DNA from: Sphingomonadaceae bacterium
Lineage (GTDB): Bacteria; Pseudomonadota; Alphaproteobacteria; Sphingomonadales; Sphingomonadaceae
Assembly: GCA_947477745.1 (NCBI GenBank)
Contig: CANJUF010000012.1
Coordinates: 1-64,000 of the forward strand
Direction: 5' to 3'
Length of the DNA stretch: 64,000 nucleotides
Numbering within the stretch: position 1 is the first letter of the stretch; each line of letters begins with the position of its first letter. A model generated the notes under the pieces. It had not been told where the DNA came from. It did no database searches and worked only from the letters and a program-made list of their open reading frames with translations. The translations under genes were made by a program, and so were the position numbers. Shown in pieces: positions 1-64,000 of this stretch.

Positions 1-13
1 CGTAATCGGGCAT
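1..13 (-). CDS. Possible 5' end of a gene running off the left edge
   Basis: On the minus strand an ATG at 13 opens a frame reading Met-Pro-Asp-Tyr and leaves the window. It begins 3 nt after the pgi stop codon, the spacing expected of a co-transcribed downstream gene. Four codons cannot identify a product. In related genomes a flavoprotein such as glutathione reductase is a possible neighbour, but that is a guess from memory and not from this sequence. Confidence 0.3.
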
Positions 14-16
14 CAG

Positions 17-1549
17 TTACTCCTGTGAAGACAGTCCGGCGGCGCGCATCAGCGCCTCGGTCGATGGATCGAACGATGCGCCGCCCTGCTCCATCTGGCG
101 CGCGATGTCCTTGCCAAGCTCGACCCCGAACTGGTCGAACGGGTTGATGCCCATCAGCACGGCATTGGCGAAAGTGCGATGCTCGTGAAAGGCGATCAGC
201 GCGCCGAAGCTGGCCGGGGCAAGCTCGTCGATCAGGATCGTCGCCGAGGGCCGATCACCCGGATAGGAGCGCGCCGCATCTTCGCTGCTGCGCCCCTGCA
301 TCAGGGCGGCACCCTGCGCGAAACAGCTCGCCAGCAAGGCGCGGTGATGCGCCTCGTCGAGATCGTCGCCGGGCACAACCGCCGCAACAAACTCCACGGG
401 CACAAGATGCGTGCCCTGATGGAGGAGCTGGAACACCGCATGCTGCGCATCGGTGCCCACCCCGCCCCAGGTGACCGGCGCGGTTGGACCGCCGACCGGA
501 TCGCCCTCGGCCGTCACCGACTTGCCGTTCGATTCCATCTCAAGCTGCTGGAGATAGGATGGGAGCAGCGCCAGCCGCTCATCGTAAGCGAAAACCGCGC
601 GGGTCTGGCATTGGCGCAGCCGCGCGTAGAGCAGATCGGCGAAGGCGGCGCGCAGTGGCAGGTTGGCGCGCCCATCGGCCGAGGCAAAGTGGCGGTCCAT
701 CGCCGCCGCGCCGCCCAGCATTTCGGCAAAGTCGGGCCAGCCCAGCGCGAGCGCCACCGGAAAGCCGATCGACGACCACAGCGAATAGCGTCCGCCCACG
801 GATTCGGCGAAAGGCAGGATTCGCGTCTCGTCTACGCGCCAATCCAGTGCCTTTTCGGGATCGGCTGTAAGCGCCACGACCCGGCCATACGGATCGGCCA
901 CGCCTGCCGTTTCGAGCCACGCGAGCGCGCTTGCCGCGTTGGTCATGGTTTCGACCGTGGTGAAAGTCTTGGAGGCAATAGCAAGCATGGTCGCCTGCGG
1001 ATCGCACCGGGCGAAGGCGGCTTCCAGCGCGCAGCCGTCGACGTTGGAGACGACATGAACGTCGACCATTGCGCCGTGCCGGGCGAGCGCCTCCACCGCC
1101 AGTGCCGGGCCGAGTGCCGAGCCGCCGATGCCGATGTGGATCACGTGCCTGATCTCGCCGAACAGCCCTTTGTGGAGCGCTTCCACAAGCGCCGCCATGC
1201 GAGCGTGGAACGCATTGGCGAGCGCCACCGCCTCCTCGCTTCCCATGCCGCGCTGCGCGGTGTGCTCTGCGGCACGCTGTTCGCTGGCGTTGACCATGCC
1301 GCCGCTAAGCAGATTTTCCCGCGCGCCGGAAAAGTCCATCGCTTCGGCCAGCGCCTCGAAGCCGGCCAGATGCGCATCGTCGAGGTGAGTTTTCGACCAG
1401 TCGAACAGGATCCCCCCCTCGCCCAGTTCAATCCGCGTGCTTAGCTTGGCTAGCCGCTCCGGATCGCTGGCGAACAGCTCCGCAAGGCGGGGCGTTTCAA
1501 GCGCGTGCAGCGCGCGCCATGCCTCGTCAGCCGCTGCCAGGTCTGCCAT
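17..1549 (-). CDS. pgi: Glucose-6-phosphate isomerase
   Basis: Interconverts glucose 6-phosphate and fructose 6-phosphate in the cytoplasm (glycolysis, gluconeogenesis, Entner-Doudoroff recycling). The 510-residue product has the sugar-phosphate-binding loop GIGGSALGP near residue 140, the family signature GGRYSLWSSIG in the middle, a catalytic-Glu segment MESNGKS and the C-terminal signature NPFDQFGVELGK with the active-site Lys. The frame is open to 1582, but the ATG at 1549 is preceded by AAGGAC at good spacing and begins the conserved N-terminus, so it is preferred. It is divergent from lepB across about 110 bp. Identification is secure; only the start is inferred. Confidence 0.96.
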   Translation of the reverse strand: MADLAAADEAWRALHALETPRLAELFASDPERLAKLSTRIELGEGGILFDWSKTHLDDAHLAGFEALAEAMDFSGARENLLSGGMVNASEQRAAEHTAQRGMGSEEAVALANAFHARMAALVEALHKGLFGEIRHVIHIGIGGSALGPALAVEALARHGAMVDVHVVSNVDGCALEAAFARCDPQATMLAIASKTFTTVETMTNAASALAWLETAGVADPYGRVVALTADPEKALDWRVDETRILPFAESVGGRYSLWSSIGFPVALALGWPDFAEMLGGAAAMDRHFASADGRANLPLRAAFADLLYARLRQCQTRAVFAYDERLALLPSYLQQLEMESNGKSVTAEGDPVGGPTAPVTWGGVGTDAQHAVFQLLHQGTHLVPVEFVAAVVPGDDLDEAHHRALLASCFAQGAALMQGRSSEDAARSYPGDRPSATILIDELAPASFGALIAFHEHRTFANAVLMGINPFDQFGVELGKDIARQMEQGGASFDPSTEALMRAAGLSSQE

Positions 1550-1661
1550 TGTATGTCCTTCTGCGCCGTATTCGAATTGCAAGGCCTGCGCCTAGCAGCG
1601 TGCCGGCGTTTATGCCATCGGCCTTGACGCGCGCACCCGCGCCTAACATGGACTGACGGCA

Positions 1662-2489
1662 ATGACCGAGCCAGCCCCACCTGCCGCCGTCCAGCCCGAC
1701 GCAAAGCCCGAAGAAAAGCAGGAGAACTTCGTCGTCTTCCTGCTCAAACTGGCGCTGATCGTCGCGATATTCCGCAGTTTCGTGTTCTCGCCGTTCAACA
1801 TTCCGAGCGAATCGATGCTGCCGCGCCTGGTCAACGGCGACTATCTGCTCGCCGCCAAGTGGCCCTATGGCTATTCGCGCTACTCGCTGCCGTTCAGCGT
1901 GCCGCTCATCCCCGGCAGGATCCTCGCGAGCCAGCCCGAGCGCGGCGACGTCGTGATCTTCAAGGCCCCTCCGAAGAACGACATCGACTATATCAAGCGG
2001 GTAATCGGTCTGCCCGGCGATCAGGTGCAGATGCGCGGCGGGCAATTGTTCCTCAACGGCGAGCCCGTGCGCAAGAAACGCATTGCCGACTTCGTCGTGC
2101 CAGCTTCGTTCAACACGCGCTGCTTTCAGCTGCAGTTCGAGGCAAGGCTGGAGAACGGCACGCCGGTCTGCCGCTATCCGCGGTACCGCGAAACCCTGCC
2201 CGGCGGACGCAGCTACGAAGTGCTCGATATCGGGATGACCCCGCAGGACGATACCGAACCCGTGGTGGTGCCCGAGGGGTCGTTGTTCCTGATGGGCGAC
2301 AACCGCGACAATTCGCTCGACAGCCGCTTTCCCGCCGTGCCTGGACAGGGCATCGGCATCGTCCCGCAGGCCAACCTCGTCGGCAAGGCCAGCCTGATGA
2401 TGTTCTCCACCGATGGCGGAGCCGAATGGATCAAGCCGTGGACCTGGTTCACTTCCGCGCGCTGGAGCCGGATTGGCGGGACGTTCTGA
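1662..2489 (+). CDS. lepB: Signal peptidase I
   Basis: Inner-membrane serine protease that removes signal peptides from exported proteins. The 275-residue product has a short cytoplasmic tail, one membrane segment at about 28-44, then the catalytic Ser in PSESMLP (Ser51) and the general-base Lys in DYIKRVIGLPGD (Lys112). The late box MGDNRDNSLDSR is near residue 235. The single N-terminal membrane span is usual for alphaproteobacteria (E. coli has two). It is the first gene of lepB-rnc-era, with only 2 nt before the rnc start, so it is very likely co-transcribed. Confidence 0.96.
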   Translation: MTEPAPPAAVQPDAKPEEKQENFVVFLLKLALIVAIFRSFVFSPFNIPSESMLPRLVNGDYLLAAKWPYGYSRYSLPFSVPLIPGRILASQPERGDVVIFKAPPKNDIDYIKRVIGLPGDQVQMRGGQLFLNGEPVRKKRIADFVVPASFNTRCFQLQFEARLENGTPVCRYPRYRETLPGGRSYEVLDIGMTPQDDTEPVVVPEGSLFLMGDNRDNSLDSRFPAVPGQGIGIVPQANLVGKASLMMFSTDGGAEWIKPWTWFTSARWSRIGGTF

Positions 2490-2491
2490 CC

Positions 2492-3178
2492 GTGGCAAAG
2501 GGACGCAGCGAGCTTCCCGACAGCGCCCGCGCCTTCATAACCCTGCATGCAGGGCGCGAACCGGACGACGAGATGCTGTGGCTCGAGGCCCTGACACACG
2601 GCAGCACCGGGCACGAGCGCAATTACGAACGGCTGGAGTTCCTCGGTGACCGGGTGCTCGGCCTGTCGATCGCCGAATGGCTATTTTCGGCCAGCAGCGA
2701 GGCCGAAGGCAAGCTTTCGCAGCGGCTTAACGCACTGGTCAGCCGCGCCACCTGCGCGCGCGTCGCCCGCTCCATCGAACTCGGCCCGCACATGTTGCTG
2801 GGCAAGCAGGCGCGCGACGATGGCGGACAAGGCAGCGACAACATCCTTGGCGACGTCATGGAGGCGCTGATCGGAGCCTGCTTCGTCGATCACGGTTTCG
2901 AGGCGGCACGCGCGATGGTCCGCTCGCTGTGGGCCGAGGAAGTCGACGGCAAGGCCGGGAAGCTCAAGCACCCCAAGTCCGCGCTTCAGGAATGGACCGT
3001 GGGCAACAAGAAGCGCATGCCCGAATATTCGCTGGTCGAACGCTCGGGGCCGGACCACAACCTGCGCTTTACGGTCAAGGTCGAGGTTCACGGGATCGGC
3101 GAGGCGCAGGCCACCGCGACGAGCAAGCAAGATGCCGAAACGCTCGCTGCTGAAGAATTCATGAGGAAGTTTGGATGA
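2492..3178 (+). CDS. rnc: Ribonuclease III
   Basis: Cleaves double-stranded RNA, including the rRNA precursor. The 228-residue product has the RNase III signature ERLEFLGDRVL at about 46-56, a second acidic catalytic helix GDVMEALIGAC near 120-130 and a double-stranded RNA-binding domain over about the last 70 residues. The open frame extends far upstream inside lepB, so the GTG at 2492, 2 nt after the lepB stop, is chosen; an ATG at 2426 is possible but would overlap lepB deeply. Its stop overlaps the era start by 4 nt (ATGA), implying translational coupling. Confidence 0.94.
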   Translation: MAKGRSELPDSARAFITLHAGREPDDEMLWLEALTHGSTGHERNYERLEFLGDRVLGLSIAEWLFSASSEAEGKLSQRLNALVSRATCARVARSIELGPHMLLGKQARDDGGQGSDNILGDVMEALIGACFVDHGFEAARAMVRSLWAEEVDGKAGKLKHPKSALQEWTVGNKKRMPEYSLVERSGPDHNLRFTVKVEVHGIGEAQATATSKQDAETLAAEEFMRKFG

Positions 3179-4071
3179 CCCAGAAGTGCGGCCTGGTTGC
3201 AGTGATCGGCGCGCCTAATGCGGGCAAGTCCACGCTGGTCAACGCGCTGGTCGGCCAGAAGGTCGCGACCGTCTCGGCCAAGGCGCAGACCACGCGCGCA
3301 CGCCTGCTCGGCATAGCGCTGGCCGGCGATGTGCAGATCGTGCTCGCAGATACGCCGGGCATCTTCGCGCCAAGGCGCAGGCTCGACCGGGCGATGGTCG
3401 CCGCCGCCTGGGAAGGCGCGCAGGAAGCCGATGCGATCCTGTTGATCGTCGATGCGATCAAGCAGCGCAGGCACGAACTGGAACCGCTGCTCGATGCGCT
3501 CAAGGACCGGCCCGAACGGCGCATACTCGTGCTCAACAAGGTCGATGCCTCGCCCAAGGAGAAGCTGCTCGATCTGGCGCGCGAACTTTCGGAGAAGGTC
3601 GAATTTACCGAAGTGTTCTTCGTCTCGGCGCTGACCGGCGACGGCGTGGCCGATCTCAAGGCGCATCTTGCCAGCCTGATGCCTGAAAGTCCGTGGCACT
3701 ACCCCGAGGACCAGGTCTCCGATGCCAGCGAGCGGCTGCTCGCCTGCGAGATCACCCGCGAACAGCTTTATCGGCAGCTTCATGACGAACTGCCCTATGA
3801 CTGCGCGGTACGGCCCGAGGCCTACACCCAGCGGAAGGATGGCTCGCTTGAAGTGCGCCAGCAGATCGTCGTCGCGCGCGACAGCCAGAAGGCGATCGTG
3901 CTCGGCAAGGGCGGATCACGGATCAAGGCTATCGGCGAGGCGGCGCGTGGCGAACTGGCCGGGATCCTTGGCCAGAAAGTCCACCTGTTCCTGCATGTCA
4001 GGGTCGAGGAAGGCTGGGACGAGAAGTCGCGCGACATCTACGAGGAAATGGGACTGGACTGGCAGAAATGA
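3175..4071 (+). CDS. era: GTPase Era
   Basis: Essential GTPase that helps assemble the 30S ribosomal subunit by binding the 3' end of 16S rRNA. The 298 residues show G1 GAPNAGKST at 12-20, G3 DTPG at 59-62, G4 NKVD near 121 and a C-terminal KH RNA-binding domain with the loop GKGG near 243. Length is typical. It overlaps rnc by ATGA, a conserved arrangement that couples rRNA processing to subunit assembly. Confidence 0.97.
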   Translation: MTQKCGLVAVIGAPNAGKSTLVNALVGQKVATVSAKAQTTRARLLGIALAGDVQIVLADTPGIFAPRRRLDRAMVAAAWEGAQEADAILLIVDAIKQRRHELEPLLDALKDRPERRILVLNKVDASPKEKLLDLARELSEKVEFTEVFFVSALTGDGVADLKAHLASLMPESPWHYPEDQVSDASERLLACEITREQLYRQLHDELPYDCAVRPEAYTQRKDGSLEVRQQIVVARDSQKAIVLGKGGSRIKAIGEAARGELAGILGQKVHLFLHVRVEEGWDEKSRDIYEEMGLDWQK

Positions 4072-4105
4072 TGCGCCAGCAAGGCCACGAGGGAGACAAT
4101 CTGGC

Positions 4106-5329
4106 ATGAGCGGGGTTCTGGAAGGCATCCGGGTGATCGAGGTGGCGCAATATGTGCTCGTGCCCGCCGCGGGCGCGATCCTTGCCGAATGGGGCGCGGA
4201 CGTCATCAAGATCGAGCACCCAGAGCGCGGCGACGGCGCGCGGGGCATGATGACGATCGGCGAAGTGGTGATCGAGGCGGAATCCAACCCGATGGTCCAG
4301 CACGCCAATCGCGGCAAGCGCAGCGTCGGCATCGATATCGCAACGCCCGAAGGCTACGCGGTGCTGATGGAGCTGGTCCAGTCGGCGGACGTGTTCCTCA
4401 CCAACTTGCTGCCGCCAACCCGCGAGGCACTGAAAATCGAGGTGGAGGACCTGCGCAAGGTCAACCTCCGCATCGTCTATGCGCGCGGCAGCGCCTTCGG
4501 CAGCCTCGGCGAGGAACGCAACCGGGGCGGCTATGACGGAACGGTCTACTGGCTGCACGGCGGCGTCGCCCACGCGATCACGCCCGAAAGCAGCAAGCCG
4601 CCGCTGGCCTTCACGATCGGCGGGTTCGGGGACTCGGTTGGCGCGATGAACCTTGCAGGTGGCATCTCGGCGGCGCTGCTGCGGCGCGAGCGCGGCGGCG
4701 AGGTGCCGGTGGTCGACGTTTCGCTGATGGGCACGGCGGCCTGGGTGACAGGCATCTACACCAACACCGCGCTGCAAACCGGTTTCGCACCGCGCGCGCG
4801 CGATCCGATGCTCGGCCCGGTTCCGGTCAATCCGTTCATCGGCAACTTCGAATGCAGCGACGGCGTGGTGATCGGCATGTTCATGCTTCAGCCTGGCCCG
4901 CTGATCCGCGATACCTTCACCCATCTCGGCTTGCCCGAGGCGGCTGACGATCCGCGCTTTGCCACCGCCGAGTCGCTGATCGCGAACGGCGCGGCGGCGG
5001 GCGAGCTGATTTCGCAGGCCTTTGCCTCGCAGCCAGGCAGCTATTGGCGCGAGCATCTCAAGACGATGAAGGGGCAGTGGGCGGAATTCCGCTCCACACT
5101 TGATCTCGTCAATGATCCGCAGGCGCTGGCGAACAACCTCACCGTCGAGATCCAGACCGCATCGGGCAAGACGATCCGGGTGGTGCGCGGGCCGGTGCAA
5201 TTCGATCACAACGTTCCCGACAGCAGCGGCGCGCCGCAGGTGGGCGAACATACCGAGCTGGTGCTCGCCGAACTGGGCATCGACTGGGACCGGATCGAAC
5301 AGCTCAAGGCCAAGGGAGCGATTACATGA
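4106..5329 (+). CDS. CaiB/BaiF (family III) CoA-transferase
   Basis: Predicted to move CoA between acyl-CoA donors and carboxylic acids. The 407-residue product has the family N-terminus (LEGIRVIEVAQYVLVPAAG), the G-rich segment GGFGDSVGAMN carrying the likely catalytic Asp (about 176), and VVDVSLMG downstream. The longer open frame starts inside era and has era-shadow sequence; the ATG at 4106 starts the conserved domain. The substrate cannot be read from the sequence. It lies 34 bp after era and overlaps the following hydrolase by ATGA, so it probably rides on the lepB-rnc-era transcript. Confidence 0.88.
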   Translation: MSGVLEGIRVIEVAQYVLVPAAGAILAEWGADVIKIEHPERGDGARGMMTIGEVVIEAESNPMVQHANRGKRSVGIDIATPEGYAVLMELVQSADVFLTNLLPPTREALKIEVEDLRKVNLRIVYARGSAFGSLGEERNRGGYDGTVYWLHGGVAHAITPESSKPPLAFTIGGFGDSVGAMNLAGGISAALLRRERGGEVPVVDVSLMGTAAWVTGIYTNTALQTGFAPRARDPMLGPVPVNPFIGNFECSDGVVIGMFMLQPGPLIRDTFTHLGLPEAADDPRFATAESLIANGAAAGELISQAFASQPGSYWREHLKTMKGQWAEFRSTLDLVNDPQALANNLTVEIQTASGKTIRVVRGPVQFDHNVPDSSGAPQVGEHTELVLAELGIDWDRIEQLKAKGAIT

Positions 5330-6192
5330 AGGTTTGGACTTCGGCGGCCGCCGCGCTTTTGCTGACTTTGGCGCTGGCCCTTGCGCCCGCAGCCACGGCG
5401 CAGGACAATCTCGGTCCGCTCGCCGGTGGCCGCATGGTCGGAATGGGAAGCTCGTTCGCGGCCGGATCCGGCTTCGGCCCTCTCAAGCCCGACACGCCCA
5501 TGCGCTGCGGGCGCAGCATCGACAACTACGCGACGCTGGTCGCCGAGGAACTGCGCATGCTGCTGGTGGACGTCGCATGCGGCGGGGCGACCTCGGAGCA
5601 TGTGCTGGGGCCGTGGAACGAATTGCCGCCGCAGATCGACGCGGTCACGCCGGACACTGCGCTGGTGACGATCACCGTGGGCGGCAATGACATCGGCTAT
5701 GTCGGCTACCTGATTGCCGAAAGCTGCAAGGTGCGCGGGCCGATTGCGCTTGGCGCGGCAGGCACGGTCTGTCCCGTGGTTCCGGTTCCGGGCGACGACG
5801 CCTATTTCAAGCTCGAAAACAACCTGCGCGCCATCGCCGCCGAGGTGCGCAAGCGCGCGCCGCGCGCCAAACTGGTGTTCGTGCAATATCTCGCCATGGT
5901 GCCCAGTTTCGAGTGCGCCGAAGTGCCGCTGTCGCCCGAGGCGGCAAAGAATGCCCGCGCCATCTCCGTCCGGCTGGCGCAGGTGACCGAGCGAGCCGCC
6001 AAAGGGACTGGCGCGGTTGTCATCGACATGACTCAGGCCGCGCGAAAGCGCCTGCCTTGCGGCGGGGCGACCGCCTGGGTCGCGGGCTGGCCTGCGGGCT
6101 TCAAGCCGGGAGACACCTTCCCCTGGCACCCGACCCGCGTTGGACACGCGGCGGTTGCCCAGGAGATCGTCAAGGCGATCGGCGGGAAGTAG
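5326..6192 (+). CDS. Secreted SGNH/GDSL-family hydrolase
   Basis: Predicted exported esterase or lipase of 288 residues. A signal peptide covers about residues 1-25 (hydrophobic Ala/Leu core, cleavage near ATA-QD). SGNH blocks are visible: block I as GSSFAAGSG, where the usual Asp of GDS is Ser and Ser43 is the expected nucleophile; block III as GGNDIG; and block V as WHPTRVGH with the catalytic His. The closest Asp is five residues before that His rather than three, so the third member of the triad is uncertain. It is joined to the CoA-transferase by a 4-nt overlap. Substrate unknown. Confidence 0.8.
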   Translation: MKVWTSAAAALLLTLALALAPAATAQDNLGPLAGGRMVGMGSSFAAGSGFGPLKPDTPMRCGRSIDNYATLVAEELRMLLVDVACGGATSEHVLGPWNELPPQIDAVTPDTALVTITVGGNDIGYVGYLIAESCKVRGPIALGAAGTVCPVVPVPGDDAYFKLENNLRAIAAEVRKRAPRAKLVFVQYLAMVPSFECAEVPLSPEAAKNARAISVRLAQVTERAAKGTGAVVIDMTQAARKRLPCGGATAWVAGWPAGFKPGDTFPWHPTRVGHAAVAQEIVKAIGGK

Positions 6193-6207
6193 CGCAATCG
6201 CCTGACG

Positions 6208-8745
6208 TCACGCCTTCGCTTTCGCCGGAGCCTTTTTCTTGGCCGGAGCCTTCTTGGCGGGCGCTTTCCTGCTCTTCTTGGCCGGTCCCTTCGCGGCGCG
6301 TTCGTCGATCAGCTTGATCGCCTGTTCCTCGGTCAGGTCCTCGGGCTTCATTTCGCGGGGCAGGGTCGCGTTGGTGTTGCCGTCGGTGACATAGGGACCA
6401 TAGCGGCCCGCAAGCAGCTTCATTTCGCCTCCCGATGTAGGATGCGCTCCGAAGGCCTTGAGCGGCTCCGCCTTGGCCCTTGCACCCGGCCCGCGATTGG
6501 CCGCCTCGGCGAGCAAGGTGACGGCCGAATTCATCCCGGTCTCAAAAACATCGAGCGTCGAGCGCAGCTTGGCGTATTTGCCGTCATGCTGAAGATATGG
6601 TCCGTAACGCCCTATATTCGCGATGATTTCCTTGCCGCTCTCGGGATGCTCCCCGACCACGCGCGGCAATCCGAGTAGCCTGACTGCCCAATCGAGATCG
6701 GGATCCTCGACATCCTTGGGAACCGATGCGCGCTTGGCCTCCTTGCCCTCGCCCAACTGGAAATAAGGGCCAAATCGTCCGGTCCTGCGGGTGATCGGTT
6801 CACCGGTTTCCGGGTGGGTGCCAAGCTCGGTATCCTCGGCGGCATCGCCGTTACCGCCGGGCTGCGCAAACTTGCGCGTATATTTGCACTCGGGATAATT
6901 GGCGCAGGCGACGAAAGCGCCATAGCGGCCCCCGCGCAAAGCCAGCCTGCCGCCCGCACGCCCCTCGCTCGTACACAGCGGGCACTCACGCGGATCGGCT
7001 CCATCCTCGCGCGGCGGAAACAGGTAGTCCGAAAGGAACAGGTCAAGCTCCTGGGACACTTCCGAAGGCTTGCGCTCCATCACCTCGTCGGTCTTGGGCT
7101 TGAAGTCCTTCCAGAACGCCTCGAGCACGGCTTTCCACTGCGCGCGGCCGCCCGAGACTTCGTCGAGTTCGTCCTCCATCCCGGCGGTGAAGTCGTAGCC
7201 GACGTAACGCGGGAAAAACCGCTCGAGAAAAGCCGTGAGCAATCGCCCCGATTCCTCTGCAAAGAAACGATTTTTCTCGGTCCGCACGTACATGCGATCC
7301 TTGATCACCTGGAGGGTCGCGGCATAGGTCGAGGGCCGACCAATTCCCAGTTCCTCGAGCCGCTTGACCAGGCTCGCCTCCGAGTATCGCGGCGGCGGCT
7401 GGGTGAAATGCTGGTTCGCCTCCACGCCCTTCTTGGCGGGCATGTCGCCCTTCGATATCGCGGGCAGCAAGCCCTCGTCATCATCATCGCCGCGGTTGTC
7501 CTGCCCTTCCTCGTAGATCGCTAGGAAGCCGGGAAACTTCACCACCTGGCCCGTGGCGCGAAGCTCATTGCGCCCGGTGCCGTCGCGCATGGTGACCGTG
7601 GTGCGCTCAAGGCTGGCCGAAGCCATCTGGCTGGCCAGTGCGCGCTTGAAGATCAGCTCGTAAAGCCGGCCTTCGTCGCCCCCGTCGTAACGGTCCTGCC
7701 CGAAATCGGTAGGCCGGATCGCTTCGTGAGCCTCCTGCGCGTTCTTGGCCTTGGTGCTGTAATGCCGCGGCTTTTCGGGCAGATAATGGCCATCATAACG
7801 GTTGGAGATCGCGACGCGCGCCGCCGAGATCGCCGAATGGTCCATCTGCACGCCGTCAGTCCGCATGTAAGTGATCGCGCCCGCCTCATACAGCTTTTGC
7901 GCCACGCGCATCGTCTGGCTGGCTGAGAAACCCAGCTTGCGCGAGGCTTCCTGCTGCAGTGTTGAAGTGGTGAACGGCGGACTAGGATGGCGCTTGAGCG
8001 GCTTGGTCTCAACCTCCTCGACCCGGAACGCGCCGGCTTCGACCGCCGCTTTCGCACGCATCGCCGCGCCCTGCTCGCCAAGGCTGAGCCGCTCCAGCTT
8101 GTCGCCGTCGAACTTGACGAGCCGCGCCTCGAACGCGGTCCCGTCGTGCTCCATTTGAGCGACGACCGACCAGTATTCCTGCGGCTTGAACAGCTCGATT
8201 TCGCGCTCACGCTCGACGATCAAGCGCAGCGCCACCGATTGTACGCGGCCTGCGCTCTTGGCGCCGGGCAGCTTGCGCCACAGCACCGGCGAGAGGGTAA
8301 ATCCGAACAGGTAATCGAGCGCGCGGCGCGCCAGATAGGCGTCGATCAGGTCCTGATCGAGATCGCGCGGCGCCTTCATCGCATCAGTCACCGCTTGCTT
8401 GGTAATCGCGTTGAAGGTGACGCGGCTCACTCCCTTGGGCAGCGCCTTGCGCCTGGCGAGCAGTTCGCGGACGTGCCAGCTGATCGCCTCGCCCTCGCGG
8501 TCGGGGTCGGTGGCGAGGATCAGGCCATCGGCCTGCTTGGCCGCATCGGTGATTGCCTTCACCTGCTTGGCCTTGTCGCCATAAAGGTCCCAGTCCATCG
8601 CGAAATCCTCGTCCGGGCGGACCGAGCCGTCCTTGGGCGGCAGGTCGCGGACGTGGCCATAGGAGGCGAGAACCTTGAAGCCCGGCCCGAGGTATTTCTC
8701 GATGGTCTTGGCCTTGGCGGGGGATTCGACGATGACTAGCTGCAT
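6208..8745 (-). CDS. topA: DNA topoisomerase I
   Basis: Type IA topoisomerase that relaxes negative supercoils. The 845-residue protein opens with the Toprim strand MQLVIVESPAKAKTIEKYLG, has the acidic Toprim segment TDPDREGEAISWH, the active-site Tyr in ITYMRTDGV and one four-Cys zinc ribbon (CPLC...CANYPEC). It ends with several short topoisomerase C-terminal repeats (GRYGPY) and a Lys/Ala/Pro-rich basic tail. The ATG at 8745 follows AAGGAA at good spacing, so 31 extra upstream codons are rejected. The gene usually follows plsY-dprA in alphaproteobacteria; here a plus-strand pair separates them. Confidence 0.96.
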   Translation of the reverse strand: MQLVIVESPAKAKTIEKYLGPGFKVLASYGHVRDLPPKDGSVRPDEDFAMDWDLYGDKAKQVKAITDAAKQADGLILATDPDREGEAISWHVRELLARRKALPKGVSRVTFNAITKQAVTDAMKAPRDLDQDLIDAYLARRALDYLFGFTLSPVLWRKLPGAKSAGRVQSVALRLIVEREREIELFKPQEYWSVVAQMEHDGTAFEARLVKFDGDKLERLSLGEQGAAMRAKAAVEAGAFRVEEVETKPLKRHPSPPFTTSTLQQEASRKLGFSASQTMRVAQKLYEAGAITYMRTDGVQMDHSAISAARVAISNRYDGHYLPEKPRHYSTKAKNAQEAHEAIRPTDFGQDRYDGGDEGRLYELIFKRALASQMASASLERTTVTMRDGTGRNELRATGQVVKFPGFLAIYEEGQDNRGDDDDEGLLPAISKGDMPAKKGVEANQHFTQPPPRYSEASLVKRLEELGIGRPSTYAATLQVIKDRMYVRTEKNRFFAEESGRLLTAFLERFFPRYVGYDFTAGMEDELDEVSGGRAQWKAVLEAFWKDFKPKTDEVMERKPSEVSQELDLFLSDYLFPPREDGADPRECPLCTSEGRAGGRLALRGGRYGAFVACANYPECKYTRKFAQPGGNGDAAEDTELGTHPETGEPITRRTGRFGPYFQLGEGKEAKRASVPKDVEDPDLDWAVRLLGLPRVVGEHPESGKEIIANIGRYGPYLQHDGKYAKLRSTLDVFETGMNSAVTLLAEAANRGPGARAKAEPLKAFGAHPTSGGEMKLLAGRYGPYVTDGNTNATLPREMKPEDLTEEQAIKLIDERAAKGPAKKSRKAPAKKAPAKKKAPAKAKA

Positions 8746-8922
8746 TGGGTTCCTTGCGGCTCTGAGTGGCTCCGGACGGATGCGGCGCCTCACGTATGCG
8801 TACGCGCGAGGGTGCATATCGTCGGTGCGGCGCGTCAAGAGCCCTTCTTCCCATCCGCGTCAATCGCGATTAATGGAACCCGCAGGATATGTTGGCCGAT
8901 CAGCTTCGGCACGGAGAGTTCG

Positions 8923-9921
8923 ATGGCAAAGGTAGAGATTGAAAACCTGGGCGAGCAGTTCAGCTGGGGCGCGCGCGTCAGCGGGATCGATCTCGACAAT
9001 GTGCAGAACGCCGACCTGCGCGCCGAACTTGCCGAATTGCTGGTGCAGCGCGGGATGATCGTGTTCGAGGACCTCGAGCCGAGCAGCGAGCTTCAGGTTG
9101 CTATTTCCACCGCCTTCGGCCCGCTCAAGGACCATCCGACCAAAAGCACGCCGCGTGCCGACACAGATCTCGCTGAGGGCGTGATCGAGATCGATTATGG
9201 CGGCACGCACCGGGCCGCTCAGACCGATCACGGGCTGGTCGAGGTCAACGGCAAGAAGCTCATCTCGTTCCTGCCTTGGCATTTCGATCACACCTACAAC
9301 GACGAGCTCAATTATGCCGGCGTGCTGCGGCCGGTCATCATTGCGCCCGAGATGGGCCGCACCGGCTATGCCGACGGGATCGAGATCTACGAGAGACTGC
9401 CCGCCGACCTGCGTGCGCGGATCGAGGACAAGGCCGTGCTCTACACGCTCGACGTGCGGCTCACGCAAATGCCGTTCGGACGTTACTTCAAGACCTTCGG
9501 CGACCTGCCGCACCAAGCCGGCAATGTGGAGGAATCGAAGACCTTCCCCCGCGCCATTCATCCCATGGTCTGGACCCGGCCCGATGGCCAGAAGGTGGCG
9601 CATTACTGCGGGTTCAGCGCGGTCGGCCTCGAAAACCACGAAGACCCCGAGGGCAACGCCCTGCTCGAGGAAGCCTTGCAGGAAATGTACAAGGTGATCA
9701 CGCCTTACTGGCATGCCTGGAAACTGAGCGACATGCTGATCTGGGACAATTCGCGCGTGCTCCATTCGGTCGAAGGCTGCGATCCGAAATATCCGCGCCG
9801 CGTCCACCGCACAACGATCCGCGGCGACTATGGGCTTGGCCGCTTCGAGCATGGCAAGAAGATTGGCGAGGTTCAGCGCGAAGGCGTTGCGCCGCTCGAT
9901 CTGCCCGAAGGTGTGGAGTGA
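8923..9921 (+). CDS. TauD/TfdA-family Fe(II)/2-oxoglutarate dioxygenase
   Basis: Predicted cytoplasmic non-haem iron oxygenase using 2-oxoglutarate and O2. The 332 residues carry the iron facial triad as HFD (His120, Asp122) and a distal His in SRVLHSVEGCDP, with a downstream Arg (RRVHRTTIRGD) for the 2-oxoglutarate carboxylate. The ATG at 8923 is preceded by GGAGAG. The substrate (sulfonate, phenoxyacid or other) is not readable. It overlaps the next gene by GTGA, so the two act together. The pair sits between dprA and topA on the opposite strand and looks inserted. Confidence 0.87.
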   Translation: MAKVEIENLGEQFSWGARVSGIDLDNVQNADLRAELAELLVQRGMIVFEDLEPSSELQVAISTAFGPLKDHPTKSTPRADTDLAEGVIEIDYGGTHRAAQTDHGLVEVNGKKLISFLPWHFDHTYNDELNYAGVLRPVIIAPEMGRTGYADGIEIYERLPADLRARIEDKAVLYTLDVRLTQMPFGRYFKTFGDLPHQAGNVEESKTFPRAIHPMVWTRPDGQKVAHYCGFSAVGLENHEDPEGNALLEEALQEMYKVITPYWHAWKLSDMLIWDNSRVLHSVEGCDPKYPRRVHRTTIRGDYGLGRFEHGKKIGEVQREGVAPLDLPEGVE

Positions 9922-10343
9922 CCGAGGCGAACTTGCGGGAGAGCAATTTCGAGCTCTACCGGCGCATGACCGCGGCGCTCAACGCCAAGGACATCGAGGG
10001 CTGCTGCGCCTGCATTGCCGACGACATCGTGTTCGAAGCGCCCGCCTACCGCGAGCCGGGCGTGCCCGTGGCGAGCGGCGGCGCGGACATGCGAGCGATG
10101 TATCTGGGCCTGATGGAATCGTTTGATACGATCGATTACCGGATCGAACGGTTCATCCCCGCGCTCGATCCCGATCTGGTGATCGTCGAGGTAGCGGGCA
10201 ACAACCTCGTCGCCGCGACCGGCAAATACTACCGCAACCGCTACCTGTTCATGGTGCAGTGCCGCGAGGGCAAGATCTCGCACATCCTGGAATATTCGAA
10301 CCCGCAGGTGTTCCGCACCGCGCATGAGAATGCTGAAAGCTGA
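9918..10343 (+). CDS. SnoaL/NTF2-like fold protein
   Basis: Small cytoplasmic protein of 141 residues with the cone-shaped NTF2-like pattern: N-terminal helices (ESNFELYRRMTAAL), a strand-turn DDIVFEAP and C-terminal strands NRYLFMVQCREGKISHILEY. Such proteins act as isomerases, cyclases, hydrolases or ligand binders. A plausible job is to process the product of the adjacent dioxygenase, since its GTG start overlaps the dioxygenase stop by 4 nt. No catalytic residues can be assigned confidently. Confidence 0.8.
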   Translation: MTEANLRESNFELYRRMTAALNAKDIEGCCACIADDIVFEAPAYREPGVPVASGGADMRAMYLGLMESFDTIDYRIERFIPALDPDLVIVEVAGNNLVAATGKYYRNRYLFMVQCREGKISHILEYSNPQVFRTAHENAES

Positions 10344-10347
10344 CGGT

Positions 10348-11463
10348 TCAGGACCGCGAAACCCTGCCCCCCGCATGGCGGACGAGTTGCCCCGCCAGTT
10401 CCAGTTCGAGCAGCGCCAACTGCACCGCCGAGGCGGTCTGACCCGACTGGCGGATGAGTTCGTCCACTGCGACCGGCGCGCTGCCGAGCAGCATGGCGAT
10501 GTCGGCAGGCTCGGTATCATCGGGTTCGTGTGAAAGTTCAAAGGTTTCGCCGCTCTCGCGCAGATAGCTCTGCGGCGTGCCGGCAAAGTGGCCGAGCAGC
10601 TCGATCACGTCGTCTGCCGACTGGACGAGCACAGCGCCGTCGCGGATCAACTGGTTGCAACCATGACTGCGCGGATCGAGTGGTGAACCGGGTATTGCCA
10701 TGACCTCGCGCCCCGCCTCGCCCGCCAGCCTTGCGGTGATCAGCGAGCCCGAGCGCGGCGCGGCCTCGACCACCAGCGTGCCAAGCGCCATTCCGGCGAT
10801 GATCCGGTTGCGCGAGGGGAAATGCCGGGCCAGCGGCTCGGTCCCCGGCGGCTGTTCGGCCACCAGCAAGCCCTGCTGCGCGACCTGTTCCTGCAACTCG
10901 CCATGTTCAGGTGGATAGGCAATGTCGATGCCCGAAGCGATAACCCCGATGGTGGCGGGCGCGGCGCCGCTCAATGCTCCCCGGTGCGCGGCACCGTCGA
11001 TCCCGCGCGCCAGCCCCGAGACCACCACGAAGCCCGCCTCGGCCAGCGCAGCAGCGAAATCGCGCGCCAGCTTGACCGCCGCCGCCGAGGCATTGCGCGC
11101 ACCGACCATTGCCACGCAGGGCCGTAAGGCAATCGCCGCCTCTCCGCGTACGGTCAGGATCGGCGGCGAGCCATCGACCTCGCGCAGCAGCGGGGGATAG
11201 TCGGGCGAATCGTGGAACAGGTAGCGCGCCTGCATCTTGCGCACGGCCGCGATCTCGTCCTCGATGCGCCGGGGGGCGGCCGCGCGGTAAGCGGTGCTTC
11301 CGCGCCGGGCGAGATCGGGCAAGGCCTCGATCGCCGCCTCGGCCGAACCGAAGCGGCGCAGCAGCTGCGCATAAGTGACCGGACCGACATTGGGCGAGCG
11401 CAGCAGGCGGATGCGCGCGAAGGCTTCGCCCTGATCCGTGACTGGCGCGCCCGGCCCGCTCAC
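10348..11463 (-). CDS. dprA: DNA-processing protein DprA
   Basis: Binds incoming single-stranded DNA and loads RecA during natural transformation. The 371 residues comprise an N-terminal helical region, a Rossmann-like DprA core (MVGARNAS, VVSGLARGIDGAAHRGAL, GSLITARLAGEAGREV) and a C-terminal winged-helix domain that DprA proteins often carry. Start is a GTG at 11463 overlapping the plsY stop (GTGA), so the two are translated together. It ends 4 nt from the convergent NTF2-like gene. Confidence 0.94.
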   Translation of the reverse strand: MSGPGAPVTDQGEAFARIRLLRSPNVGPVTYAQLLRRFGSAEAAIEALPDLARRGSTAYRAAAPRRIEDEIAAVRKMQARYLFHDSPDYPPLLREVDGSPPILTVRGEAAIALRPCVAMVGARNASAAAVKLARDFAAALAEAGFVVVSGLARGIDGAAHRGALSGAAPATIGVIASGIDIAYPPEHGELQEQVAQQGLLVAEQPPGTEPLARHFPSRNRIIAGMALGTLVVEAAPRSGSLITARLAGEAGREVMAIPGSPLDPRSHGCNQLIRDGAVLVQSADDVIELLGHFAGTPQSYLRESGETFELSHEPDDTEPADIAMLLGSAPVAVDELIRQSGQTASAVQLALLELELAGQLVRHAGGRVSRS

Positions 11464-12044
11464 TTGACAGCGCCGAGCCGGGGTTCCTCACCCTTGAGCA
11501 AGCGCGATATGTTGGCGCGGTGCAGCACCAGCACGGCAAACGCAATCGTCGCCAGCGCCTTGATATGGCCGGGATAGCCCAGCCCCCAGGCTGCCAGCGG
11601 TGCGGCAATCGCCGCACTCATCCCGGCAAGCGATGAAATCCGTGTCACGGCCAGCATCCCGAGCCAGACCGCCGCATAGACCGCGCCGATCGGCCAGGCG
11701 AGGCCAAGGCAGATACCCGCTGTTGTTGCCACGCCCTTTCCGCCGCGAAAACCAAGCCAGACCGGAAAGCAATGGCCCGCAAAGGCGCCAATGGCGGCCT
11801 GTTCGGTGAGCGCCTCGCCAAACAGCGCGCGCGCTGCAAGCACTGCCGCCAGACCCTTGGCCAGATCGAGCAGCAGGGTCGCCGCCGCCAGCCCCTTGCG
11901 GCCGGTGCGCAGCACATTGGTCGCGCCGATATTGCCCGAACCGATCGTGCGCAGATCGCCAGCGCCGAACATGCGCGTCAGGATCAGGCCGAACGGCACC
12001 GAACCGAAGAGATAACCGAGCAGCAGGGCGTAAAAGGCATCCAT
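11460..12044 (-). CDS. plsY: Glycerol-3-phosphate acyltransferase PlsY
   Basis: Integral membrane enzyme that acylates glycerol 3-phosphate from acyl-phosphate, the first step of phospholipid synthesis. The 194-residue product has about five membrane spans and the PlsY motifs GSGNIGATNVLR, the GH-containing second loop (AFAGHCFPVW) and FRGGKGVAT. The open frame goes to 12095, but MDAFYALLLGYLFGS at 12044 is the usual N-terminus; its ribosome site is weak, so the start is less certain than the product. First gene of plsY-dprA. Confidence 0.94.
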   Translation of the reverse strand: MDAFYALLLGYLFGSVPFGLILTRMFGAGDLRTIGSGNIGATNVLRTGRKGLAAATLLLDLAKGLAAVLAARALFGEALTEQAAIGAFAGHCFPVWLGFRGGKGVATTAGICLGLAWPIGAVYAAVWLGMLAVTRISSLAGMSAAIAAPLAAWGLGYPGHIKALATIAFAVLVLHRANISRLLKGEEPRLGAVK

Positions 12045-12149
12045 CCGGTTGCAATAGCCGCTCGAAGTGAGCTTGTCGAAGCCCTGTCCTTCCAATTCGG
12101 ATCATGGAAAAGTAAGGACGACCCTTCTACAGGCTTGGGGCAGGCGGGA

Positions 12150-12956
12150 GTGGGTTTATTGCTGGAAGCCAATGCGCCGATCCTGCTATTCGATTCGGGC
12201 GTCGGCGGGCTGACCGTGCTGGCCGAACTGCGCAAACTGCTGCCCGATGCGCCGGTGATCTATGCCGCTGACAATGCCGGCTTGCCCTATGGCGGGAAAA
12301 CTGAAGCGCAAGTCGCCGCACGGGTGGCGGGCCTGCTTGGCCGCATGACCGAGCGGCTGCATCCGCGCCTCGCCTGCATCGCCTGCAATACTGCCTCAAC
12401 CATCGCGCTCGATGCGGTGCGCGAAGTTCTGGAGATCCCGATCGTCGGCACGGTCCCGGCGATCAAGCCAGCCGCCGCCATGACCCGCAGCGGCGTGATC
12501 GGCTTGCTCGGCACCGAAGCGACCATCCGCCAGGGCTATGTCGACCGGCTCGAAGCGCGCTTTGCCGAGGGCAAGACCCTGCTTCGCCTTGCCGCGCCCG
12601 AGCTCGTCTCAGCCGCGGAGGCGCGGCTGCGCGGCAGACCGGTCGATACAGAGGCGGTAATGCGCGCCGCCGATGCCCTTCGCGCCATGCCCGGCGGCGA
12701 TGCGATCGATACGGTCGTGCTCGCCTGCACGCACTTTCCGCTGCTCGAAGGCGAACTGGCTGAGGCATTCGGACCCGGCGTGCAGTTCGTCCACGGCGCG
12801 CAGGGTATCGCGCGCAGGATCGCCTCGCTGACCGAAGGCCAGCCATTCCGGCGGGATCAGGATGATCTGGCGCTTTTCACCCGCGACGGCGAGGCGGTGG
12901 AGGCCTATCGCCAAGGCCTGGCCGCCTACGGCCTCAAGCGCATCGAGACATTCTGA
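12150..12956 (+). CDS. murI: Glutamate racemase
   Basis: Makes D-glutamate for peptidoglycan by two-base, cofactor-free racemization. The 268 residues contain the Asp-Ser of FDSGVGGLTV (Asp15) and both catalytic cysteines, in ACNTAS and ACTHFPLL. No ATG exists near the domain start; GTG at 12150 is chosen, and TTG at 12159, preceded by GGCGGGAG, is an alternative. The upstream open frame to 11772 is antisense to plsY and rejected. A membrane protein starts 2 nt after its stop. Confidence 0.93.
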   Translation: MGLLLEANAPILLFDSGVGGLTVLAELRKLLPDAPVIYAADNAGLPYGGKTEAQVAARVAGLLGRMTERLHPRLACIACNTASTIALDAVREVLEIPIVGTVPAIKPAAAMTRSGVIGLLGTEATIRQGYVDRLEARFAEGKTLLRLAAPELVSAAEARLRGRPVDTEAVMRAADALRAMPGGDAIDTVVLACTHFPLLEGELAEAFGPGVQFVHGAQGIARRIASLTEGQPFRRDQDDLALFTRDGEAVEAYRQGLAAYGLKRIETF

Positions 12957-12958
12957 CG

Positions 12959-13816
12959 ATGGCCCGGTTCAATATATTCTTGCTGATGCTGCTGCTCGCG
13001 ATCGGAATCCTCTATTACTGGTTCCTGGTCGACAACAGCGCGCCCGATGCCCGGCCTCACCCGGTCAGCATCGCGCAGTTGCGCAGCCTTGCGACGGCAC
13101 CCGGCGAAGCAGCACCCGTCCGGATCCGCTTCGAGCGGATTGCCTCGCAGTGGCAGATGGGGAACCGCGTTGCGGCTGGCCGGGGCCTTCGCGCTCTTCG
13201 GCTGCATACGCTCTCCTACATGATCGAATATGCCGGCAAGCCACCCGTTCTCATTGGCGCCGGTTTGACCAAAGCCGATGCCGCACGCTTCGAGCATGAA
13301 ACGTTTGCTGTGAGGGCGCAGGCACGCGTAGTTCGGGCGGTCGCGCGGGCCTCCGCGCTCGTTCCGCTCTCTCCTGCGCCCGAGCAGCTTGGCGGATTGA
13401 GAATGATCGCCGGGACTGATCAGGCGCAGAGGCTCGAAATGCAAATTGCAAAAATGGAGGAAGCCGAGCGCATCAGCGTCCCGCATCGTGTCGCCCCCGG
13501 CCTGGTGGCGATTCCCACACCGCAGGTCCATCCGGGCTCAAGGATGGTCTATGCAAGGTTGGCGGATGGCCGCGAGTATCTGTTCGCTGGTAAGATCGCT
13601 CCAACGCGCCGTAACTGGCGCGGACCGCGCCTGCCCGCGCGCTTCGTTACCGATCTTGGGCACCGCGAGGACCGACAGGCGATGCTCTCGTGGTTGCTCA
13701 CCATACAAGCGTTGAAACGAGAGGCTCCCGCGCTGGTCGTGGTCCCCGGCGCCACTATTCCCAAGCGCAGCGGATTGCAGCAATACTTCGACGATAGCGC
13801 GCTCATCCAGTCATGA
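12959..13816 (+). CDS. Membrane-anchored metallo-beta-lactamase-fold protein lacking metal ligands
   Basis: This 285-residue protein has one N-terminal membrane span (about 3-23) followed by an extracytoplasmic domain. Strand and loop patterns follow the metallo-beta-lactamase fold: THxHxDHxGG is matched by LSPAPEQLGG (137-146), the PGHTPGS loop by PQVHPGS (188-194), the GDI loop by GKIAP (211-215) and the late PGH loop by VVPGATIP. Every expected ligand is replaced (His to Ser, Ala, Gln and Val; Asp to Glu and Lys; His to Ala). That suggests a non-catalytic scaffold or binding protein. Homology is inferred from spacing only. It starts 2 nt after murI and is probably co-transcribed with it. 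Confidence 0.7.
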   Translation: MARFNIFLLMLLLAIGILYYWFLVDNSAPDARPHPVSIAQLRSLATAPGEAAPVRIRFERIASQWQMGNRVAAGRGLRALRLHTLSYMIEYAGKPPVLIGAGLTKADAARFEHETFAVRAQARVVRAVARASALVPLSPAPEQLGGLRMIAGTDQAQRLEMQIAKMEEAERISVPHRVAPGLVAIPTPQVHPGSRMVYARLADGREYLFAGKIAPTRRNWRGPRLPARFVTDLGHREDRQAMLSWLLTIQALKREAPALVVVPGATIPKRSGLQQYFDDSALIQS

Positions 13817-13832
13817 CAGGCGCAACGCAAAC

Positions 13833-13853
13833 CACGCTGGCATTTTCAGCGTG
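13833..13853 (+). terminator. Hairpin after the MBL-fold gene
   Basis: CACGCTG and CAGCGTG form a 7-bp perfect stem with a 7-nt loop 16 nt after the stop codon of the preceding gene. No T-run follows, so it may be a weak terminator or an mRNA 3'-end stabiliser in front of hemA. Confidence 0.4.
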
Positions 13854-13912
13854 ACTGGGCTAACGCGCCCGCGAATGGGCCGCGCCCGCGGCCAAGGGCA
13901 GGACTGGCTTAC

Positions 13913-15127
13913 GTGAATTACGACCAGATTTTCGACCAGGCGATCGAGCGGCTTCATTCGGAGGGCCGCTACCGGGTGTTCATCGACATCCTGCGCAACA
14001 AGGGCGCATTCCCCAACGCCCGCTGCTTCGCCGGTCACAACGGCCCCAAGCCGATCACGGTGTGGTGCTCTAACGACTATCTGGCGATGGGCCAGCATCC
14101 CGACGTGATCGCGGCGATGGAGCAGGCGCTGCACGATGTCGGCGCAGGCTCGGGCGGCACCCGCAATATCGGCGGAAACACGCATTACCACATAGAGCTT
14201 GAGCGCGAACTGGCCGACCTGCACGGCAAGGACGGCGCTCTGCTGTTCACCTCGGGCTATGTTTCGAACGACGCGACCCTGTCGACGCTCGCCAAGCTGC
14301 TGCCGGGCTGCATCATCTTCTCGGACGAACTCAACCACGCCAGCATGATCGCTGGCATCCGCAATTCGGGCTGCGAAAAGCAGGTCTGGCGGCACAACGA
14401 TCTCGCTCATCTCGAAGAACTGCTCGCTGCTGCCGATCCCACCGCGCCCAAGCTGATCGCCTTCGAGAGCGTCTATTCGATGGACGGCGATGTCGCCCCG
14501 ATTCATGCGATCTGCGATCTTGCCGATGCTTACAACGCGCTGACCTATATCGATGAGGTTCACGCCGTGGGCATGTACGGCCCGCGCGGCGGCGGCATCT
14601 CCGACCGCGAGGAAGCGGCGAGCCGCATCACGATCATCGAAGGCACGCTGGGCAAGGCATTCGGCGTCATGGGCGGCTATATCGCCGCCGACACCCGGAT
14701 CATCGACTGCATCCGCTCCTATGCGCCGGGCTTCATCTTCACCACCTCGCTGTCGCCCGTGCTGGTCGCGGGCGCGCTGGCCTCGGTCAAGCATCTCAAG
14801 GCCTCGAGCATTGAGCGCGAGGGCCAACAGGCCGCTGCGACCATGTTGAAAGCGATGATGCGCGAGGCGGGCCTGCCGGTGATGGATTCGGTCACCCACA
14901 TCGTCCCGCTGATGGTCGGCGATCCGGTCAAGGCCAAGAAGATCAGCGACGTGCTGCTCGCCGAATACGGCGTATATGTACAGCCGATCAACTATCCCAC
15001 CGTGCCGCGCGGTACCGAGCGGCTGCGCTTCACTCCCGGCCCGTCACACACCGAGGAAATGATGCGCGAACTGACACAAGCGCTGGTCGAGATCTGGGAA
15101 CGGCTGGAGATGCGCAAGGCTGCGTGA
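13913..15127 (+). CDS. hemA: 5-aminolevulinate synthase
   Basis: PLP enzyme condensing glycine with succinyl-CoA, the C4 route to haem used by alphaproteobacteria. The 404 residues include the N-terminal [10 protein letters not shown], the glycine loop [11 protein letters not shown], the Asp-containing [17 protein letters not shown] and the PLP Lys in EGTLGKAFG. The start is a GTG at 13913 preceded by a modest AGGAC; the conserved N-terminus (MNYDQIF) supports it. Present as a single gene between the MBL-like gene and the OmpA-domain gene. Confidence 0.96.
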
Positions 15128-15241
15128 AGAATCGCAGCGCAGCGAGCTGTAGCGCGCAGAGCATTGCCTTTCCCTGTAATCTGGTTGCAATGACCAGTAC
15201 GCATTCGCCGGGTGGTGAATTGGGGAACGGGAGGCAAGAGC

Positions 15242-16411
15242 ATGGCACAGGATTGGGCTGAGAACGTCAGGAAGTATGTGCCTGACGCGGACGGCGATCT
15301 TATCGCGGGAATTGTCCGCTATTGCGGCATTTCGCTGCAGAAGCGCGATTCTTCGCTGGTTTCGATAGGCGATCCGGCCGAGACGGACCGCGTACGCCAG
15401 AATTTTCTCAAGAAGAAGTTGGGCCTGACGGACGCCGACGACATCCTTGACGCAGCGATCGCCGCAGTCGGCGAGACCATGAAGGGCGAAAGCTTCAAGA
15501 ACCGGGTCACCGTTTATTACCTGCTGGCCGACAGGTTCGGCAAGCTGGAGCTGTTTCGCAAGAATGGCTCTTCAGCATCGGCTGCGGTTGGCGCTGCCGC
15601 GGCTGGCGGCGCATTGGGCATAGCCAGCATGGTTGATTCCGGACCCGCTGCGAACGAGACACCCGGTCCGAGCACAGGGGAACCGGTCAGGGATCCGGCT
15701 GTAGCCGCAACCGGCGCGGCTGGCGGCGACAGCGCAGCCGGCGCGGCAGCGGCCGGAAGCGTCGGCTCAGCGGCGGTGGCTGACCGGCTCACAGGCGGAG
15801 GCAGCGGCGGTGGGTCTGCCTCCGTGAACGAAGACAGCAGCGGCAGTTTCGCCTGGCTGTGGTGGTTGCTTGGCCTCCTGCTCCTTGGGTTCCTGATATG
15901 GTGGCTGCTGTGCCGCGATGCCGATCACGGCGCCGAGAAAGTTGTTACAAGCGAGGCCAGCGCCCCGGTCGTCGACACGGCCGCGATGGCGGGCGACAGC
16001 AGATCGGAACAGGCTGCCACCCTCGCCGCCGCTCCTGCCGAAGGCATGGCCGCAATTCCTGCGGGTGCGGGCGTGACCAGCGAACTGCGCGCCGGCAAGC
16101 CGGTGGTGAAAGTCTACTTCGACACCGGCAAGACCGAGGTCGCACCAGCGCTGGCCCCTGCCGCCAGTGGGCTGAAAGCGTGGCTGGAGGGCAATGTTGG
16201 ATCGAGCCTTGCGATTTCAGGCTACAGCGATCCTTCGGGCAATGCCGCCCTCAACACTGAACTGGCCAAGAACCGGGCTATCGCGGTCCGCACCGCGCTG
16301 ATCGCAGCGGGAATTCCAGGTCCCTCGGTCGATCTCGTCAAGCCGGAGCAGATCACCGACGCTGCGGTCTCGCCGGAAGCGGCGCGGCGTGTCGAGGTGG
16401 TTGTAAGGTAA
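15242..16411 (+). CDS. DUF2853-transmembrane-OmpA fusion protein
   Basis: The 389-residue product starts with a DUF2853-like domain (about 1-105; MAQDWAENVRKYVPDADG), continues with a Gly/Ala/Ser-rich linker (about 107-200), one very hydrophobic span (about 203-223, rich in Trp and Leu) and a C-terminal OmpA-type peptidoglycan-binding domain (about 288-389; VYFDTGKTEV, SGYSDPSGN, LAKNRAIAVRTAL). That orders a cytoplasmic DUF2853, an inner-membrane span and a periplasmic wall-binding domain. GGGAGG precedes the ATG at 15242. DUF2853 is usually a small free-standing cytosolic protein, so the fusion is unusual. Confidence 0.8.
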   Translation: MAQDWAENVRKYVPDADGDLIAGIVRYCGISLQKRDSSLVSIGDPAETDRVRQNFLKKKLGLTDADDILDAAIAAVGETMKGESFKNRVTVYYLLADRFGKLELFRKNGSSASAAVGAAAAGGALGIASMVDSGPAANETPGPSTGEPVRDPAVAATGAAGGDSAAGAAAAGSVGSAAVADRLTGGGSGGGSASVNEDSSGSFAWLWWLLGLLLLGFLIWWLLCRDADHGAEKVVTSEASAPVVDTAAMAGDSRSEQAATLAAAPAEGMAAIPAGAGVTSELRAGKPVVKVYFDTGKTEVAPALAPAASGLKAWLEGNVGSSLAISGYSDPSGNAALNTELAKNRAIAVRTALIAAGIPGPSVDLVKPEQITDAAVSPEAARRVEVVVR

Positions 16412-16421
16412 TCACGGCTAT

Positions 16422-16447
16422 CGGGAGTGCCTTCAGCGGCACTCCCG
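16422..16447. terminator. Bidirectional hairpin between convergent genes
   Basis: CGGGAGTGCC and GGCACTCCCG make a perfect 10-bp stem with a 6-nt loop, placed between the stop codons of the OmpA-domain gene (plus) and the decarboxylase gene (minus). There is no long T-run on either side; position and strength suggest a shared terminator. Confidence 0.6.
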
Positions 16448-16461
16448 CTTAGTGCGCAAGA

Positions 16462-17649
16462 TTATCGCAGGCTGACCACGTTGTCCAAAGCCTCGCGCCG
16501 GCGGCTTCCGTCATAGAGGCACGCCATCGGCTCATCCGACACCTCGACAGCCTCGCCCGAACCAAAGCCGTTGAACGCCGTGCGCATCGCCGCGCCATAA
16601 GCACCGAGCATGCCGATCTCGACATAATCACCCGCGGCGATGTCGGCGGGAAGGTCGAACGGACCTTCCATGAAGTCGGCATCGTCGCAGGTCGGCCCGT
16701 AGAATGCGAACTCCATGGCTTCGCCCTGCCGGTCGCCATTGAGGCTGCGCACCGGAAAGCGCCAGCCCACGTGAGCCGCATCGTAAAGCGCGCCGTAAGC
16801 GCCGTCGTTGATGTAGAGCTCGTTGCCGCGGCGCTTCTCGACCTTGACGATCAGCGAGTTGTATTCCGCGCACAGCGCCCGGCCCGGCTCGCACCACAGC
16901 TCGGCGTTGTAGGCGATCGGCAGCGCATCGAAGTGGCGGTGGATGATCGCGAAATAGTCCTCCAGCGGCGGCGGCTCCATTCCCGGATAGACCGACGGGA
17001 ACCCCCCGCCGACATCGACCATGTCGATGACGACGCTGGCCTGGGCGATCGCCGCGCGCACGCGGTCAAGCGCCTGGACATAGGCAAACGGGCTCATCGC
17101 CTGGCTGCCGACGTGGAAGCACACGCCCAGCCAGTCCGCGACCTGGCGGCTCGCCTGGAGCAGCTCGCCCGCCTCGGCAAGATCGCAGCCGAACTTGGAA
17201 GCCAGGCTCAGCTCGGCATATTCCGACGAAACACGCAGCCGCACGCACAGCCGCAGGTCGGCGGCGTTATCGGTAGCCGCGACAATCTTGGCCAGTTCCT
17301 CGTGGGTATCGAGGCTGAAGGTGCGCACACCGTGCTCGAAATAGGCCTCGCGGATTGCGCGCGCGGTCTTCACCGGGTGCATGAAGCACAGCACCGCTTC
17401 GGGAAGCGCGGCGCGCACCAGACGCACCTCGGCGATCGAGGCAACATCGAAATGGGTGACGCCTTCATCCCACAGCACCTTGAGAAGCTGGGGCGACGGA
17501 TTCGCCTTCACCGCATAGAGCGTCTTGCCCGGAAACCTCTCGACAAAGAAGCGGGCAGCGCGCGCGGCGGCGTGCGGACGATTGAGAATAACGGGTTCGT
17601 CGGGCGAAAGAGCGCGAACTACAGCCGGTGCATCGTGGTGATGGTGCAA
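16462..17649 (-). CDS. Ornithine decarboxylase (fold-III PLP, alanine-racemase type)
   Basis: Makes putrescine from ornithine, the entry to polyamine synthesis. The 395-residue product has the PLP Lys in LYAVKANPSP (about 48), the His loop CFHVGSQAMSPF, the phosphate loop DVGGGFPSVYPG, CEPGRAL and the substrate-site segment GPTCDDAD, which is the ornithine-decarboxylase form rather than diaminopimelate decarboxylase. Some lysine activity cannot be excluded. No ATG is available; TTG at 17649 is chosen because it follows a GGGGG site and lies just outside a predicted leader stem. A TTG at 17688 would fall inside that structure. It feeds the carboxynorspermidine genes 3-5 kb away. Confidence 0.88.
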   Translation of the reverse strand: MHHHHDAPAVVRALSPDEPVILNRPHAAARAARFFVERFPGKTLYAVKANPSPQLLKVLWDEGVTHFDVASIAEVRLVRAALPEAVLCFMHPVKTARAIREAYFEHGVRTFSLDTHEELAKIVAATDNAADLRLCVRLRVSSEYAELSLASKFGCDLAEAGELLQASRQVADWLGVCFHVGSQAMSPFAYVQALDRVRAAIAQASVVIDMVDVGGGFPSVYPGMEPPPLEDYFAIIHRHFDALPIAYNAELWCEPGRALCAEYNSLIVKVEKRRGNELYINDGAYGALYDAAHVGWRFPVRSLNGDRQGEAMEFAFYGPTCDDADFMEGPFDLPADIAAGDYVEIGMLGAYGAAMRTAFNGFGSGEAVEVSDEPMACLYDGSRRREALDNVVSLR

Positions 17650-17652
17650 CTC

Positions 17653-17727
17653 AAGGGACCCCCAATAGGCCTTACGGCCAAGACACAAACAGGACGAAGC
17701 TGCCTTACGGTTATTGGAAGTCCCCTT
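17653..17727 (-). promoter_or_regulatory. Structured leader RNA before ornithine decarboxylase
   Basis: In the minus-strand transcript, AAGGGGACTTCCAATA (17727-17712) pairs with TATTGGGGGTCCCTT (17667-17653): about 15 pairs with two G-U pairs and one bulged G. The enclosed loop contains a perfect small hairpin GGCC-GTAA-GGCC (17679-17668) with a GNRA-type tetraloop, and a second CCGTAAGG copy. The 3' arm includes the G-run that would serve as ribosome site for the TTG at 17649, so the folded form should block translation. A preceding CCCC run could pair with the same G-run as an alternative fold. Confidence 0.55.
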
Positions 17728-17743
17728 GGGGCAGCGAGGGGCG

Positions 17744-17772
17744 GATATAAGCGGCTGATTATGAATCGCAAG
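17744..17772 (-). promoter_or_regulatory. Sigma-70-type promoter for ornithine decarboxylase
   Basis: Reading the minus strand, CTTGCG (17772-17767) and TATATC (17749-17744) are 17 nt apart, matching the alphaproteobacterial housekeeping pattern CTTGAC-N17-TATA. A start near 17737 would place the whole predicted leader hairpin in the transcript. Confidence 0.5.
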
Positions 17773-17879
17773 TGAAAATGGGGACGTTTGAAAAGATTCA
17801 CGCGGTGCCGGAAATCGGATGGAAAGCAGGCCGAAATGCTGCGCAGCACAGGCGCGTGTTTCAGGGAAAGGTTTGGACC

Positions 17880-18428
17880 TCAGAACTCGACCTTGGGCAC
17901 CGCGCTCACGCTTGCGCGCCGGTCAGCGGCAATCTCGACGAAATCGAACGGCTGGAATCCGAACATGTTGGCGATGAGCACCGCGGGGAAACTTTCGCGC
18001 GCGGTATTGTAATCGGCGCTGGCCGAATTCATCGCGCGGCGCGCGGCGGCAAGCTTGTCTTCGGTATCGGCCAGCTCTCCCTGCAATTGCTGGAAATTGG
18101 TGTTCGCCTTAAGATCGGGATAGGCCTCGCCGAGCGCGATCAGCTTGCCCAGCGCGCCGCCGAGCGCGGCTTCGCTCGCCGGACCGGGGCTCGCCATCGC
18201 CGTATTGCGGGCGGAAATCACCTGATCGAGCGTCTCCTTCTCGTGCGTGGCATAGCCCTTCACGGTCGTTACGAGGTTCGGGATCAGATCGTTGCGCTGC
18301 TGCAACTGCGCGTCGATATCGGCCATTCCCTGCCGGCAGTTCTGCCGCAGCGCCACCAGCCGGTTGTAGAGCATGACCAGGATTAAGGCAGCCAGCACGG
18401 CAAGGCCCAGAACAATGAATACGACCAT
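17880..18428 (-). CDS. LemA family protein
   Basis: Inner-membrane protein of 182 residues: one N-terminal span (about 2-20), then a long helical bundle with the LemA core (YNRLVALRQNC, DAQLQQRNDLIPNLVTTVKG, AYPDLKANTNFQQLQ) and the late motif FPAVLIANMFGFQPFDFVE. Family role is unclear; LemA proteins often pair with membrane proteins of the TPM or DUF3137 type. ATG at 18428 follows GGAGTG. It is divergent from the DUF3137 gene across 68 bp. Confidence 0.92.
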   Translation of the reverse strand: MVVFIVLGLAVLAALILVMLYNRLVALRQNCRQGMADIDAQLQQRNDLIPNLVTTVKGYATHEKETLDQVISARNTAMASPGPASEAALGGALGKLIALGEAYPDLKANTNFQQLQGELADTEDKLAAARRAMNSASADYNTARESFPAVLIANMFGFQPFDFVEIAADRRASVSAVPKVEF

Positions 18429-18496
18429 CAAGGCTCACTCCGAATTGACTTTTCCGGGTCTAATGGGTCGAACCGGTTAGGCAAGAAAGAAGCGCT

Positions 18497-19438
18497 GTGA
18501 TCGAACGCCCCGATGCCCAGGACCTGATGGCCGGCCCGCTTGGAACATGGCTTGCGGGCCAGTCGGAATCGCGCGCGCTGGCCAAGGCGAAATCGCGCAA
18601 ATACACGACTTATGGCTTGATCGCTGGCGCTGCCCTCGGGATCCTCGCGCTGATCCTGTTCCGTGACTTCGAAGCTGGCATGGGCGTGGGCTTCGGCTGC
18701 TTCGCCATCGGCAGCTATTTTGCCTATCAGGCGCGCAAGGAAGTGACCGACCGGATCAAGGGACAGATAAATGCCGAGATCGCCCGCGCGCTGCAGGTGA
18801 ACTATGCCATGGCCGTGGCCGACCGCGCGCTGTTCGACCGCGCCAAGGCCTTCGATATGTTCCCCAGCCACGACGATGAAAATTTCGAGGACGAATGGTG
18901 CGATCCCGTCCGCCAGCCAAGCTTCCGGCTGCATGAGGTCACGCTGACCGAGCAGCGCGGCTCGGGCAAGAACCGCCGCACCGAAACGGTGTTTCGCGGG
19001 CCGATCCTTTCGGTGGGCTTTGCGCGGAAATTCATCGGAACCACGCTGATCACCCGCGAAGATCGCTATCGCAGCTTCTTCGGGTTTCAGAAGGACAAGG
19101 TGACGATCAATGGCGTGGAGATGAGCCGCGTCTCGATGGTCGATCCACGTTTCGAGGACACGTTCACCGTGTGGTCGGACGACGGGGTCGAGGCACACTA
19201 TCTTGTCCACCCCGAATATGCCGAGCGCCTGCTCGCGGTCGAGAGCGCCTATCGCGGCAGGAACCTGCGCGCGCTTTTCCACGGCGGCGAACTGCTGATC
19301 GTGCTCGAAACGGACAACCAGTTCGAGAGCGGATCGCTGGAGGCAAGCGACGATATGCGGCTGCTGGAGGCGACCATCGATCAGTTCAGCACGCTGGTCG
19401 AGCTCGGGCAGAAGCTGAACGAAAGGCCGCGAGGCTAG
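18497..19438 (+). CDS. DUF3137 membrane protein
   Basis: A 313-residue protein with two adjacent membrane spans near residues 38-78, then a soluble domain (RGPILSVGFARKF, DDGVEAHYLVHPEYAERLL, LLIVLETDNQFESG). Recognised as DUF3137; its members resemble galanin and have no assigned activity. It starts with GTG at 18497. It is back-to-back with lemA, an association that suggests a shared envelope function. Repeat copy A lies 3 nt after its stop. Confidence 0.8.
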   Translation: MIERPDAQDLMAGPLGTWLAGQSESRALAKAKSRKYTTYGLIAGAALGILALILFRDFEAGMGVGFGCFAIGSYFAYQARKEVTDRIKGQINAEIARALQVNYAMAVADRALFDRAKAFDMFPSHDDENFEDEWCDPVRQPSFRLHEVTLTEQRGSGKNRRTETVFRGPILSVGFARKFIGTTLITREDRYRSFFGFQKDKVTINGVEMSRVSMVDPRFEDTFTVWSDDGVEAHYLVHPEYAERLLAVESAYRGRNLRALFHGGELLIVLETDNQFESGSLEASDDMRLLEATIDQFSTLVELGQKLNERPRG

Positions 19439-19440
19439 CT

Positions 19441-19523
19441 GCCCACCCCGCTGCGACTAAACCAAACCCGCGGTTTGGCAAATCTCGCTCCCCTCCCGCT
19501 CACGGGAGGGGCTGGGGGTGGGC
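19441..19523 (+). repeat. Three-stem intergenic repeat, copy A (complete)
   Basis: Outer arms GCCCACCCC and GGGGTGGGC pair; inside are hairpin 1 (CCAAACC-CGC-GGTTTGG, 19462-19478) and hairpin 2 (CCCCTCCCG...CGGGAGGGG). Constant spacers are CTGCGACTA before hairpin 1 and TCTCGCT before hairpin 2. It fills the space between convergent DUF3137 and nspC genes. Confidence 0.85.
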
Positions 19524-19526
19524 AAA

Positions 19527-20729
19527 TCAGCTCAACCGCTCGCGAAAATCCTCGTAATCGAAGTGTTTGATGCATTCGAGCGCGTCGGTTTCCGAATCCC
19601 ACAGCCAGATCGAGGGCAGCGGCACGCCGTTGAAAGTCGTGGTCTTGACCATCGAATAGTGCGCCTGGTCAAGGAACGCGAAGCGTGCGCCGGGCTCGCA
19701 GGCAACGGGCAGGCGGTAGTCGCCGATCACGTCTCCTGCGAGGCAGGAGGGTCCTCCCAGCCTCACCAGCCCCTTCCCATCGCTGGCATCGGTGAAATCC
19801 TCCTCGTCCGCGACTTCGCCCAGCATCGCAGGCCGGTATGGCGCTTCCAGCACATCGGGCATGTGGCAGGTCGCGGAAATGTCGGTGATCGCGAGCGGCA
19901 TGCCGTTCCACTGCGTATCGAGGACAGTGCCGACGAGGATTCCGGCATCGAGCGCCACCGCTTCGCCCGGCTCAATATAGACCTGCGCGCCGGTATCTTC
20001 GGCCACGTCGGTCAGGAAGCGTACCAGCTCCTCGCGCTGGTAATCAGCGCGGGTTATGTGATGCCCGCCGCCGAAGTTGATCCACTTGAACTGGCCGAAA
20101 TAAGGCTCGAGCACGTCGAACAGGGCATCCCATGTCCGTTCGAGCGGCGCAAAATCCTGTTCGCACAGGGTATGCATATGGAACCCGTCGACCATGGCGA
20201 CATGCTCTTCGGTGAGTTGGTCCACCGGAAAGCCGAGGCGAGAATGCGGCGCGCAGGGATCGTAGCGCGGCACCTCGCCTTCGGCATGGAGCGGGTTGAG
20301 CCTCAGGCCAACGTCGAAGCTGCCGCCCGCTGCGCGCGCCTGATCGAGGATTGCCGAGGCTCGCACGATCTGATCGGGCGAATTGAAGATGACGTGATCT
20401 GACAGGCGGCAGATTTCCTCGAGATCCTGCGGCTTGTAGGCGGCGCAATAGGTCGCGATCTCGCCATCGTAGAACTCGCTGGCGAGCCGCGCCTCCCACA
20501 GGCCTGAAGTGCAGACCCCATCGAGATATTCGCCGATGATCGGCGCGGTGGACCACATCGAGAAGGCCTTGAGCGCGGCAAGCACTTTGGCTCCCGAGGC
20601 CTCGCCCACCTCTGCCAGAATGCGGCAATTCTCGCGCAGCTTCGCGGCGTCGACCACGAATGCGGGGCTATCGACGCGGGAAAGGTCGAAATGGGCAAAG
20701 GCCCCCGGATCGCCGGCTCTGGTTTCCAT
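19527..20729 (-). CDS. nspC: Carboxynorspermidine/carboxyspermidine decarboxylase
   Basis: PLP fold-III enzyme that removes CO2 from carboxy(nor)spermidine, the last step of the dehydrogenase route to triamines. The 400 residues contain the PLP Lys in AALKAFSMW (Lys54), FGGGHHITR, EPGEAVALD and the Cys segment GPSCLAGDVIGDY. The ATG at 20729 shares its A with the TGA of the upstream gene (TGATG). The longer frame to 20978 is DUF486 antisense-frame material and is rejected. Together with the synthase at 21608-22819 it should make spermidine, norspermidine or homospermidine; which one cannot be read here. Confidence 0.93.
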   Translation of the reverse strand: METRAGDPGAFAHFDLSRVDSPAFVVDAAKLRENCRILAEVGEASGAKVLAALKAFSMWSTAPIIGEYLDGVCTSGLWEARLASEFYDGEIATYCAAYKPQDLEEICRLSDHVIFNSPDQIVRASAILDQARAAGGSFDVGLRLNPLHAEGEVPRYDPCAPHSRLGFPVDQLTEEHVAMVDGFHMHTLCEQDFAPLERTWDALFDVLEPYFGQFKWINFGGGHHITRADYQREELVRFLTDVAEDTGAQVYIEPGEAVALDAGILVGTVLDTQWNGMPLAITDISATCHMPDVLEAPYRPAMLGEVADEEDFTDASDGKGLVRLGGPSCLAGDVIGDYRLPVACEPGARFAFLDQAHYSMVKTTTFNGVPLPSIWLWDSETDALECIKHFDYEDFRERLS

Positions 20730-21079
20730 CAGCCGAAAGGTGACTTGAACACGAGGAATGCGCCAGCGGCGATGAACGCAAAACCAGCAAGCGTGCTTGG
20801 ACCCGGCTTCGTGCCGAACAACCACCATGCTACCAGCACGAAGGTCGCCAGCGAAAGGACCTCCTGCATGGTCTTCAGTTCGGCCAGCGAATAGGCGTGT
20901 GCGCCGATCCGGTTGGCGGGGACCGCAAGGCAGTATTCGAAAAAGGCTATGCCCCACGATATCAGGACGGCGGTCCATAACGCCCGATGTGGCGACTTGA
21001 GGTGGCCGTACCAGGCAAGGTTCATCAGTAGGTTGGATCCGCCAAGCAGGGCGATCGGCGCAAAAGCATTCAGGTTCAT
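20729..21079 (-). CDS. DUF486 (DMT-superfamily) membrane protein
   Basis: A 116-residue protein with four hydrophobic spans, the DUF486/COG3169 pattern (NLAWYGHLK, WGIAFFEYCLAVPANRIG, FKSPFG end). Remotely related to small drug/metabolite transporters, but no substrate is known. It sits between the macrodomain and nspC, joined to both by TGATG overlaps; a role in polyamine or amine movement is a guess from context. AAGGGGC precedes the ATG at 21079. Confidence 0.88.
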   Translation of the reverse strand: MNLNAFAPIALLGGSNLLMNLAWYGHLKSPHRALWTAVLISWGIAFFEYCLAVPANRIGAHAYSLAELKTMQEVLSLATFVLVAWWLFGTKPGPSTLAGFAFIAAGAFLVFKSPFG

Positions 21080-21603
21080 CAAGCCCCTTTCAGAGCGTCG
21101 GTAATGGCGGTCATCGACTGAGCATTGTAACAGACGAGCAGGATGCGGTCGAAAGCATCCGGATATGCGCGGACTTCCTGGGCAATCGTCTGCACGGCAA
21201 CCTTTGCCGCATCCACCGGCGGATATCCGTAAACCCCGGTCGAGATGGCCGGAAAAGCCACAGTCCGCGCGACGATCTCGCGAGCCAAGGTCAAAGAATT
21301 GCGATATGCGCTGGCGAGCAAAGCCGGCTCATTGCGCCAGCCTCCGCGCCAGACCGGCCCGACGGTGTGGATCACGTGCTTAGCGGGCAGATTATATCCC
21401 TTCGTCACCTTGGCCTCGCCAGTCGGGCAGCCGCCGAGCGTGCGGCACTCATCGAGCAGGCCGCGCCCCGCCGCGCGGTGGATCGCGCCGTCCACCCCGC
21501 CACCGCCCAGCAGCGATTCGTTGGCGGCATTGACGATTGCATCGACGGCAAGCGTGGTGATGTCGGCCTCGATGGCCTCGATGGTGGGGGAGCCGATGAG
21601 CAT
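21079..21603 (-). CDS. Macrodomain protein (ADP-ribosyl/O-acetyl-ADP-ribose hydrolase type)
   Basis: A single 174-residue macrodomain of the MacroD/YmdB type. Signature residues are [18 protein letters not shown] (24-41) and HRAAG, plus the phosphate loop [10 protein letters not shown]. Family members hydrolyse O-acetyl-ADP-ribose or remove mono-ADP-ribose from proteins. The ATG at 21603 comes 4 nt after the synthase stop; the extra upstream codons read through that gene. Why an ADP-ribose enzyme is embedded in a polyamine operon is not known. Confidence 0.92.
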
Positions 21604-21607
21604 CGGG

Positions 21608-22819
21608 TCAGAAATCCACCGGCCCCGGCAGCTCCTCCACCGTCCACGGCAGGCCATGCTCGTTCAGCATCGCCATGAACGGATCGGGGTCCATCTGCTC
21701 CATGTTGAACACGCCCTCGCCCTTCCACGCGCCGGTCAGCATCATCGCCGCGCCGATCATCGCCGGCACCCCGGTGGTATAGCTCACCGCCTGGTTGCCG
21801 GTCTCGGCATAAGCGTCCTCGTGATCGCAGATGTTCTTGATGTAGAACGTCTTCTCGCCCGATCCGTCGAGCGCCTCGCCGGTGGCGATGTTGCCAATGT
21901 TGGTTTTGCCCTTGGTGGTCGGGCCAAGCGAGGCAGGCTCGGGCAGCACCGCCTTGAGGAATTGCAGCGGCACGATCACGACCCCGTTGTAAAGCACCGG
22001 GTCGATCCGTGTCATCCCCACGTTCTGCAATACGGTGAGGTGGGTGATATAGGCGTCGCCGAAGGTCATCCAGAAGCGCGCGCGCTCCATCTCGGGGATG
22101 AACTTGGCGAGGCTTTCAAGCTCCTCGTGGTACATCATGTACATGTTCTTTGGGCCAACGCCTTCGAAATCGAATTCGACCTTCTTGTCCATGGCAGGCG
22201 ATTCCACGAACCGGCCGTTCTCCCAATGCCGGGCGGGCGCGGTCACTTCGCGGATGTTGATTTCCGGGTTGAAGTTGGTCGCGAATGCCTGCCCGTGATC
22301 GCCGCCATTGCAATCGAGAATGTCGAGCGTGCGGATGGTCTTGAGCTTGTGCTTCTTGAGCCACATCGCGAAGACGCTGGTCACACCGGGATCGAAGCCC
22401 GAACCTAGCAGCGCCATCAGCCCCGCCTGCTTGAACTTGTCGTGATAGGCCCACTGCCACGAATATTCGAACCGCGCCTCGTCCTTGGGCTCGTAGTTCG
22501 CGGTGTCGAGATAATCGACGCCCCCTGCCAGGCAGGCGTCCATGATCGTCAGGTCCTGATAAGGGAGCGCAAGATTGACCACGAGCTTGGGCCCGATCTG
22601 CTTGATCAGCGCAGTGAGCGCGGGCACGTCCTCGGCGTCGATGGCATAGGTCGCAACGCTCTGGCCCGTGCGCGCCTTCACGCTTTGCGCAATCGCATCG
22701 CATTTCGAAACGGTGCGGCTGGCGAGATGTACCTCCGAAAAAATGCCGGGGTTCATCGCCATCTTGTGCACCGCGACCGAGCCGACCCCGCCCGCACCGA
22801 TCACCAGAACCTTGCTCAC
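21608..22819 (-). CDS. Carboxynorspermidine synthase (saccharopine dehydrogenase family)
   Basis: NAD(P)H enzyme that reductively joins aspartate semialdehyde to a diamine, giving carboxy(nor)spermidine. The 403 residues start with the nucleotide-binding [18 protein letters not shown] and contain [40 protein letters not shown] and CNGGDHG, characteristic of this branch. Starts at GTG 22819, with GGAGAG upstream. First gene of the run synthase-macrodomain-DUF486-nspC. A lysine-biosynthesis role is less likely because nspC is in the same operon. Confidence 0.9.
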
Positions 22820-22962
22820 TATGCACTCTCCGTAACAACCTACCAGGTTCCCCATATAGGCGAGTGCGTGACAGGCGAAAGTCCATTGCCTCAGCATGCG
22901 CTTTGACAGGATCAGCAATCGCGGGCAGGTTGGCCGCGCAAGACACAATTGGGGGACGAGCA

Positions 22963-23391
22963 ATGGTGGGCATGGCGATCCTGCAACCCGTGGTGGCGCT
23001 GGCCGCCTGGACCATGGTGATGTGGTTCTGGCTCTATGGCACGCGCATCCCGGCGCTGAGCGCTTCGAAGGTCGATCCCGACGATCTGGTGCGCGATCCG
23101 GCCAAGAACCTTGACGCGGTGCTGCCGCCGCAGGTCCAGTGGAAGGCGCACAATTACAACCACCTGCATGAAGCGCCGACGGTGTTCTATGCTGTGGCGA
23201 TCGTGCTTGCGATAATTGGCGAAGGCGACGGGCTCAACGCCCAGCTCGGCTGGGCCTATGTCGCGCTGCGCGTGATTCACTCGATCATTCAGGCGACGAT
23301 CAACAAGGTGCAATTGCGCTTCATGGTTTTCGCGCTGTCGAGCCTGTGCCTGATGGCATTGGTCGCGCGCACGGCGATGGTGATGTTCTAG
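22963..23391 (+). CDS. MAPEG-family membrane protein
   Basis: A 142-residue inner-membrane protein with four predicted spans and the MAPEG pattern (an Asn/His-rich segment KAHNYNHLHEAPTVFYA after the first loop, then helices ending RVIHSIIQ). Eukaryotic relatives handle glutathione and eicosanoids; the bacterial role is open. The ATG at 22963 follows GGGGGA. A palindromic repeat begins immediately after its stop. Confidence 0.85.
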   Translation: MVGMAILQPVVALAAWTMVMWFWLYGTRIPALSASKVDPDDLVRDPAKNLDAVLPPQVQWKAHNYNHLHEAPTVFYAVAIVLAIIGEGDGLNAQLGWAYVALRVIHSIIQATINKVQLRFMVFALSSLCLMALVARTAMVMF

Positions 23392-23438
23392 AGCATCGTG
23401 CGGAAAAGTGGGAACCGGTTTTCCGCGAAAAACGATGC
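23391..23438. repeat. Palindromic alphaproteobacterial intergenic element
   Basis: GCATCGT (23393-23399) pairs with ACGATGC (23432-23438), enclosing GCGGAAAA...TTTTCCGC. The core GGAAAAGTGGGAACCGGTTTTCC matches the type of small palindromic element common in alphaproteobacterial genomes. It lies between the convergent MAPEG and Coq4 genes and could terminate both. One copy seen in this window. Confidence 0.7.
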
Positions 23439-23462
23439 GATAACATTAAATTACGTCTCCGC

Positions 23463-24296
23463 TCAAGGCTCCACCCAGTCCCAATCGCCGCGGAAATCGG
23501 TGAATTCGGGATAGCCGAAATGCGCCCGCAAATCGGGCAGTTGCCAGTCGAAATAGTCTTCCCAGCGCTCCATGCAGAACGGGCGCTGCATTGCCCGGCC
23601 AAGCTGCGCGCCTTTTTCGAGCGCGTCGCACATCGCTTCCATGGCCTGCGGATAATGCAGCGCGGTTCGCAGCACCCATGTGGTCGAAAGGAAACTGGAG
23701 ACCAGCGACGCTTCCTTGGCCAGTTCGGGCGTGAAGAAGCGGTAAGTCGAAGTCATGTGCGCGATGAACAGGGCGATTTCGCCCGCCATGCTCGGCTTCA
23801 AGCCGGTGACGATGTGCTCGAAATCATGAACCTGCGCACGGCGCTTGCGCATGTAGTCCCAGTGGCTTTCGGCCGGGCCAAGGTGCGCGAACTGAAGCTT
23901 GAAGCCCGAATCGAGCAGTTCCTTCACCCCCGCCCCGAATGTGCCCGCAGCGCAGCCGGAAACATCGTCTATGGTCACGTTGCGCACGTACCGCTCGTCC
24001 AGCCATGCCGAAAGATCGGGCAAGCGCGCCGCGTCCTGCTCGAACAGGTGCTCGACCTCCTTGCGGTCCATCACAGCATCGAAGGAATCGTAGAATTGCG
24101 GGATCAGCGACGTGGTGATCACGTCGGGCCCGGACAGGCGCAGCCCTTCGTTGCAATAGAGATCGCGGATCAGCGGGCTGTTGAGATACTTCGAAGTCGA
24201 CCGCAGCACGCTGCACTCGGTCTCGAAACGGCGGCCGCCGCTCATGTATTCGACGTCCTCGTCGCGGGCGGTGTCTGGTGCCAATTGTGTCGCCAT
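23463..24296 (-). CDS. Coq4-family protein
   Basis: A 277-residue Coq4 homologue with an intact HDxxH-x11-E metal motif: HDFEH at 157-161 and Glu173. Coq4 acts in ubiquinone synthesis; recent work assigns an oxidative decarboxylation of the ring in eukaryotes. Bacterial copies are found in sphingomonads and their step is less certain. The ATG at 24296 follows GGGAGC. No other ubi genes are adjacent. Confidence 0.82.
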   Translation of the reverse strand: MATQLAPDTARDEDVEYMSGGRRFETECSVLRSTSKYLNSPLIRDLYCNEGLRLSGPDVITTSLIPQFYDSFDAVMDRKEVEHLFEQDAARLPDLSAWLDERYVRNVTIDDVSGCAAGTFGAGVKELLDSGFKLQFAHLGPAESHWDYMRKRRAQVHDFEHIVTGLKPSMAGEIALFIAHMTSTYRFFTPELAKEASLVSSFLSTTWVLRTALHYPQAMEAMCDALEKGAQLGRAMQRPFCMERWEDYFDWQLPDLRAHFGYPEFTDFRGDWDWVEP

Positions 24297-24383
24297 CGGC
24301 CTGTGCTCCCATGTCCCGGCGTGGCAGTCCCGCGCGGGTTCGCGCACGAGCATATCAGCCCGCGAGGGGCGATGGAAGCAAAG

Positions 24384-25442
24384 TCACCCGGTTGGGTCGG
24401 GGCCGAGCCGCACGATCATCTTGCCCTTGTTGCGCCCTTCTAAAAGCCGCGCGAGGGCTTCGGGCGCATTGGCGAAGCCGTCGATAACCTCGATGCGGTA
24501 CTTCATCCGTCCCGCCGCAATCAGTGCCCGCATTTCCGCCTGGAACTGCGCGAACTGATCGTCGTAGTGATCGTAAACGACGAAGCCCTCGATCCGCAGC
24601 CGCTTGCGCAGTACCGGGCGCAGCGAGGCGCCGAACGGCTCTTCAGGCGCGTTGTATTCAGACGCCATTCCGCAGATCACTATGCGCCCGAAATCGGCCA
24701 TCCGGTCATAGGCGGCAAGCATGACGTCGCCGCCGACATTGTCGAAATAGACGTCGATGCACTTAGGACACAGCCGGTCGAGCGCATCACTCACGTTTTC
24801 GGCCTTGCGGTCGATGCAGGCGTCGAAGCCCAGTTCGTCGACGACGTATTGCACCTTGTCGCCGCTCGCGATCCCGATCACGCGCGCGCCGTCCGCCTTG
24901 GCGAGCTGCCCCGCGATCATGCCGATCGCGCCGCCCGCTGCCGAGACCAGAACCGTCTCGCCCGGCTTTACCTTGCCGATATTGCGCATCCCGCACCAGG
25001 AGACGAAGCCATGCTGCCCAAGCAGGCCTAGCGCTTCGCCAAGCCTGGTCCCCTCGGGCAGCTTCTCCAGAGAATCTCCCGGCACGCATTGGTAGGTCTG
25101 CCACCAGCAGCCGCCCTGCACCAGATCGCCTTGCGCAAAGGCAGGATGGCGCGATTCGGCCACTTGCCCGACAAATCCGCCGGTATGGCCGCGCGCGGGC
25201 GGAGGCAGGCCGGCGATCATCAGCTCTCCCACCTGCCGCGTCCCGCCCAGCGGAGCGGGAACACCTTCGGGTGCGGGCAGCTTGCGCCGCATCGATGGAT
25301 CGAGCGACATGTAGACCGCGCGATACAGCACTTCGCCCTCGCCCGGCCGCGGCATGGGTTCGTCGACAAGAAAAAAATCCTCCGGCGCGGGCAGGCCTTG
25401 CGGCGCGCGCGCGATACGCATCGACGGGTTGGTATGCTCCAT
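24384..25442 (-). CDS. Zinc-free MDR-family NADP-dependent oxidoreductase
   Basis: A 352-residue quinone-oxidoreductase-like enzyme of the leukotriene-B4 dehydrogenase/CurA type. It has an N-terminal catalytic domain (YRAVYMSLDPSMRRK) and the nucleotide loop AAGGAIGMIAGQLAK, with no zinc-ligand cysteine cluster. Likely reduces an activated double bond of an enone. ATG at 25442 lies 4 nt after the upstream methyltransferase stop, so they are co-transcribed. Substrate unknown. Confidence 0.9.
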   Translation of the reverse strand: MEHTNPSMRIARAPQGLPAPEDFFLVDEPMPRPGEGEVLYRAVYMSLDPSMRRKLPAPEGVPAPLGGTRQVGELMIAGLPPPARGHTGGFVGQVAESRHPAFAQGDLVQGGCWWQTYQCVPGDSLEKLPEGTRLGEALGLLGQHGFVSWCGMRNIGKVKPGETVLVSAAGGAIGMIAGQLAKADGARVIGIASGDKVQYVVDELGFDACIDRKAENVSDALDRLCPKCIDVYFDNVGGDVMLAAYDRMADFGRIVICGMASEYNAPEEPFGASLRPVLRKRLRIEGFVVYDHYDDQFAQFQAEMRALIAAGRMKYRIEVIDGFANAPEALARLLEGRNKGKMIVRLGPDPTG

Positions 25443-25446
25443 CGCC

Positions 25447-26649
25447 TCAGCCCTCTCTTTTGAACAGGCTCGCCAGTTCGACGTGGCTCGACCAGCGGAA
25501 CTGACCAACCGGGCGCAGCTCGGCGAGCCGGTAGCCGCCCTCGACCAGCCTTGCCGCATCGCGCGCCCAGCTTGACGGATTGCAGCTGACATAGACCACG
25601 CGCGGCACCTGCGAGGCTGCCAGCTGGACCACCTGCTCCTTCGCCCCGGCGCGCGGCGGATCGAGCACGACGCCGGCAAACCGGTCAAGCTCGTCTGTCC
25701 GCAAGGGATTGCGGAACAGGTCGCGGTGCAGGGCATGGACGGGCGCCTGCACCCTGCCCGCAGCCTCCTTGCAGGCAAAATGCGCGCGCTGGTCTGCTTC
25801 GGCGGCAAGCACTTTGCTGCCTTGCCCGGCGAGGGCAAAGGCGAAAGTGCCCAGCCCGGAGAACAGGTCCGCTACAGCGCCCGCGCCCGCGAGCCACTCG
25901 CTAGCGGCCGCGACCAGCGCCACCTCGCCGTCCGAAGTTGCCTGGAGGAACGCGCCCGGAGGTAGCGGCACGGCGACGCCGCCCAGCGTAACGGTCAGCG
26001 GCTCAGGCTCCCACATCGCCTCGGCGCCATAGCCCTGATCGATGGTGAGCCGCGCAAGGCCGTTCGCCTGGGCAAATTCCAGCAGGGCTTCGGTCGCGTC
26101 CAGCCCTTCGACTGTCAGGCCCTTGATGCCCAGATCGACGCCCTGATCGGCAAGCGCCATCTCCACGTCGACGGCAAGTCGCTTGCCATGCTGGCGCGCG
26201 AGCATCTTGCGCAGCGGCGGGACGAGGGCAAACAGTTCGGGACGCAGTACATGACACTCAGCCATGTCGACGATGTTGTGCGACGCCGCCTCGCGAAAGC
26301 CGATGACGATCCGCCCGACCGCACGCGCGGCATGGAGCGTGGCGCGGCGACGGCTCCGGGGCGGCGACAGGTGCGCCGGCGCTACCAGCCCCGGCTCAAG
26401 CCCCTGCCCCGATGCCGCATTGACCACGCGCGAGCTGACGAACTCCGCCAGCGTCTCCTCGTCGCACTGCTGGAGCTGGCAGCCGCCGCACTTTCCGAAA
26501 TGGCGGCATGGCGGAACGATATGGTGCGGCCCCGCCTCAAGCGTTCCGTCTGCAAGCAGAACGTCTCCGGGAGCGGCCCCCGCAACGTGCCTGCCGTCCT
26601 CGGTCACGCCGTCGCCTTTGGCGGCGATGCGGATGATTTCGCTACTCAT
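25447..26649 (-). CDS. RlmD/TrmA-type RNA 5-methyluridine methyltransferase
   Basis: SAM-dependent enzyme methylating uridine C5 in 23S rRNA or tRNA. The 400 residues have an Fe-S cysteine set (Cys48, Cys54, Cys57 in CRHFGKCGGC, and AEC about 132), a Rossmann domain (DLFSGLGTFAFALAG), LDPPRAG and the catalytic Cys in YVSCNPSSWARD. Which RNA it modifies is not certain; no other homologue is in view. The ATG at 26649 is 2 nt from repeat copy B, whose G-rich arm forms the only visible ribosome site. Confidence 0.9.
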   Translation of the reverse strand: MSSEIIRIAAKGDGVTEDGRHVAGAAPGDVLLADGTLEAGPHHIVPPCRHFGKCGGCQLQQCDEETLAEFVSSRVVNAASGQGLEPGLVAPAHLSPPRSRRRATLHAARAVGRIVIGFREAASHNIVDMAECHVLRPELFALVPPLRKMLARQHGKRLAVDVEMALADQGVDLGIKGLTVEGLDATEALLEFAQANGLARLTIDQGYGAEAMWEPEPLTVTLGGVAVPLPPGAFLQATSDGEVALVAAASEWLAGAGAVADLFSGLGTFAFALAGQGSKVLAAEADQRAHFACKEAAGRVQAPVHALHRDLFRNPLRTDELDRFAGVVLDPPRAGAKEQVVQLAASQVPRVVYVSCNPSSWARDAARLVEGGYRLAELRPVGQFRWSSHVELASLFKREG

Positions 26650-26651
26650 CT

Positions 26652-26735
26652 GCCCCCCCCCGCTGCGACTAACCGGTCCTTGCAGACCGGCAAGTCTCGC
26701 TCCCCTTCCGCCTGCGGGAGGGCTTGGGGGTGGGC
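26652..26735 (+). repeat. Three-stem intergenic repeat, copy B (complete)
   Basis: Same layout as copy A: outer arms GCCCCCCCCCG/GGGGGTGGGC (with one A-to-C change), spacer CTGCGACTA, hairpin 1 CCGGTC-CTTGCA-GACCGG (26673-26690), spacer TCTCGCT and hairpin 2 CCCCTTCCGC...GCGGGAGGG. Hairpin 1 differs in sequence from copy A but pairs fully. It sits between nnr and the methyltransferase in a minus-strand operon. Confidence 0.82.
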
Positions 26736-26740
26736 TCGTC

Positions 26741-28138
26741 TCACAGACAGGCGTTCAGCGCATCGGGCACGCGGGAAGCCAGATGCGATGCCGCGAAGGA
26801 TGGCGGGCACAGCCGCGCCGCCTCGCCGTGCAGCCATAGACCTTCGCAGGCCGCCTCGAACGCCGGAACGCCGGTAGCAACCCTGCTGGCAATTGCGCCG
26901 GCGAGCACGTCGCCGGTACCCGCGGTCGAGAGCCATGAGGAAGCTCGCGGGGCGCAGGCAACACGGCCATCGGGCGCTGCGATTACCGTGTCGGGTCCCT
27001 TGGCGACCACGACCATGCCGGTAGCGGTAGCTAGTGCGCGGGCGCGTTCGACCTTGCTGCCTGACCCCTCGCAGTCGAATGCCTGCTCGAGCCGCACCAA
27101 TTCTCCCTCATGCGGGGTGGCAATGGTTGCAACGCGGCGCTCAGCCAGCAGGCGCGGGCCAAGCAGTACCAGCGCATCAGCATCGAGCACGACCGGCACC
27201 GGATCGGCAAGCGCTATGGCCAGCTTCTCGCGCGCCTTGGCATCGCGGCCAAGGCCGGGGCCGCACAGGATCGCGGTGTTGCGATCATCGGTGAGCACGT
27301 CGGCGATCGCGCCGGTATCGGCCACCAGGTCGAACGGGGCGTTTGGCGGCCGCTCGTCGGCGAACAGCTTGACGTAACCCGCGCCCGCACCCTGCGCCGC
27401 CTCGCAGGCGAGCAGCGCCGCACCGGGCATCTGCCCCGCGACCACCGCAAGCAGCCCGCGTGTATATTTGTGCGCTGCGGGCATTGGACCAGCGATCCGG
27501 GGCCGGGTGATCAGCCGCGCCGCACCTTTCACCACACCAACGCCGATTTCAACGAGGCGAAGCTCGCTGCAGATTGCCGCAGCAGGCATCAGCACGTGCG
27601 CAAACTTCCATGCGCCGAGCGCAATGGTCAGATCGAAATGCGGCAGGCCGTCGTTAAGCAGCATCCCACTGTCCGACTGGACGCCGCTGGGCAGATCGAC
27701 CGCCACGCGGTGCCGGTGACGCAAGGCAAGCCGGCTGAGCAGCGCCAGATCGGCCTCGGACAGCGGCCGGGTCAGGCCGCTGCCGAACAGACAATCGACG
27801 AACACTTCGCCATAGGTGCTCGCATCCGGGCCAAGCAGCTCACCGCCGAAGGCAGCGCGGGCAGCGCGCGCCGCATCGGTCCTTGGTTCGCTGGCCGCGA
27901 CCACGACCGCCTCGCCGCCGCGCTCGCGGATCGCTTCGGCAATCACATAGCCGTCGCCGCCGTTGTTGCCGGGGCCACATAGCACGGTGACACGGCCCTT
28001 GCCCGCCATGCGCCACACCCAGTCGGCCGCGCCCCGCCCCGCAACCTGCATCAGCGCATCGACGCTGCTCCCCGCATCGATCAGCGCCTGTTCGGCGCCG
28101 CGCATTTGCTCGACGGTGAGGATCTGGTCAGCGGTCAT
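26741..28138 (-). CDS. nnrD: Bifunctional NAD(P)HX epimerase/dehydratase
   Basis: Repairs hydrated NADH and NADPH. The 465-residue protein fuses an N-terminal epimerase domain (CGPGNNGGDGYVIA near 54, DCLFGSGLTRPL) to a C-terminal dehydratase of ribokinase fold (CGPGLGRDAKA, ATPHEGELVRL, STAGTGDVLAG). The full fusion is common in bacteria and both halves look intact. Its start overlaps the preceding lipoprotein gene by 11 nt. A dispersed repeat lies 5 nt after the stop. Confidence 0.94.
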   Translation of the reverse strand: MTADQILTVEQMRGAEQALIDAGSSVDALMQVAGRGAADWVWRMAGKGRVTVLCGPGNNGGDGYVIAEAIRERGGEAVVVAASEPRTDAARAARAAFGGELLGPDASTYGEVFVDCLFGSGLTRPLSEADLALLSRLALRHRHRVAVDLPSGVQSDSGMLLNDGLPHFDLTIALGAWKFAHVLMPAAAICSELRLVEIGVGVVKGAARLITRPRIAGPMPAAHKYTRGLLAVVAGQMPGAALLACEAAQGAGAGYVKLFADERPPNAPFDLVADTGAIADVLTDDRNTAILCGPGLGRDAKAREKLAIALADPVPVVLDADALVLLGPRLLAERRVATIATPHEGELVRLEQAFDCEGSGSKVERARALATATGMVVVAKGPDTVIAAPDGRVACAPRASSWLSTAGTGDVLAGAIASRVATGVPAFEAACEGLWLHGEAARLCPPSFAASHLASRVPDALNACL

Positions 28139-28487
28139 CGGCGGCCTTTACCATTGCTGCCGGAATCCGGTAGCGATCCTGCTCGATCGTGACGTCTATC
28201 GTGCCTTTGGTGATCGTGCTCGTCGCCGTCCCGGCCCCGTCGGCTGGCATGAGCCCCTTGCCATCGGGCGTCAGCACAAAGCGCCGGAACCCGTCATCGG
28301 GATGATGGACCACGAGCTGCGCCGACGCGCCTTTGCCGATGTGCTCGATCGTGCAAGATTTCTCCAGCTTGCCTGCCGGGCCGATCGCGCATTCGATCGG
28401 CTCTCCGCGCAATTCATCGCCACGCGGCGAACAGGCGGCAAGCGTGGTGAACGCAGCAAGCACAATGGCCGTGCGCACTTCGTTCAT
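28128..28487 (-). CDS. Small putative lipoprotein
   Basis: A 119-residue exported protein with a lipobox LAAC (Cys19) after an N-terminal hydrophobic run; the rest is soluble and contains Cys34 and Cys46 (approximate), possibly a disulfide pair. No family recognised. Start ATG at 28487 shares its A with the ilvD stop (TGATG), and the 3' end overlaps the nnr start by 11 nt, so it is embedded in the ilvD-nnr transcript. Function unknown. Confidence 0.75.
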   Translation of the reverse strand: MNEVRTAIVLAAFTTLAACSPRGDELRGEPIECAIGPAGKLEKSCTIEHIGKGASAQLVVHHPDDGFRRFVLTPDGKGLMPADGAGTATSTITKGTIDVTIEQDRYRIPAAMVKAADDR

Positions 28488-30334
28488 CACCGCTTGAGCT
28501 GGCTCACATCGCGCACTGCGCCGCGCGCAGCGCTGGTCGTCATTGCGGCATAGGCCACAAGCGCGTCCGAGATCTTGCGCGGCCGGGGATGCGCCGGTTC
28601 CCAGCCCTTTGCTTCCTGCGCCGCGCGCCGCTCCGCCAGAACTTCGTCGCTCACCGCCAGATTGATCGTGCGGCCCGGTATGTCGATCTCGATCACGTCG
28701 CCGTTCTCGACCAGCGCGATCTCGCCGCCTTCGGCTGCCTCGGGCGAAACATGCCCGATCGACAGGCCCGAGGTGCCGCCCGAAAACCGTCCGTCGGTCA
28801 GCAATGCGCAGGCTGCGCCCAGTCCCTTCGATTTGAGGTAGCTGGTGGGATAGAGCATTTCCTGCATGCCCGGCCCGCCGCGCGGCCCTTCGTAGCGGAT
28901 CACGACGACATCGCCCGCCGCAACCTCGCCGCCGAGTATACCGGCGACCGAGGCGTCCTGGCTCTCGTAAACCCGCGCGGTACCGGTGAACTTGAGGATC
29001 GAATCGTCCACACCCGCCGTCTTCACGATGCAGCCATCGCGCGCGATATTGCCATAAAGCACCGCCAGACCGCCGTCCTGGCTGAAGGCATTTTCCGCGC
29101 GGCGGATGACGCCCTTCTCACGGTCGAGATCAAGCTCGTCCCAGCGCCGATCCTGGCTGAACGCGGTCTGCGTCGGCACCCCGCCGGGCGCGGCCATATA
29201 GAATTTGCGCACTGCGGGATTGTTGGTGAGCCGCACGTCCCAATCGGCCAGCGCGTCGCCCATGGTCGGGCTGTGGACGGTTGGCAGCGCGGTATGGAGC
29301 AGCCCCGCACGGTCCATCTCGCCAAGGATCGCCATGATCCCGCCCGCGCGGTGGACATCTTCCATGTGAACGTCGCTCTTGGCCGGGGCGACCTTGCACA
29401 GGCACGGCACCTTGCGGCTCAGACGGTCGATGTCGGCCATTGTAAAATCGACTCCGGCCTCGTGCGCTGCGGCAAGCAGGTGGAGCACGGTGTTGGTCGA
29501 GCCGCCCATCGCGATGTCGAGGCTCATCGCGTTCTCGAATGCCTCGAAACCGGCGATCTTGCGCGGCAGGACGCTTTCGTCGTCCTCTTCGTAATAGCGC
29601 TTGGCCAAGGTGACGACGAGCCGCCCTGCCCGCTCGAACAAGCCTTGCCGGTCTGCGTGCGTGGCAAGCTGCGAGCCGTTGCCGGGCAGCGACAGGCCCA
29701 GCGCCTCGGTAAGGCAATTCATCGAATTGGCGGTGAACATGCCCGAGCACGATCCGCAGGTCGGGCAGGCCGAGCGTTCGATGGTCTCGACTTCCTCGTC
29801 GGTATAGTGCTCGCTATCGGCAGCGGCCACCATGGCGTCAACCAGATCGAGCGCGACTTCCTTGCCCTTCAGGATCACCTTGCCCGCTTCCATCGGCCCG
29901 CCCGAGACGAACACGCAGGGAATGTTGATCCGCAGCGCCGCCATCAGCATGCCCGGCGTGATCTTGTCGCAGTTCGAGATGCACACCATCGCATCGGCGC
30001 AGTGGGCATTGACCATGTATTCGACCGAATCGGCGATGAGATCGCGGCTCGGCAGCGAATAGAGCATGCCGTCATGGCCCATGGCGATGCCGTCATCGAC
30101 TGCGATGGTGTTGAATTCCTTGGCAACGCCGCCTGCCGCCTCGATCTCGCGCGCGACCAGCTGGCCCAGGTCCTTGAGGTGGACGTGGCCCGGCACGAAC
30201 TGAGTGAAGGAGTTGACCACGGCAATGATCGGCTTGCCGAAATCGCTTTCCTTCATGCCGGTGGCGCGCCACAGGCCGCGCGCGCCCGCCTGATTGCGGC
30301 CGTGAGTGGTGGTGCGGGAACGATAGGCGGGCAT
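28487..30334 (-). CDS. ilvD: Dihydroxy-acid dehydratase
   Basis: Fe-S enzyme of valine, leucine and isoleucine synthesis that dehydrates dihydroxyacids. The 615 residues carry the cluster-ligand motifs [13 protein letters not shown] and [24 protein letters not shown] and the C-terminal RFSGGTSG. The second long insert ([13 protein letters not shown]) is normal for this family. ATG at 30334 with CGGAGA upstream. It opens a minus-strand operon with the lipoprotein and nnr. Confidence 0.97.
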
Positions 30335-30379
30335 GGTTGTCTCCGGGTGAGGAAATCGGCGCAGTACGCCGCAAGCCCT

Positions 30380-30408
30380 ACTGTAACGCCCCGGTGCAAC
30401 GGAAGCAA
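30380..30408 (-). promoter_or_regulatory. Promoter for ilvD
   Basis: On the minus strand, TTGCTT (30408-30403) and TACAGT (30385-30380) are 17 nt apart, giving a start near 30373 and a leader of about 40 nt to the ilvD ATG. Its -35 overlaps the T-run of the terminator of the upstream gene. Confidence 0.45.
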
Positions 30409-30440
30409 AAACGCGAACGGCCGGACGTTTCCGCCCGGCC
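30407..30440 (-). terminator. Rho-independent terminator after the amidohydrolase gene
   Basis: Reading the minus strand, GGCCGGGCG and CGTCCGGCC form a 9-bp stem (one mismatch) with loop GAAA, followed a few bases later by TTTTT (30411-30407). It lies 29 nt after the stop of the amidohydrolase gene. Confidence 0.65.
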
Positions 30441-30468
30441 GCTGCGCCCTGTTTTCGGGAGTATCGGT

Positions 30469-31692
30469 TCAGCGCTTGCCTTCGAGCAGGCCCTTGAGGT
30501 TGCTGCTCATGAACTTCTGCTGGTTCTCCGGCGAGAAGTTCTTGACCTCGTCGATGTAATCGAGCGGCCTTTCGAGGCCCTCGGCATGCGGCCAGTCGCT
30601 GCCGAACAGCAGGCGGTCGCTCGAGACATACTTTGCCAGCTCGTCGAAGTTCTCTTCGTAGAACGGCGCGACGTAAACCTTCTCGCGGAACAATTCGTAG
30701 GGATCGCTGGCGAAGGCCTGCGGCATCTGGCCATAAGCCTTCTTCAGGATCTTGGTGATGTTCGGCACGAAGGTTGCGCCGTTCTCGGCCGAAACCCAGC
30801 GGATGTTGGGGTTACGGTCCATCACGCCGTGGCAGATCAGCGCGCAGAGCATGTCCTGGATGGCGCGGCTGACGCCGTCCATGCACAGCTTGAGCGGATC
30901 GCTGCGATCGAAGGCGATCTGGCCGCCGCTGCCGCCGCTCCACCATTCGTAAATCTTGTCATAGCCCGAATCGGAGCAATGCAGGACGACGAAGATGTTC
31001 GATTCGTTGACCTTGGCCCAGAACCGGTCAAACTCACGGTCGCCCGGCGAACGCGAACCCAGGCGGCCTGGAGCAGGCGCGGGCCGCACGAGGATGTGCT
31101 TGACGCCCTGCGCAAGCAGATAATCGATCTCCGCTTCGGCATGTTCTGCGCTGGTGAGCGAGACATAGCCGCAGGGGAAGATGCGGTCCTTGTAGTTATA
31201 GGTCCACTCGTCAGCGACCCACGCGTTGAGCGAGTGAATGCAGGCGGCGATCAGTTCGACATCGTTGCCCATGTGCCCTTCGACCACAGAGGCAAGCGTC
31301 GGGAAGATCAATTGGGCATGGACCTTCTGCTCGTCGAGCAGCTTGAGGCGCGCTTCGGGCTCGGCGAATTCGGGCTGGAAGCGCAGCGGATCGCCGGTCA
31401 TCTCGCGTAGCGACAGGCCTTCCTTGTTGTCGGCGCGGAACCACTTTTCATGGCTGCCGGGCGCGGCGACGACTTCGAACGTCGGGTTCGGGATCCACTC
31501 GGAGATATGGCCGTTCACCGCAAGTTTGGTGCGGCCGTTGACCGTCACATACTGCAGCGCATTGTGGAACTTCTTGGGCAGATGGCGGCGGAAGGTGTCG
31601 GCGGTCTCGTAAAGATGGCCGTCCGCGTCATAGACCGGATATCCGAGGTCGCGGGTTTCGTTGGGACGTTCCATCACGGTTTGAACTGGCAT
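30469..31692 (-). CDS. Amidohydrolase-2 family protein
   Basis: A 407-residue metal-dependent TIM-barrel protein of the amidohydrolase-2 type. Likely metal residues are in YDADGHLYE (Asp/His of the first strand), VVLHCSDSG and the late [10 protein letters not shown]. Such enzymes hydrolyse or decarboxylate cyclic and aromatic compounds, and the substrate here is unknown. ATG at 31692 (MPVQTV) follows GGGAG with good spacing; ATG at 31698, six bases before, is too close to it. A palindrome lies 60 bp upstream. Confidence 0.85.
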
Positions 31693-31752
31693 TGTCATGT
31701 CTCCCGACTAATTTGCTTTAGGGCACGCCGCGGGCGGGTAATCCTACCGCGC

Positions 31753-31772
31753 TCAATTGTCTACCCAATTGA
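31753..31772. promoter_or_regulatory. Candidate operator palindrome upstream of the amidohydrolase
   Basis: TCAATTG-TCTACC-CAATTGA is a perfect 7+7 inverted repeat with a 6-bp spacer, about 60 bp before the amidohydrolase start and inside the only possible promoter region. The size fits a dimeric repressor of TetR, MarR or IclR type. No regulator gene is adjacent. Confidence 0.45.
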
Positions 31773-31878
31773 CGAGTTCTGCGAGTCCTTCTCACCAGCA
31801 AGATACGTCTCTTCCGCTCGGTTTCCAAGGCCGCTCCGCAAATCCCGTAATTACGGACGAAACGCGCCGCGCGCGCGA

Positions 31879-32601
31879 TCAGGAAATAGCCAGCGCCACC
31901 TGACCGCAGATGCGGTGCAGCCGCTCGGCCCACTCGGCCTGACCGGCATGATGCTCGATCAGGTCCTGCCGGATCTCGATATAGAGGTAAGGCCGGCCCT
32001 CGCTCTCGACATGACGCTCGATCGGGGCGTTGTACTGCTTGCCCGAATAGGGAAGCTGGTCACCAACGATCAGCCCTTCCGCCTCGAGCAGCGGCTGGGC
32101 TGCGCGCGCACCGCGATCATCCTCGTCATAGAGCAGCCCGCAGTGCCAGGGGCGAAGCTCGCCGGGCGCGCTCGCCAAGGCCGGCGTATAGCTATGCAGG
32201 ATCAGCACCAGCGCGGGCGGTGTGCTTTCGAGAAGTTCGGTCAGCCTGGCGTGGAACGGCCGGTGAAAGCGGGCAAGCCGCGCCTCGCGGTCGATGTTAC
32301 GGTTTCCGGGAATGGCATGCCCGTCGCTGACCTCCGGGATAGCCGCCGGATCGCTTTCGCGCCGGTTGGTGTCGCAAACCAGACGGCTGACAGCGCCGAG
32401 AAGCGCTGCGGTCCCCGCGCTCTGCGCCATCAGTTCGGCGATTCCGGCGACGCCGATGTCGACCGCGATGTGCTCGTTCATCAGCGCCGGATCCACGCCG
32501 AGATCGATGCCTTCGGGCACATGGTTGCTGGCATGATCGGCCACCACCAGCAGGCCGCCGAAGCGCGGAGTGCCGACCATTCGATAGGCGAGGTCCGTCA
32601 T
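31879..32601 (-). CDS. N-formylglutamate amidohydrolase (HutG-like) family protein
   Basis: A 240-residue zinc hydrolase of the FGase family. Recognised from VVADHASNHVPEGIDLG, the Asn/Arg-rich CDTNRRESDP and the late LILHSYTP and IEIRQDLIEHHAG. Members cleave N-formylglutamate in histidine breakdown or related formyl amides; no hut genes are nearby, so a different N-formyl substrate is possible. ATG at 32601 overlaps the ispE stop by ATGA. Confidence 0.87.
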   Translation of the reverse strand: MTDLAYRMVGTPRFGGLLVVADHASNHVPEGIDLGVDPALMNEHIAVDIGVAGIAELMAQSAGTAALLGAVSRLVCDTNRRESDPAAIPEVSDGHAIPGNRNIDREARLARFHRPFHARLTELLESTPPALVLILHSYTPALASAPGELRPWHCGLLYDEDDRGARAAQPLLEAEGLIVGDQLPYSGKQYNAPIERHVESEGRPYLYIEIRQDLIEHHAGQAEWAERLHRICGQVALAIS

Positions 32602-33404
32602 CGCAGCGCCCCTGCCATCCGCCACCAGCCGGGCTGTTGTTCCCCAATCCGCTTTGCCGCCTCGTCGCGCTGGTGCTGCGTTTCATAGAGCGCAAAGCAG
32701 GTCGCCCCCGAGCCCGACATGCGCGCCAGCCACGGATTGGTTTCGCGTAAAGCCGAAAGCACCTGTGCAATCTGCGGGCATAGCGAGATCGCGGGCGGTT
32801 CCAGATCGTTGCGCCCGGCCAAGGCAATCTCGCGCACCGATCCTTCTGGCAACGCGCCGCGGTCGGTCACGTCCCACGCCTTGAACACCGGCCCCGTCGC
32901 CAATGGCACACGCGGATTGACCAGCAGCACCGGCGTGCCCGCCAGATCGCATTCGATGGGTTCCAGATCGGTGCCGGTGCCGCGCCCAATGCAAGTCTGG
33001 CTCAGCACGCAGGCAGGTACATCCGCGCCAAGCCGTGCGGCCCGCGTCCGCCAGTCATCGGGCAGGCCCTGCGCGCGCTCGATCAGGCGGAATATCGCGC
33101 CTGCATCGGCCGAGCCGCCGCCCAACCCGGCCGCCACCGGCAGGTTCTTTTGGAGCGTGACCGCCCAGCCTTGGCCATGTGGCAGGGCGCTGAGCGCCTT
33201 GCTGACGATGTTGCCGAACGGATCGCCGATGGCCGAGGCAAATTCGCCAATGGTGGTCAGACAGTCCTGTTCGGCATGGCGGACCGAAAGCAGATCGCCC
33301 GCATCGACGAAGGCGAACAGCGTTTCAAGCTCGTGGTAGCCATCCTCGCGCCGCCCACGCACATGCAGAGCGAGATTGATCTTGGCATAGGCGGTTTCGA
33401 TCAT
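32598..33404 (-). CDS. ispE: 4-diphosphocytidyl-2-C-methyl-D-erythritol kinase
   Basis: ATP-dependent GHMP kinase of the non-mevalonate isoprenoid pathway. The 268 residues contain the N-terminal AYAKINLALHV with the active-site Lys, the ATP loop PVAAGLGGGSADAGA (89-103) with the catalytic Asp, and the C-terminal MSGSGATCFAL. The ATG at 33404 begins the family N-terminus; 21 extra upstream codons are rejected. Coupled to the downstream HutG-like gene by a 4-nt overlap. Confidence 0.95.
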   Translation of the reverse strand: MIETAYAKINLALHVRGRREDGYHELETLFAFVDAGDLLSVRHAEQDCLTTIGEFASAIGDPFGNIVSKALSALPHGQGWAVTLQKNLPVAAGLGGGSADAGAIFRLIERAQGLPDDWRTRAARLGADVPACVLSQTCIGRGTGTDLEPIECDLAGTPVLLVNPRVPLATGPVFKAWDVTDRGALPEGSVREIALAGRNDLEPPAISLCPQIAQVLSALRETNPWLARMSGSGATCFALYETQHQRDEAAKRIGEQQPGWWRMAGALR

Positions 33405-33489
33405 CGGCGAGTGCCATAACGCGCTTTGCTTGCATTGTCCGCAGCCCGAGTGAATTCTGTCCCCCACGGCAATTGGAGGAGACGGTGCG

Positions 33490-33942
33490 ATGACCCTGCC
33501 CGAGGCGGTTCACATGGATTTCGACTGGGACGACGAGCGCCTGATCCGCGACCAGGACTTTTCCGACCCGGCGCGTCCGGTCGACAACGTCACGCTCATC
33601 GTCGGCGGCGATGCGGCCAGCGGACGGGTGGACTTCATCACCCGGTGGAAGCCGGGCCATTACTGCACCTATCACCGCCACCTCGGCGACACGGTCTCGA
33701 TCGTGCTCGAAGGCGAACACTGGGTGGAAAAGGAGGACGGCACCCGCAAGCGGCGATTGCCGGGCCATTACTCCTGCGCGCCTGCCGGAGAAAGCCACCG
33801 CGAATTTGCCGGGCCCGAAGGCTCGACCGTGTTTTTCAGTATCCACAGCGCAGACGGCAAGGCGTTCCAGTCGCTCGACGCATCTGGACAGGCAGTGAGC
33901 GATGGATCGACCATCGATCAATTGCTCGCGGCGCTGAGATAG
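33490..33942 (+). CDS. Cupin-domain protein
   Basis: A 150-residue single cupin barrel. Motif 1 is PGHYCTYHRHLGDTVSIVLEGEH with His and Glu metal ligands, and motif 2 is PGHYSCAPAGESHREF. The His/Glu set suggests a bound Fe, Mn or Zn and dioxygenase or isomerase-like chemistry. GGAGGAGA precedes the ATG by nine bases. The gene stands alone and its role is unknown. Confidence 0.82.
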   Translation: MTLPEAVHMDFDWDDERLIRDQDFSDPARPVDNVTLIVGGDAASGRVDFITRWKPGHYCTYHRHLGDTVSIVLEGEHWVEKEDGTRKRRLPGHYSCAPAGESHREFAGPEGSTVFFSIHSADGKAFQSLDASGQAVSDGSTIDQLLAALR

Positions 33943-34069
33943 AAGGCGTGGCTATAGTGTTAGCGACGATCAAGTGCATGAAGGGCGGCAATCGCCGATC
34001 AACGGCCAAAAACTGCCGTTCCGGACACGACAACGTTGCGGACTCGGATTGATCTGGCGATAATAGAGG

Positions 34070-34483
34070 ATGGTCTATAGCAAATTTCTGGAAACCGTCG
34101 CGACGACAGCGCCCATAATCGTTTGTGTTGCAAGCGTCAGTGCTTTGTACGGCGCTTATTCCAACGCAACGCACTGGCCCTTCTACGTGGCAACTGTGAT
34201 GTTGGTCATGCTGGCGGTCCTACTCTGGGCGCGACGCACCGCGCCGCGTCAACTAATGGTGATGGAGGATCTAGGTTTCCAACGTAATCGAGACTGGCTC
34301 CTATACGAATTCATTGGGAAGGGCTGGCCATTCGGATCCCGTTTTCTGGCATTTTTGTCAGTAATTTCCGCCGTTGGGACAGGGATGCGGATGCCATATG
34401 CTGCTCTCGCGCTGGCAGGAGCACTGCTCAGTGCTGCATGGAGTGCGGACAGACGTCGATTTCCGATTGATGACGGGAAGTAG
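34070..34483 (+). CDS. AT-richer orphan membrane protein
   Basis: A 137-residue protein with three to four hydrophobic spans (about 15-32, 38-54, 92-108 and 112-126) and a charged loop between. No family recognised. The coding sequence and its flanks (33950-34620) are visibly less GC-rich and use AT-ending codons more than neighbours. The start has no clear ribosome site. This looks acquired or fast-evolving and could be non-coding or a remnant, though the frame is uninterrupted. Confidence 0.5.
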   Translation: MVYSKFLETVATTAPIIVCVASVSALYGAYSNATHWPFYVATVMLVMLAVLLWARRTAPRQLMVMEDLGFQRNRDWLLYEFIGKGWPFGSRFLAFLSVISAVGTGMRMPYAALALAGALLSAAWSADRRRFPIDDGK

Positions 34484-34641
34484 GGCTAAGGGCGGTGCGC
34501 CGGGACCTCCCGGTGATAACGGTGTTCGATCACAATATGTTGAATGCCATTTGGTCCGCTATCCACGACATTCGTGTCAATCAGCGCCGTGCGGCGGCAA
34601 TTCGAAACCCGACGTTGACGGTCCGCGACGACGCGCGCCAA

Positions 34642-35976
34642 CTACAAATCCCGCACCAGCCGGAAGCCGAAGCTCGAATAGCGCAGCGAGGGGATCGAAC
34701 CGAAACGGCTGGCAGACCTCAGCCGGCCCGGCTGGCGATAGTCGCCCTCGATTGCCTTCTCGATGTTGAACCACGAGCCGGAGCGGCGCACCCGCATCGC
34801 GCAGTTGCCCTCGTTCCAGGCCGATCCGTCAGTCGGCGCGCCGTTGTAGCTCGCGTTGTAGCAATCGGCGAGCCACACCCAGACGTTGCCCGCCATGTCG
34901 TAAAGCCCGAAGGGATTGGGCGGGAAAGTGCCGCCCGGCGTCGTCGCCCGCCCGCCTGGCTGGCCCGGCTGGCCGTCGACATTGGCGCGGCCCGGCTCCC
35001 AGGTCTGGCCCCAGTAATATGCGGTCGATGTGCCGCCGCGCATCGCGTGTTCCCACTCGGCCTCGCTCGGCAAGCGGTAGCGCTGACCGGTCTTTGCGCT
35101 GAGCCACTGCGCGTAAGTTTCGGCGTCGTGGAAGTTGATGCAGGCGACCGGATGATCGTCGTCCTGCTCGAAGCCCGGCGTGCGCCAGTCGCCGTCCGGC
35201 TCCCACGTCATGCCGCCGGTGCCCTCGAGATTGCAGCCTTTGGCCTCGTGCCCGGTTTCGGCGACGAAGTGCGCGAATTCACCGCGCGTGATGTTGTATT
35301 TCGACATGGCCAGCGGATAGGCGATGCGCACCCGGTGCTGCTGCTCGTTGGGCAGGCGGAATTGCTCGCCCTCGGGCGAACCCATGGTGAATTCGCCCGC
35401 GGGAACCACCGTCATCACCGGGGCATAGGGCGCGTCACGAAATTCGGTCGGCTTGTCTTCCGCTGCGAAGACCACCGAAGGCTCGGTGATGCGCGGATCG
35501 GCAGGCGGCGGTAATTGCTGCATGCCGACCATGCCCATGGTCCTGACCATCCGCGCGCCTTCGTCGGCCAGCGGCAATGTGATGACGTCGGTGAACGCGC
35601 GCGCGGCTTCGGAGCCCTTGCCCTGCCTGGCGAGGCACTGACCCAGGCCCGAGCGCGCCGCAAGATTGAGGTGTTCGGCGGCGAGTATCTCGCGGTAAAG
35701 CGCCTCGGCCTCGGCGCATTTGTCCGCCTTCAACAGCCCGCCAGCGCTTTCCAGCTTCGCGGCGATCGCCTTGCGGTCTGCTTCGGAAAGGCCGCGCGAC
35801 TGCGCCAGCCACTGCGCTTCCTGCGCTCCACGCCGCGCCGAAACTTCGGCATCATGCTTTGCGATCAGCTCCGCGGTTCGCGCCTTCAGTGCGCTAAAGT
35901 CGCTATCGGCCATTGCCTCTCCTCCTCCGGCCAGCAGGCAGACTGCCAGCCAGGCAGAAAGGCCCTGCCGCACCAT
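34642..35976 (-). CDS. FGE-sulfatase-domain exported protein lacking the catalytic cysteines
   Basis: A 444-residue protein with an N-terminal signal peptide (about 1-22), a helical TPR-like region (about 30-130, LNLAARSGLGQCLARQGKG) and a formylglycine-generating-enzyme fold (MTVVPAGEFTMGSPEGE, LPSEAEWEHAMRGG, NPFGLYDMAGNVWVW, RSGSWFN, SSFGFRLVRD). True FGEs have two Cys just after the GS(W/Y) segment; here that region reads SGSWFNIEKAIEGD without Cys. A binding or other enzymatic role is more likely. It starts 4 nt after the ETF-QO stop and is co-transcribed with it. Confidence 0.82.
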   Translation of the reverse strand: MVRQGLSAWLAVCLLAGGGEAMADSDFSALKARTAELIAKHDAEVSARRGAQEAQWLAQSRGLSEADRKAIAAKLESAGGLLKADKCAEAEALYREILAAEHLNLAARSGLGQCLARQGKGSEAARAFTDVITLPLADEGARMVRTMGMVGMQQLPPPADPRITEPSVVFAAEDKPTEFRDAPYAPVMTVVPAGEFTMGSPEGEQFRLPNEQQHRVRIAYPLAMSKYNITRGEFAHFVAETGHEAKGCNLEGTGGMTWEPDGDWRTPGFEQDDDHPVACINFHDAETYAQWLSAKTGQRYRLPSEAEWEHAMRGGTSTAYYWGQTWEPGRANVDGQPGQPGGRATTPGGTFPPNPFGLYDMAGNVWVWLADCYNASYNGAPTDGSAWNEGNCAMRVRRSGSWFNIEKAIEGDYRQPGRLRSASRFGSIPSLRYSSFGFRLVRDL

Positions 35977-35980
35977 TTTG

Positions 35981-37633
<1,653 letters not shown>

Positions 37634-37731
37634 GGTACAACCCCGGTATTGCTCTCGTTCCCGCGCGCCGGCGCGCGGCTTTTGCACAGAACTGCCTTGA
37701 TTGGTGCGGCAGGGCAGGTCAAGACCGCACG

Positions 37732-38493
37732 ATGGCAGCAGCGCAAAATCCCCAACTGGCCGAGGCGATTGCCGGCGCGCTGGAATGGTGGCGCGATGCC
37801 GGGGTCGATTGCGCCTTTGCCGACGAGCCAGTCGATTGGCTTGCGCAGGAAATCGCCGCTCCCCCGCTAGCCCCGCCCCCGCCTGAACCGGCCCGCAAGC
37901 CGCAGAGCACACGCCGCGATCCGCCCGCCCCGCCGCTGGCGCCACGCATCGATCTTGCTGCGCTGCCCGGCTCGCTCGAAACGTTCGTCCCTTGGTGGAT
38001 GAGCGAGCCGATGCTTGCCAATGGAAGCCTGGCAAGAAGGGTTCCGCCGCGCGGGACTGCCGGGGCCGAACTGATGATCGTGGTGCCCGAGCCCGAGCGC
38101 GAGGACAGCGACTCTTTGCTCAGCGGGCCGCAAGGCAAATTGCTTGGCGCGATGCTGGCGGCCTTCGAGCTCAATCCGGAGCAGGTCTATTTCGCCAGCG
38201 CCCTTCCGCGCCATCTGCCGGGCGCCGATTGGGCCGCGCTCGCTGCATCGGGACTCGGTGATGTGCTCGCGCGGCACATCGCGCTTGCCGCGCCAAAACG
38301 TCTCGCAGTGTTCGGAGCAAGCGTTCTGCCGCTCGTGTCACACGATCCGCCTCAAGGTCCTGCCGATTTGCGAATTTTTAACCATGACAGCGTGAATGTA
38401 CCGATGCTTGCCTGCCGAAGTCTAGCAGCGCTGCTCGAACAGCCGCGCTGGAAGGCCAGAGTATGGCAGGCATGGCTCGAACTGACCGCGTGA
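37732..38493 (+). CDS. Degenerate uracil-DNA-glycosylase-fold protein
   Basis: A 253-residue protein with a proline-rich stretch (about 45-75) and a C-terminal domain whose pattern follows family-4 uracil-DNA glycosylase. The catalytic GEAPGxxED loop appears as VVPEPERED and the late HPS-like motif as CRSLAALLEQP, so the His is lost; cluster cysteines (LKCRPP) are replaced by ALPRHLP. It is likely inactive as a glycosylase and may bind DNA. Divergent from ETF-QO. Homology is from motif spacing only. Confidence 0.65.
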   Translation: MAAAQNPQLAEAIAGALEWWRDAGVDCAFADEPVDWLAQEIAAPPLAPPPPEPARKPQSTRRDPPAPPLAPRIDLAALPGSLETFVPWWMSEPMLANGSLARRVPPRGTAGAELMIVVPEPEREDSDSLLSGPQGKLLGAMLAAFELNPEQVYFASALPRHLPGADWAALAASGLGDVLARHIALAAPKRLAVFGASVLPLVSHDPPQGPADLRIFNHDSVNVPMLACRSLAALLEQPRWKARVWQAWLELTA

Positions 38494-38533
38494 TGGGTCA
38501 CGCCTGCAACGGTGAGACAAGGGAAAGAACCGG

Positions 38534-40327
38534 ATGAGGCTGAAAGCCGCTCGTTTCGCAAAGGCCATGTCGGCGACTGTCGCTGTCGGCGCGGTCGCGC
38601 TCGGCGCGGTTCCCGCATTAGCGAACAGCGCCGCGGTCGATTATTTCCGCGGCCGGGCCGACCGCAGCGCGGTGCCTTCGGTGCTCAGCCAAGCCGACCG
38701 CGAATATTACCGCGACATTCACGCCGCAGTGGAACGCAAGGACTGGCCGCGCGTCCAGCAGCTTCTCGCCCAGCGCAGCGACGGCCCGCTGCAACAGCAT
38801 GCCAAGGCCGAATATTTCCTCGCCGCCGGCTCGCCGAAGATCGAACTGACCGAACTCGAAGCATGGCTGAGCGCAGGCACCGAACATCCCGGTGCCGAAA
38901 AGATCGCCACGCTCGCCGCCAAGCGCGGCGCGCTTGCGGTTCCGGCCTTGCCCGCCGAACAGCGCCTGCAGCGGCTATCAAGCATCCCCAAGCGCATTAG
39001 GCCCGCTGCGATCAACGATGGCACCATGCCCGGCAATATCGCCAGCGGCATCCTCGACCGCATCAAGAACGACGATCCGGCAGGCGCGCAGCAATTGCTG
39101 TTCGGCGTCGATGCCGGCCTCAGCCAGGAAGCGCGCGCCGAATGGCGCCAGCGTATCGCCTGGAGCTTCTATATCGAGAACAAGGACGTCGACGCCTACC
39201 GCCTCGCGCAGTTGGCGACGCAGGGTTCGGGCGCTTGGGTCGCCGAGGCGTGGTGGACCGCCGGTCTGTCCGCGTTCCGGCTCGGCGATTGCAACGGCGC
39301 GAGCGAAGCCTTCCACCAGGCGGGCACGCTCGCCACCAATCCCGAACTGGCCGCAGCCGGGCACTACTGGCGCGCGCGTGCCGCGATCCGCTGCCGCAGG
39401 CCCGAGGATGCCAGCGCCGCGCTGCGCTATGCCGCGCGCAACGACGAAACGCTTTACGGGATGCTCGCCGCCGAACAGCTGGGCATGAAGCTGCCCGTCC
39501 AGCACGCCGAAGCCGATTTCACCCCGGCCGACTGGCAGAAGCTGCGCGGCGTCAGCAATGTCCGCGTTGCGGTCGGGCTTGCCGAGATCGGCGAAGATGC
39601 CCTGGCGGACGAAGTGCTGCGCCATCAGGCTCGGATTGGCGATCCTTCGCTTTACACGCCGCTGACCCGCCTCGCGCGCGATCTTGGCCTGCCCGCAACG
39701 CAATTGTGGATGAGCTACAATGCACCTCCCGGTGCGCGGCCCGAGCCCGCGACGCGCTTTCCCACGCCCAAGTGGACGCCCACCGGCGGCTGGCAAGTCG
39801 ATCCGGCGCTGGTCTATGCCCATGCGCTCCAGGAATCGCAATTTGCCACCAGCGTCGTCAGCCCCGCAGGTGCGCGCGGCCTGATGCAGATCATGCCCGC
39901 CGCCGCGCGCGATCATGCCGCATCGCTTGGCGTGCGCGGCGATGCCCGCGATCTCAACCAGCCCGAAGTCAACCTCGCCTTCGGCCAGCGCCACCTCCGG
40001 ATGCTCGAAAGTTCGGGCAGCACCCAGGGGCTGCTGCCCAAGGTGATGGCTGCCTACAACGCCGGTCTGGCGCCGGTTGCCCGCTGGAACAGCGAAGTGA
40101 TCGACCAAGGCGATCCGCTGCTGTGGATGGAATCGATCCCCTATTGGGAAACGCGCGGCTACGTGAACATAGTCATGCGCAATTACTGGATGTACGAGCG
40201 GCAGGCGGGCGGCCCTTCGGAAAGCCGGATGGCGCTGGTCCAGGGCATGTGGCCTACCTTCCCCGGCCTGACGGGCGCGCAGGGCAAGCGGATTGCCGCG
40301 AATGGAGTGGTTCTGCGTGGCCGTTGA
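38534..40327 (+). CDS. Soluble lytic transglycosylase-like protein
   Basis: A 597-residue exported murein hydrolase. It has a signal peptide (about 1-31, cleaved near ALA-NS), a long alpha-superhelical U-domain and a C-terminal lysozyme-like catalytic domain with the Glu in HALQESQFATS, the GLMQIMPAAA segment and AYNAG. It cuts the glycan with anhydro-MurNAc formation during cell-wall turnover. The moaB start lies within its last codons, implying co-transcription. Confidence 0.93.
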   Translation: MRLKAARFAKAMSATVAVGAVALGAVPALANSAAVDYFRGRADRSAVPSVLSQADREYYRDIHAAVERKDWPRVQQLLAQRSDGPLQQHAKAEYFLAAGSPKIELTELEAWLSAGTEHPGAEKIATLAAKRGALAVPALPAEQRLQRLSSIPKRIRPAAINDGTMPGNIASGILDRIKNDDPAGAQQLLFGVDAGLSQEARAEWRQRIAWSFYIENKDVDAYRLAQLATQGSGAWVAEAWWTAGLSAFRLGDCNGASEAFHQAGTLATNPELAAAGHYWRARAAIRCRRPEDASAALRYAARNDETLYGMLAAEQLGMKLPVQHAEADFTPADWQKLRGVSNVRVAVGLAEIGEDALADEVLRHQARIGDPSLYTPLTRLARDLGLPATQLWMSYNAPPGARPEPATRFPTPKWTPTGGWQVDPALVYAHALQESQFATSVVSPAGARGLMQIMPAAARDHAASLGVRGDARDLNQPEVNLAFGQRHLRMLESSGSTQGLLPKVMAAYNAGLAPVARWNSEVIDQGDPLLWMESIPYWETRGYVNIVMRNYWMYERQAGGPSESRMALVQGMWPTFPGLTGAQGKRIAANGVVLRGR

Positions 40328-40856
40328 CCCCGAACGGCTGTTCAAGCCAATCAATATCGCCGTGCTCACCGTGTCCGACACGCGCGGGCCGGAAGACGAC
40401 ACCAGCGGCGACATTCTGGTCGAACGGATCAAGGCGGCGGGCCACAAACTTGCCGCACGCGCCATCGAGATCGACGACGCCAGCCGCGTCGCCAGCCGTC
40501 TCAACAACTGGATCGACGATCCTTCGATCGATGCCGTGATAACTACTGGCGGCACCGGCCTGACCGGCAGGGACGTGACGCCCGAAGCGCTCGAGCGCAT
40601 CAAGCAGGCGGGTGAAGGACGCGACATTCCCGGCTTCGGCGAGATCTTCCGCCTGATCAGCTACCGCACCATCGGCACCTCGACCGTGCAGTCGCGCGCC
40701 TGCGCCATAGTCTCGCGAGGCACCTATATCTTCGCCCTGCCCGGCTCGAACGGTGCGGTGAAGGACGGCTGGGACGGAATCCTTGCCGAGCAGCTCGACA
40801 GCCGCAACCGGCCTTGCAATTTCGTCGAATTGATGCCGAGACTGCGCGAGGTCTGA
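40317..40856 (+). CDS. moaB: Molybdenum cofactor biosynthesis protein B
   Basis: Molybdopterin adenylyltransferase-type protein of 179 residues with the MPT-binding motifs VSDTRG, TTGGTGLTGRDVTPEA and the C-terminal ALPGSNGAVKDGW. It likely activates molybdopterin before molybdate insertion. GTG at 40317, preceded by GGAGTGG at useful spacing, is preferred; ATG at 40302 or 40293 would lie deeper in slt. No other moa or mog gene is nearby. Confidence 0.9.
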   Translation: MAVDPERLFKPINIAVLTVSDTRGPEDDTSGDILVERIKAAGHKLAARAIEIDDASRVASRLNNWIDDPSIDAVITTGGTGLTGRDVTPEALERIKQAGEGRDIPGFGEIFRLISYRTIGTSTVQSRACAIVSRGTYIFALPGSNGAVKDGWDGILAEQLDSRNRPCNFVELMPRLREV

Positions 40857-40872
40857 TTGGCCCCGCGCGGGC

Positions 40873-41379
40873 TTACTTCTGCCCGCCCTCGGTAAAATAG
40901 CCGCGCACCTGGCCAAGCATGACTTGCCACCAATCGACGACATCGGCGAAATTGGCCTTGGTCAGCCCGCCCACCGTGGTGACGTCATAGGAGAACGCGA
41001 GCGAGCCGTTCTCGTTCAGCGCCATCTGGCTGAACCGCTTCTTGCGGTTCCAGTTGTTCGCCAGTTCGAGCGTGTTCTTGCCATCGTCGGCAAAGGAGAT
41101 GACGAACCCTAGCGAGCGGCACTGCTTGTTGTTCGTGCAACCGTTGAAGTTGAGCCGGTATTCGTAGCCGGCCGCTGCGCTGATGATCTGCGGATCGCCG
41201 CTTTCGTGCTTGGTCAGCTCCGCCCGGTAGCCCAGTTTGCGCAGCTCGTCGGTGACCGATTGCGGGTCTGAGGCGCAGATGTGGTCAGCGGGGCAAGGCG
41301 GCGGCTCAGTCTCTGCGCTCGCCACGGCCGGAACTGCGGCCAGTCCGGCAGCCAAGGCTGCAACAATCACCTGTTTCAT
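40873..41379 (-). CDS. Exported YbjN-domain protein
   Basis: A 168-residue protein with a signal peptide (about 1-21, AVASAE) and a YbjN-like domain (a conserved loop around LGFVISFADDGKNTLELANNWNR, shortened here). It has four Cys that could form disulfides (CPADHIC and CTNNKQC). YbjN proteins affect motility or secretion in enterics, but the role here is unknown. GGGGAGG precedes the ATG at 41379. It is convergent with moaB and divergent from the radical SAM gene. Confidence 0.8.
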   Translation of the reverse strand: MKQVIVAALAAGLAAVPAVASAETEPPPCPADHICASDPQSVTDELRKLGYRAELTKHESGDPQIISAAAGYEYRLNFNGCTNNKQCRSLGFVISFADDGKNTLELANNWNRKKRFSQMALNENGSLAFSYDVTTVGGLTKANFADVVDWWQVMLGQVRGYFTEGGQK

Positions 41380-41435
41380 GGAACTAACCTCCCCGCCGTT
41401 CGACCGCGAACCACGATGAACCGTTTCAGCCGGGA

Positions 41436-41464
41436 TTGTCAATTCGTTCCTCTTGTGTTCTAAT
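41436..41464 (+). promoter_or_regulatory. Promoter for the radical SAM gene
   Basis: TTGTCA (41436-41441), 17 nt and TCTAAT (41459-41464) would start transcription near 41471, the ATG of the gene, giving a leaderless mRNA. On the other strand TTGACA (41442-41437) overlaps this -35, so the divergent YbjN promoter may compete. Confidence 0.45.
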
Positions 41465-41470
41465 ATGGGC

Positions 41471-42553
41471 ATGCCTCAGCAAGCCTCCGCGAACAGCCGC
41501 GGCGCCCCATTCAACGCAGTGCCGTCGCGCTTCGGGCTGGCCGAGCGCGAAGCGGACGGGGACTGGCGCGATGTGGAAGAACTTGTGGACGGCCCTGCGG
41601 ACAAGCTGCGGACTAGTGTCACCGAAGAACATCCGCGGTCGATCCTGAGCTTCAACACCTCGCCCGACATTCCCTTCGACCGTTCGGTCAATGCCTATCG
41701 CGGCTGCGAGCACGGCTGCGTCTATTGCTTCGCGCGGCCCAGTCATGCGTTTCACGACCTCTCGCCCGGCCTCGATTTCGAGACCAGACTTTTCGCCAAG
41801 CCGCAGGCGGCGCGGCTGCTGCGCGAAACGCTTGCCAAGCCGGGCTACCGGCCCGCGCCGATCGCGATGGGAACCAACACCGATCCCTATCAGCCGATCG
41901 AGACGCGGTACCGCATTACCCGGCAAGTGCTCGAATTGTGCCTCGAAACGCGCCATCCGGTGATGATCACCACCAAGTCCGACCGGGTACTGCGCGATCT
42001 CGACCTGCTGGCCGAGATGGCGAAGCTGGGTCTGGTCGGCGTCGGCATCTCGGTGACCAGCCTCGATCCCGCCTTGTCGCGCCTGCTCGAGCCGCGCGCC
42101 GCCTCGCCCGCCAAGCGGCTGGATGCACTCGAACGGCTGGCAAACGCGGGCGTGCCCGCACACGTTTTGATCGCACCGGTCATCCCGGCAATCACCGACG
42201 AGTATATTGAGGCGATCCTCGAGGCGGCGGCGAAAGGCGCTGTGCGCTCGGCGAGCTGGATTTTTCTGCGCCTGCCGCACGAGGTTGCACCGCTGTTCCG
42301 CGAATGGCTTGAAACTCATTTCTCTGACCGCGCCGCCAAGGTCATGGCGATCGTGCGCGATGTTCGCGGCGGGCGCGACAACGACCCGCGTTTCGGCAGC
42401 CGCATGAAGCCCGATGGCGTCTGGGCCGAGCTATACCGGCGGCGGTTCCGGATTGCCTGCCAGCGCCTTGGCATCAACACCCAGCGGCACGCGCCGCTCG
42501 ATTGCAGCCAGTTCCGCAAACCCGATCTCACCGGCCAGCTCAGCCTGCTTTAG
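41471..42553 (+). CDS. PA0069-family radical SAM protein
   Basis: A 360-residue radical S-adenosylmethionine enzyme with the cluster motif CEHGCVYC (Cys79, 83, 86), unlike spore-photolyase types but typical of the PA0069/Rv2578c group. The rest of the barrel contains PIAMGTNTDPYQPIE and LVGVGISVTSLDP. The reaction is unknown. No Shine-Dalgarno precedes the starts (TTG 41453, ATG 41465, ATG 41471); a sigma-70-like promoter placed so that transcription starts at 41471 favours leaderless translation from there. Confidence 0.88.
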   Translation: MPQQASANSRGAPFNAVPSRFGLAEREADGDWRDVEELVDGPADKLRTSVTEEHPRSILSFNTSPDIPFDRSVNAYRGCEHGCVYCFARPSHAFHDLSPGLDFETRLFAKPQAARLLRETLAKPGYRPAPIAMGTNTDPYQPIETRYRITRQVLELCLETRHPVMITTKSDRVLRDLDLLAEMAKLGLVGVGISVTSLDPALSRLLEPRAASPAKRLDALERLANAGVPAHVLIAPVIPAITDEYIEAILEAAAKGAVRSASWIFLRLPHEVAPLFREWLETHFSDRAAKVMAIVRDVRGGRDNDPRFGSRMKPDGVWAELYRRRFRIACQRLGINTQRHAPLDCSQFRKPDLTGQLSLL

Positions 42554-42595
42554 CGCGCAAAATGTCGCAAACCCGCCGTTAACCACCAATTTATT

Positions 42596-42620
42596 GGAAC
42601 GGGCGGCGTGCTGCGGGGTT
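42596..42620 (+). promoter_or_regulatory. EcfG-type (general stress response) promoter motif
   Basis: GGAAC (42596-42600) and GGTT (42617-42620) are 16 nt apart, matching the alphaproteobacterial EcfG consensus GGAAC-N16-17-cGTT. A transcript would start near 42627, leaving a 30-nt leader to the ATG at 42658. Confidence 0.5.
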
Positions 42621-42657
42621 ACGGGCAGAGCATTCAAGCACGGTACTGGAATTTCAC

Positions 42658-42966
42658 ATGAGCGAAGAACGCATCACCACGGTCGAAACGGGCGACAGCG
42701 CCGGGCCGAACACCGCGCATACCACCATCATCCGCGACGATGGCCCCCGCAGCAGCGGTGCAGGCTGGCTGATCGGGATCGTGCTGGTGATCGCACTGGT
42801 TGCCGGGTTCCTGCTGGTCACCCAGACGTCGACAAGCGAGGCGGCCAAGGACAATGCCATCGCTGAGGCAGCGGGCAACGTCGGAGATGCCGCGAAGTCG
42901 GTCGGCAATGCCGCGCAGAATGCAGGCGAAGCCGTGGAAAACGCGGCGAAGAACGCCGGCAACTGA
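42658..42966 (+). CDS. Small membrane protein with heptad Gly/Ala repeats
   Basis: A 102-residue protein: a polar N-terminus, one span (about 37-55; GWLIGIVLVIALVAGFLLV) and a C-terminal helix with seven-residue periodicity (VGDAAKS, VGNAAQN, AGEAVEN) reminiscent of desiccation-related or YtxH-like proteins. No clear family. It has an EcfG-type promoter motif and is convergent with the acyl-CoA synthetase. Role in stress is inferred from promoter and composition only. Confidence 0.72.
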   Translation: MSEERITTVETGDSAGPNTAHTTIIRDDGPRSSGAGWLIGIVLVIALVAGFLLVTQTSTSEAAKDNAIAEAAGNVGDAAKSVGNAAQNAGEAVENAAKNAGN

Positions 42967-42972
42967 GAACCG

Positions 42973-44559
42973 TCAGGACGGCAGGACGTATCCTGCGTAC
43001 TGGTCGCGCAGGTCCTTCTTGCTGATCTTGCCGCTGGCGGTGTGCGGGATCTCGTCGACGAATTCCACCGCATCGGGAAGCCACCACTTGGCGACCTTGC
43101 CCGATAGGAATGTGCACAGGTCATCGCCGCTGACGGCGCTTCCCGGCTTGCGCACGACGACCAGGATCGGCCGCTCGTCCCAGCGCGGATGCGGCACGCC
43201 GATGGCAGCGGCTTCGGCAACTTCGGGATGAGCGACGGCCGCGTTTTCCAGATCAACCGAGCTGATCCATTCGCCGCCCGACTTGATTACGTCCTTGGTG
43301 CGGTCGGTAAGCTGGACCGAACCATCGGGATGGATCAGCGCGACATCGCCGGTATCGAACCAGCCGTCCGGCCCGGCGGCGTCTTCTTCCGCCTTGAAAT
43401 AGCGCTGGACCGTCCAGTGACCTCGCACTTGCAAGGCACCCGCCGACTTGCCGTCGCGCGGCAGTTCCACGTTCGGATCGTCAAGGCTGACCGCGCGCAC
43501 TTCAGCGCCGTAACCAACGCTGCCCTGCAATGCCTTATGGGCGACCTGTTCGTCGAAACTCATTTCGCCCCAGCCAGCGGTCTCGCCCGACATCGTCGCC
43601 ACGGGCGACGTTTCGGTCATGCCCCAGGCGTGGCAGACGCGCACGCCCGCCTTCATCAGCCGCGCGATTACGCTGGTCGGCAAGGCGGACCCGCCAGACA
43701 TGGCTTCGGCGATGGGAGGCAGCTCCTGCCCGGTGGCGTCGAGATGCTGGAATACTGCGAACCAGACGGTCGGCACGCCCGCAACCATGGTCACGCCCTC
43801 GTCGCGCATAAGCTCGCATAGCCAGACGGGATCGTTGACCTGGCAATAGACCAGCTTGGCCCCTACGATCGGCGCGGCCCAAGGCACCCCCCAGTTGTTG
43901 GCGTGGAACATCGGCACAACCGGCATTATCACAGACGACGGTGTCGAGTTCATCGCCGAAGGCTGCACCGAATAGAGCGTGTGCAGGATGTTGGAACGAT
44001 GCTCGTAAAGCACGCCCTTGGGATTGCCGGTGGTCCCGCTGGTGTAGCACAGCATGCACGGATCGCGCTCGCTACCGGTCGCCCACGCGGCATCGCCGTC
44101 ATGCGCGCCGATCCAGGCGTCGAATTCGCCGTCGTCGAAGCAGATGTATTTTTCGACCGTTTTCCAGCGCGGTTTCATCCGCTCGACGATCGGACGAAAC
44201 ACCGCGTCATAGATCAGGATGCGGTCCTCGGCATGGTTGACGATATATTCGAGCTGCTCGTCGAACAGGCGCGGGTTGATGGTGTGAATCACCCCGCCCG
44301 CGCCTGTCGCCCCGTACCACGTGACGAGGTGGCGGTTGTGGTTCATCGCCAGGGTGGCGACCCGGTCATGCGGCCTCAGCCCGAAGCGGGCGAGTGCCTG
44401 CGCCATCTTGAGCGCGTCGCGGCGCACCCCGGCCCACGTGGTCCGCTCAGTGCTACCATCGGCCATGCGCGTAACGATTTCGCGATTCGGGTGCTCGCGC
44501 GCGCCGTGATCGATCAGGCCGCTGACTCGCAGCTCCCAGTGCTGCATGGCTCCAAGCAT
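42973..44559 (-). CDS. Medium/long-chain acyl-CoA synthetase
   Basis: AMP-forming ligase that activates fatty acids to acyl-CoA. The 528 residues show the P-loop [12 protein letters not shown], the AMP segment GMTETSP, the hinge region [15 protein letters not shown] and the catalytic Lys in [14 protein letters not shown] at 44559 follows GGAGAG. It begins 23 nt after the dnaE stop, so it is probably transcribed from the dnaE operon. Chain length preference is unknown. Confidence 0.92.
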
Positions 44560-44582
44560 GGTCTCTCCGCTTTATGTTCTTG

Positions 44583-47500
44583 TCAGGCAGCGCGCCGCAA
44601 GTGTCCTCCCGTACGCTGCTTGCCAAAGGAAACTACCGTCAGACCATCGATTGCATCAAGCGTTTCGATCAATTCACCCGAAAGCGAGAAATCCCAACCC
44701 AATCGCAGCGGCACGCTGCCGCCATCGGCGGTGCGCAAGTTGATCTGCACTTCGCCGCGCCGGTTCTCGCCGCGTTCAAGCAGCAAGGCGATCTGCTGGA
44801 CCGCCTCGACCGTCCAGACATCGCATTCTAGCCGCATCCGCGCGGTATTGGTAACTTCGGTGAGCGGGACCGCGCCGCGAACGGTCATGCGCGGCGGCTC
44901 TTCCGGGCTTGGGCTATCAAGCTCGACGGTGAGCAGCACGCAGGTTCCCTCCGCCGCCCACCGCTGGAAACTGTCGACCAGCCCTTCCTCGAAGCAACTT
45001 GCTGAAAACTGGCCCGAGCTGTCGGAAAAATCGGCCATCACGAAATCCTTGCCGCGCTTGGTCTTGCGGCGCTGCACGCCTTCCACCATCGCCGCGAGGA
45101 CCGCATTTTGACGCGTCTCGCCGGGCATTTGCTCGCCGCCGGAACCGCCCGCCATGATGCTGGCATGGCTGCGCGCGCCATTGGCGGAGGCCACCGCGCG
45201 GAATTGCTCCACCGGATGCGCGGCGAAATAGAAGCCGAATGCCTCGCGTTCCTTCGCCATCTGCTCGGCCCGGCTCCACGGCTGCGCCGGGGCGAGGCGC
45301 AGTTCCTGCCCGGACTGCACGCCTTCGCCGAACAGCCCCGCCTGCCCGCTGGTGCGGCTGCGCTCGGCCTCGTCGGCGGAAGCGAGCAGCAAGTCGGCGC
45401 TGGCGAGCACGCTCGCCCGGTTCGGCTCGAGGCTGTCGAACGCGCCCGCGCTGGCCAGCCCTTCGAGCTGGCGGCGGTTCATCGATCCAGCCGGCACACG
45501 CGCGAACAGGTCTTCGAGGCTGGCGAAGCGGCCATTGGCGCTGCGCTCCTCGGCAATTGCGTCCATCGCCTTTTCACCGACATTGCGGATGCCGGCGAGG
45601 CCATAGCGCACCGCATGGCCCTCGTCGGTCTGTTCGACACTGAACTCAGCGAACGAGGCATTGATGTCGGGCGGCTCCAGCGCGATGCCGCTGCGGCGCA
45701 TGTCATCTACGAATACCGCCAGCTTTTCCGACTGGTGCATGTCGAAGCACATCGAGGCGGCAAAGAATTCGTGCGGGTAATGCGTCTTGAGCCAGGCCGT
45801 CTGGTAGGCAAGCAGGGCATAGGCCGCCGCGTGCGACTTGTTGAAGCCGTAGCCGGCGAACTTGTCGATCAAGTCGAACAGCTCGTTGGCTTTGCGGGCG
45901 TCAATCGCCGACACCTCGGCGCAGCCATCGACAAAGCGCTGGCGCTGCGCGTCCATTTCGGCCTGTACCTTTTTGCCCATCGCGCGGCGCAGCAGGTCGG
46001 CATCGCCCAGCGAATAGCCGGCAAGGATCTGCGCGGCCTGCATCACCTGTTCCTGATAGACGAACACGCCGTAGGTTTCGGCAAGGATCCCCGCCAGCTT
46101 GGGATGAGGATATTCGATCGCCTCCAGGCCGTTCTTGCGCCGGCCGAACAGCGGAATGTTGTCCATCGGGCCGGGCCGGTAAAGCGAGACCAGCGCGATG
46201 ATGTCGCCAAAGCTGTCCGGCTTCACTGCCGCCAGCGTACGCCGCATGCCTTCGGATTCGAGCTGGAAGACGCCAACCGTGTCGCCGCGTTTGAGCAGGT
46301 CGTAGACCGCCGGATCGTCCCAGGCGAGACCATCGAGATCGAGCGCGATGCCGCGCGCCTCCAGCAGGTCGACCGCCTTCCTCAAGACCGAAAGCGTCTT
46401 GAGGCCAAGGAAGTCGAACTTCACCAACCCCGCGTCCTCGACATATTTCATGTCGAACTGCGTCACCGGCATGTCCGAACGCGGATCGCGGTAAAGCGGG
46501 ACGAGCTGAGCCAACGGGCGGTCGCCGATCACCACGCCCGCCGCGTGAGTCGAGCTGTTGCGCGGCAGGCCTTCGAGCTGCCTGGCCAGATCGACCAGCC
46601 GCCGCACTTCGTCATCGCGGCGATATTCGTTGGCGAAATCGGCCGCGCTTCCAAGCGCGCGTTCAAGCGTCCACGGGTCGGTCGGGTGGTTGGGCACCAT
46701 CTTGCACAGCCGGTCGACCTGCCCATAAGGCATCTGCAGAATGCGTCCGCAATCGCGCAGCACCGCGCGCGCCTTCATCTTGCCGAAGGTGATGATCTGC
46801 GCGACGTGATCGTGGCCGTATTTGCTTTGGACATAGCGGATCACCTCGCCGCGCCGGGTTTCGCAGAAGTCGATGTCGAAATCGGGCATCGACACGCGTT
46901 CCGGGTTGAGAAACCGCTCGAACAACAGCCCCAAACGTATTGGATCTAGGTCGGTAATCGTCAGCGACCAGGCGACTAGCGACCCCGCGCCCGAGCCGCG
47001 TCCCGGCCCTACGGGAATGCCGTTTTCCTTGGCCCACTTGATGAAATCGGCGACGATCAGGAAGTATCCGGCAAAGCCCATCGTGTTGATGACGTCGATC
47101 TCGAATTCGAGGCGGTCGAGATAGACCTTGAGATCCTCGCTGGGCATCTCGCCATAGGGTTCGAGCCGCCTCGCCAGCCCCGCGCGGGCATCCTCCGCCA
47201 GCATCCGGCTTTCGCCTTCCTTGTCGCCGGCAAGACTGGGCAGGATCGGACTGCGCCGAGGCGGCGCGAAGGCACAGCGCTGCGCCACCACGAGCGTATT
47301 GACGATGGCTTCGGGAAGATCGGCAAAGACCTCCTCCATCATCGGCGAGGACTTGACCCAGCGCGCGCTGGAACTGCGCGGCCTCTCGGAGGCATCGATG
47401 TGGGTGGAGTTGGCGATGCACAGCAAGGCATCGTGCGCCGCATGAAAGCCCGGCTCGGCGTAATTGGCAGGATTCGTGCCGACCAGCGGCAGGTCGCGGT

Positions 47501-48089
47501 CATAGGCAATCGCGATCAGCGCCTGCTCGCTCACCGCCTCGACTGGATCGCCGCTGCGCGCGATCTCGATGTAGAGCCGCCCGGCGAACAGCGCCTCAAG
47601 CCGCGCGCAATAATCCTGCGCCGCATCGTTCCTGCCATCGGCGAGCATCCGCGCCAGCGCGCCTTCGCCCGCGCCAGTCAGGCAGATCAGGCCCTCGCTG
47701 CGCCCCTCAAGCGCCTCGATCGGAACATGCGCCTCGAAATGCAGCGGGCGTTCGAGATGCGCGGCGGAAACGAGATGGCACAGGTTCTGCCAGCCCTGCT
47801 CGTCCTTGGCATAAAGCGCCAGCCAGTCGATCATCGGGTCCCGGCCCGGCGCATCGTCCATTGCCGGGCGCGACACGGCAAGGAATGTGCCGACAATCGG
47901 CTGCACGCCCATGTCGCGGCAGGCGCTGGCGAATGCCACCGAGCCATACAGGCCGTTGCGGTCGCAAATGGCGATGGCGGGAAATCCGCGCTCCTTGGCC
48001 AGCTTGGCGATGGCCTTGGGCTCGATCGCGCCTTCGAGCATGGTGTAGCTCGAAAACACGCGCAGCGGTACGAAGGGAGCAAAGGCCAT
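44583..48089 (-). CDS. dnaE: DNA polymerase III alpha subunit
   Basis: Replicative polymerase, 1168 residues. It has the N-terminal PHP domain (the first His motif reads LRVFSSYTMLEG, a degenerate form), the palm with the catalytic Asp pair in MPDFDIDFCETRR, the thumb/fingers, a helix-hairpin-helix region (ERSANGRFASLEDLF) and a C-terminal OB-fold. Length agrees with DnaE1. The start ATG at 48089 has no clear ribosome site and is less certain. It is followed closely by an acyl-CoA synthetase. Confidence 0.96.
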   Translation of the reverse strand: MAFAPFVPLRVFSSYTMLEGAIEPKAIAKLAKERGFPAIAICDRNGLYGSVAFASACRDMGVQPIVGTFLAVSRPAMDDAPGRDPMIDWLALYAKDEQGWQNLCHLVSAAHLERPLHFEAHVPIEALEGRSEGLICLTGAGEGALARMLADGRNDAAQDYCARLEALFAGRLYIEIARSGDPVEAVSEQALIAIAYDRDLPLVGTNPANYAEPGFHAAHDALLCIANSTHIDASERPRSSSARWVKSSPMMEEVFADLPEAIVNTLVVAQRCAFAPPRRSPILPSLAGDKEGESRMLAEDARAGLARRLEPYGEMPSEDLKVYLDRLEFEIDVINTMGFAGYFLIVADFIKWAKENGIPVGPGRGSGAGSLVAWSLTITDLDPIRLGLLFERFLNPERVSMPDFDIDFCETRRGEVIRYVQSKYGHDHVAQIITFGKMKARAVLRDCGRILQMPYGQVDRLCKMVPNHPTDPWTLERALGSAADFANEYRRDDEVRRLVDLARQLEGLPRNSSTHAAGVVIGDRPLAQLVPLYRDPRSDMPVTQFDMKYVEDAGLVKFDFLGLKTLSVLRKAVDLLEARGIALDLDGLAWDDPAVYDLLKRGDTVGVFQLESEGMRRTLAAVKPDSFGDIIALVSLYRPGPMDNIPLFGRRKNGLEAIEYPHPKLAGILAETYGVFVYQEQVMQAAQILAGYSLGDADLLRRAMGKKVQAEMDAQRQRFVDGCAEVSAIDARKANELFDLIDKFAGYGFNKSHAAAYALLAYQTAWLKTHYPHEFFAASMCFDMHQSEKLAVFVDDMRRSGIALEPPDINASFAEFSVEQTDEGHAVRYGLAGIRNVGEKAMDAIAEERSANGRFASLEDLFARVPAGSMNRRQLEGLASAGAFDSLEPNRASVLASADLLLASADEAERSRTSGQAGLFGEGVQSGQELRLAPAQPWSRAEQMAKEREAFGFYFAAHPVEQFRAVASANGARSHASIMAGGSGGEQMPGETRQNAVLAAMVEGVQRRKTKRGKDFVMADFSDSSGQFSASCFEEGLVDSFQRWAAEGTCVLLTVELDSPSPEEPPRMTVRGAVPLTEVTNTARMRLECDVWTVEAVQQIALLLERGENRRGEVQINLRTADGGSVPLRLGWDFSLSGELIETLDAIDGLTVVSFGKQRTGGHLRRAA

Positions 48090-48226
48090 GGCGCATAGCT
48101 AGCGAGAGCGCCGCGCCATGCAAGCCATGTGGCGCACCCGCGCTGCCTAAGCTGGGGACAGCGCGGCTATACTTGTCCGGATAGTGCGCTATGTTCGCGA
48201 ATTGGGGACTTAGCAGGAGGACGGAC

Positions 48227-49414
48227 ATGGAGGACTTGGAAAAGCGGCCGGGACTGGGACCGATTCCGGCCAAACTGGTGGATCGCGCCAAGGCGATCAT
48301 CCTCAAGCCGGTCGAAGAATGGCCCAGGATCGCCGCCGAACCCGATAGCCAGGGCGACATCCTGCGCAGTTATGTCGTGCCGCTCGCCGCCATCGGCCCG
48401 GTCGCCGGCCTGATCGGCGGCCAGCTGTTCGGCTATGGCGCGCTGTTCGTTTCCTACCGTCCCAGCATCGTCACTTCGCTGGTCACTGCGGTTCTGGGGT
48501 TCGTGCTGACGATCGTCGGGGTTTTCGTGCTCGCCGCGATTGCCGACTGGCTGGCGCCCAAGTTCGAGGGCCAATCGAACAAGCAGAACGCCTTCAAGCT
48601 CGTCGCTTATGGCGGCACGGCGGCATGGCTGGCCGGGATCTTCAGCCTGGTGCCGATGCTCGCGGTATTCGGGCTTCTGGGGCTCTACAGCATCTACCTG
48701 TTCTACACCGGTGTCGGCCCGATGATGGCCGTGCCCGAGGCAAAGCGCATCGGCTATACCGTCGTCACCTTCCTTGTGGCTGCGGTGCTTTACTGGATAG
48801 TGGCGCTCGCGGTGGGCATGGTGGTTGCCGCTGTCGGGCTCGGCGCGGCGGGCATCGGCGCCATTTCCGGCGCGGTAGCCGACGAGGATGAGGTCACGAT
48901 CTCGATCCCGGGCGTGGGCTCGGTCAATTCCAGCAAGATCGAGCAGGCGGCAGAGCGCGCCGAGAAGATCCAGAAGGGCGAGATCAAGCCGGTCGACACG
49001 GCGGTGCTCAAGGCAATGCTGCCCGATTCGATCGGCGGCTTCACCCGCAGCGGCTTCGAGACGATGGCGCTCGGTGTTGCCGGAACCGGCGTGGAAGGCG
49101 ATTACAAGTCGGGCGAGCAGCAGTTCAGCCTCAAGGTGCAGGACATGCTCGCGCTTTCCGGGCTTGCCGGGATCGGCTCCGCCATGGGCATCGAGCAGGA
49201 AAAGGAAGACGAAAACGGATATGAGCGCATCGGCACGGTAGGTGGCCAGTGGCGCGAGGAGCGCTGGAACAAGAGCGCTGGCGACGGCACCTATGCGATC
49301 ATGATCGCCGACCGCTTCCGCGTCGAGGCGAGCGGCACCGTTGATAATATCGAGGTGCTCAAGTCCGCGGTCGCTTCGGTCGACGCGGGCGATCTGGAGG
49401 ATCTGGCCGAATAA
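48227..49414 (+). CDS. Yip1-domain membrane protein
   Basis: A 395-residue protein with a Yip1-like membrane domain of about five spans (from about 55 to 215) and a long C-terminal soluble part (about 225-395) without recognised motifs but with a helix-rich composition. AGGAGG precedes the ATG at 48227. The biological role of bacterial Yip1 proteins is unclear. It is convergent with the 3-TM protein gene and divergent from dnaE. Confidence 0.82.
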   Translation: MEDLEKRPGLGPIPAKLVDRAKAIILKPVEEWPRIAAEPDSQGDILRSYVVPLAAIGPVAGLIGGQLFGYGALFVSYRPSIVTSLVTAVLGFVLTIVGVFVLAAIADWLAPKFEGQSNKQNAFKLVAYGGTAAWLAGIFSLVPMLAVFGLLGLYSIYLFYTGVGPMMAVPEAKRIGYTVVTFLVAAVLYWIVALAVGMVVAAVGLGAAGIGAISGAVADEDEVTISIPGVGSVNSSKIEQAAERAEKIQKGEIKPVDTAVLKAMLPDSIGGFTRSGFETMALGVAGTGVEGDYKSGEQQFSLKVQDMLALSGLAGIGSAMGIEQEKEDENGYERIGTVGGQWREERWNKSAGDGTYAIMIADRFRVEASGTVDNIEVLKSAVASVDAGDLEDLAE

Positions 49415-49423
49415 CCGGGACCC

Positions 49424-49759
49424 TTAGTCCTCTCCGGTCTCTGCCGCGCGGATCTTCGCGCGGGTGCTGCGCACTAGCGAAACCGCGCCGTAAGCAATCA
49501 GCGCGCCGAGGAATATCCACACCCATACCGGAATGTTGCGGCCCGCCACGGCAAGATAGAGATAGGCCGAAACGAAGCAGAAACCCGCGCACAGCGTGGG
49601 CGCCAGAGTTGATCGACCCGCCCGCGCCCGCCTGACCAGCCAGCCGATCGAAGCGAGGAAAAACGGGATCGCGCCGACATAGATCGTGCCGAAGATCAGC
49701 GGATTGACGCCGTAATCGCGGCCCAGCGACAGGAACCAGTCGCTAATCGCCGCGATCAC
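49424..49759 (-). CDS. Small membrane protein after lolD
   Basis: A 111-residue protein with three hydrophobic spans and no recognised family. It starts at GTG 49759, which overlaps the lolD stop by 4 nt (GTGA), so it is translated with the lol genes. A connection to lipoprotein export is suggested by position only. Confidence 0.7.
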
Positions 49760-50433
49760 TGGCTCAGCACGCCGTCGTGCAATCGCACCACCCGGTCCAT
49801 CTGCGCAGCCAGCCGCTCGTTGTGCGTGGCGACGAGCGTCGCGCTGTTTTCGCCGCGCACAAGTTCGAGGAACTGCACGAGCACCTTGTCGGCAGTCGCC
49901 TCGTCGAGATTGCCGGTCGGCTCGTCCGCCAGCACCAGCGCGGGCCGGTTGGCCAGCGCGCGCGCCACGGCGACGCGCTGCTGTTCGCCGCCCGAAAGCC
50001 TGCTCGGGCGGTGCTGCAGCCGTTCGCCGATCCCGAGCGCGGAAAGCAGTTCGCGGGCGCGCTCCTCGGCTTCGGCCTGGCCCTTGCCTGCGACAAGCTG
50101 CGGCAGGACGACATTCTCGATCGCGGTGAAATCGGGGAGCAGGTGATGGAACTGGTATACGAAGCCAAGATGATCGCGCCGGATCACCGCGCGCGCATCG
50201 CCGTCCAGCCGGGTCGCATCGTGCCCGGCAATCTCGATCTTTCCGCCGAAGCCGCCTTCGAGCAGCCCGACCGCCTGCAGCATGGTCGACTTGCCCGAGC
50301 CAGACGCGCCGAGCAGGGCCACGATCTCGCCGGGATTGATTGAAAGATCGACCCCGCGCAGCACGTCGATCCGCGCGTCGCCCTGCTGAAAGCTGCGCGT
50401 CAAGGCGGTGATCCGAACGACCGGGCTACTCAT
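49756..50433 (-). CDS. lolD: Lipoprotein-releasing ABC transporter ATPase LolD
   Basis: Drives release of outer-membrane lipoproteins from the inner membrane. The 225 residues have Walker [10 protein letters not shown], signature [15 protein letters not shown], Walker [13 protein letters not shown] and a His switch THNERLA. The ATG at 50433 starts within the last codons of the permease gene (8-nt overlap). The farther open frame to 50493 is in the permease region and rejected. Confidence 0.94.
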
Positions 50434-51667
50434 AGCGCAGCACCTGCACCGGATCGGTGCTCGCCGCGCGCCACGCCGGATAAAGCGTGGCAAGGAAGCT
50501 GAACACCAGCGCCATGGCCGAAATTGCGAAAACCTCGAACGGATCGGTCCGGCTAGGCAGCTCGGTCAGGAACCGGATCGAGGGATCCCACAGGTTCTGG
50601 CCGGTGAGGATCTCGACCAGCCGCACGATCGGCTGGCGGAAATAGAGGAACACGAAGCCCAGAATCAGGCCAGCGACCGTCCCCAGCGCGCCGACGAGGA
50701 ATCCGGTCGTCACGAAAATTTTCATCAGCGAGCGGCGAGTCGCGCCCATGGTGCGCAGGATCGCGATATCGCGGGTCTTGGCGCGCACCAGCATGATCAG
50801 CGAAGACAGGATGTTGAACACCGCGACGAGTACGATGATCGAGAGCACCACGAACATCGCCACCCGCTCGACCGCCAATGCCTCGAACAGCGTGGCGTTG
50901 ATCGTCTTCCAGTCGCTTATCACCGCCCTGCCCACCAATTTGCGCGAAAGCGGCGCCAGGATTTCTCCGACATTGTCGGGATCGTCGGTGGTCAGTTCGA
51001 TCATGCCGACGGTGTCGCCGATCAGCAGCAGGGTCTGCGCGTCCTGCATCGGCATGACCACGAAGGCCTGGTCGTAGTCGTAGACGCCGATTTCGAAAAT
51101 TGCCGAAACGGTATAGGCGATCTGGCGCGGGACCGTGCCGAATGGGGTGGAACGGCCCTGCGGATTGATCACGGTGATGGAATCGCCGACTCTTGCGCCG
51201 AGGTTTTCGGCGAGCCGCGAACCCAGCGCGACATTGCCGGTGCCCGGCTGCAGGTCCTGCAGACGTCCCACCTTCACCTTGGGCGCGATGCGGCGAATGT
51301 CTTCTGCGGTGTTGCCGCGCACCAGCACCGCCTCCACCCGGCCGTTGAAACTTGCCAGCAGCGGCTGTTCGATCAGCGGCGAGGCGCGGGTAACGCCCGG
51401 TGTCTCGCGAACATCCTTCAATACGGATTGCCAGTTATCCAGCCGGCCGCCGTAAGCCTGGATGATCGCGTGGCCGTTCAGACCCACGATCTTGTCGAAC
51501 AGTTCGGCGCGGAACCCGTTCATCACGCTCATCACGATGACCAGTGCGGCAACCCCCAGCGAGACGGCTACCAGGCTGATACCGGCGACAAGCGCAATGA
51601 ATGCCTCGCTCCTGCCCGGAAGCATGTAGCGTTTCGCGATCGTCCATTCGAAGGGAGAGAGGATCAA
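50426..51667 (-). CDS. lolC: Lipoprotein-releasing permease LolC/LolE
   Basis: Inner-membrane partner of LolD, 413 residues. It has four spans and a large periplasmic domain typical of MacB/FtsX permeases ([14 protein letters not shown] at the N-terminus, [24 protein letters not shown] as the conserved cytoplasmic coupling helix). Alphaproteobacteria usually have a single LolC/E homodimer; here only one permease gene is present. Start appears to be TTG at 51667; no ATG precedes the conserved N-terminus. Confidence 0.92.
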
Positions 51668-51766
51668 GCGGATTGCCTGTCATTCTGCGCGGGAATATCG
51701 CGCGCAATAGGGTGTGCCCGGCAGGCTGGCAAGGAGCGGCAAGGACTTTCCCCGCAGCGAAGCTCT

Positions 51767-51815
51767 GCCCCTTGCAATTCATGCTGCAAGCGCGCACATG
51801 CGGGCCGCAAGGGGC
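51767..51815 (+). promoter_or_regulatory. Leader hairpin before purF
   Basis: GCCCCTTGC (51767-51775) and GCAAGGGGC (51807-51815) are perfectly complementary 9-nt arms enclosing 31 nt, ending 24 nt before the purF ATG. It could be an mRNA leader structure. No known riboswitch was recognised, and no T-run follows. Confidence 0.35.
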
Positions 51816-51838
51816 ACCCAGCCGGACCCACGGACCCG

Positions 51839-53323
51839 ATGAACCTGACTAATCCCTTTCTCGATGCTGATGGCGACAAACTCCGCGAGGAGTGCGGCAT
51901 TTTCGGCGTGATCGGCAGCAAGGACGCCGCTGCGGTGACCGCGCTTGGCCTCCATGCCCTGCAGCACCGCGGCCAGGAAGCGGTCGGAATCGTCAGCTTC
52001 GACGGGCACGAGTTCTTTGCCCGGCGCGGGCTCGGCCACGTTGCCCAGGTCTTTTTCGACAGCGCCATCCTGGGCGAGCTGCCCGGCGAGATGGCTTCCG
52101 GTCATGTCCGCTATTCCACCACCGGCGGCCAGGGCCTGCGCAATGTCCAGCCGCTCCACGCCGATCTTGCGCGCGGCGGCTTCACCGTGGCGCACAACGG
52201 CAACATTTCGAACGCAATGGCCCTGAAGCGCGAACTTGTGAGCAAGGGCGCGATCTTCCAGTCGACTTCGGACACCGAGGTCATCATTCACCTCATCGCC
52301 ACCAGCCGCTATCCCACCCTGCTCGACCGTTTTGTCGATGCCCTGCGAATGATCGAGGGCGCCTATTCGCTAATCTGCATGACGACCAAGCGAATGATCG
52401 CCTGCCGCGATCCGCTGGGCATCCGCCCGCTGGTCATGGGCAAGATCGGCGAGGCGACCGTGTTCGCCAGCGAAACAGTCGCGCTCGATGTGGTCGGCGC
52501 GGAATTCGTCCGCGAGATCGAGCCGGGCGAAATCGTCGAAGTCCGCCAGGATGGCCGGGTGACGAGCCATCACCCCTTCGGCAGGCAAAATCCGCGTCCC
52601 TGCATCTTCGAGCACGTGTACTTTGCCCGCCCCGATTCGAACATGGATGGACGCTCGGTCTATGCCGTGCGCAAGCAGATCGGGGTCGAACTTGCGCGCG
52701 AATCGCTTGCCCCTGCCGATATCGTCGTGCCCGTGCCTGACAGCGGAGTCCCCGCCGCCATCGGTTATGCGCAGGAATCGGGCTTGCCGTTCGAGCTTGG
52801 CATCATCCGTTCGCACTATGTCGGGCGCACTTTCATCCAGCCTTCGGACGGCGCGCGCAATGCCGGCGTCAAGCGCAAGCACAATGCCAACCAGTCGGTC
52901 GTCAAAGGAAAGCGCATCGTCCTAATCGACGATTCGATCGTGCGCGGCACCACCAGCCTCAAGATCATCGAGATGATGCGCGATGCCGGCGCTGCCGAAG
53001 TCCACATGCGCATCGCCAGCCCGCCGACCGAGCACAGCTGCTTCTACGGCGTCGACACCCCCGAACGCTCCAAGCTGCTTGCCGCCAACATGCAGGTTGA
53101 CGCGATGGCCGACTTCATCAAGGCGGACAGCCTCGCATTCATCAGCATCGACGGGCTTTATCGCGCGGTGGGCGAGGCCAAGCGCGATGCCGCCTGCCCG
53201 CAGTTCTGCGACGCCTGCTTCACCGGCGACTATCCGACCCGGCTGACCGACCATGACGAGCTTGAGAATACCGAGCTCCTGACCCTGCCGTTCGGCGACG
53301 GGAAGGCCAGCAAGGTCGCGTGA
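51839..53323 (+). CDS. purF: Amidophosphoribosyltransferase
   Basis: First enzyme of purine synthesis, 494 residues. A short propeptide precedes the N-terminal nucleophile Cys in EECGIFGV (removed to expose Cys); the glutaminase domain follows, then the PRTase domain with the PRPP motif VLIDDSIVRGTT. The long upstream frame is antisense to lolC and lolD and is rejected. A 4-nt overlap (GTGA) links it to the SDR gene. Confidence 0.96.
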   Translation: MNLTNPFLDADGDKLREECGIFGVIGSKDAAAVTALGLHALQHRGQEAVGIVSFDGHEFFARRGLGHVAQVFFDSAILGELPGEMASGHVRYSTTGGQGLRNVQPLHADLARGGFTVAHNGNISNAMALKRELVSKGAIFQSTSDTEVIIHLIATSRYPTLLDRFVDALRMIEGAYSLICMTTKRMIACRDPLGIRPLVMGKIGEATVFASETVALDVVGAEFVREIEPGEIVEVRQDGRVTSHHPFGRQNPRPCIFEHVYFARPDSNMDGRSVYAVRKQIGVELARESLAPADIVVPVPDSGVPAAIGYAQESGLPFELGIIRSHYVGRTFIQPSDGARNAGVKRKHNANQSVVKGKRIVLIDDSIVRGTTSLKIIEMMRDAGAAEVHMRIASPPTEHSCFYGVDTPERSKLLAANMQVDAMADFIKADSLAFISIDGLYRAVGEAKRDAACPQFCDACFTGDYPTRLTDHDELENTELLTLPFGDGKASKVA

Positions 53324-54036
53324 ACGAAGGCGCGTTCACGGGTGAAGTCGCTCTGGTCACGGGCGCAAGCCGCGGCATTGGCGCGGCGACCGCGCTCGCC
53401 CTCGCCCAGGCGGGCGCGCATGTTGTCCTGACCGGCCGCGATACCCGCGCGCTCGAAGCGGTCGAGGAACAGATCCACGAGGCTGGCGGCACCGCAACAA
53501 TAGCGCCGGTCGATCTTGCCGAGCCTGATGGCATCGCCCGGCTCGCCACCGCCGTCGCGCAGCGCTGGGGCAAGCTCGACGTGCTGGTCATCAACGCCGC
53601 GCTGCTGCCGCAGCTCGGCCCTGTTACCGATATCGACCAAGGCGCGTTCAACCGGGCGCTGACCGTCAATGTGCTGGCAACGCAGGCGCTGCTCGCCAAC
53701 TTCACGCCGCTGCTCAAGAAAAGCGGCAATGCCCGCGTGATCGGGCTGACCAGTTCGGTAGCGACCACCCCGCGCGCCTTCTGGGGGGCCTATGCCTCCA
53801 GCAAGGCGGCATTCGAAGTGCTGCTCGATTGTTTTGCGCAGGAGACCAGGAACATCGCGAAGCTGCGCGTCGCGATCGTCAATCCCGGCGCCACCCGCAC
53901 CGCGATGCGCGCCCGCGCCTATCCGGGCGAAGACCCGGCGACACTGAAGGGTCCGGAGGTTGTCGCAGCACGTTTGGTTGAGCTGCTTGGTAAACAGTTC
54001 GCCAGCCCTCACCGCGAATCCGTTAACCATTCCTGA
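53320..54036 (+). CDS. Short-chain dehydrogenase/reductase
   Basis: A 238-residue classical SDR with the coenzyme loop TGASRGIG, the NAA motif, an active-site Ser in LTSSVATT and YASSK. Substrate and cofactor are unknown. It starts at GTG 53320, which overlaps the purF stop, so purF and this gene are co-translated. A role in nucleotide metabolism is not implied. Confidence 0.9.
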   Translation: MNEGAFTGEVALVTGASRGIGAATALALAQAGAHVVLTGRDTRALEAVEEQIHEAGGTATIAPVDLAEPDGIARLATAVAQRWGKLDVLVINAALLPQLGPVTDIDQGAFNRALTVNVLATQALLANFTPLLKKSGNARVIGLTSSVATTPRAFWGAYASSKAAFEVLLDCFAQETRNIAKLRVAIVNPGATRTAMRARAYPGEDPATLKGPEVVAARLVELLGKQFASPHRESVNHS

Positions 54037-54113
54037 CAACGCCAGGGTAACGAAATCGGCAGATATTTTGGTCACACCGGCGCGCAATTTGCGCCGTGTT
54101 GGAGCCAATGAAG

Positions 54114-54470
54114 ATGTCGACGCTCAAAAGTCTTGGAAATCGCTATGCGATGGCAGCGCAGGAAGACCGCAGCGCGCCGCGCAAGCGCGTCTCGATACCG
54201 GCCTCGCTGCGCGCCTCGGGCAGCAAGGGCGTCCAGACCGTCATCAATGATCTGTCGCTATCAGGTTTCTCGGCAACGTCGATCAACCGCATCCATCCCG
54301 GAACGATCGTGTGGCTGACCATGCCCGGTTTCGAATCGATGCAGGCCAGCGTGGTGTGGTGGGAAGATGGGCTTGTCGGCTGCGCCTTCGAGCAGCTCTT
54401 GAGCCCGATCATCCATGACAACATCCTTGGCCGCTGGTGCAACGACGGGATATATGTCCCGCGCGGCTGA
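54114..54470 (+). CDS. PilZ-domain protein
   Basis: A 118-residue single PilZ domain that likely binds cyclic di-GMP. The motif pair is RSAPRKR (RxxxR) near residue 19-25 and NDLSLSGF (DxSxxG) near 45-52. ATG at 54114 is nine bases after GGAG; ATG at 54108 is too close. Effector partner unknown; it follows the SDR gene by 77 bp and is convergent with cfa. Confidence 0.85.
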   Translation: MSTLKSLGNRYAMAAQEDRSAPRKRVSIPASLRASGSKGVQTVINDLSLSGFSATSINRIHPGTIVWLTMPGFESMQASVVWWEDGLVGCAFEQLLSPIIHDNILGRWCNDGIYVPRG

Positions 54471-54485
54471 AACGGGACGGCCGGG

Positions 54486-55730
54486 TCAGGCGCGCTTGAC
54501 CAGCGTCACCTGCGCAACATCGATACCAAGGCCGCGAAACCCGCCTTCGCAGTACATCAGGTAATAGCGCCACAGATCGACGAATTCCCGGTCGAAACCG
54601 GGAGGCAGCCGCTGCTCCGCCACTGCCTGGTCGAACCGCTCGCGCCACTGGCGCAGCGTCTCGGCATAGTCGCTCGCAAAACCTTCACGGTCCTGCCATT
54701 CCAACCCGCGCTCCTCGGCCAGCTTGCGAAAGAGGCGCTCGCTCACCAGCAGCCCGCCGGGAAAGATGTAAGCCTGGATAAAATCGGCGCTGCGGGCGTA
54801 AGCCTCGAACAGGTCTTCGCGCATCGCGATATACTGGATCGCGGCGCGCCCGCCGGGCTTGAGGTTGCGGGCGATGCAATCGAAGAAGGTCGGCCAGTAA
54901 GCGCGGCCAACCGCCTCGACCATTTCGACGCTGACGATCCCGTCGAACTGCCCGCGCGTATCACGGTAATCCTGCTTGCGGAATTCGATGGCCGCATCGC
55001 CGTGCTTTGCCCGCGCGAAGGCAAGCTGCTCGTCGGACAAGCTGATGGCGGTGACCTGCGCGCCTTGGTCGGCGAGGTGACGGGCCAGCGCGCCCCAGCC
55101 GCAGCCGATCTCCAGCACCTCGCGCGCACCGCCTAGCCGGGCGGCAATCGTCTCAAGTTTGCGCCGCTGCGCCTGCTCCAGACTGTCGCCGGGGGCAAAG
55201 CGCGCGCTCGAATAGCACATGGCCGCATCGAGCCAGGCTGCGTAGAAATCGTTGCCGAGATCGTAGTGTGCATGGATGTTGCGCAGCGATCCTGCGCGCG
55301 AGTTGCGCCGCAGGAAATGGAACAGCCGCATCGCCCAGCGCCACGGCCCATGCGCGCGGCCAACGTCGCCCAGCGCGTCGGCGTTCTGCATGAACAGCGC
55401 GAACAGCGGCACCGGGTCAGGGCTTTCCCACTCGCCAGCCTGCCACGCCTGAAACCAGCCGATCGACCCGCCGGTGGCGAGCCGCAACAGCGAGCGGTAG
55501 CTGTTGAGGCGCACAACCGCGTCGAAACCGGCGCTTCGTCCCCCCAACTGGCGCTGCGACCCATCGGGCAGAGTGGCGCGGATCGAACCGGCTGCAACGC
55601 CGAGGTCTATCCGGTCAAGGATCCGAGAAACGCTGCCAGCCAGCAGGCGCGCGAGCCATTGTGGCCCCGCCCCTAAACGCCAGCCGCCCGAAACGAGCTG
55701 CTCCCCTCTCCCGGTTGCACGCGAGCTCAT
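54486..55730 (-). CDS. cfa: Cyclopropane-fatty-acyl-phospholipid synthase
   Basis: Adds a methylene group from SAM across cis double bonds of membrane lipids. The 414 residues have an N-terminal lipid-binding part, HYDLGNDFY, the SAM loop EIGCGWGALARHL, and the C-terminal segment LFRKLAEERGLEW. Length agrees with the family. The ribosome site at 55730 is weak. It starts 59 bp downstream of the phrB stop and could be transcribed with it. Confidence 0.93.
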   Translation of the reverse strand: MSSRATGRGEQLVSGGWRLGAGPQWLARLLAGSVSRILDRIDLGVAAGSIRATLPDGSQRQLGGRSAGFDAVVRLNSYRSLLRLATGGSIGWFQAWQAGEWESPDPVPLFALFMQNADALGDVGRAHGPWRWAMRLFHFLRRNSRAGSLRNIHAHYDLGNDFYAAWLDAAMCYSSARFAPGDSLEQAQRRKLETIAARLGGAREVLEIGCGWGALARHLADQGAQVTAISLSDEQLAFARAKHGDAAIEFRKQDYRDTRGQFDGIVSVEMVEAVGRAYWPTFFDCIARNLKPGGRAAIQYIAMREDLFEAYARSADFIQAYIFPGGLLVSERLFRKLAEERGLEWQDREGFASDYAETLRQWRERFDQAVAEQRLPPGFDREFVDLWRYYLMYCEGGFRGLGIDVAQVTLVKRA

Positions 55731-55789
55731 GCGGGGAATATGTCAAATTGTATCACCTTGGGCAATTCCTCACCGAATCGAGCGTCGGA

Positions 55790-57175
55790 TCAGGTCTTTA
55801 GCTTTGCATAGGCAGCCATGGCACGCTCGCGCGCCTGCTTATGACCGACGATCTTGGCGGGATAACCGGGCGGACGCAGGTTGTCGGGGGGATCGTGAAT
55901 CTGGGCATCGGGCAGGCCGGCAAGTTCGGGCACCCACTGTCTGATATAGCTCGCCGCCTCGAACTTTTCCGATTGCACCAGCGGCGCCATGATCCGGGGG
56001 AACATGTTCGAATCGACGCCGGTTCCAGCGACCCATTGCCAGTTGACCCCGTTGCTCGCGTAATCGGCATCGACCAGCGTATCCCAGAACCAGCGCTCGC
56101 CGTGCCGCCAATCGATCAGCAGGTGCTTGATGAGGAAACTCGCCGCGATCATGCGCACCCGGTTGTGCATCCAGCCGCTGACCCACAGCTGGCGCATCCC
56201 GGCATCGACGATCGGATAGCCGGTCAGGCCCTTTTGCCATGCCGCGAGGTCTTCCGCCGCGTGCTCGTCTCGCTCCGGGTCGCGCCATTCCAGCGCGTCA
56301 AACCGCTCGCGGTAATTGCGGGCGGAATAGTCCGGAAACTGCGCGATCACGTTCTGCGCATAGTCGCGCCAGCCAAGTTCGCCCAGGAACGTTTCGACCG
56401 AGCCGCCCGCATCCGCCACGGCGTGCCACACCGCCGCAGGCGATACCTCGCCGAAATGGAGGTGCGGCGAAAGGCGCGAGGAGCCTTCGATCGAAGGCAA
56501 GTTGCGTTCCTCGTCATACCGCCGCGCATGATCGGCAAATGCGGCAAGCGATTCGCCTGCACCCGCTTCGTCCGGTGTCCATTGATCGCGCAGCCCGCCT
56601 GCCCAGTCGGGCCGGGTGGGTAGCAGGTTCCAGTCCTCTAACCGGTCCGAGGCGGGCCATACATCGGGCGCGGGGATACGATCCGGAGCGGGCATTGGCG
56701 CAGGCGGCGGCATGCGCTTGGCCAGCGCGCGCCAGAACGGCGTGTAGATCCTGAACGGCGTCCCCGATCCGGTCAGCACCGATCCGGGCGGGGCGAGGTA
56801 GTTGCCGTGATGCAGATTGAGGTCGAGCGATTTGGCCACTGCCCGCTCGGCATTGCGCCACCATGGCTCGTAGTGATGAAGCGCATGGACTGTGCGGGCA
56901 CCGGTTTCCGACGCAAGCTGCGCCAGAACCGCGTCGCTGCTGCCGCGCCGCAGGATCAGGCGCGAACCGCGAGAGCGCAGCGCCGCATCGAGGCTTGCAA
57001 GGCTGTGGTGCAGCCACCAGCGCGAGGCGCCGCCCCTCCGGCGATGCCTGGGCGTCTCGTCGTCGAGCACATAGACCGGGATGACTGGCGCGCCGCAGCT
57101 TGAGGCCGCCAGCAGCGCCGCCTGATCGGCCATCCGCAAGTCGCGCCGCAGCCAGACGATTTCAGGTATAGCCAT
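55790..57175 (-). CDS. phrB: Deoxyribodipyrimidine photolyase
   Basis: Blue-light FAD enzyme repairing cyclobutane pyrimidine dimers. The 461 residues contain an antenna domain (WLRRDLRMADQAALLAA), helical FAD domain segments such as WHDAG-like and the signatures NRVRMIAASFLIKHLLIDWRHG and YASNGVNWQWVAGTGVDS. It has the class I CPD photolyase arrangement. Adjacent to cfa on the same strand; divergent from the PAP2 gene. Confidence 0.94.
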   Translation of the reverse strand: MAIPEIVWLRRDLRMADQAALLAASSCGAPVIPVYVLDDETPRHRRRGGASRWWLHHSLASLDAALRSRGSRLILRRGSSDAVLAQLASETGARTVHALHHYEPWWRNAERAVAKSLDLNLHHGNYLAPPGSVLTGSGTPFRIYTPFWRALAKRMPPPAPMPAPDRIPAPDVWPASDRLEDWNLLPTRPDWAGGLRDQWTPDEAGAGESLAAFADHARRYDEERNLPSIEGSSRLSPHLHFGEVSPAAVWHAVADAGGSVETFLGELGWRDYAQNVIAQFPDYSARNYRERFDALEWRDPERDEHAAEDLAAWQKGLTGYPIVDAGMRQLWVSGWMHNRVRMIAASFLIKHLLIDWRHGERWFWDTLVDADYASNGVNWQWVAGTGVDSNMFPRIMAPLVQSEKFEAASYIRQWVPELAGLPDAQIHDPPDNLRPPGYPAKIVGHKQARERAMAAYAKLKT

Positions 57176-57229
57176 CTGCGATCACCCCCTTCGGCTATCG
57201 TGGAACGGATCGGCCCACGCACGGTTCCT

Positions 57230-57964
57230 ATGACGATGCCCCCTCACCAACTGTCCCGCACGCGGGAGCGCTACGCGCAAACCACCGCCAGGGGCAGGTG
57301 CTTTCTGGCGGGCAGCGTTTGCTGGGCGCTGTTCGTGCTGGTCGCTGTCCTGGTCGATACGGGCGCCGCGCAGGAGCTGGACCGTGCCGGGCTCCTTTAC
57401 TGGCGCACTACCGAACTGGGCCCACGGGGGCCAGGATGGCTGCTCGAGGCGGTGCGCGATTTCACTTCGTTGGGAGGCGTGCTGCTGCGCCACCTGATCG
57501 TGCTCGGCGCGGCGGCGAGCCTGCTGTTCCTGAGGCACAAAAGAGAAAGCCTGCTTTTGATCGCCACCGTCTTGAGCGGATGGTGGGTCAACACGGGCCT
57601 CAAGCTGCTGGTCGCACGTCCACGGCCCGAAATCGTCCCGCACCTTGCCGAAGCTGGCGGCATGAGCTTTCCGAGCGGGCACAGCTTCAACGCGGCAGTG
57701 GCCTATACCGCGATAGCCCTGACATTCGGTGCGCTGACGCCGCGTCGGAGTGTCCGCGTGGCGATCATGACCTGTGCGCTGGTGATGACCCTGCTCATTG
57801 CCATGAGCAGGGTTTGGCTTGGCGTCCACTACCCGACCGATTGCGCAGCCGGGTGGCTGGGCGGGACAGGGTGGGCGCTGCTGTCAGCCACGCTGTTCGC
57901 CCCGCCGGATGGCGAGCCTGTGAGCCTTCCGCCGCAACCGGCGAAAGGTTCTTCCGGCCCCTAG
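57230..57964 (+). CDS. PAP2-family membrane phosphatase
   Basis: A 244-residue membrane protein with about five spans and the three PAP2 motifs: KLLVARPRP (KxxxxxxRP), PSGHSFN and SRVWLGVHYPTD. It probably dephosphorylates an isoprenoid or lipid phosphate such as undecaprenyl diphosphate. The start is uncertain (ATG 57230 or 57236, GTG 57200 upstream). It overlaps the korB stop by 4 nt on the opposite strand. Confidence 0.88.
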   Translation: MTMPPHQLSRTRERYAQTTARGRCFLAGSVCWALFVLVAVLVDTGAAQELDRAGLLYWRTTELGPRGPGWLLEAVRDFTSLGGVLLRHLIVLGAAASLLFLRHKRESLLLIATVLSGWWVNTGLKLLVARPRPEIVPHLAEAGGMSFPSGHSFNAAVAYTAIALTFGALTPRRSVRVAIMTCALVMTLLIAMSRVWLGVHYPTDCAAGWLGGTGWALLSATLFAPPDGEPVSLPPQPAKGSSGP

Positions 57965-58989
57965 CCCTCGACCGTCCAGGTCTGGCCCTTGGCAAGCAGC
58001 TTGCCGAGATCGGCCACGCGGCCCGCGCTCGATTTTTCGCGTTCGGCAACCACGTCGGAATCGAACGTCGGCTTGGGATCGTCGTAGATGACGCCCAGCG
58101 CCATCGGAAACTCGCGGAATTTCGGCGCGACGCGCAGGTCGACAAGCATGTAGGCGACCGCACGGTTAGTGACGTCGTGAACGATGACGCCAGCCGACTG
58201 CCAATCGCCATCAACCACATCGACAACCTTGAGCGCGAGGTTCGCGACGTCGAGCGCGATGCCCTTGGTGCCGCCTGCAAACAGCATCGGCGCGCCGTTT
58301 TCGAGCCACAGCTGCTGGTCCTCGACGCCCTTGGCGGCGGCGAAGTCGTCGAAGATGTCCTTGTTGTAGACGATGCAGTTCTGGAAGATCTCGATGAAGG
58401 CAGCGCCGCGGTGAGCGTGGGCGGCCTTGAGCACGTCGGGCAGGTTCTTCGACACGTCGAAGCCGCGCGCCACGAACCGCGCGCCCGAACCCAGCGCGAA
58501 AGCGCAGGGGCTGGCGGGCCGGTCCACCGAGCCAAGCGGCGAGCTGGGCGAATTGGTGCCCTGGCGGCTGGTCGGCGAGTACTGGCCCTTGGTCAGGCCG
58601 TAGATCTCGTTGTTGAACAGCAGGATCTGGCAATCGAGGTTACGGCGCAGAATGTGCATCGTGTGATTGCCGCCAATCGACATGCCGTCACCGTCACCGG
58701 TCACCAGCCAGACGTCGAGCTCGGGATTGGCGAGCTTGATGCCGGTGGCGAAAGCAGGCGCGCGGCCATGGATCGTGTGGAAGCCGTAGCTCTCGACATA
58801 GTAGGGAAAACGGCTCGAGCAGCCGATACCCGAGACGAACACGGTCTTCGAAGGGTCCGCGCCAAGCTGCGGCAAGGTGCGCTGCACCGCCTTGAGGATC
58901 GCGTAATCGCCGCAGCCGGGACACCAGCGCACTTCCTGGTCGGTTTCCCAGTCCTTGAGCGTGGTCTCGATCTTGGTCATCTCGTTCAT
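57961..58989 (-). CDS. korB: 2-oxoacid:ferredoxin oxidoreductase beta subunit
   Basis: Thiamine-diphosphate subunit of a 2-oxoglutarate-type oxidoreductase. The 342 residues include CPGCGDYAILKA and the ThDP motif GDGDGMSIGGNHTMH. With KorA it would oxidise 2-oxoglutarate (or another oxoacid) to acyl-CoA, passing electrons to ferredoxin. The ATG at 58989 overlaps the korA stop (ATGA). Confidence 0.92.
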   Translation of the reverse strand: MNEMTKIETTLKDWETDQEVRWCPGCGDYAILKAVQRTLPQLGADPSKTVFVSGIGCSSRFPYYVESYGFHTIHGRAPAFATGIKLANPELDVWLVTGDGDGMSIGGNHTMHILRRNLDCQILLFNNEIYGLTKGQYSPTSRQGTNSPSSPLGSVDRPASPCAFALGSGARFVARGFDVSKNLPDVLKAAHAHRGAAFIEIFQNCIVYNKDIFDDFAAAKGVEDQQLWLENGAPMLFAGGTKGIALDVANLALKVVDVVDGDWQSAGVIVHDVTNRAVAYMLVDLRVAPKFREFPMALGVIYDDPKPTFDSDVVAEREKSSAGRVADLGKLLAKGQTWTVEG

Positions 58990-60944
58990 TTGTTTTCAGC
59001 CTCCGGGCTGGGCAGCTGGGTGTCGTTGACGGGAATTTCGCCTCCCTCGTTGCCGGGGACGCCGTCAAAATAGGCGGCGATCGCCTCTTCGAGCTCTGCG
59101 ATGGCGAAGGGCTGGCCGGACACCTTGTTGAGCGGCTTGGCGTCGATCAGGAACTGGTCGCGCAGCACGGTCTTGAACTGGCCGGTATTCATTTCGGGCA
59201 CCAGCACGTTGTCATAGCCGCGCAGCAGCTGGCCGAGGTTGCTCGGAAGCGGCCAGACATGGCGGACGTGGACGTGGCTGACGTCGTAGCCCTTCTTGCG
59301 CGCGCGGCGCACGGCCTGATGTATCGGCCCGTAAGTCGATCCCCAGCCGACCAGGACCAGCTTGCCGGTCTCGGTGCCAAGGCTGACGTCCTGTTCGGGA
59401 ATGGCCTTCGCGACGCCGTCGATCTTGCCCTTGCGCGCGTCGGTCTGCGCCTGGTGCGTGTCGGGCGAATAGTCGAGATTGCCGGTGTCGATTGCCTTCT
59501 CGATGCCGCCGATGCGGTGCATCAGGTCCTTCGTGCCCGGCTTGATCCACGGGCGCACGCCGCGCGCATCGCGCTTGTAAGGCAGCAGCGTGTCGTCGGG
59601 GCCGTTCTTGTCTTCGAGGAACGAAACCGGGAACGGCTCGAACGAAGCCGGATCGGGCACCTTCCACGGTTCGGCGGCATTGGCGATATAACCATCGGTG
59701 AGCAGGATCACCGGGGTCATGAACTGGACCGCGATGCGGCAGGCCTCGATCGCGCAGTAGAAGGAATCCGACGGGCTGCGCGCCGCGATCACCGGCATCG
59801 GCGTATCGCCGTTGCGGCCATAGACCGCCTGATAAAGGTCCGACTGCTCGGTCTTGGTGGGAAGCCCGGTCGACGGGCCGCCGCGCTGCGAATTGACGAT
59901 GACAAGCGGCAGCTCGGTCATCGCGGCTAGGCCCATCGCCTCACCCTTGAGGGCAATGCCGGGGCCGGAAGACGACGTCACGCCAAGCTGGCCGGCGTAG
60001 GACGCGCCGATCGCGGCGCAGATCGCGGCGATCTCGTCCTCGGCCTGGAAGGTGGTGACGCCGAATTCCTTCACCTTGACCAGGTTGTGCAGGATCGCCG
60101 AAGCGGGCGTGATCGGATAGCCGCCGAAGAACATCTTCAGGCCGGCAAGCTGCGCGCCCGCGACGAGGCCAAGGCTGATCGCCTCGGCGCCGGTGACGGT
60201 GCGGTAAAGCCCCGGCTTGGCCGGAACGGGATCGACATGGACGCGGTGCAGCGGCCCGGAAATCTCGGCAGTTTCGCCATAAGCGTGCCCGGCATTGAGC
60301 GCGGCGATATTGGCGCCGGCAATCTCGGGCTTCTTGGCGAACTTGGCGTTGATGCCGTCAATGATCGGCTGGCGATCACGGTCGAACATCCACAGCGCGA
60401 GGCCCAGCGTCCACATGTTCTTGCAGCGCAGCGCTTCCTTGTTGCCAAGGCCGAACGGCTTGACCGATTCGATCGTCAGCGCGCTGATGTCGAAGGCGAG
60501 CACGTCCCACTTGGCGAGGCTGCCGTCCTCGAGCGGATTGGCCGCATACTTCGCCTTTTCGAGGTTGCGCTTGTTGAACTCGCCGGTGTCGGCGATGATC
60601 AGCCCGCCGGTCTTGAGCGCGCCAAGATTGGTCTTGAGCGCCGCCGGGTTCATCGCAACGAGCACGTCTGGCGCGTCACCGGCCGTGGTGATCTCGCTCG
60701 CACCGAAATTGATCTGGAACGCGGACACGCCGAACAGCGTGCCTTGAGGCGCGCGGATCTCCGCCGGAAAATCCGGGAAGGTGGCGAGATCGTTGCCTGC
60801 AAGCGCGGTGGACAGCGTGAACTGCCCGCCCGTAAGCTGCATGCCATCGCCTGAATCGCCGGCAAAACGCACGACGACCGCTTCGGGAGAATCTTCGCCC
60901 TGATGTGCTTCTGCGGTTGCCCGCTCGGCAGAAACTGTTGCCAT
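58986..60944 (-). CDS. korA: 2-oxoacid:ferredoxin oxidoreductase gamma-alpha fusion subunit
   Basis: A 652-residue fusion: an N-terminal gamma domain (VVVRFAGDSGDGMQLTGGQF, about 25-200) and the alpha domain (FFGGYPITPASAILHNL, SGPGIALKGEAMGLA). The two-subunit layout is found in aerobic alphaproteobacteria with oxygen-tolerant KorAB. Which oxoacid is used is not certain, as Kor and branched-chain enzymes are alike. The ATG at 60944 has a good AGAGGATAAT site. Confidence 0.92.
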   Translation of the reverse strand: MATVSAERATAEAHQGEDSPEAVVVRFAGDSGDGMQLTGGQFTLSTALAGNDLATFPDFPAEIRAPQGTLFGVSAFQINFGASEITTAGDAPDVLVAMNPAALKTNLGALKTGGLIIADTGEFNKRNLEKAKYAANPLEDGSLAKWDVLAFDISALTIESVKPFGLGNKEALRCKNMWTLGLALWMFDRDRQPIIDGINAKFAKKPEIAGANIAALNAGHAYGETAEISGPLHRVHVDPVPAKPGLYRTVTGAEAISLGLVAGAQLAGLKMFFGGYPITPASAILHNLVKVKEFGVTTFQAEDEIAAICAAIGASYAGQLGVTSSSGPGIALKGEAMGLAAMTELPLVIVNSQRGGPSTGLPTKTEQSDLYQAVYGRNGDTPMPVIAARSPSDSFYCAIEACRIAVQFMTPVILLTDGYIANAAEPWKVPDPASFEPFPVSFLEDKNGPDDTLLPYKRDARGVRPWIKPGTKDLMHRIGGIEKAIDTGNLDYSPDTHQAQTDARKGKIDGVAKAIPEQDVSLGTETGKLVLVGWGSTYGPIHQAVRRARKKGYDVSHVHVRHVWPLPSNLGQLLRGYDNVLVPEMNTGQFKTVLRDQFLIDAKPLNKVSGQPFAIAELEEAIAAYFDGVPGNEGGEIPVNDTQLPSPEAENK

Positions 60945-61174
60945 TATTATCCTCTAAGCATCTTCGCTTAACGACTTCCCGATCGCCCTAGTCCAATCGT
61001 TTTGGCAGGCAATTCAGAAAAACTCTCCCGGTTGAAACCGTATCGATCCGCAAAACGCCCATGCGGGCCACTAGTCAAGCCCCGTTGCGATGCACTAACC
61101 TGATGGCAAGCCACCGGGAAGCGCCCGAAAACCGTGCTTTCGGGATATATGCCGCGCTATGAACAGGCAATGAC

Positions 61175-61657
61175 ATGAACGATTTTACACACCTTCCCTA
61201 TCGTCCCTGCGTCGGCGTCATGCTGGTCAGCACCTCCGGGCAGGCCTTCGTGGGCAGGCGGATCGACAACAAGGAGGGCGACTGGTGGCAGATGCCGCAG
61301 GGCGGGATCGACCCGGGCGAGGAATTGCGCACGGCAGCTCTGCGCGAACTGCATGAGGAGACCGGCATCGCGGGCCAGCACGCGCAAATCATTGCGCAGA
61401 GCTGCGAGGAACATTTCTATGATCTCCCCGAGGAGCTTCAGGGCAAACTGTGGAAGGGGCGATATCGCGGCCAGCGCCAGAGCTGGTTCCTCGCCCGTTT
61501 TACCGGCAGCGACGCCGACGTGCGGCTCGACGCTCACGATCCGCCTGAATTCTGCGATTGGCAGTGGGTCGAGCCCGAACGCCTGCCGGAACTGATCGTG
61601 CCGTTCAAGAAGCCGGTTTACCGCGCGGTGCTGGATGAGTTCCGCGCGCTGATCTGA
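61175..61657 (+). CDS. rppH: RNA pyrophosphohydrolase
   Basis: Nudix hydrolase that removes pyrophosphate from 5' ends of mRNA, starting decay. The 160 residues begin with the RppH N-terminal form LPYRPCVGVMLVS; the Nudix box spans about 43-65 (GGIDPGEE followed by RELHEETGI). W/F-rich conserved segments (KGQ-like RYRGQRQSWF) also fit. A 7-bp hairpin (CCCGAAA/TTTCGGG, 61124-61144) lies 30 bp upstream. Confidence 0.9.
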   Translation: MNDFTHLPYRPCVGVMLVSTSGQAFVGRRIDNKEGDWWQMPQGGIDPGEELRTAALRELHEETGIAGQHAQIIAQSCEEHFYDLPEELQGKLWKGRYRGQRQSWFLARFTGSDADVRLDAHDPPEFCDWQWVEPERLPELIVPFKKPVYRAVLDEFRALI

Positions 61658-61660
61658 AAA

Positions 61661-62167
61661 TCAGTTCTCGGAAACAATCGGATTGGGCTTGACCGCCTCG
61701 GCGTGGACCATGCGCCGCGCGGGCTCCTTGTCGAGCAAGGTGGACAGCACGCGGGTCGCCTCGCAATCGCTGCCGCAAAGGCTCTCAAGCTGGGCAAGAT
61801 TGCGCCGCGCCTTGACCAGCGCGCCCTTTTCGGCAAGCGCAGCGCCCTCGCCCGAAATCGCCTTGACGTTGCGCGGATCGGTGACGAGCGCCGCACGGTA
61901 GAAATGCAGCGCCTTGCCCTGCATGCCTTGTGCCCGCGTCGCCTCTGCCAGGCTGACCAGCACTTGCGAATTGCCGGGCTGCACCACAAGGGCAGCTTCG
62001 TAGGCATCGATCGCGCCGTTCGCATCGCCCGCCGAAAGACGCGCGTTGCCTTGCTCAACCAGCAATGCAGCCCGCGGCGACAACGCCTCGCCGCTGTCGG
62101 ACCAGGCGATGCTGGACGTAACGCCGGCGAGCAGGGAAAGAGCAAGTGCAGCGGGAGTGAAACGCAT
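61661..62167 (-). CDS. Exported TPR-repeat protein
   Basis: A 168-residue protein with a signal peptide (about 1-23) and at least three tetratricopeptide-like repeats (LLVEQGNARLSAGDANGAIDAYEAA and following). Two Cys (CGSDC) near the end. Such proteins act as scaffolds in the periplasm. The ATG at 62167 is preceded by AAGGAA. It lies 46 bp after the rsmB-like gene, likely one transcript. Confidence 0.82.
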   Translation of the reverse strand: MRFTPAALALSLLAGVTSSIAWSDSGEALSPRAALLVEQGNARLSAGDANGAIDAYEAALVVQPGNSQVLVSLAEATRAQGMQGKALHFYRAALVTDPRNVKAISGEGAALAEKGALVKARRNLAQLESLCGSDCEATRVLSTLLDKEPARRMVHAEAVKPNPIVSEN

Positions 62168-62213
62168 CAGGTATTCCTTGGCCTGGTGAGGTAACCGGAT
62201 CATGCCCCAAACC

Positions 62214-63392
62214 CTAACATATCCGCAACAGGCGCGCGATGAAAAACCCGTCCGTCCCATCGCGAAACGGGGATAACCGCAAACCTTGCCCGCGCGAAAC
62301 GCCCGCGCCGAGATCCAGCGGGTCCGCGCTCCAACCCTCGTCCCGGGTGAGGAAGGCGCTGGCCTGATCGGCGCCTTCTTCGTCAAGCAGCGAGCAGGTG
62401 ACATAAATCAGCGCGCCGCCCGGCCTGACCAGTCCTGCCGCCACGTCGAGCAATCTCGATTGCAGAGCGGTGACTCCCTCCAGCCACTGCGGCGAGAGCC
62501 GCCAGCGCGCTTCGGGGTTGCGCCGCCAGGTGCCGGTCCCCGAGCAGGGCGCATCGACAAGCACCGCATTGGCCCTTCCCTGCCAATCGGACAGAGCGGA
62601 AGCCTCGCGGCCCGGATCGAGCAGCCGCGTCTCGATAATGTCGCCCGCTCCGGCCCGCAGGGCGCGCGGGCCAAGCCGCGAAAGGCGCGTGCGATCGGTA
62701 TCGCAGGCGATCACCGTGCCCAAGAGGCCAACTAGCGCGGCGAGCGCCAGCGATTTGCCCCCTGCCCCGGCGCACAGGTCGATGACCGCTTCGCCTTCGC
62801 GCGCACTGACAGCCGCGCAGGCAAGCTGGGATCCGGCGTCCTGCACTTCGATCGCCCCCGAAAGATAGGCCTCGCTGTCTTCAATCCGCGTGCCGTGCGG
62901 ATAGCGGAGCGCCCCGGCAATGCCGATCGGGGTGCCGCCTTCGGGCAGGTTCACTACATCGCCCTTGAGCGTGTTGAGCCGCACGTCGAGCGGCGCGCGC
63001 TCAAGCAATGCCGCCGCTTCCTCGCCGGTAACGCCGCTTGCCGCCAGCCGCTGCTCGAGCCACTGCGGTGCGACGCCTCCAGTAGCGACAGCCTCGCCGG
63101 GTTTGATCGCTTGGGGACCATAGGGCGATGCATCGAACAACGCCGTCAGCGCGGCATCGTCCGCTGCCAGCCGCAGCATCGCCGCGCGCCCGCTGGCGGG
63201 AAGTTCGCCGCAGGCCCGGATCGCGCGGTAAACCAGATCGCGCACTGCGCGCCGATCCTTCGATCCGGCAAAGCGGCGAGTGCGGAACCAGTCCGAAACG
63301 ACGCGGTCGGCAGGAGCACCGTTACCGCGCGCCGCAGCGATGACGAGGTCGAGGATATCGATCGCGGCCTGGACCCGCGCGGCGGGGGTCAA
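62214..63392 (-). CDS. RsmB/NOP-family RNA (C5-cytosine) methyltransferase
   Basis: A 392-residue SAM enzyme with motif IV VLVDAPCSGTGTWRRNPEARW and motif VI VTCSLLDEEG; an N-terminal NusB-like helical region covers about 1-130. It likely makes m5C in 16S rRNA (rsmB-like). The frame is open to GTG 63449, but those codons come from repeat copy C; TTG at 63392 after GGGGAGCAA is preferred. It follows repeats C/D and the guaB end. Confidence 0.87.
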   Translation of the reverse strand: MTPAARVQAAIDILDLVIAAARGNGAPADRVVSDWFRTRRFAGSKDRRAVRDLVYRAIRACGELPASGRAAMLRLAADDAALTALFDASPYGPQAIKPGEAVATGGVAPQWLEQRLAASGVTGEEAAALLERAPLDVRLNTLKGDVVNLPEGGTPIGIAGALRYPHGTRIEDSEAYLSGAIEVQDAGSQLACAAVSAREGEAVIDLCAGAGGKSLALAALVGLLGTVIACDTDRTRLSRLGPRALRAGAGDIIETRLLDPGREASALSDWQGRANAVLVDAPCSGTGTWRRNPEARWRLSPQWLEGVTALQSRLLDVAAGLVRPGGALIYVTCSLLDEEGADQASAFLTRDEGWSADPLDLGAGVSRGQGLRLSPFRDGTDGFFIARLLRIC

Positions 63393-63394
63393 TT

Positions 63395-63431
63395 GCTCCC
63401 CTCCCGCTTGCGGGAGGGGTTGGGGGTGGGC
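63395..63431 (+). repeat. Three-stem intergenic repeat, copy C (3' half)
   Basis: Contains hairpin 2 (CCCCTCCCGC-TT-GCGGGAGGGG) and the 3' outer arm GGGGGTGGGC but lacks the 5' arm and hairpin 1. Its G-rich complement supplies the apparent ribosome site of the rsmB-like gene on the minus strand. Confidence 0.8.
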
Positions 63432-63443
63432 ATGAGCCGCTCG

Positions 63444-63514
63444 GCCCACCCCGCTGCGACTAGCGACCGCGATGCGCTCGCAAGTCTCGCTGCCCCTCCC
63501 GCATGCGGGAGGGG
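63444..63514 (+). repeat. Three-stem intergenic repeat, copy D (5' part)
   Basis: Contains the 5' outer arm GCCCACCCCG, spacer CTGCGACTA, hairpin 1 GCGAcCGC-GAT-GCGcTCGC (63463-63481) and hairpin 2 CCCCTCCCGC-AT-GCGGGAGGGG; the 3' arm is missing. Copies C and D together make an inverted pair of outer arms 12 nt apart, as if one element was split and re-paired. Confidence 0.8.
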
Positions 63515-63533
63515 ATATTCCGTTCCCAAGAGC

Positions 63534-64000
<467 letters not shown>

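Follow-up and report, generated by a model that had tools for sequence, protein, structure and literature searches.

A copy of the orphan odc1 motif, a conserved pseudoknot leader at the ribosome-binding site of a predicted ornithine decarboxylase gene in Sphingomonadaceae

The stretch of DNA analysed here (the window) comprises 64,000 nucleotides of a Sphingomonadaceae contig. On its minus strand lies a gene for an ornithine decarboxylase (ODC)-like protein of 395 residues (16462..17649). The gene begins with the UUG codon (TTG at 17649) that had been proposed in a preliminary description of the locus. An in-frame TTG at 17688 was rejected as the start, since aligned relatives agree from 17649 onward. 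The protein contains the Pfam domains PF02784 and PF00278, and its best relatives among solved structures are lysine/ornithine decarboxylases, followed by ornithine decarboxylases. Because all of its NCBIfam matches are below cut-off, with diaminopimelate decarboxylase first among them, ODC is given here as the best reading of the gene, and ornithine as its predicted substrate. Two further genes near it on the same (minus) strand encode homologues of carboxynorspermidine decarboxylase (19527-20978) and carboxynorspermidine synthase (21608-22963), both of which score below the NCBIfam equivalog cut-offs.

The region upstream of the ODC gene, also read on the minus strand, includes the promoter CTTGCG-N17-TATATC as first described, with CTTGCG at 17772-17767 and TATATC at 17749-17744. 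A better register takes TTGCGA (17766..17771) as the -35 hexamer, which leaves a 16-nt spacer to the -10 hexamer TATATC (17744..17749). The latter ends 8 nt upstream of GCUGCC, the first strand of the pseudoknot helix discussed below. A simple promoter scan of the window did not list the CTTGCG/TATATC promoter. Such a promoter-like pair, defined as at least 7/12 matches and a -10 hexamer that begins with TA, is nonetheless conserved: it is found 5-13 nt upstream of the 5′ helix strand in 154/159 leaders, compared with 306/3000 shuffled controls, a count that excludes 10 further leaders in which the 5′ helix strand could not be located. Because the pair sits just upstream of GCUGCC, the transcript of this locus should begin just before that strand, the start site being deduced from the position of the promoter.

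For comparison, leaders were collected from 80 public contigs as well as from 59 genomes belonging to the genus. Of the 111 loci, the paralogue L002 was dropped, as was L096, which lies on a contig beginning inside the gene, and identical sequences were merged to give 93 distinct leaders. These share GCUGCC...CCGCAAGGCAGC with few changes, followed by a variable linker and then by GG[A/G]GGUCCCUUGA[A/G/U]UUG, which also served as the anchor for excising the leaders. The structure alignment was made from 96 loci picked for diversity, with near-identical ones omitted, and contains 95 distinct rows. Within it, a segment predicted to be unpaired reads CCGCAA in 81/95 and CCGTAA in 3/95 distinct rows; the window carries CCGUAA at this place (17705..17710, minus strand).

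The helix formed by GCUGCC (17730..17735) and GGCAGC (17699..17704), both on the minus strand, is paired in 98.9% of the cells of the alignment, which was fitted to this helix and is to that extent biased in its favour. Two-sided changes occur in 4/6 pairs (14 cells), a result that none of 500 shuffles equals. Paired variants include GCAGCC/GGCUGC (L031, L039, L043 and L093), GCCGCC/GGCGGC (L237), GUUGCC/GGCGAC (L240) and GCUGCU/AGCAGU (L248). None of six slid versions of the helix matches the true register on any measure; the best of them (-3) is paired in 94.0% of 282 cells and has no two-sided changes. The compensatory changes that the preliminary description had suggested looking for in orthologous leaders are thus present, and they lie in this helix.

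Between the two strands of the helix lies a sequence that is complementary to the Shine-Dalgarno (SD) strand, GG[A/G]GGUCCC in the aligned leaders. In the window this anti-SD strand is GGGACUUCC (17716..17724), all nine bases of which can pair with the SD strand GGGGGUCCC (17655..17663), again on the minus strand. The five-pair core of this SD stem is retained in 88/92 rows and all nine pairs in 64/92, whereas shuffled loops give 3.7% and 0.2%, respectively; in both cases the placement is that of best pairing, chosen alike for observed and shuffled loops. The count leaves out three of the 95 rows, namely L245, which has no standard SD strand, and L249 and L250, in which the loop is lost. Among the four rows that do not have the core, L040 pairs in a shifted register and L246 in another, while L075 and L214 pair poorly. 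As the SD strand hardly varies, the case for the stem is one of complementarity that has been kept, not of two-sided changes. Since the SD stem crosses the GCUGCC/GGCAGC helix, the two would combine into a pseudoknot in which the SD sequence is buried. The proposal that the leader sequesters the SD of the ODC-like gene in cis is supported by these comparisons.

Other parts of the initial reading, which had centred on a long hairpin, need revision. The minimum-energy fold of 17738-17620 does have an outer stem of 15 pairs with the G-run within its 3′ arm, in agreement with the fold of about 15 pairs first described, but its stability is ordinary (z -0.71; 49/200 shuffles are equally stable) and the element is a pseudoknot. 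What exceeds chance in this leader is its conservation, and the evidence is comparative rather than energetic. The GGCC-GUAA-GGCC hairpin noted earlier is present as GGCCGTAAGGCC (17668..17679, minus strand), but it belongs to the variable linker and most relatives lack it (GGCC-N4-GGCC is found in 16/93 distinct leaders). Likewise, the second copy CCGTAAGG is present at 17710-17703, but a repeated CCGNAAGG occurs in only 22/93 leaders. The upstream CCCC run, put forward as a competing partner for the G-run, finds no comparative support, and two of its C residues are part of the pseudoknot strand GCUGCC. Thus, the layout of a translational switch stands in so far as a cis-acting leader sequesters the SD, but it consists of a pseudoknot rather than just a long hairpin, and a second UUG with its upstream reading frame had been overlooked. 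As an account of the whole leader, the long hairpin was rejected given the occurrence of the GNRA hairpin in just 16/93 leaders, and an operator-type inverted repeat was rejected because the linker before the SD strand ranges from 14 to 86 nt.

Inspection of the alignment by eye showed that L047, L049, L093, L110, L229, L230, L237, L239 and others have an additional hairpin of the CCCC...GGGG type, apparently as an insertion that separates the first strand of the pseudoknot from the anti-SD strand. In several leaders, again by eye, the 3′ arm of the inserted hairpin extends into the GGG of this anti-SD strand.

The sequence UUGAGUUG at 17654-17647 contains the main UUG and, two bases ahead of it, another UUG. 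The latter opens an upstream open reading frame (uORF) that overlaps the ODC gene (17619..17654, minus strand) and has 11 codons followed by UAG; its translation is LSCTITTMHRL, in which the first codon would read Met. Both features are general: UUG-NN-UUG is found in 133/138 distinct leaders, and the uORF stops after 11 codons in 133/138, despite amino-acid changes in the overlapping gene. The stop is kept through different codons of that gene, namely GTA (105), CTA (23), TTA (3) and CTG followed by A (2). In the remainder of the gene portions sampled, 93/1465 Val codons (6.3%) are GTA. The exceptions in length are L045 and L098 (16 codons), L309 (48), L313 (22) and L329 (10). The peptide sequence is less fixed than its length, with endings that differ among leaders (e.g. 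THRL and IARWG), and residue 3 (Cys) is largely set by the main UUG. The third-position entropy of the overlapping gene codons is 0.97 bits, compared with 1.06 bits elsewhere (96 leaders).

In two genomes, G345 (L249/L312) and G175 (L250/L313), the pseudoknot leader is lost or degenerate, while an SD-like run and UUGAGUUG persist before ODC; these natural cases of loss are useful controls. L309 (G304) has a divergent leader in which the uORF stop is lost, giving the frame of 48 codons.

In order to determine how widely the element occurs, a search model was built on the GCUGCC/GGCAGC helix. The genome to which the window belongs contains one copy. Across the order, 215/296 genomes match the model: 211 genomes of the window's family under strict filters, and four outside it with weak matches (E of at least 0.011). 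The size of the family was taken as 213, i.e. the 211 with a match plus two without, 61 further non-matches having been sorted after other families. One of those two is matched under laxer filters and the other has no ODC gene, so the element is matched in 212/213 sampled family genomes, the remaining one being without an ODC gene. Nearly all family genomes have a single match; G261 and G266 have two. At the level of the class, 19/386 genomes match, 13 of them outside the family and weakly (best E 1.6e-4). These matches outside the family (14 loci, L148-L161) were rejected, as no ODC-like gene was found with them by tblastn at E 1e-3. The match ends at most 88 nt from the first aligned ODC residue in 23/23 genomes compared, and ODC is present in 36/36 loci of another set (L112-L147).

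We also asked whether the element follows the neighbouring carboxynorspermidine genes. A homologue of the carboxynorspermidine decarboxylase is found in 38/80 family genomes (E 1e-40; query 19527-20690). The element is matched in 79/80 of these genomes, in degenerate form in G175 and G345, and 41 of the 79 have no detected decarboxylase. Identical cores occur both with the decarboxylase (L216, G180) and without it (L220, G210). Since the element is kept in 41/79 genomes without a detected decarboxylase, spermidine made by that route is unlikely to be the sole signal. If a metabolite is sensed, the pattern of gene content makes ornithine or putrescine more likely than spermidine from the carboxynorspermidine route; spermidine made otherwise or imported is a possible signal. 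In G123, G132, G141, G282 and G315, the decarboxylase gene lies directly upstream of the leader.

Outside the family, 36 ODC leaders from other families of the order and of the class (L162-L197) were inspected by eye, and a similar plan was seen in two of them, L162 (G112) and L163 (G073), which belong to another family of the order. Both have a pseudoknot of seven pairs (UUGCCGA/UCGGCAA), an SD stem of eight pairs, overlapping AUG-A-AUG starts (AUGAAUG) and uORFs of six codons (MNGLLP and MNGLLY); the ODCs behind them are 51 and 55% identical to that of the window. This may be an odc1-like variant written in different letters, for which two sequences provide a lead and not proof. Twenty of the 36 leaders, including L162 and L163, were compared with Rfam and gave no match to E 0.01. 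By eye, an AGTCCGA block was also seen to be common to L164, L165, L166, L168 and L169, which are ODC leaders from other families in the order.

By its predicted structure and its position, the leader is a copy of the odc1 motif, which is already published and is functionally an orphan. The odc1 motif (uORF-25-1) was described by Brewer et al. (2021, RNA Biol, PMC8632094) from 272 alphaproteobacterial examples. The features given in the text of that paper include a P1 stem that holds the ribosome-binding site, a pseudoknot joining the 5′ end with the loop, a UUG two bases before the main UUG and a uORF of 11 residues whose length is stated never to vary. With five exceptions among the 138 distinct leaders studied here, the invariance of the uORF length stated in that text needs to be qualified. 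The same text reports that a Sphingomonas echinoides copy was placed in an E. coli reporter, where both starts function and the uORF start gives about 3-fold more expression than the ODC start. Main-ORF expression was lost in three mutants with changes at conserved positions flanking the pseudoknot, and uORF expression barely changed in two of them. In minimal medium, expression from both starts rose together (PMC8632094). A search of titles and the beginnings of abstracts in the open-licence literature found no later work on the motif; a start-site data set exists for Novosphingobium aromaticivorans, as indicated in the available text of PMC7471390.

We consider it probable that the odc1-motif RNA acts in cis from the 5′ end of the ODC mRNA and controls translation in the following way. 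The transcript would start at about GCUGCC, which would pair with the downstream GGCAGC to form the pseudoknot, while GGGACUUCC would pair with the SD region GGGGGUCCC; once both helices form, the ribosome site would be buried. On opening, a single SD would feed two starts, namely the main UUG of ODC and the upstream UUG of the 11-codon overlapping uORF, and ODC output would be determined by the balance of closed and open forms plus the split between the starts. Two points of this scheme are inferred, namely the simultaneous formation of the helices and a switching of the RNA in response to a signal. The reporter mutants described in the published text argue that a model based purely on closing the SD is too simple: it predicts more expression, and main-frame expression was lost. 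The conserved segment beside the pseudoknot may instead promote the main start. Also against the model, L249 and L250 lost the structure and L309 lost the uORF stop, yet the gene was retained in each case. As for the signal, an early metabolite of the pathway, ornithine or putrescine, bound by the CCGCAA/pseudoknot region has in our estimation somewhat less than an even chance of being the one that acts.

Control may lie elsewhere than in a metabolite bound by the RNA. Sensing could be done through the uORF, either by its peptide or by the ribosome engaged in making that peptide, with slow or arrested termination covering the main start and the fold setting the share of the uORF. Polyamine control of the speFL or SAMDC type provides comparable families of uORF-based sensing. 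The length of 11 codons, kept in 133/138 distinct leaders even where the amino acids encoded by the overlapping gene change, fits such a sensor, and 11 codons correspond to about one ribosome footprint, so that a terminating ribosome would probably sit over the main start. The roughly 3-fold higher reporter expression from the uORF start, as given in the text of PMC8632094, points the same way. The peptide itself is not constant, however, as its THRL and IARWG endings illustrate, and Cys 3 is largely dictated by the main UUG. Furthermore, third positions are scarcely less variable than elsewhere (0.97 vs. 1.06 bits), and selection on the peptide is not clearly visible. On balance we regard this explanation as somewhat unlikely. 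A related and more general idea, namely that odc1 represents a new type of switch acting by choice of start codon, in which the fold selects between two overlapping starts sharing one SD, a uORF of footprint length shuts the main start and the same device, whether old or repeatedly evolved, operates outside the family, seems to us unlikely.

Small pseudoknots at the SD are also known as the sites of ribosomal proteins and other repressor proteins. The small, conserved pseudoknot at the SD of ODC resembles these sites, and a protein rather than a metabolite might bind the CCGCAA/pseudoknot region and set ODC translation. In this respect, six compounds were tested on the speF element found in other alphaproteobacteria and none was bound, according to the available text of Corbino et al. 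(2005, PMC1273637). Present once in its own genome and matched once in almost every family genome (twice in G261 and G266), the element offers no regulon to support a dedicated regulator, and we hold a protein-binding site to be improbable. At the other extreme, the stem and the uORF might merely hold ODC low as a fixed structure that lowers translation and responds to no signal; the joint rise of both reporter starts in minimal medium, as reported in the text of PMC8632094, need not be a specific response. A near-invariant unpaired CCGCAA (81/95 rows) together with dual starts exceeds the needs of a weak ribosome site, which makes a fixed structure distinctly improbable. The cis-acting control of ODC translation by the pseudoknot and its two starts thus remains our preferred reading.

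At the committed step of polyamine synthesis, odc1 is an orphan element of control, and almost all sampled genomes of one large family carry it. Conservation covers both helices (pseudoknot and SD stem), the CCGCAA segment and the place where the uORF stops; it does not extend to the linker or, as far as tested, to the exact peptide sequence. Of the known systems, none in Rfam provides its identity. Rfam 15 gives no match at gathering score in the window or in 14 relatives, and a search of 17400-17900 up to E 10 gives three matches, all far under the family cut-offs. The comparison with speF that had been recommended at the outset shows RF00518 to be a different element. Like the leader studied here, the speF element, as described in the text of PMC1273637, is an alphaproteobacterial leader of a COG0019 ODC-type gene. 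RF00518 itself has no match in the window or in the 14 relatives; it matches 7/192 genomes of the class (five over the cut-off), the window's own genome not being among them. The ODC-like genes that follow these matches are 30-35% identical, and the leader there looks unrelated. For these reasons speF and the other Rfam families were rejected as the identity of the leader. The spermidine riboswitch described in the available text of PMC10853860, a variant of SAM-I, is likewise a leader RNA on polyamine genes but has the SAM-I fold, and no SAM-family or SAM-I-type aptamer was found in the window (gathering score) or in 17400-17900 (E 10). SAM-II (metA, RF00521) and other compact pseudoknot riboswitches, as far as their published descriptions go, share with this leader one stem and one pseudoknot and a promoter just before the first strand; RF00521 has no match here, and the likeness is one of layout alone.

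It is with odc1 that the leader agrees throughout. All odc1 features given in the published text that could be examined are found in the window's leader, a comparison made against the description in that text. ODC lies downstream, the ribosome-binding site is in the right shoulder of P1, and the pseudoknot, the dual UUG and the uORF of 11 amino acids are all present. The P1 of the paper, as its text describes it, corresponds to the SD stem, with GGGACUUCC as its left and GGGGGUCCC as its right shoulder, and its pseudoknot to GCUGCC/GGCAGC. Peculiar to this copy are the 15-pair P1 of the predicted fold and the GGCC-GUAA-GGCC linker hairpin, neither of which is an essential difference from odc1 as published. 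Taken together, the element is real, strongly conserved and a new copy of a published motif. The odc1 motif has been known since 2021; what is added here are the statistics of the uORF stop, the retention of the element independently of the decarboxylase, the contrast with speF and the L162/L163 variant.
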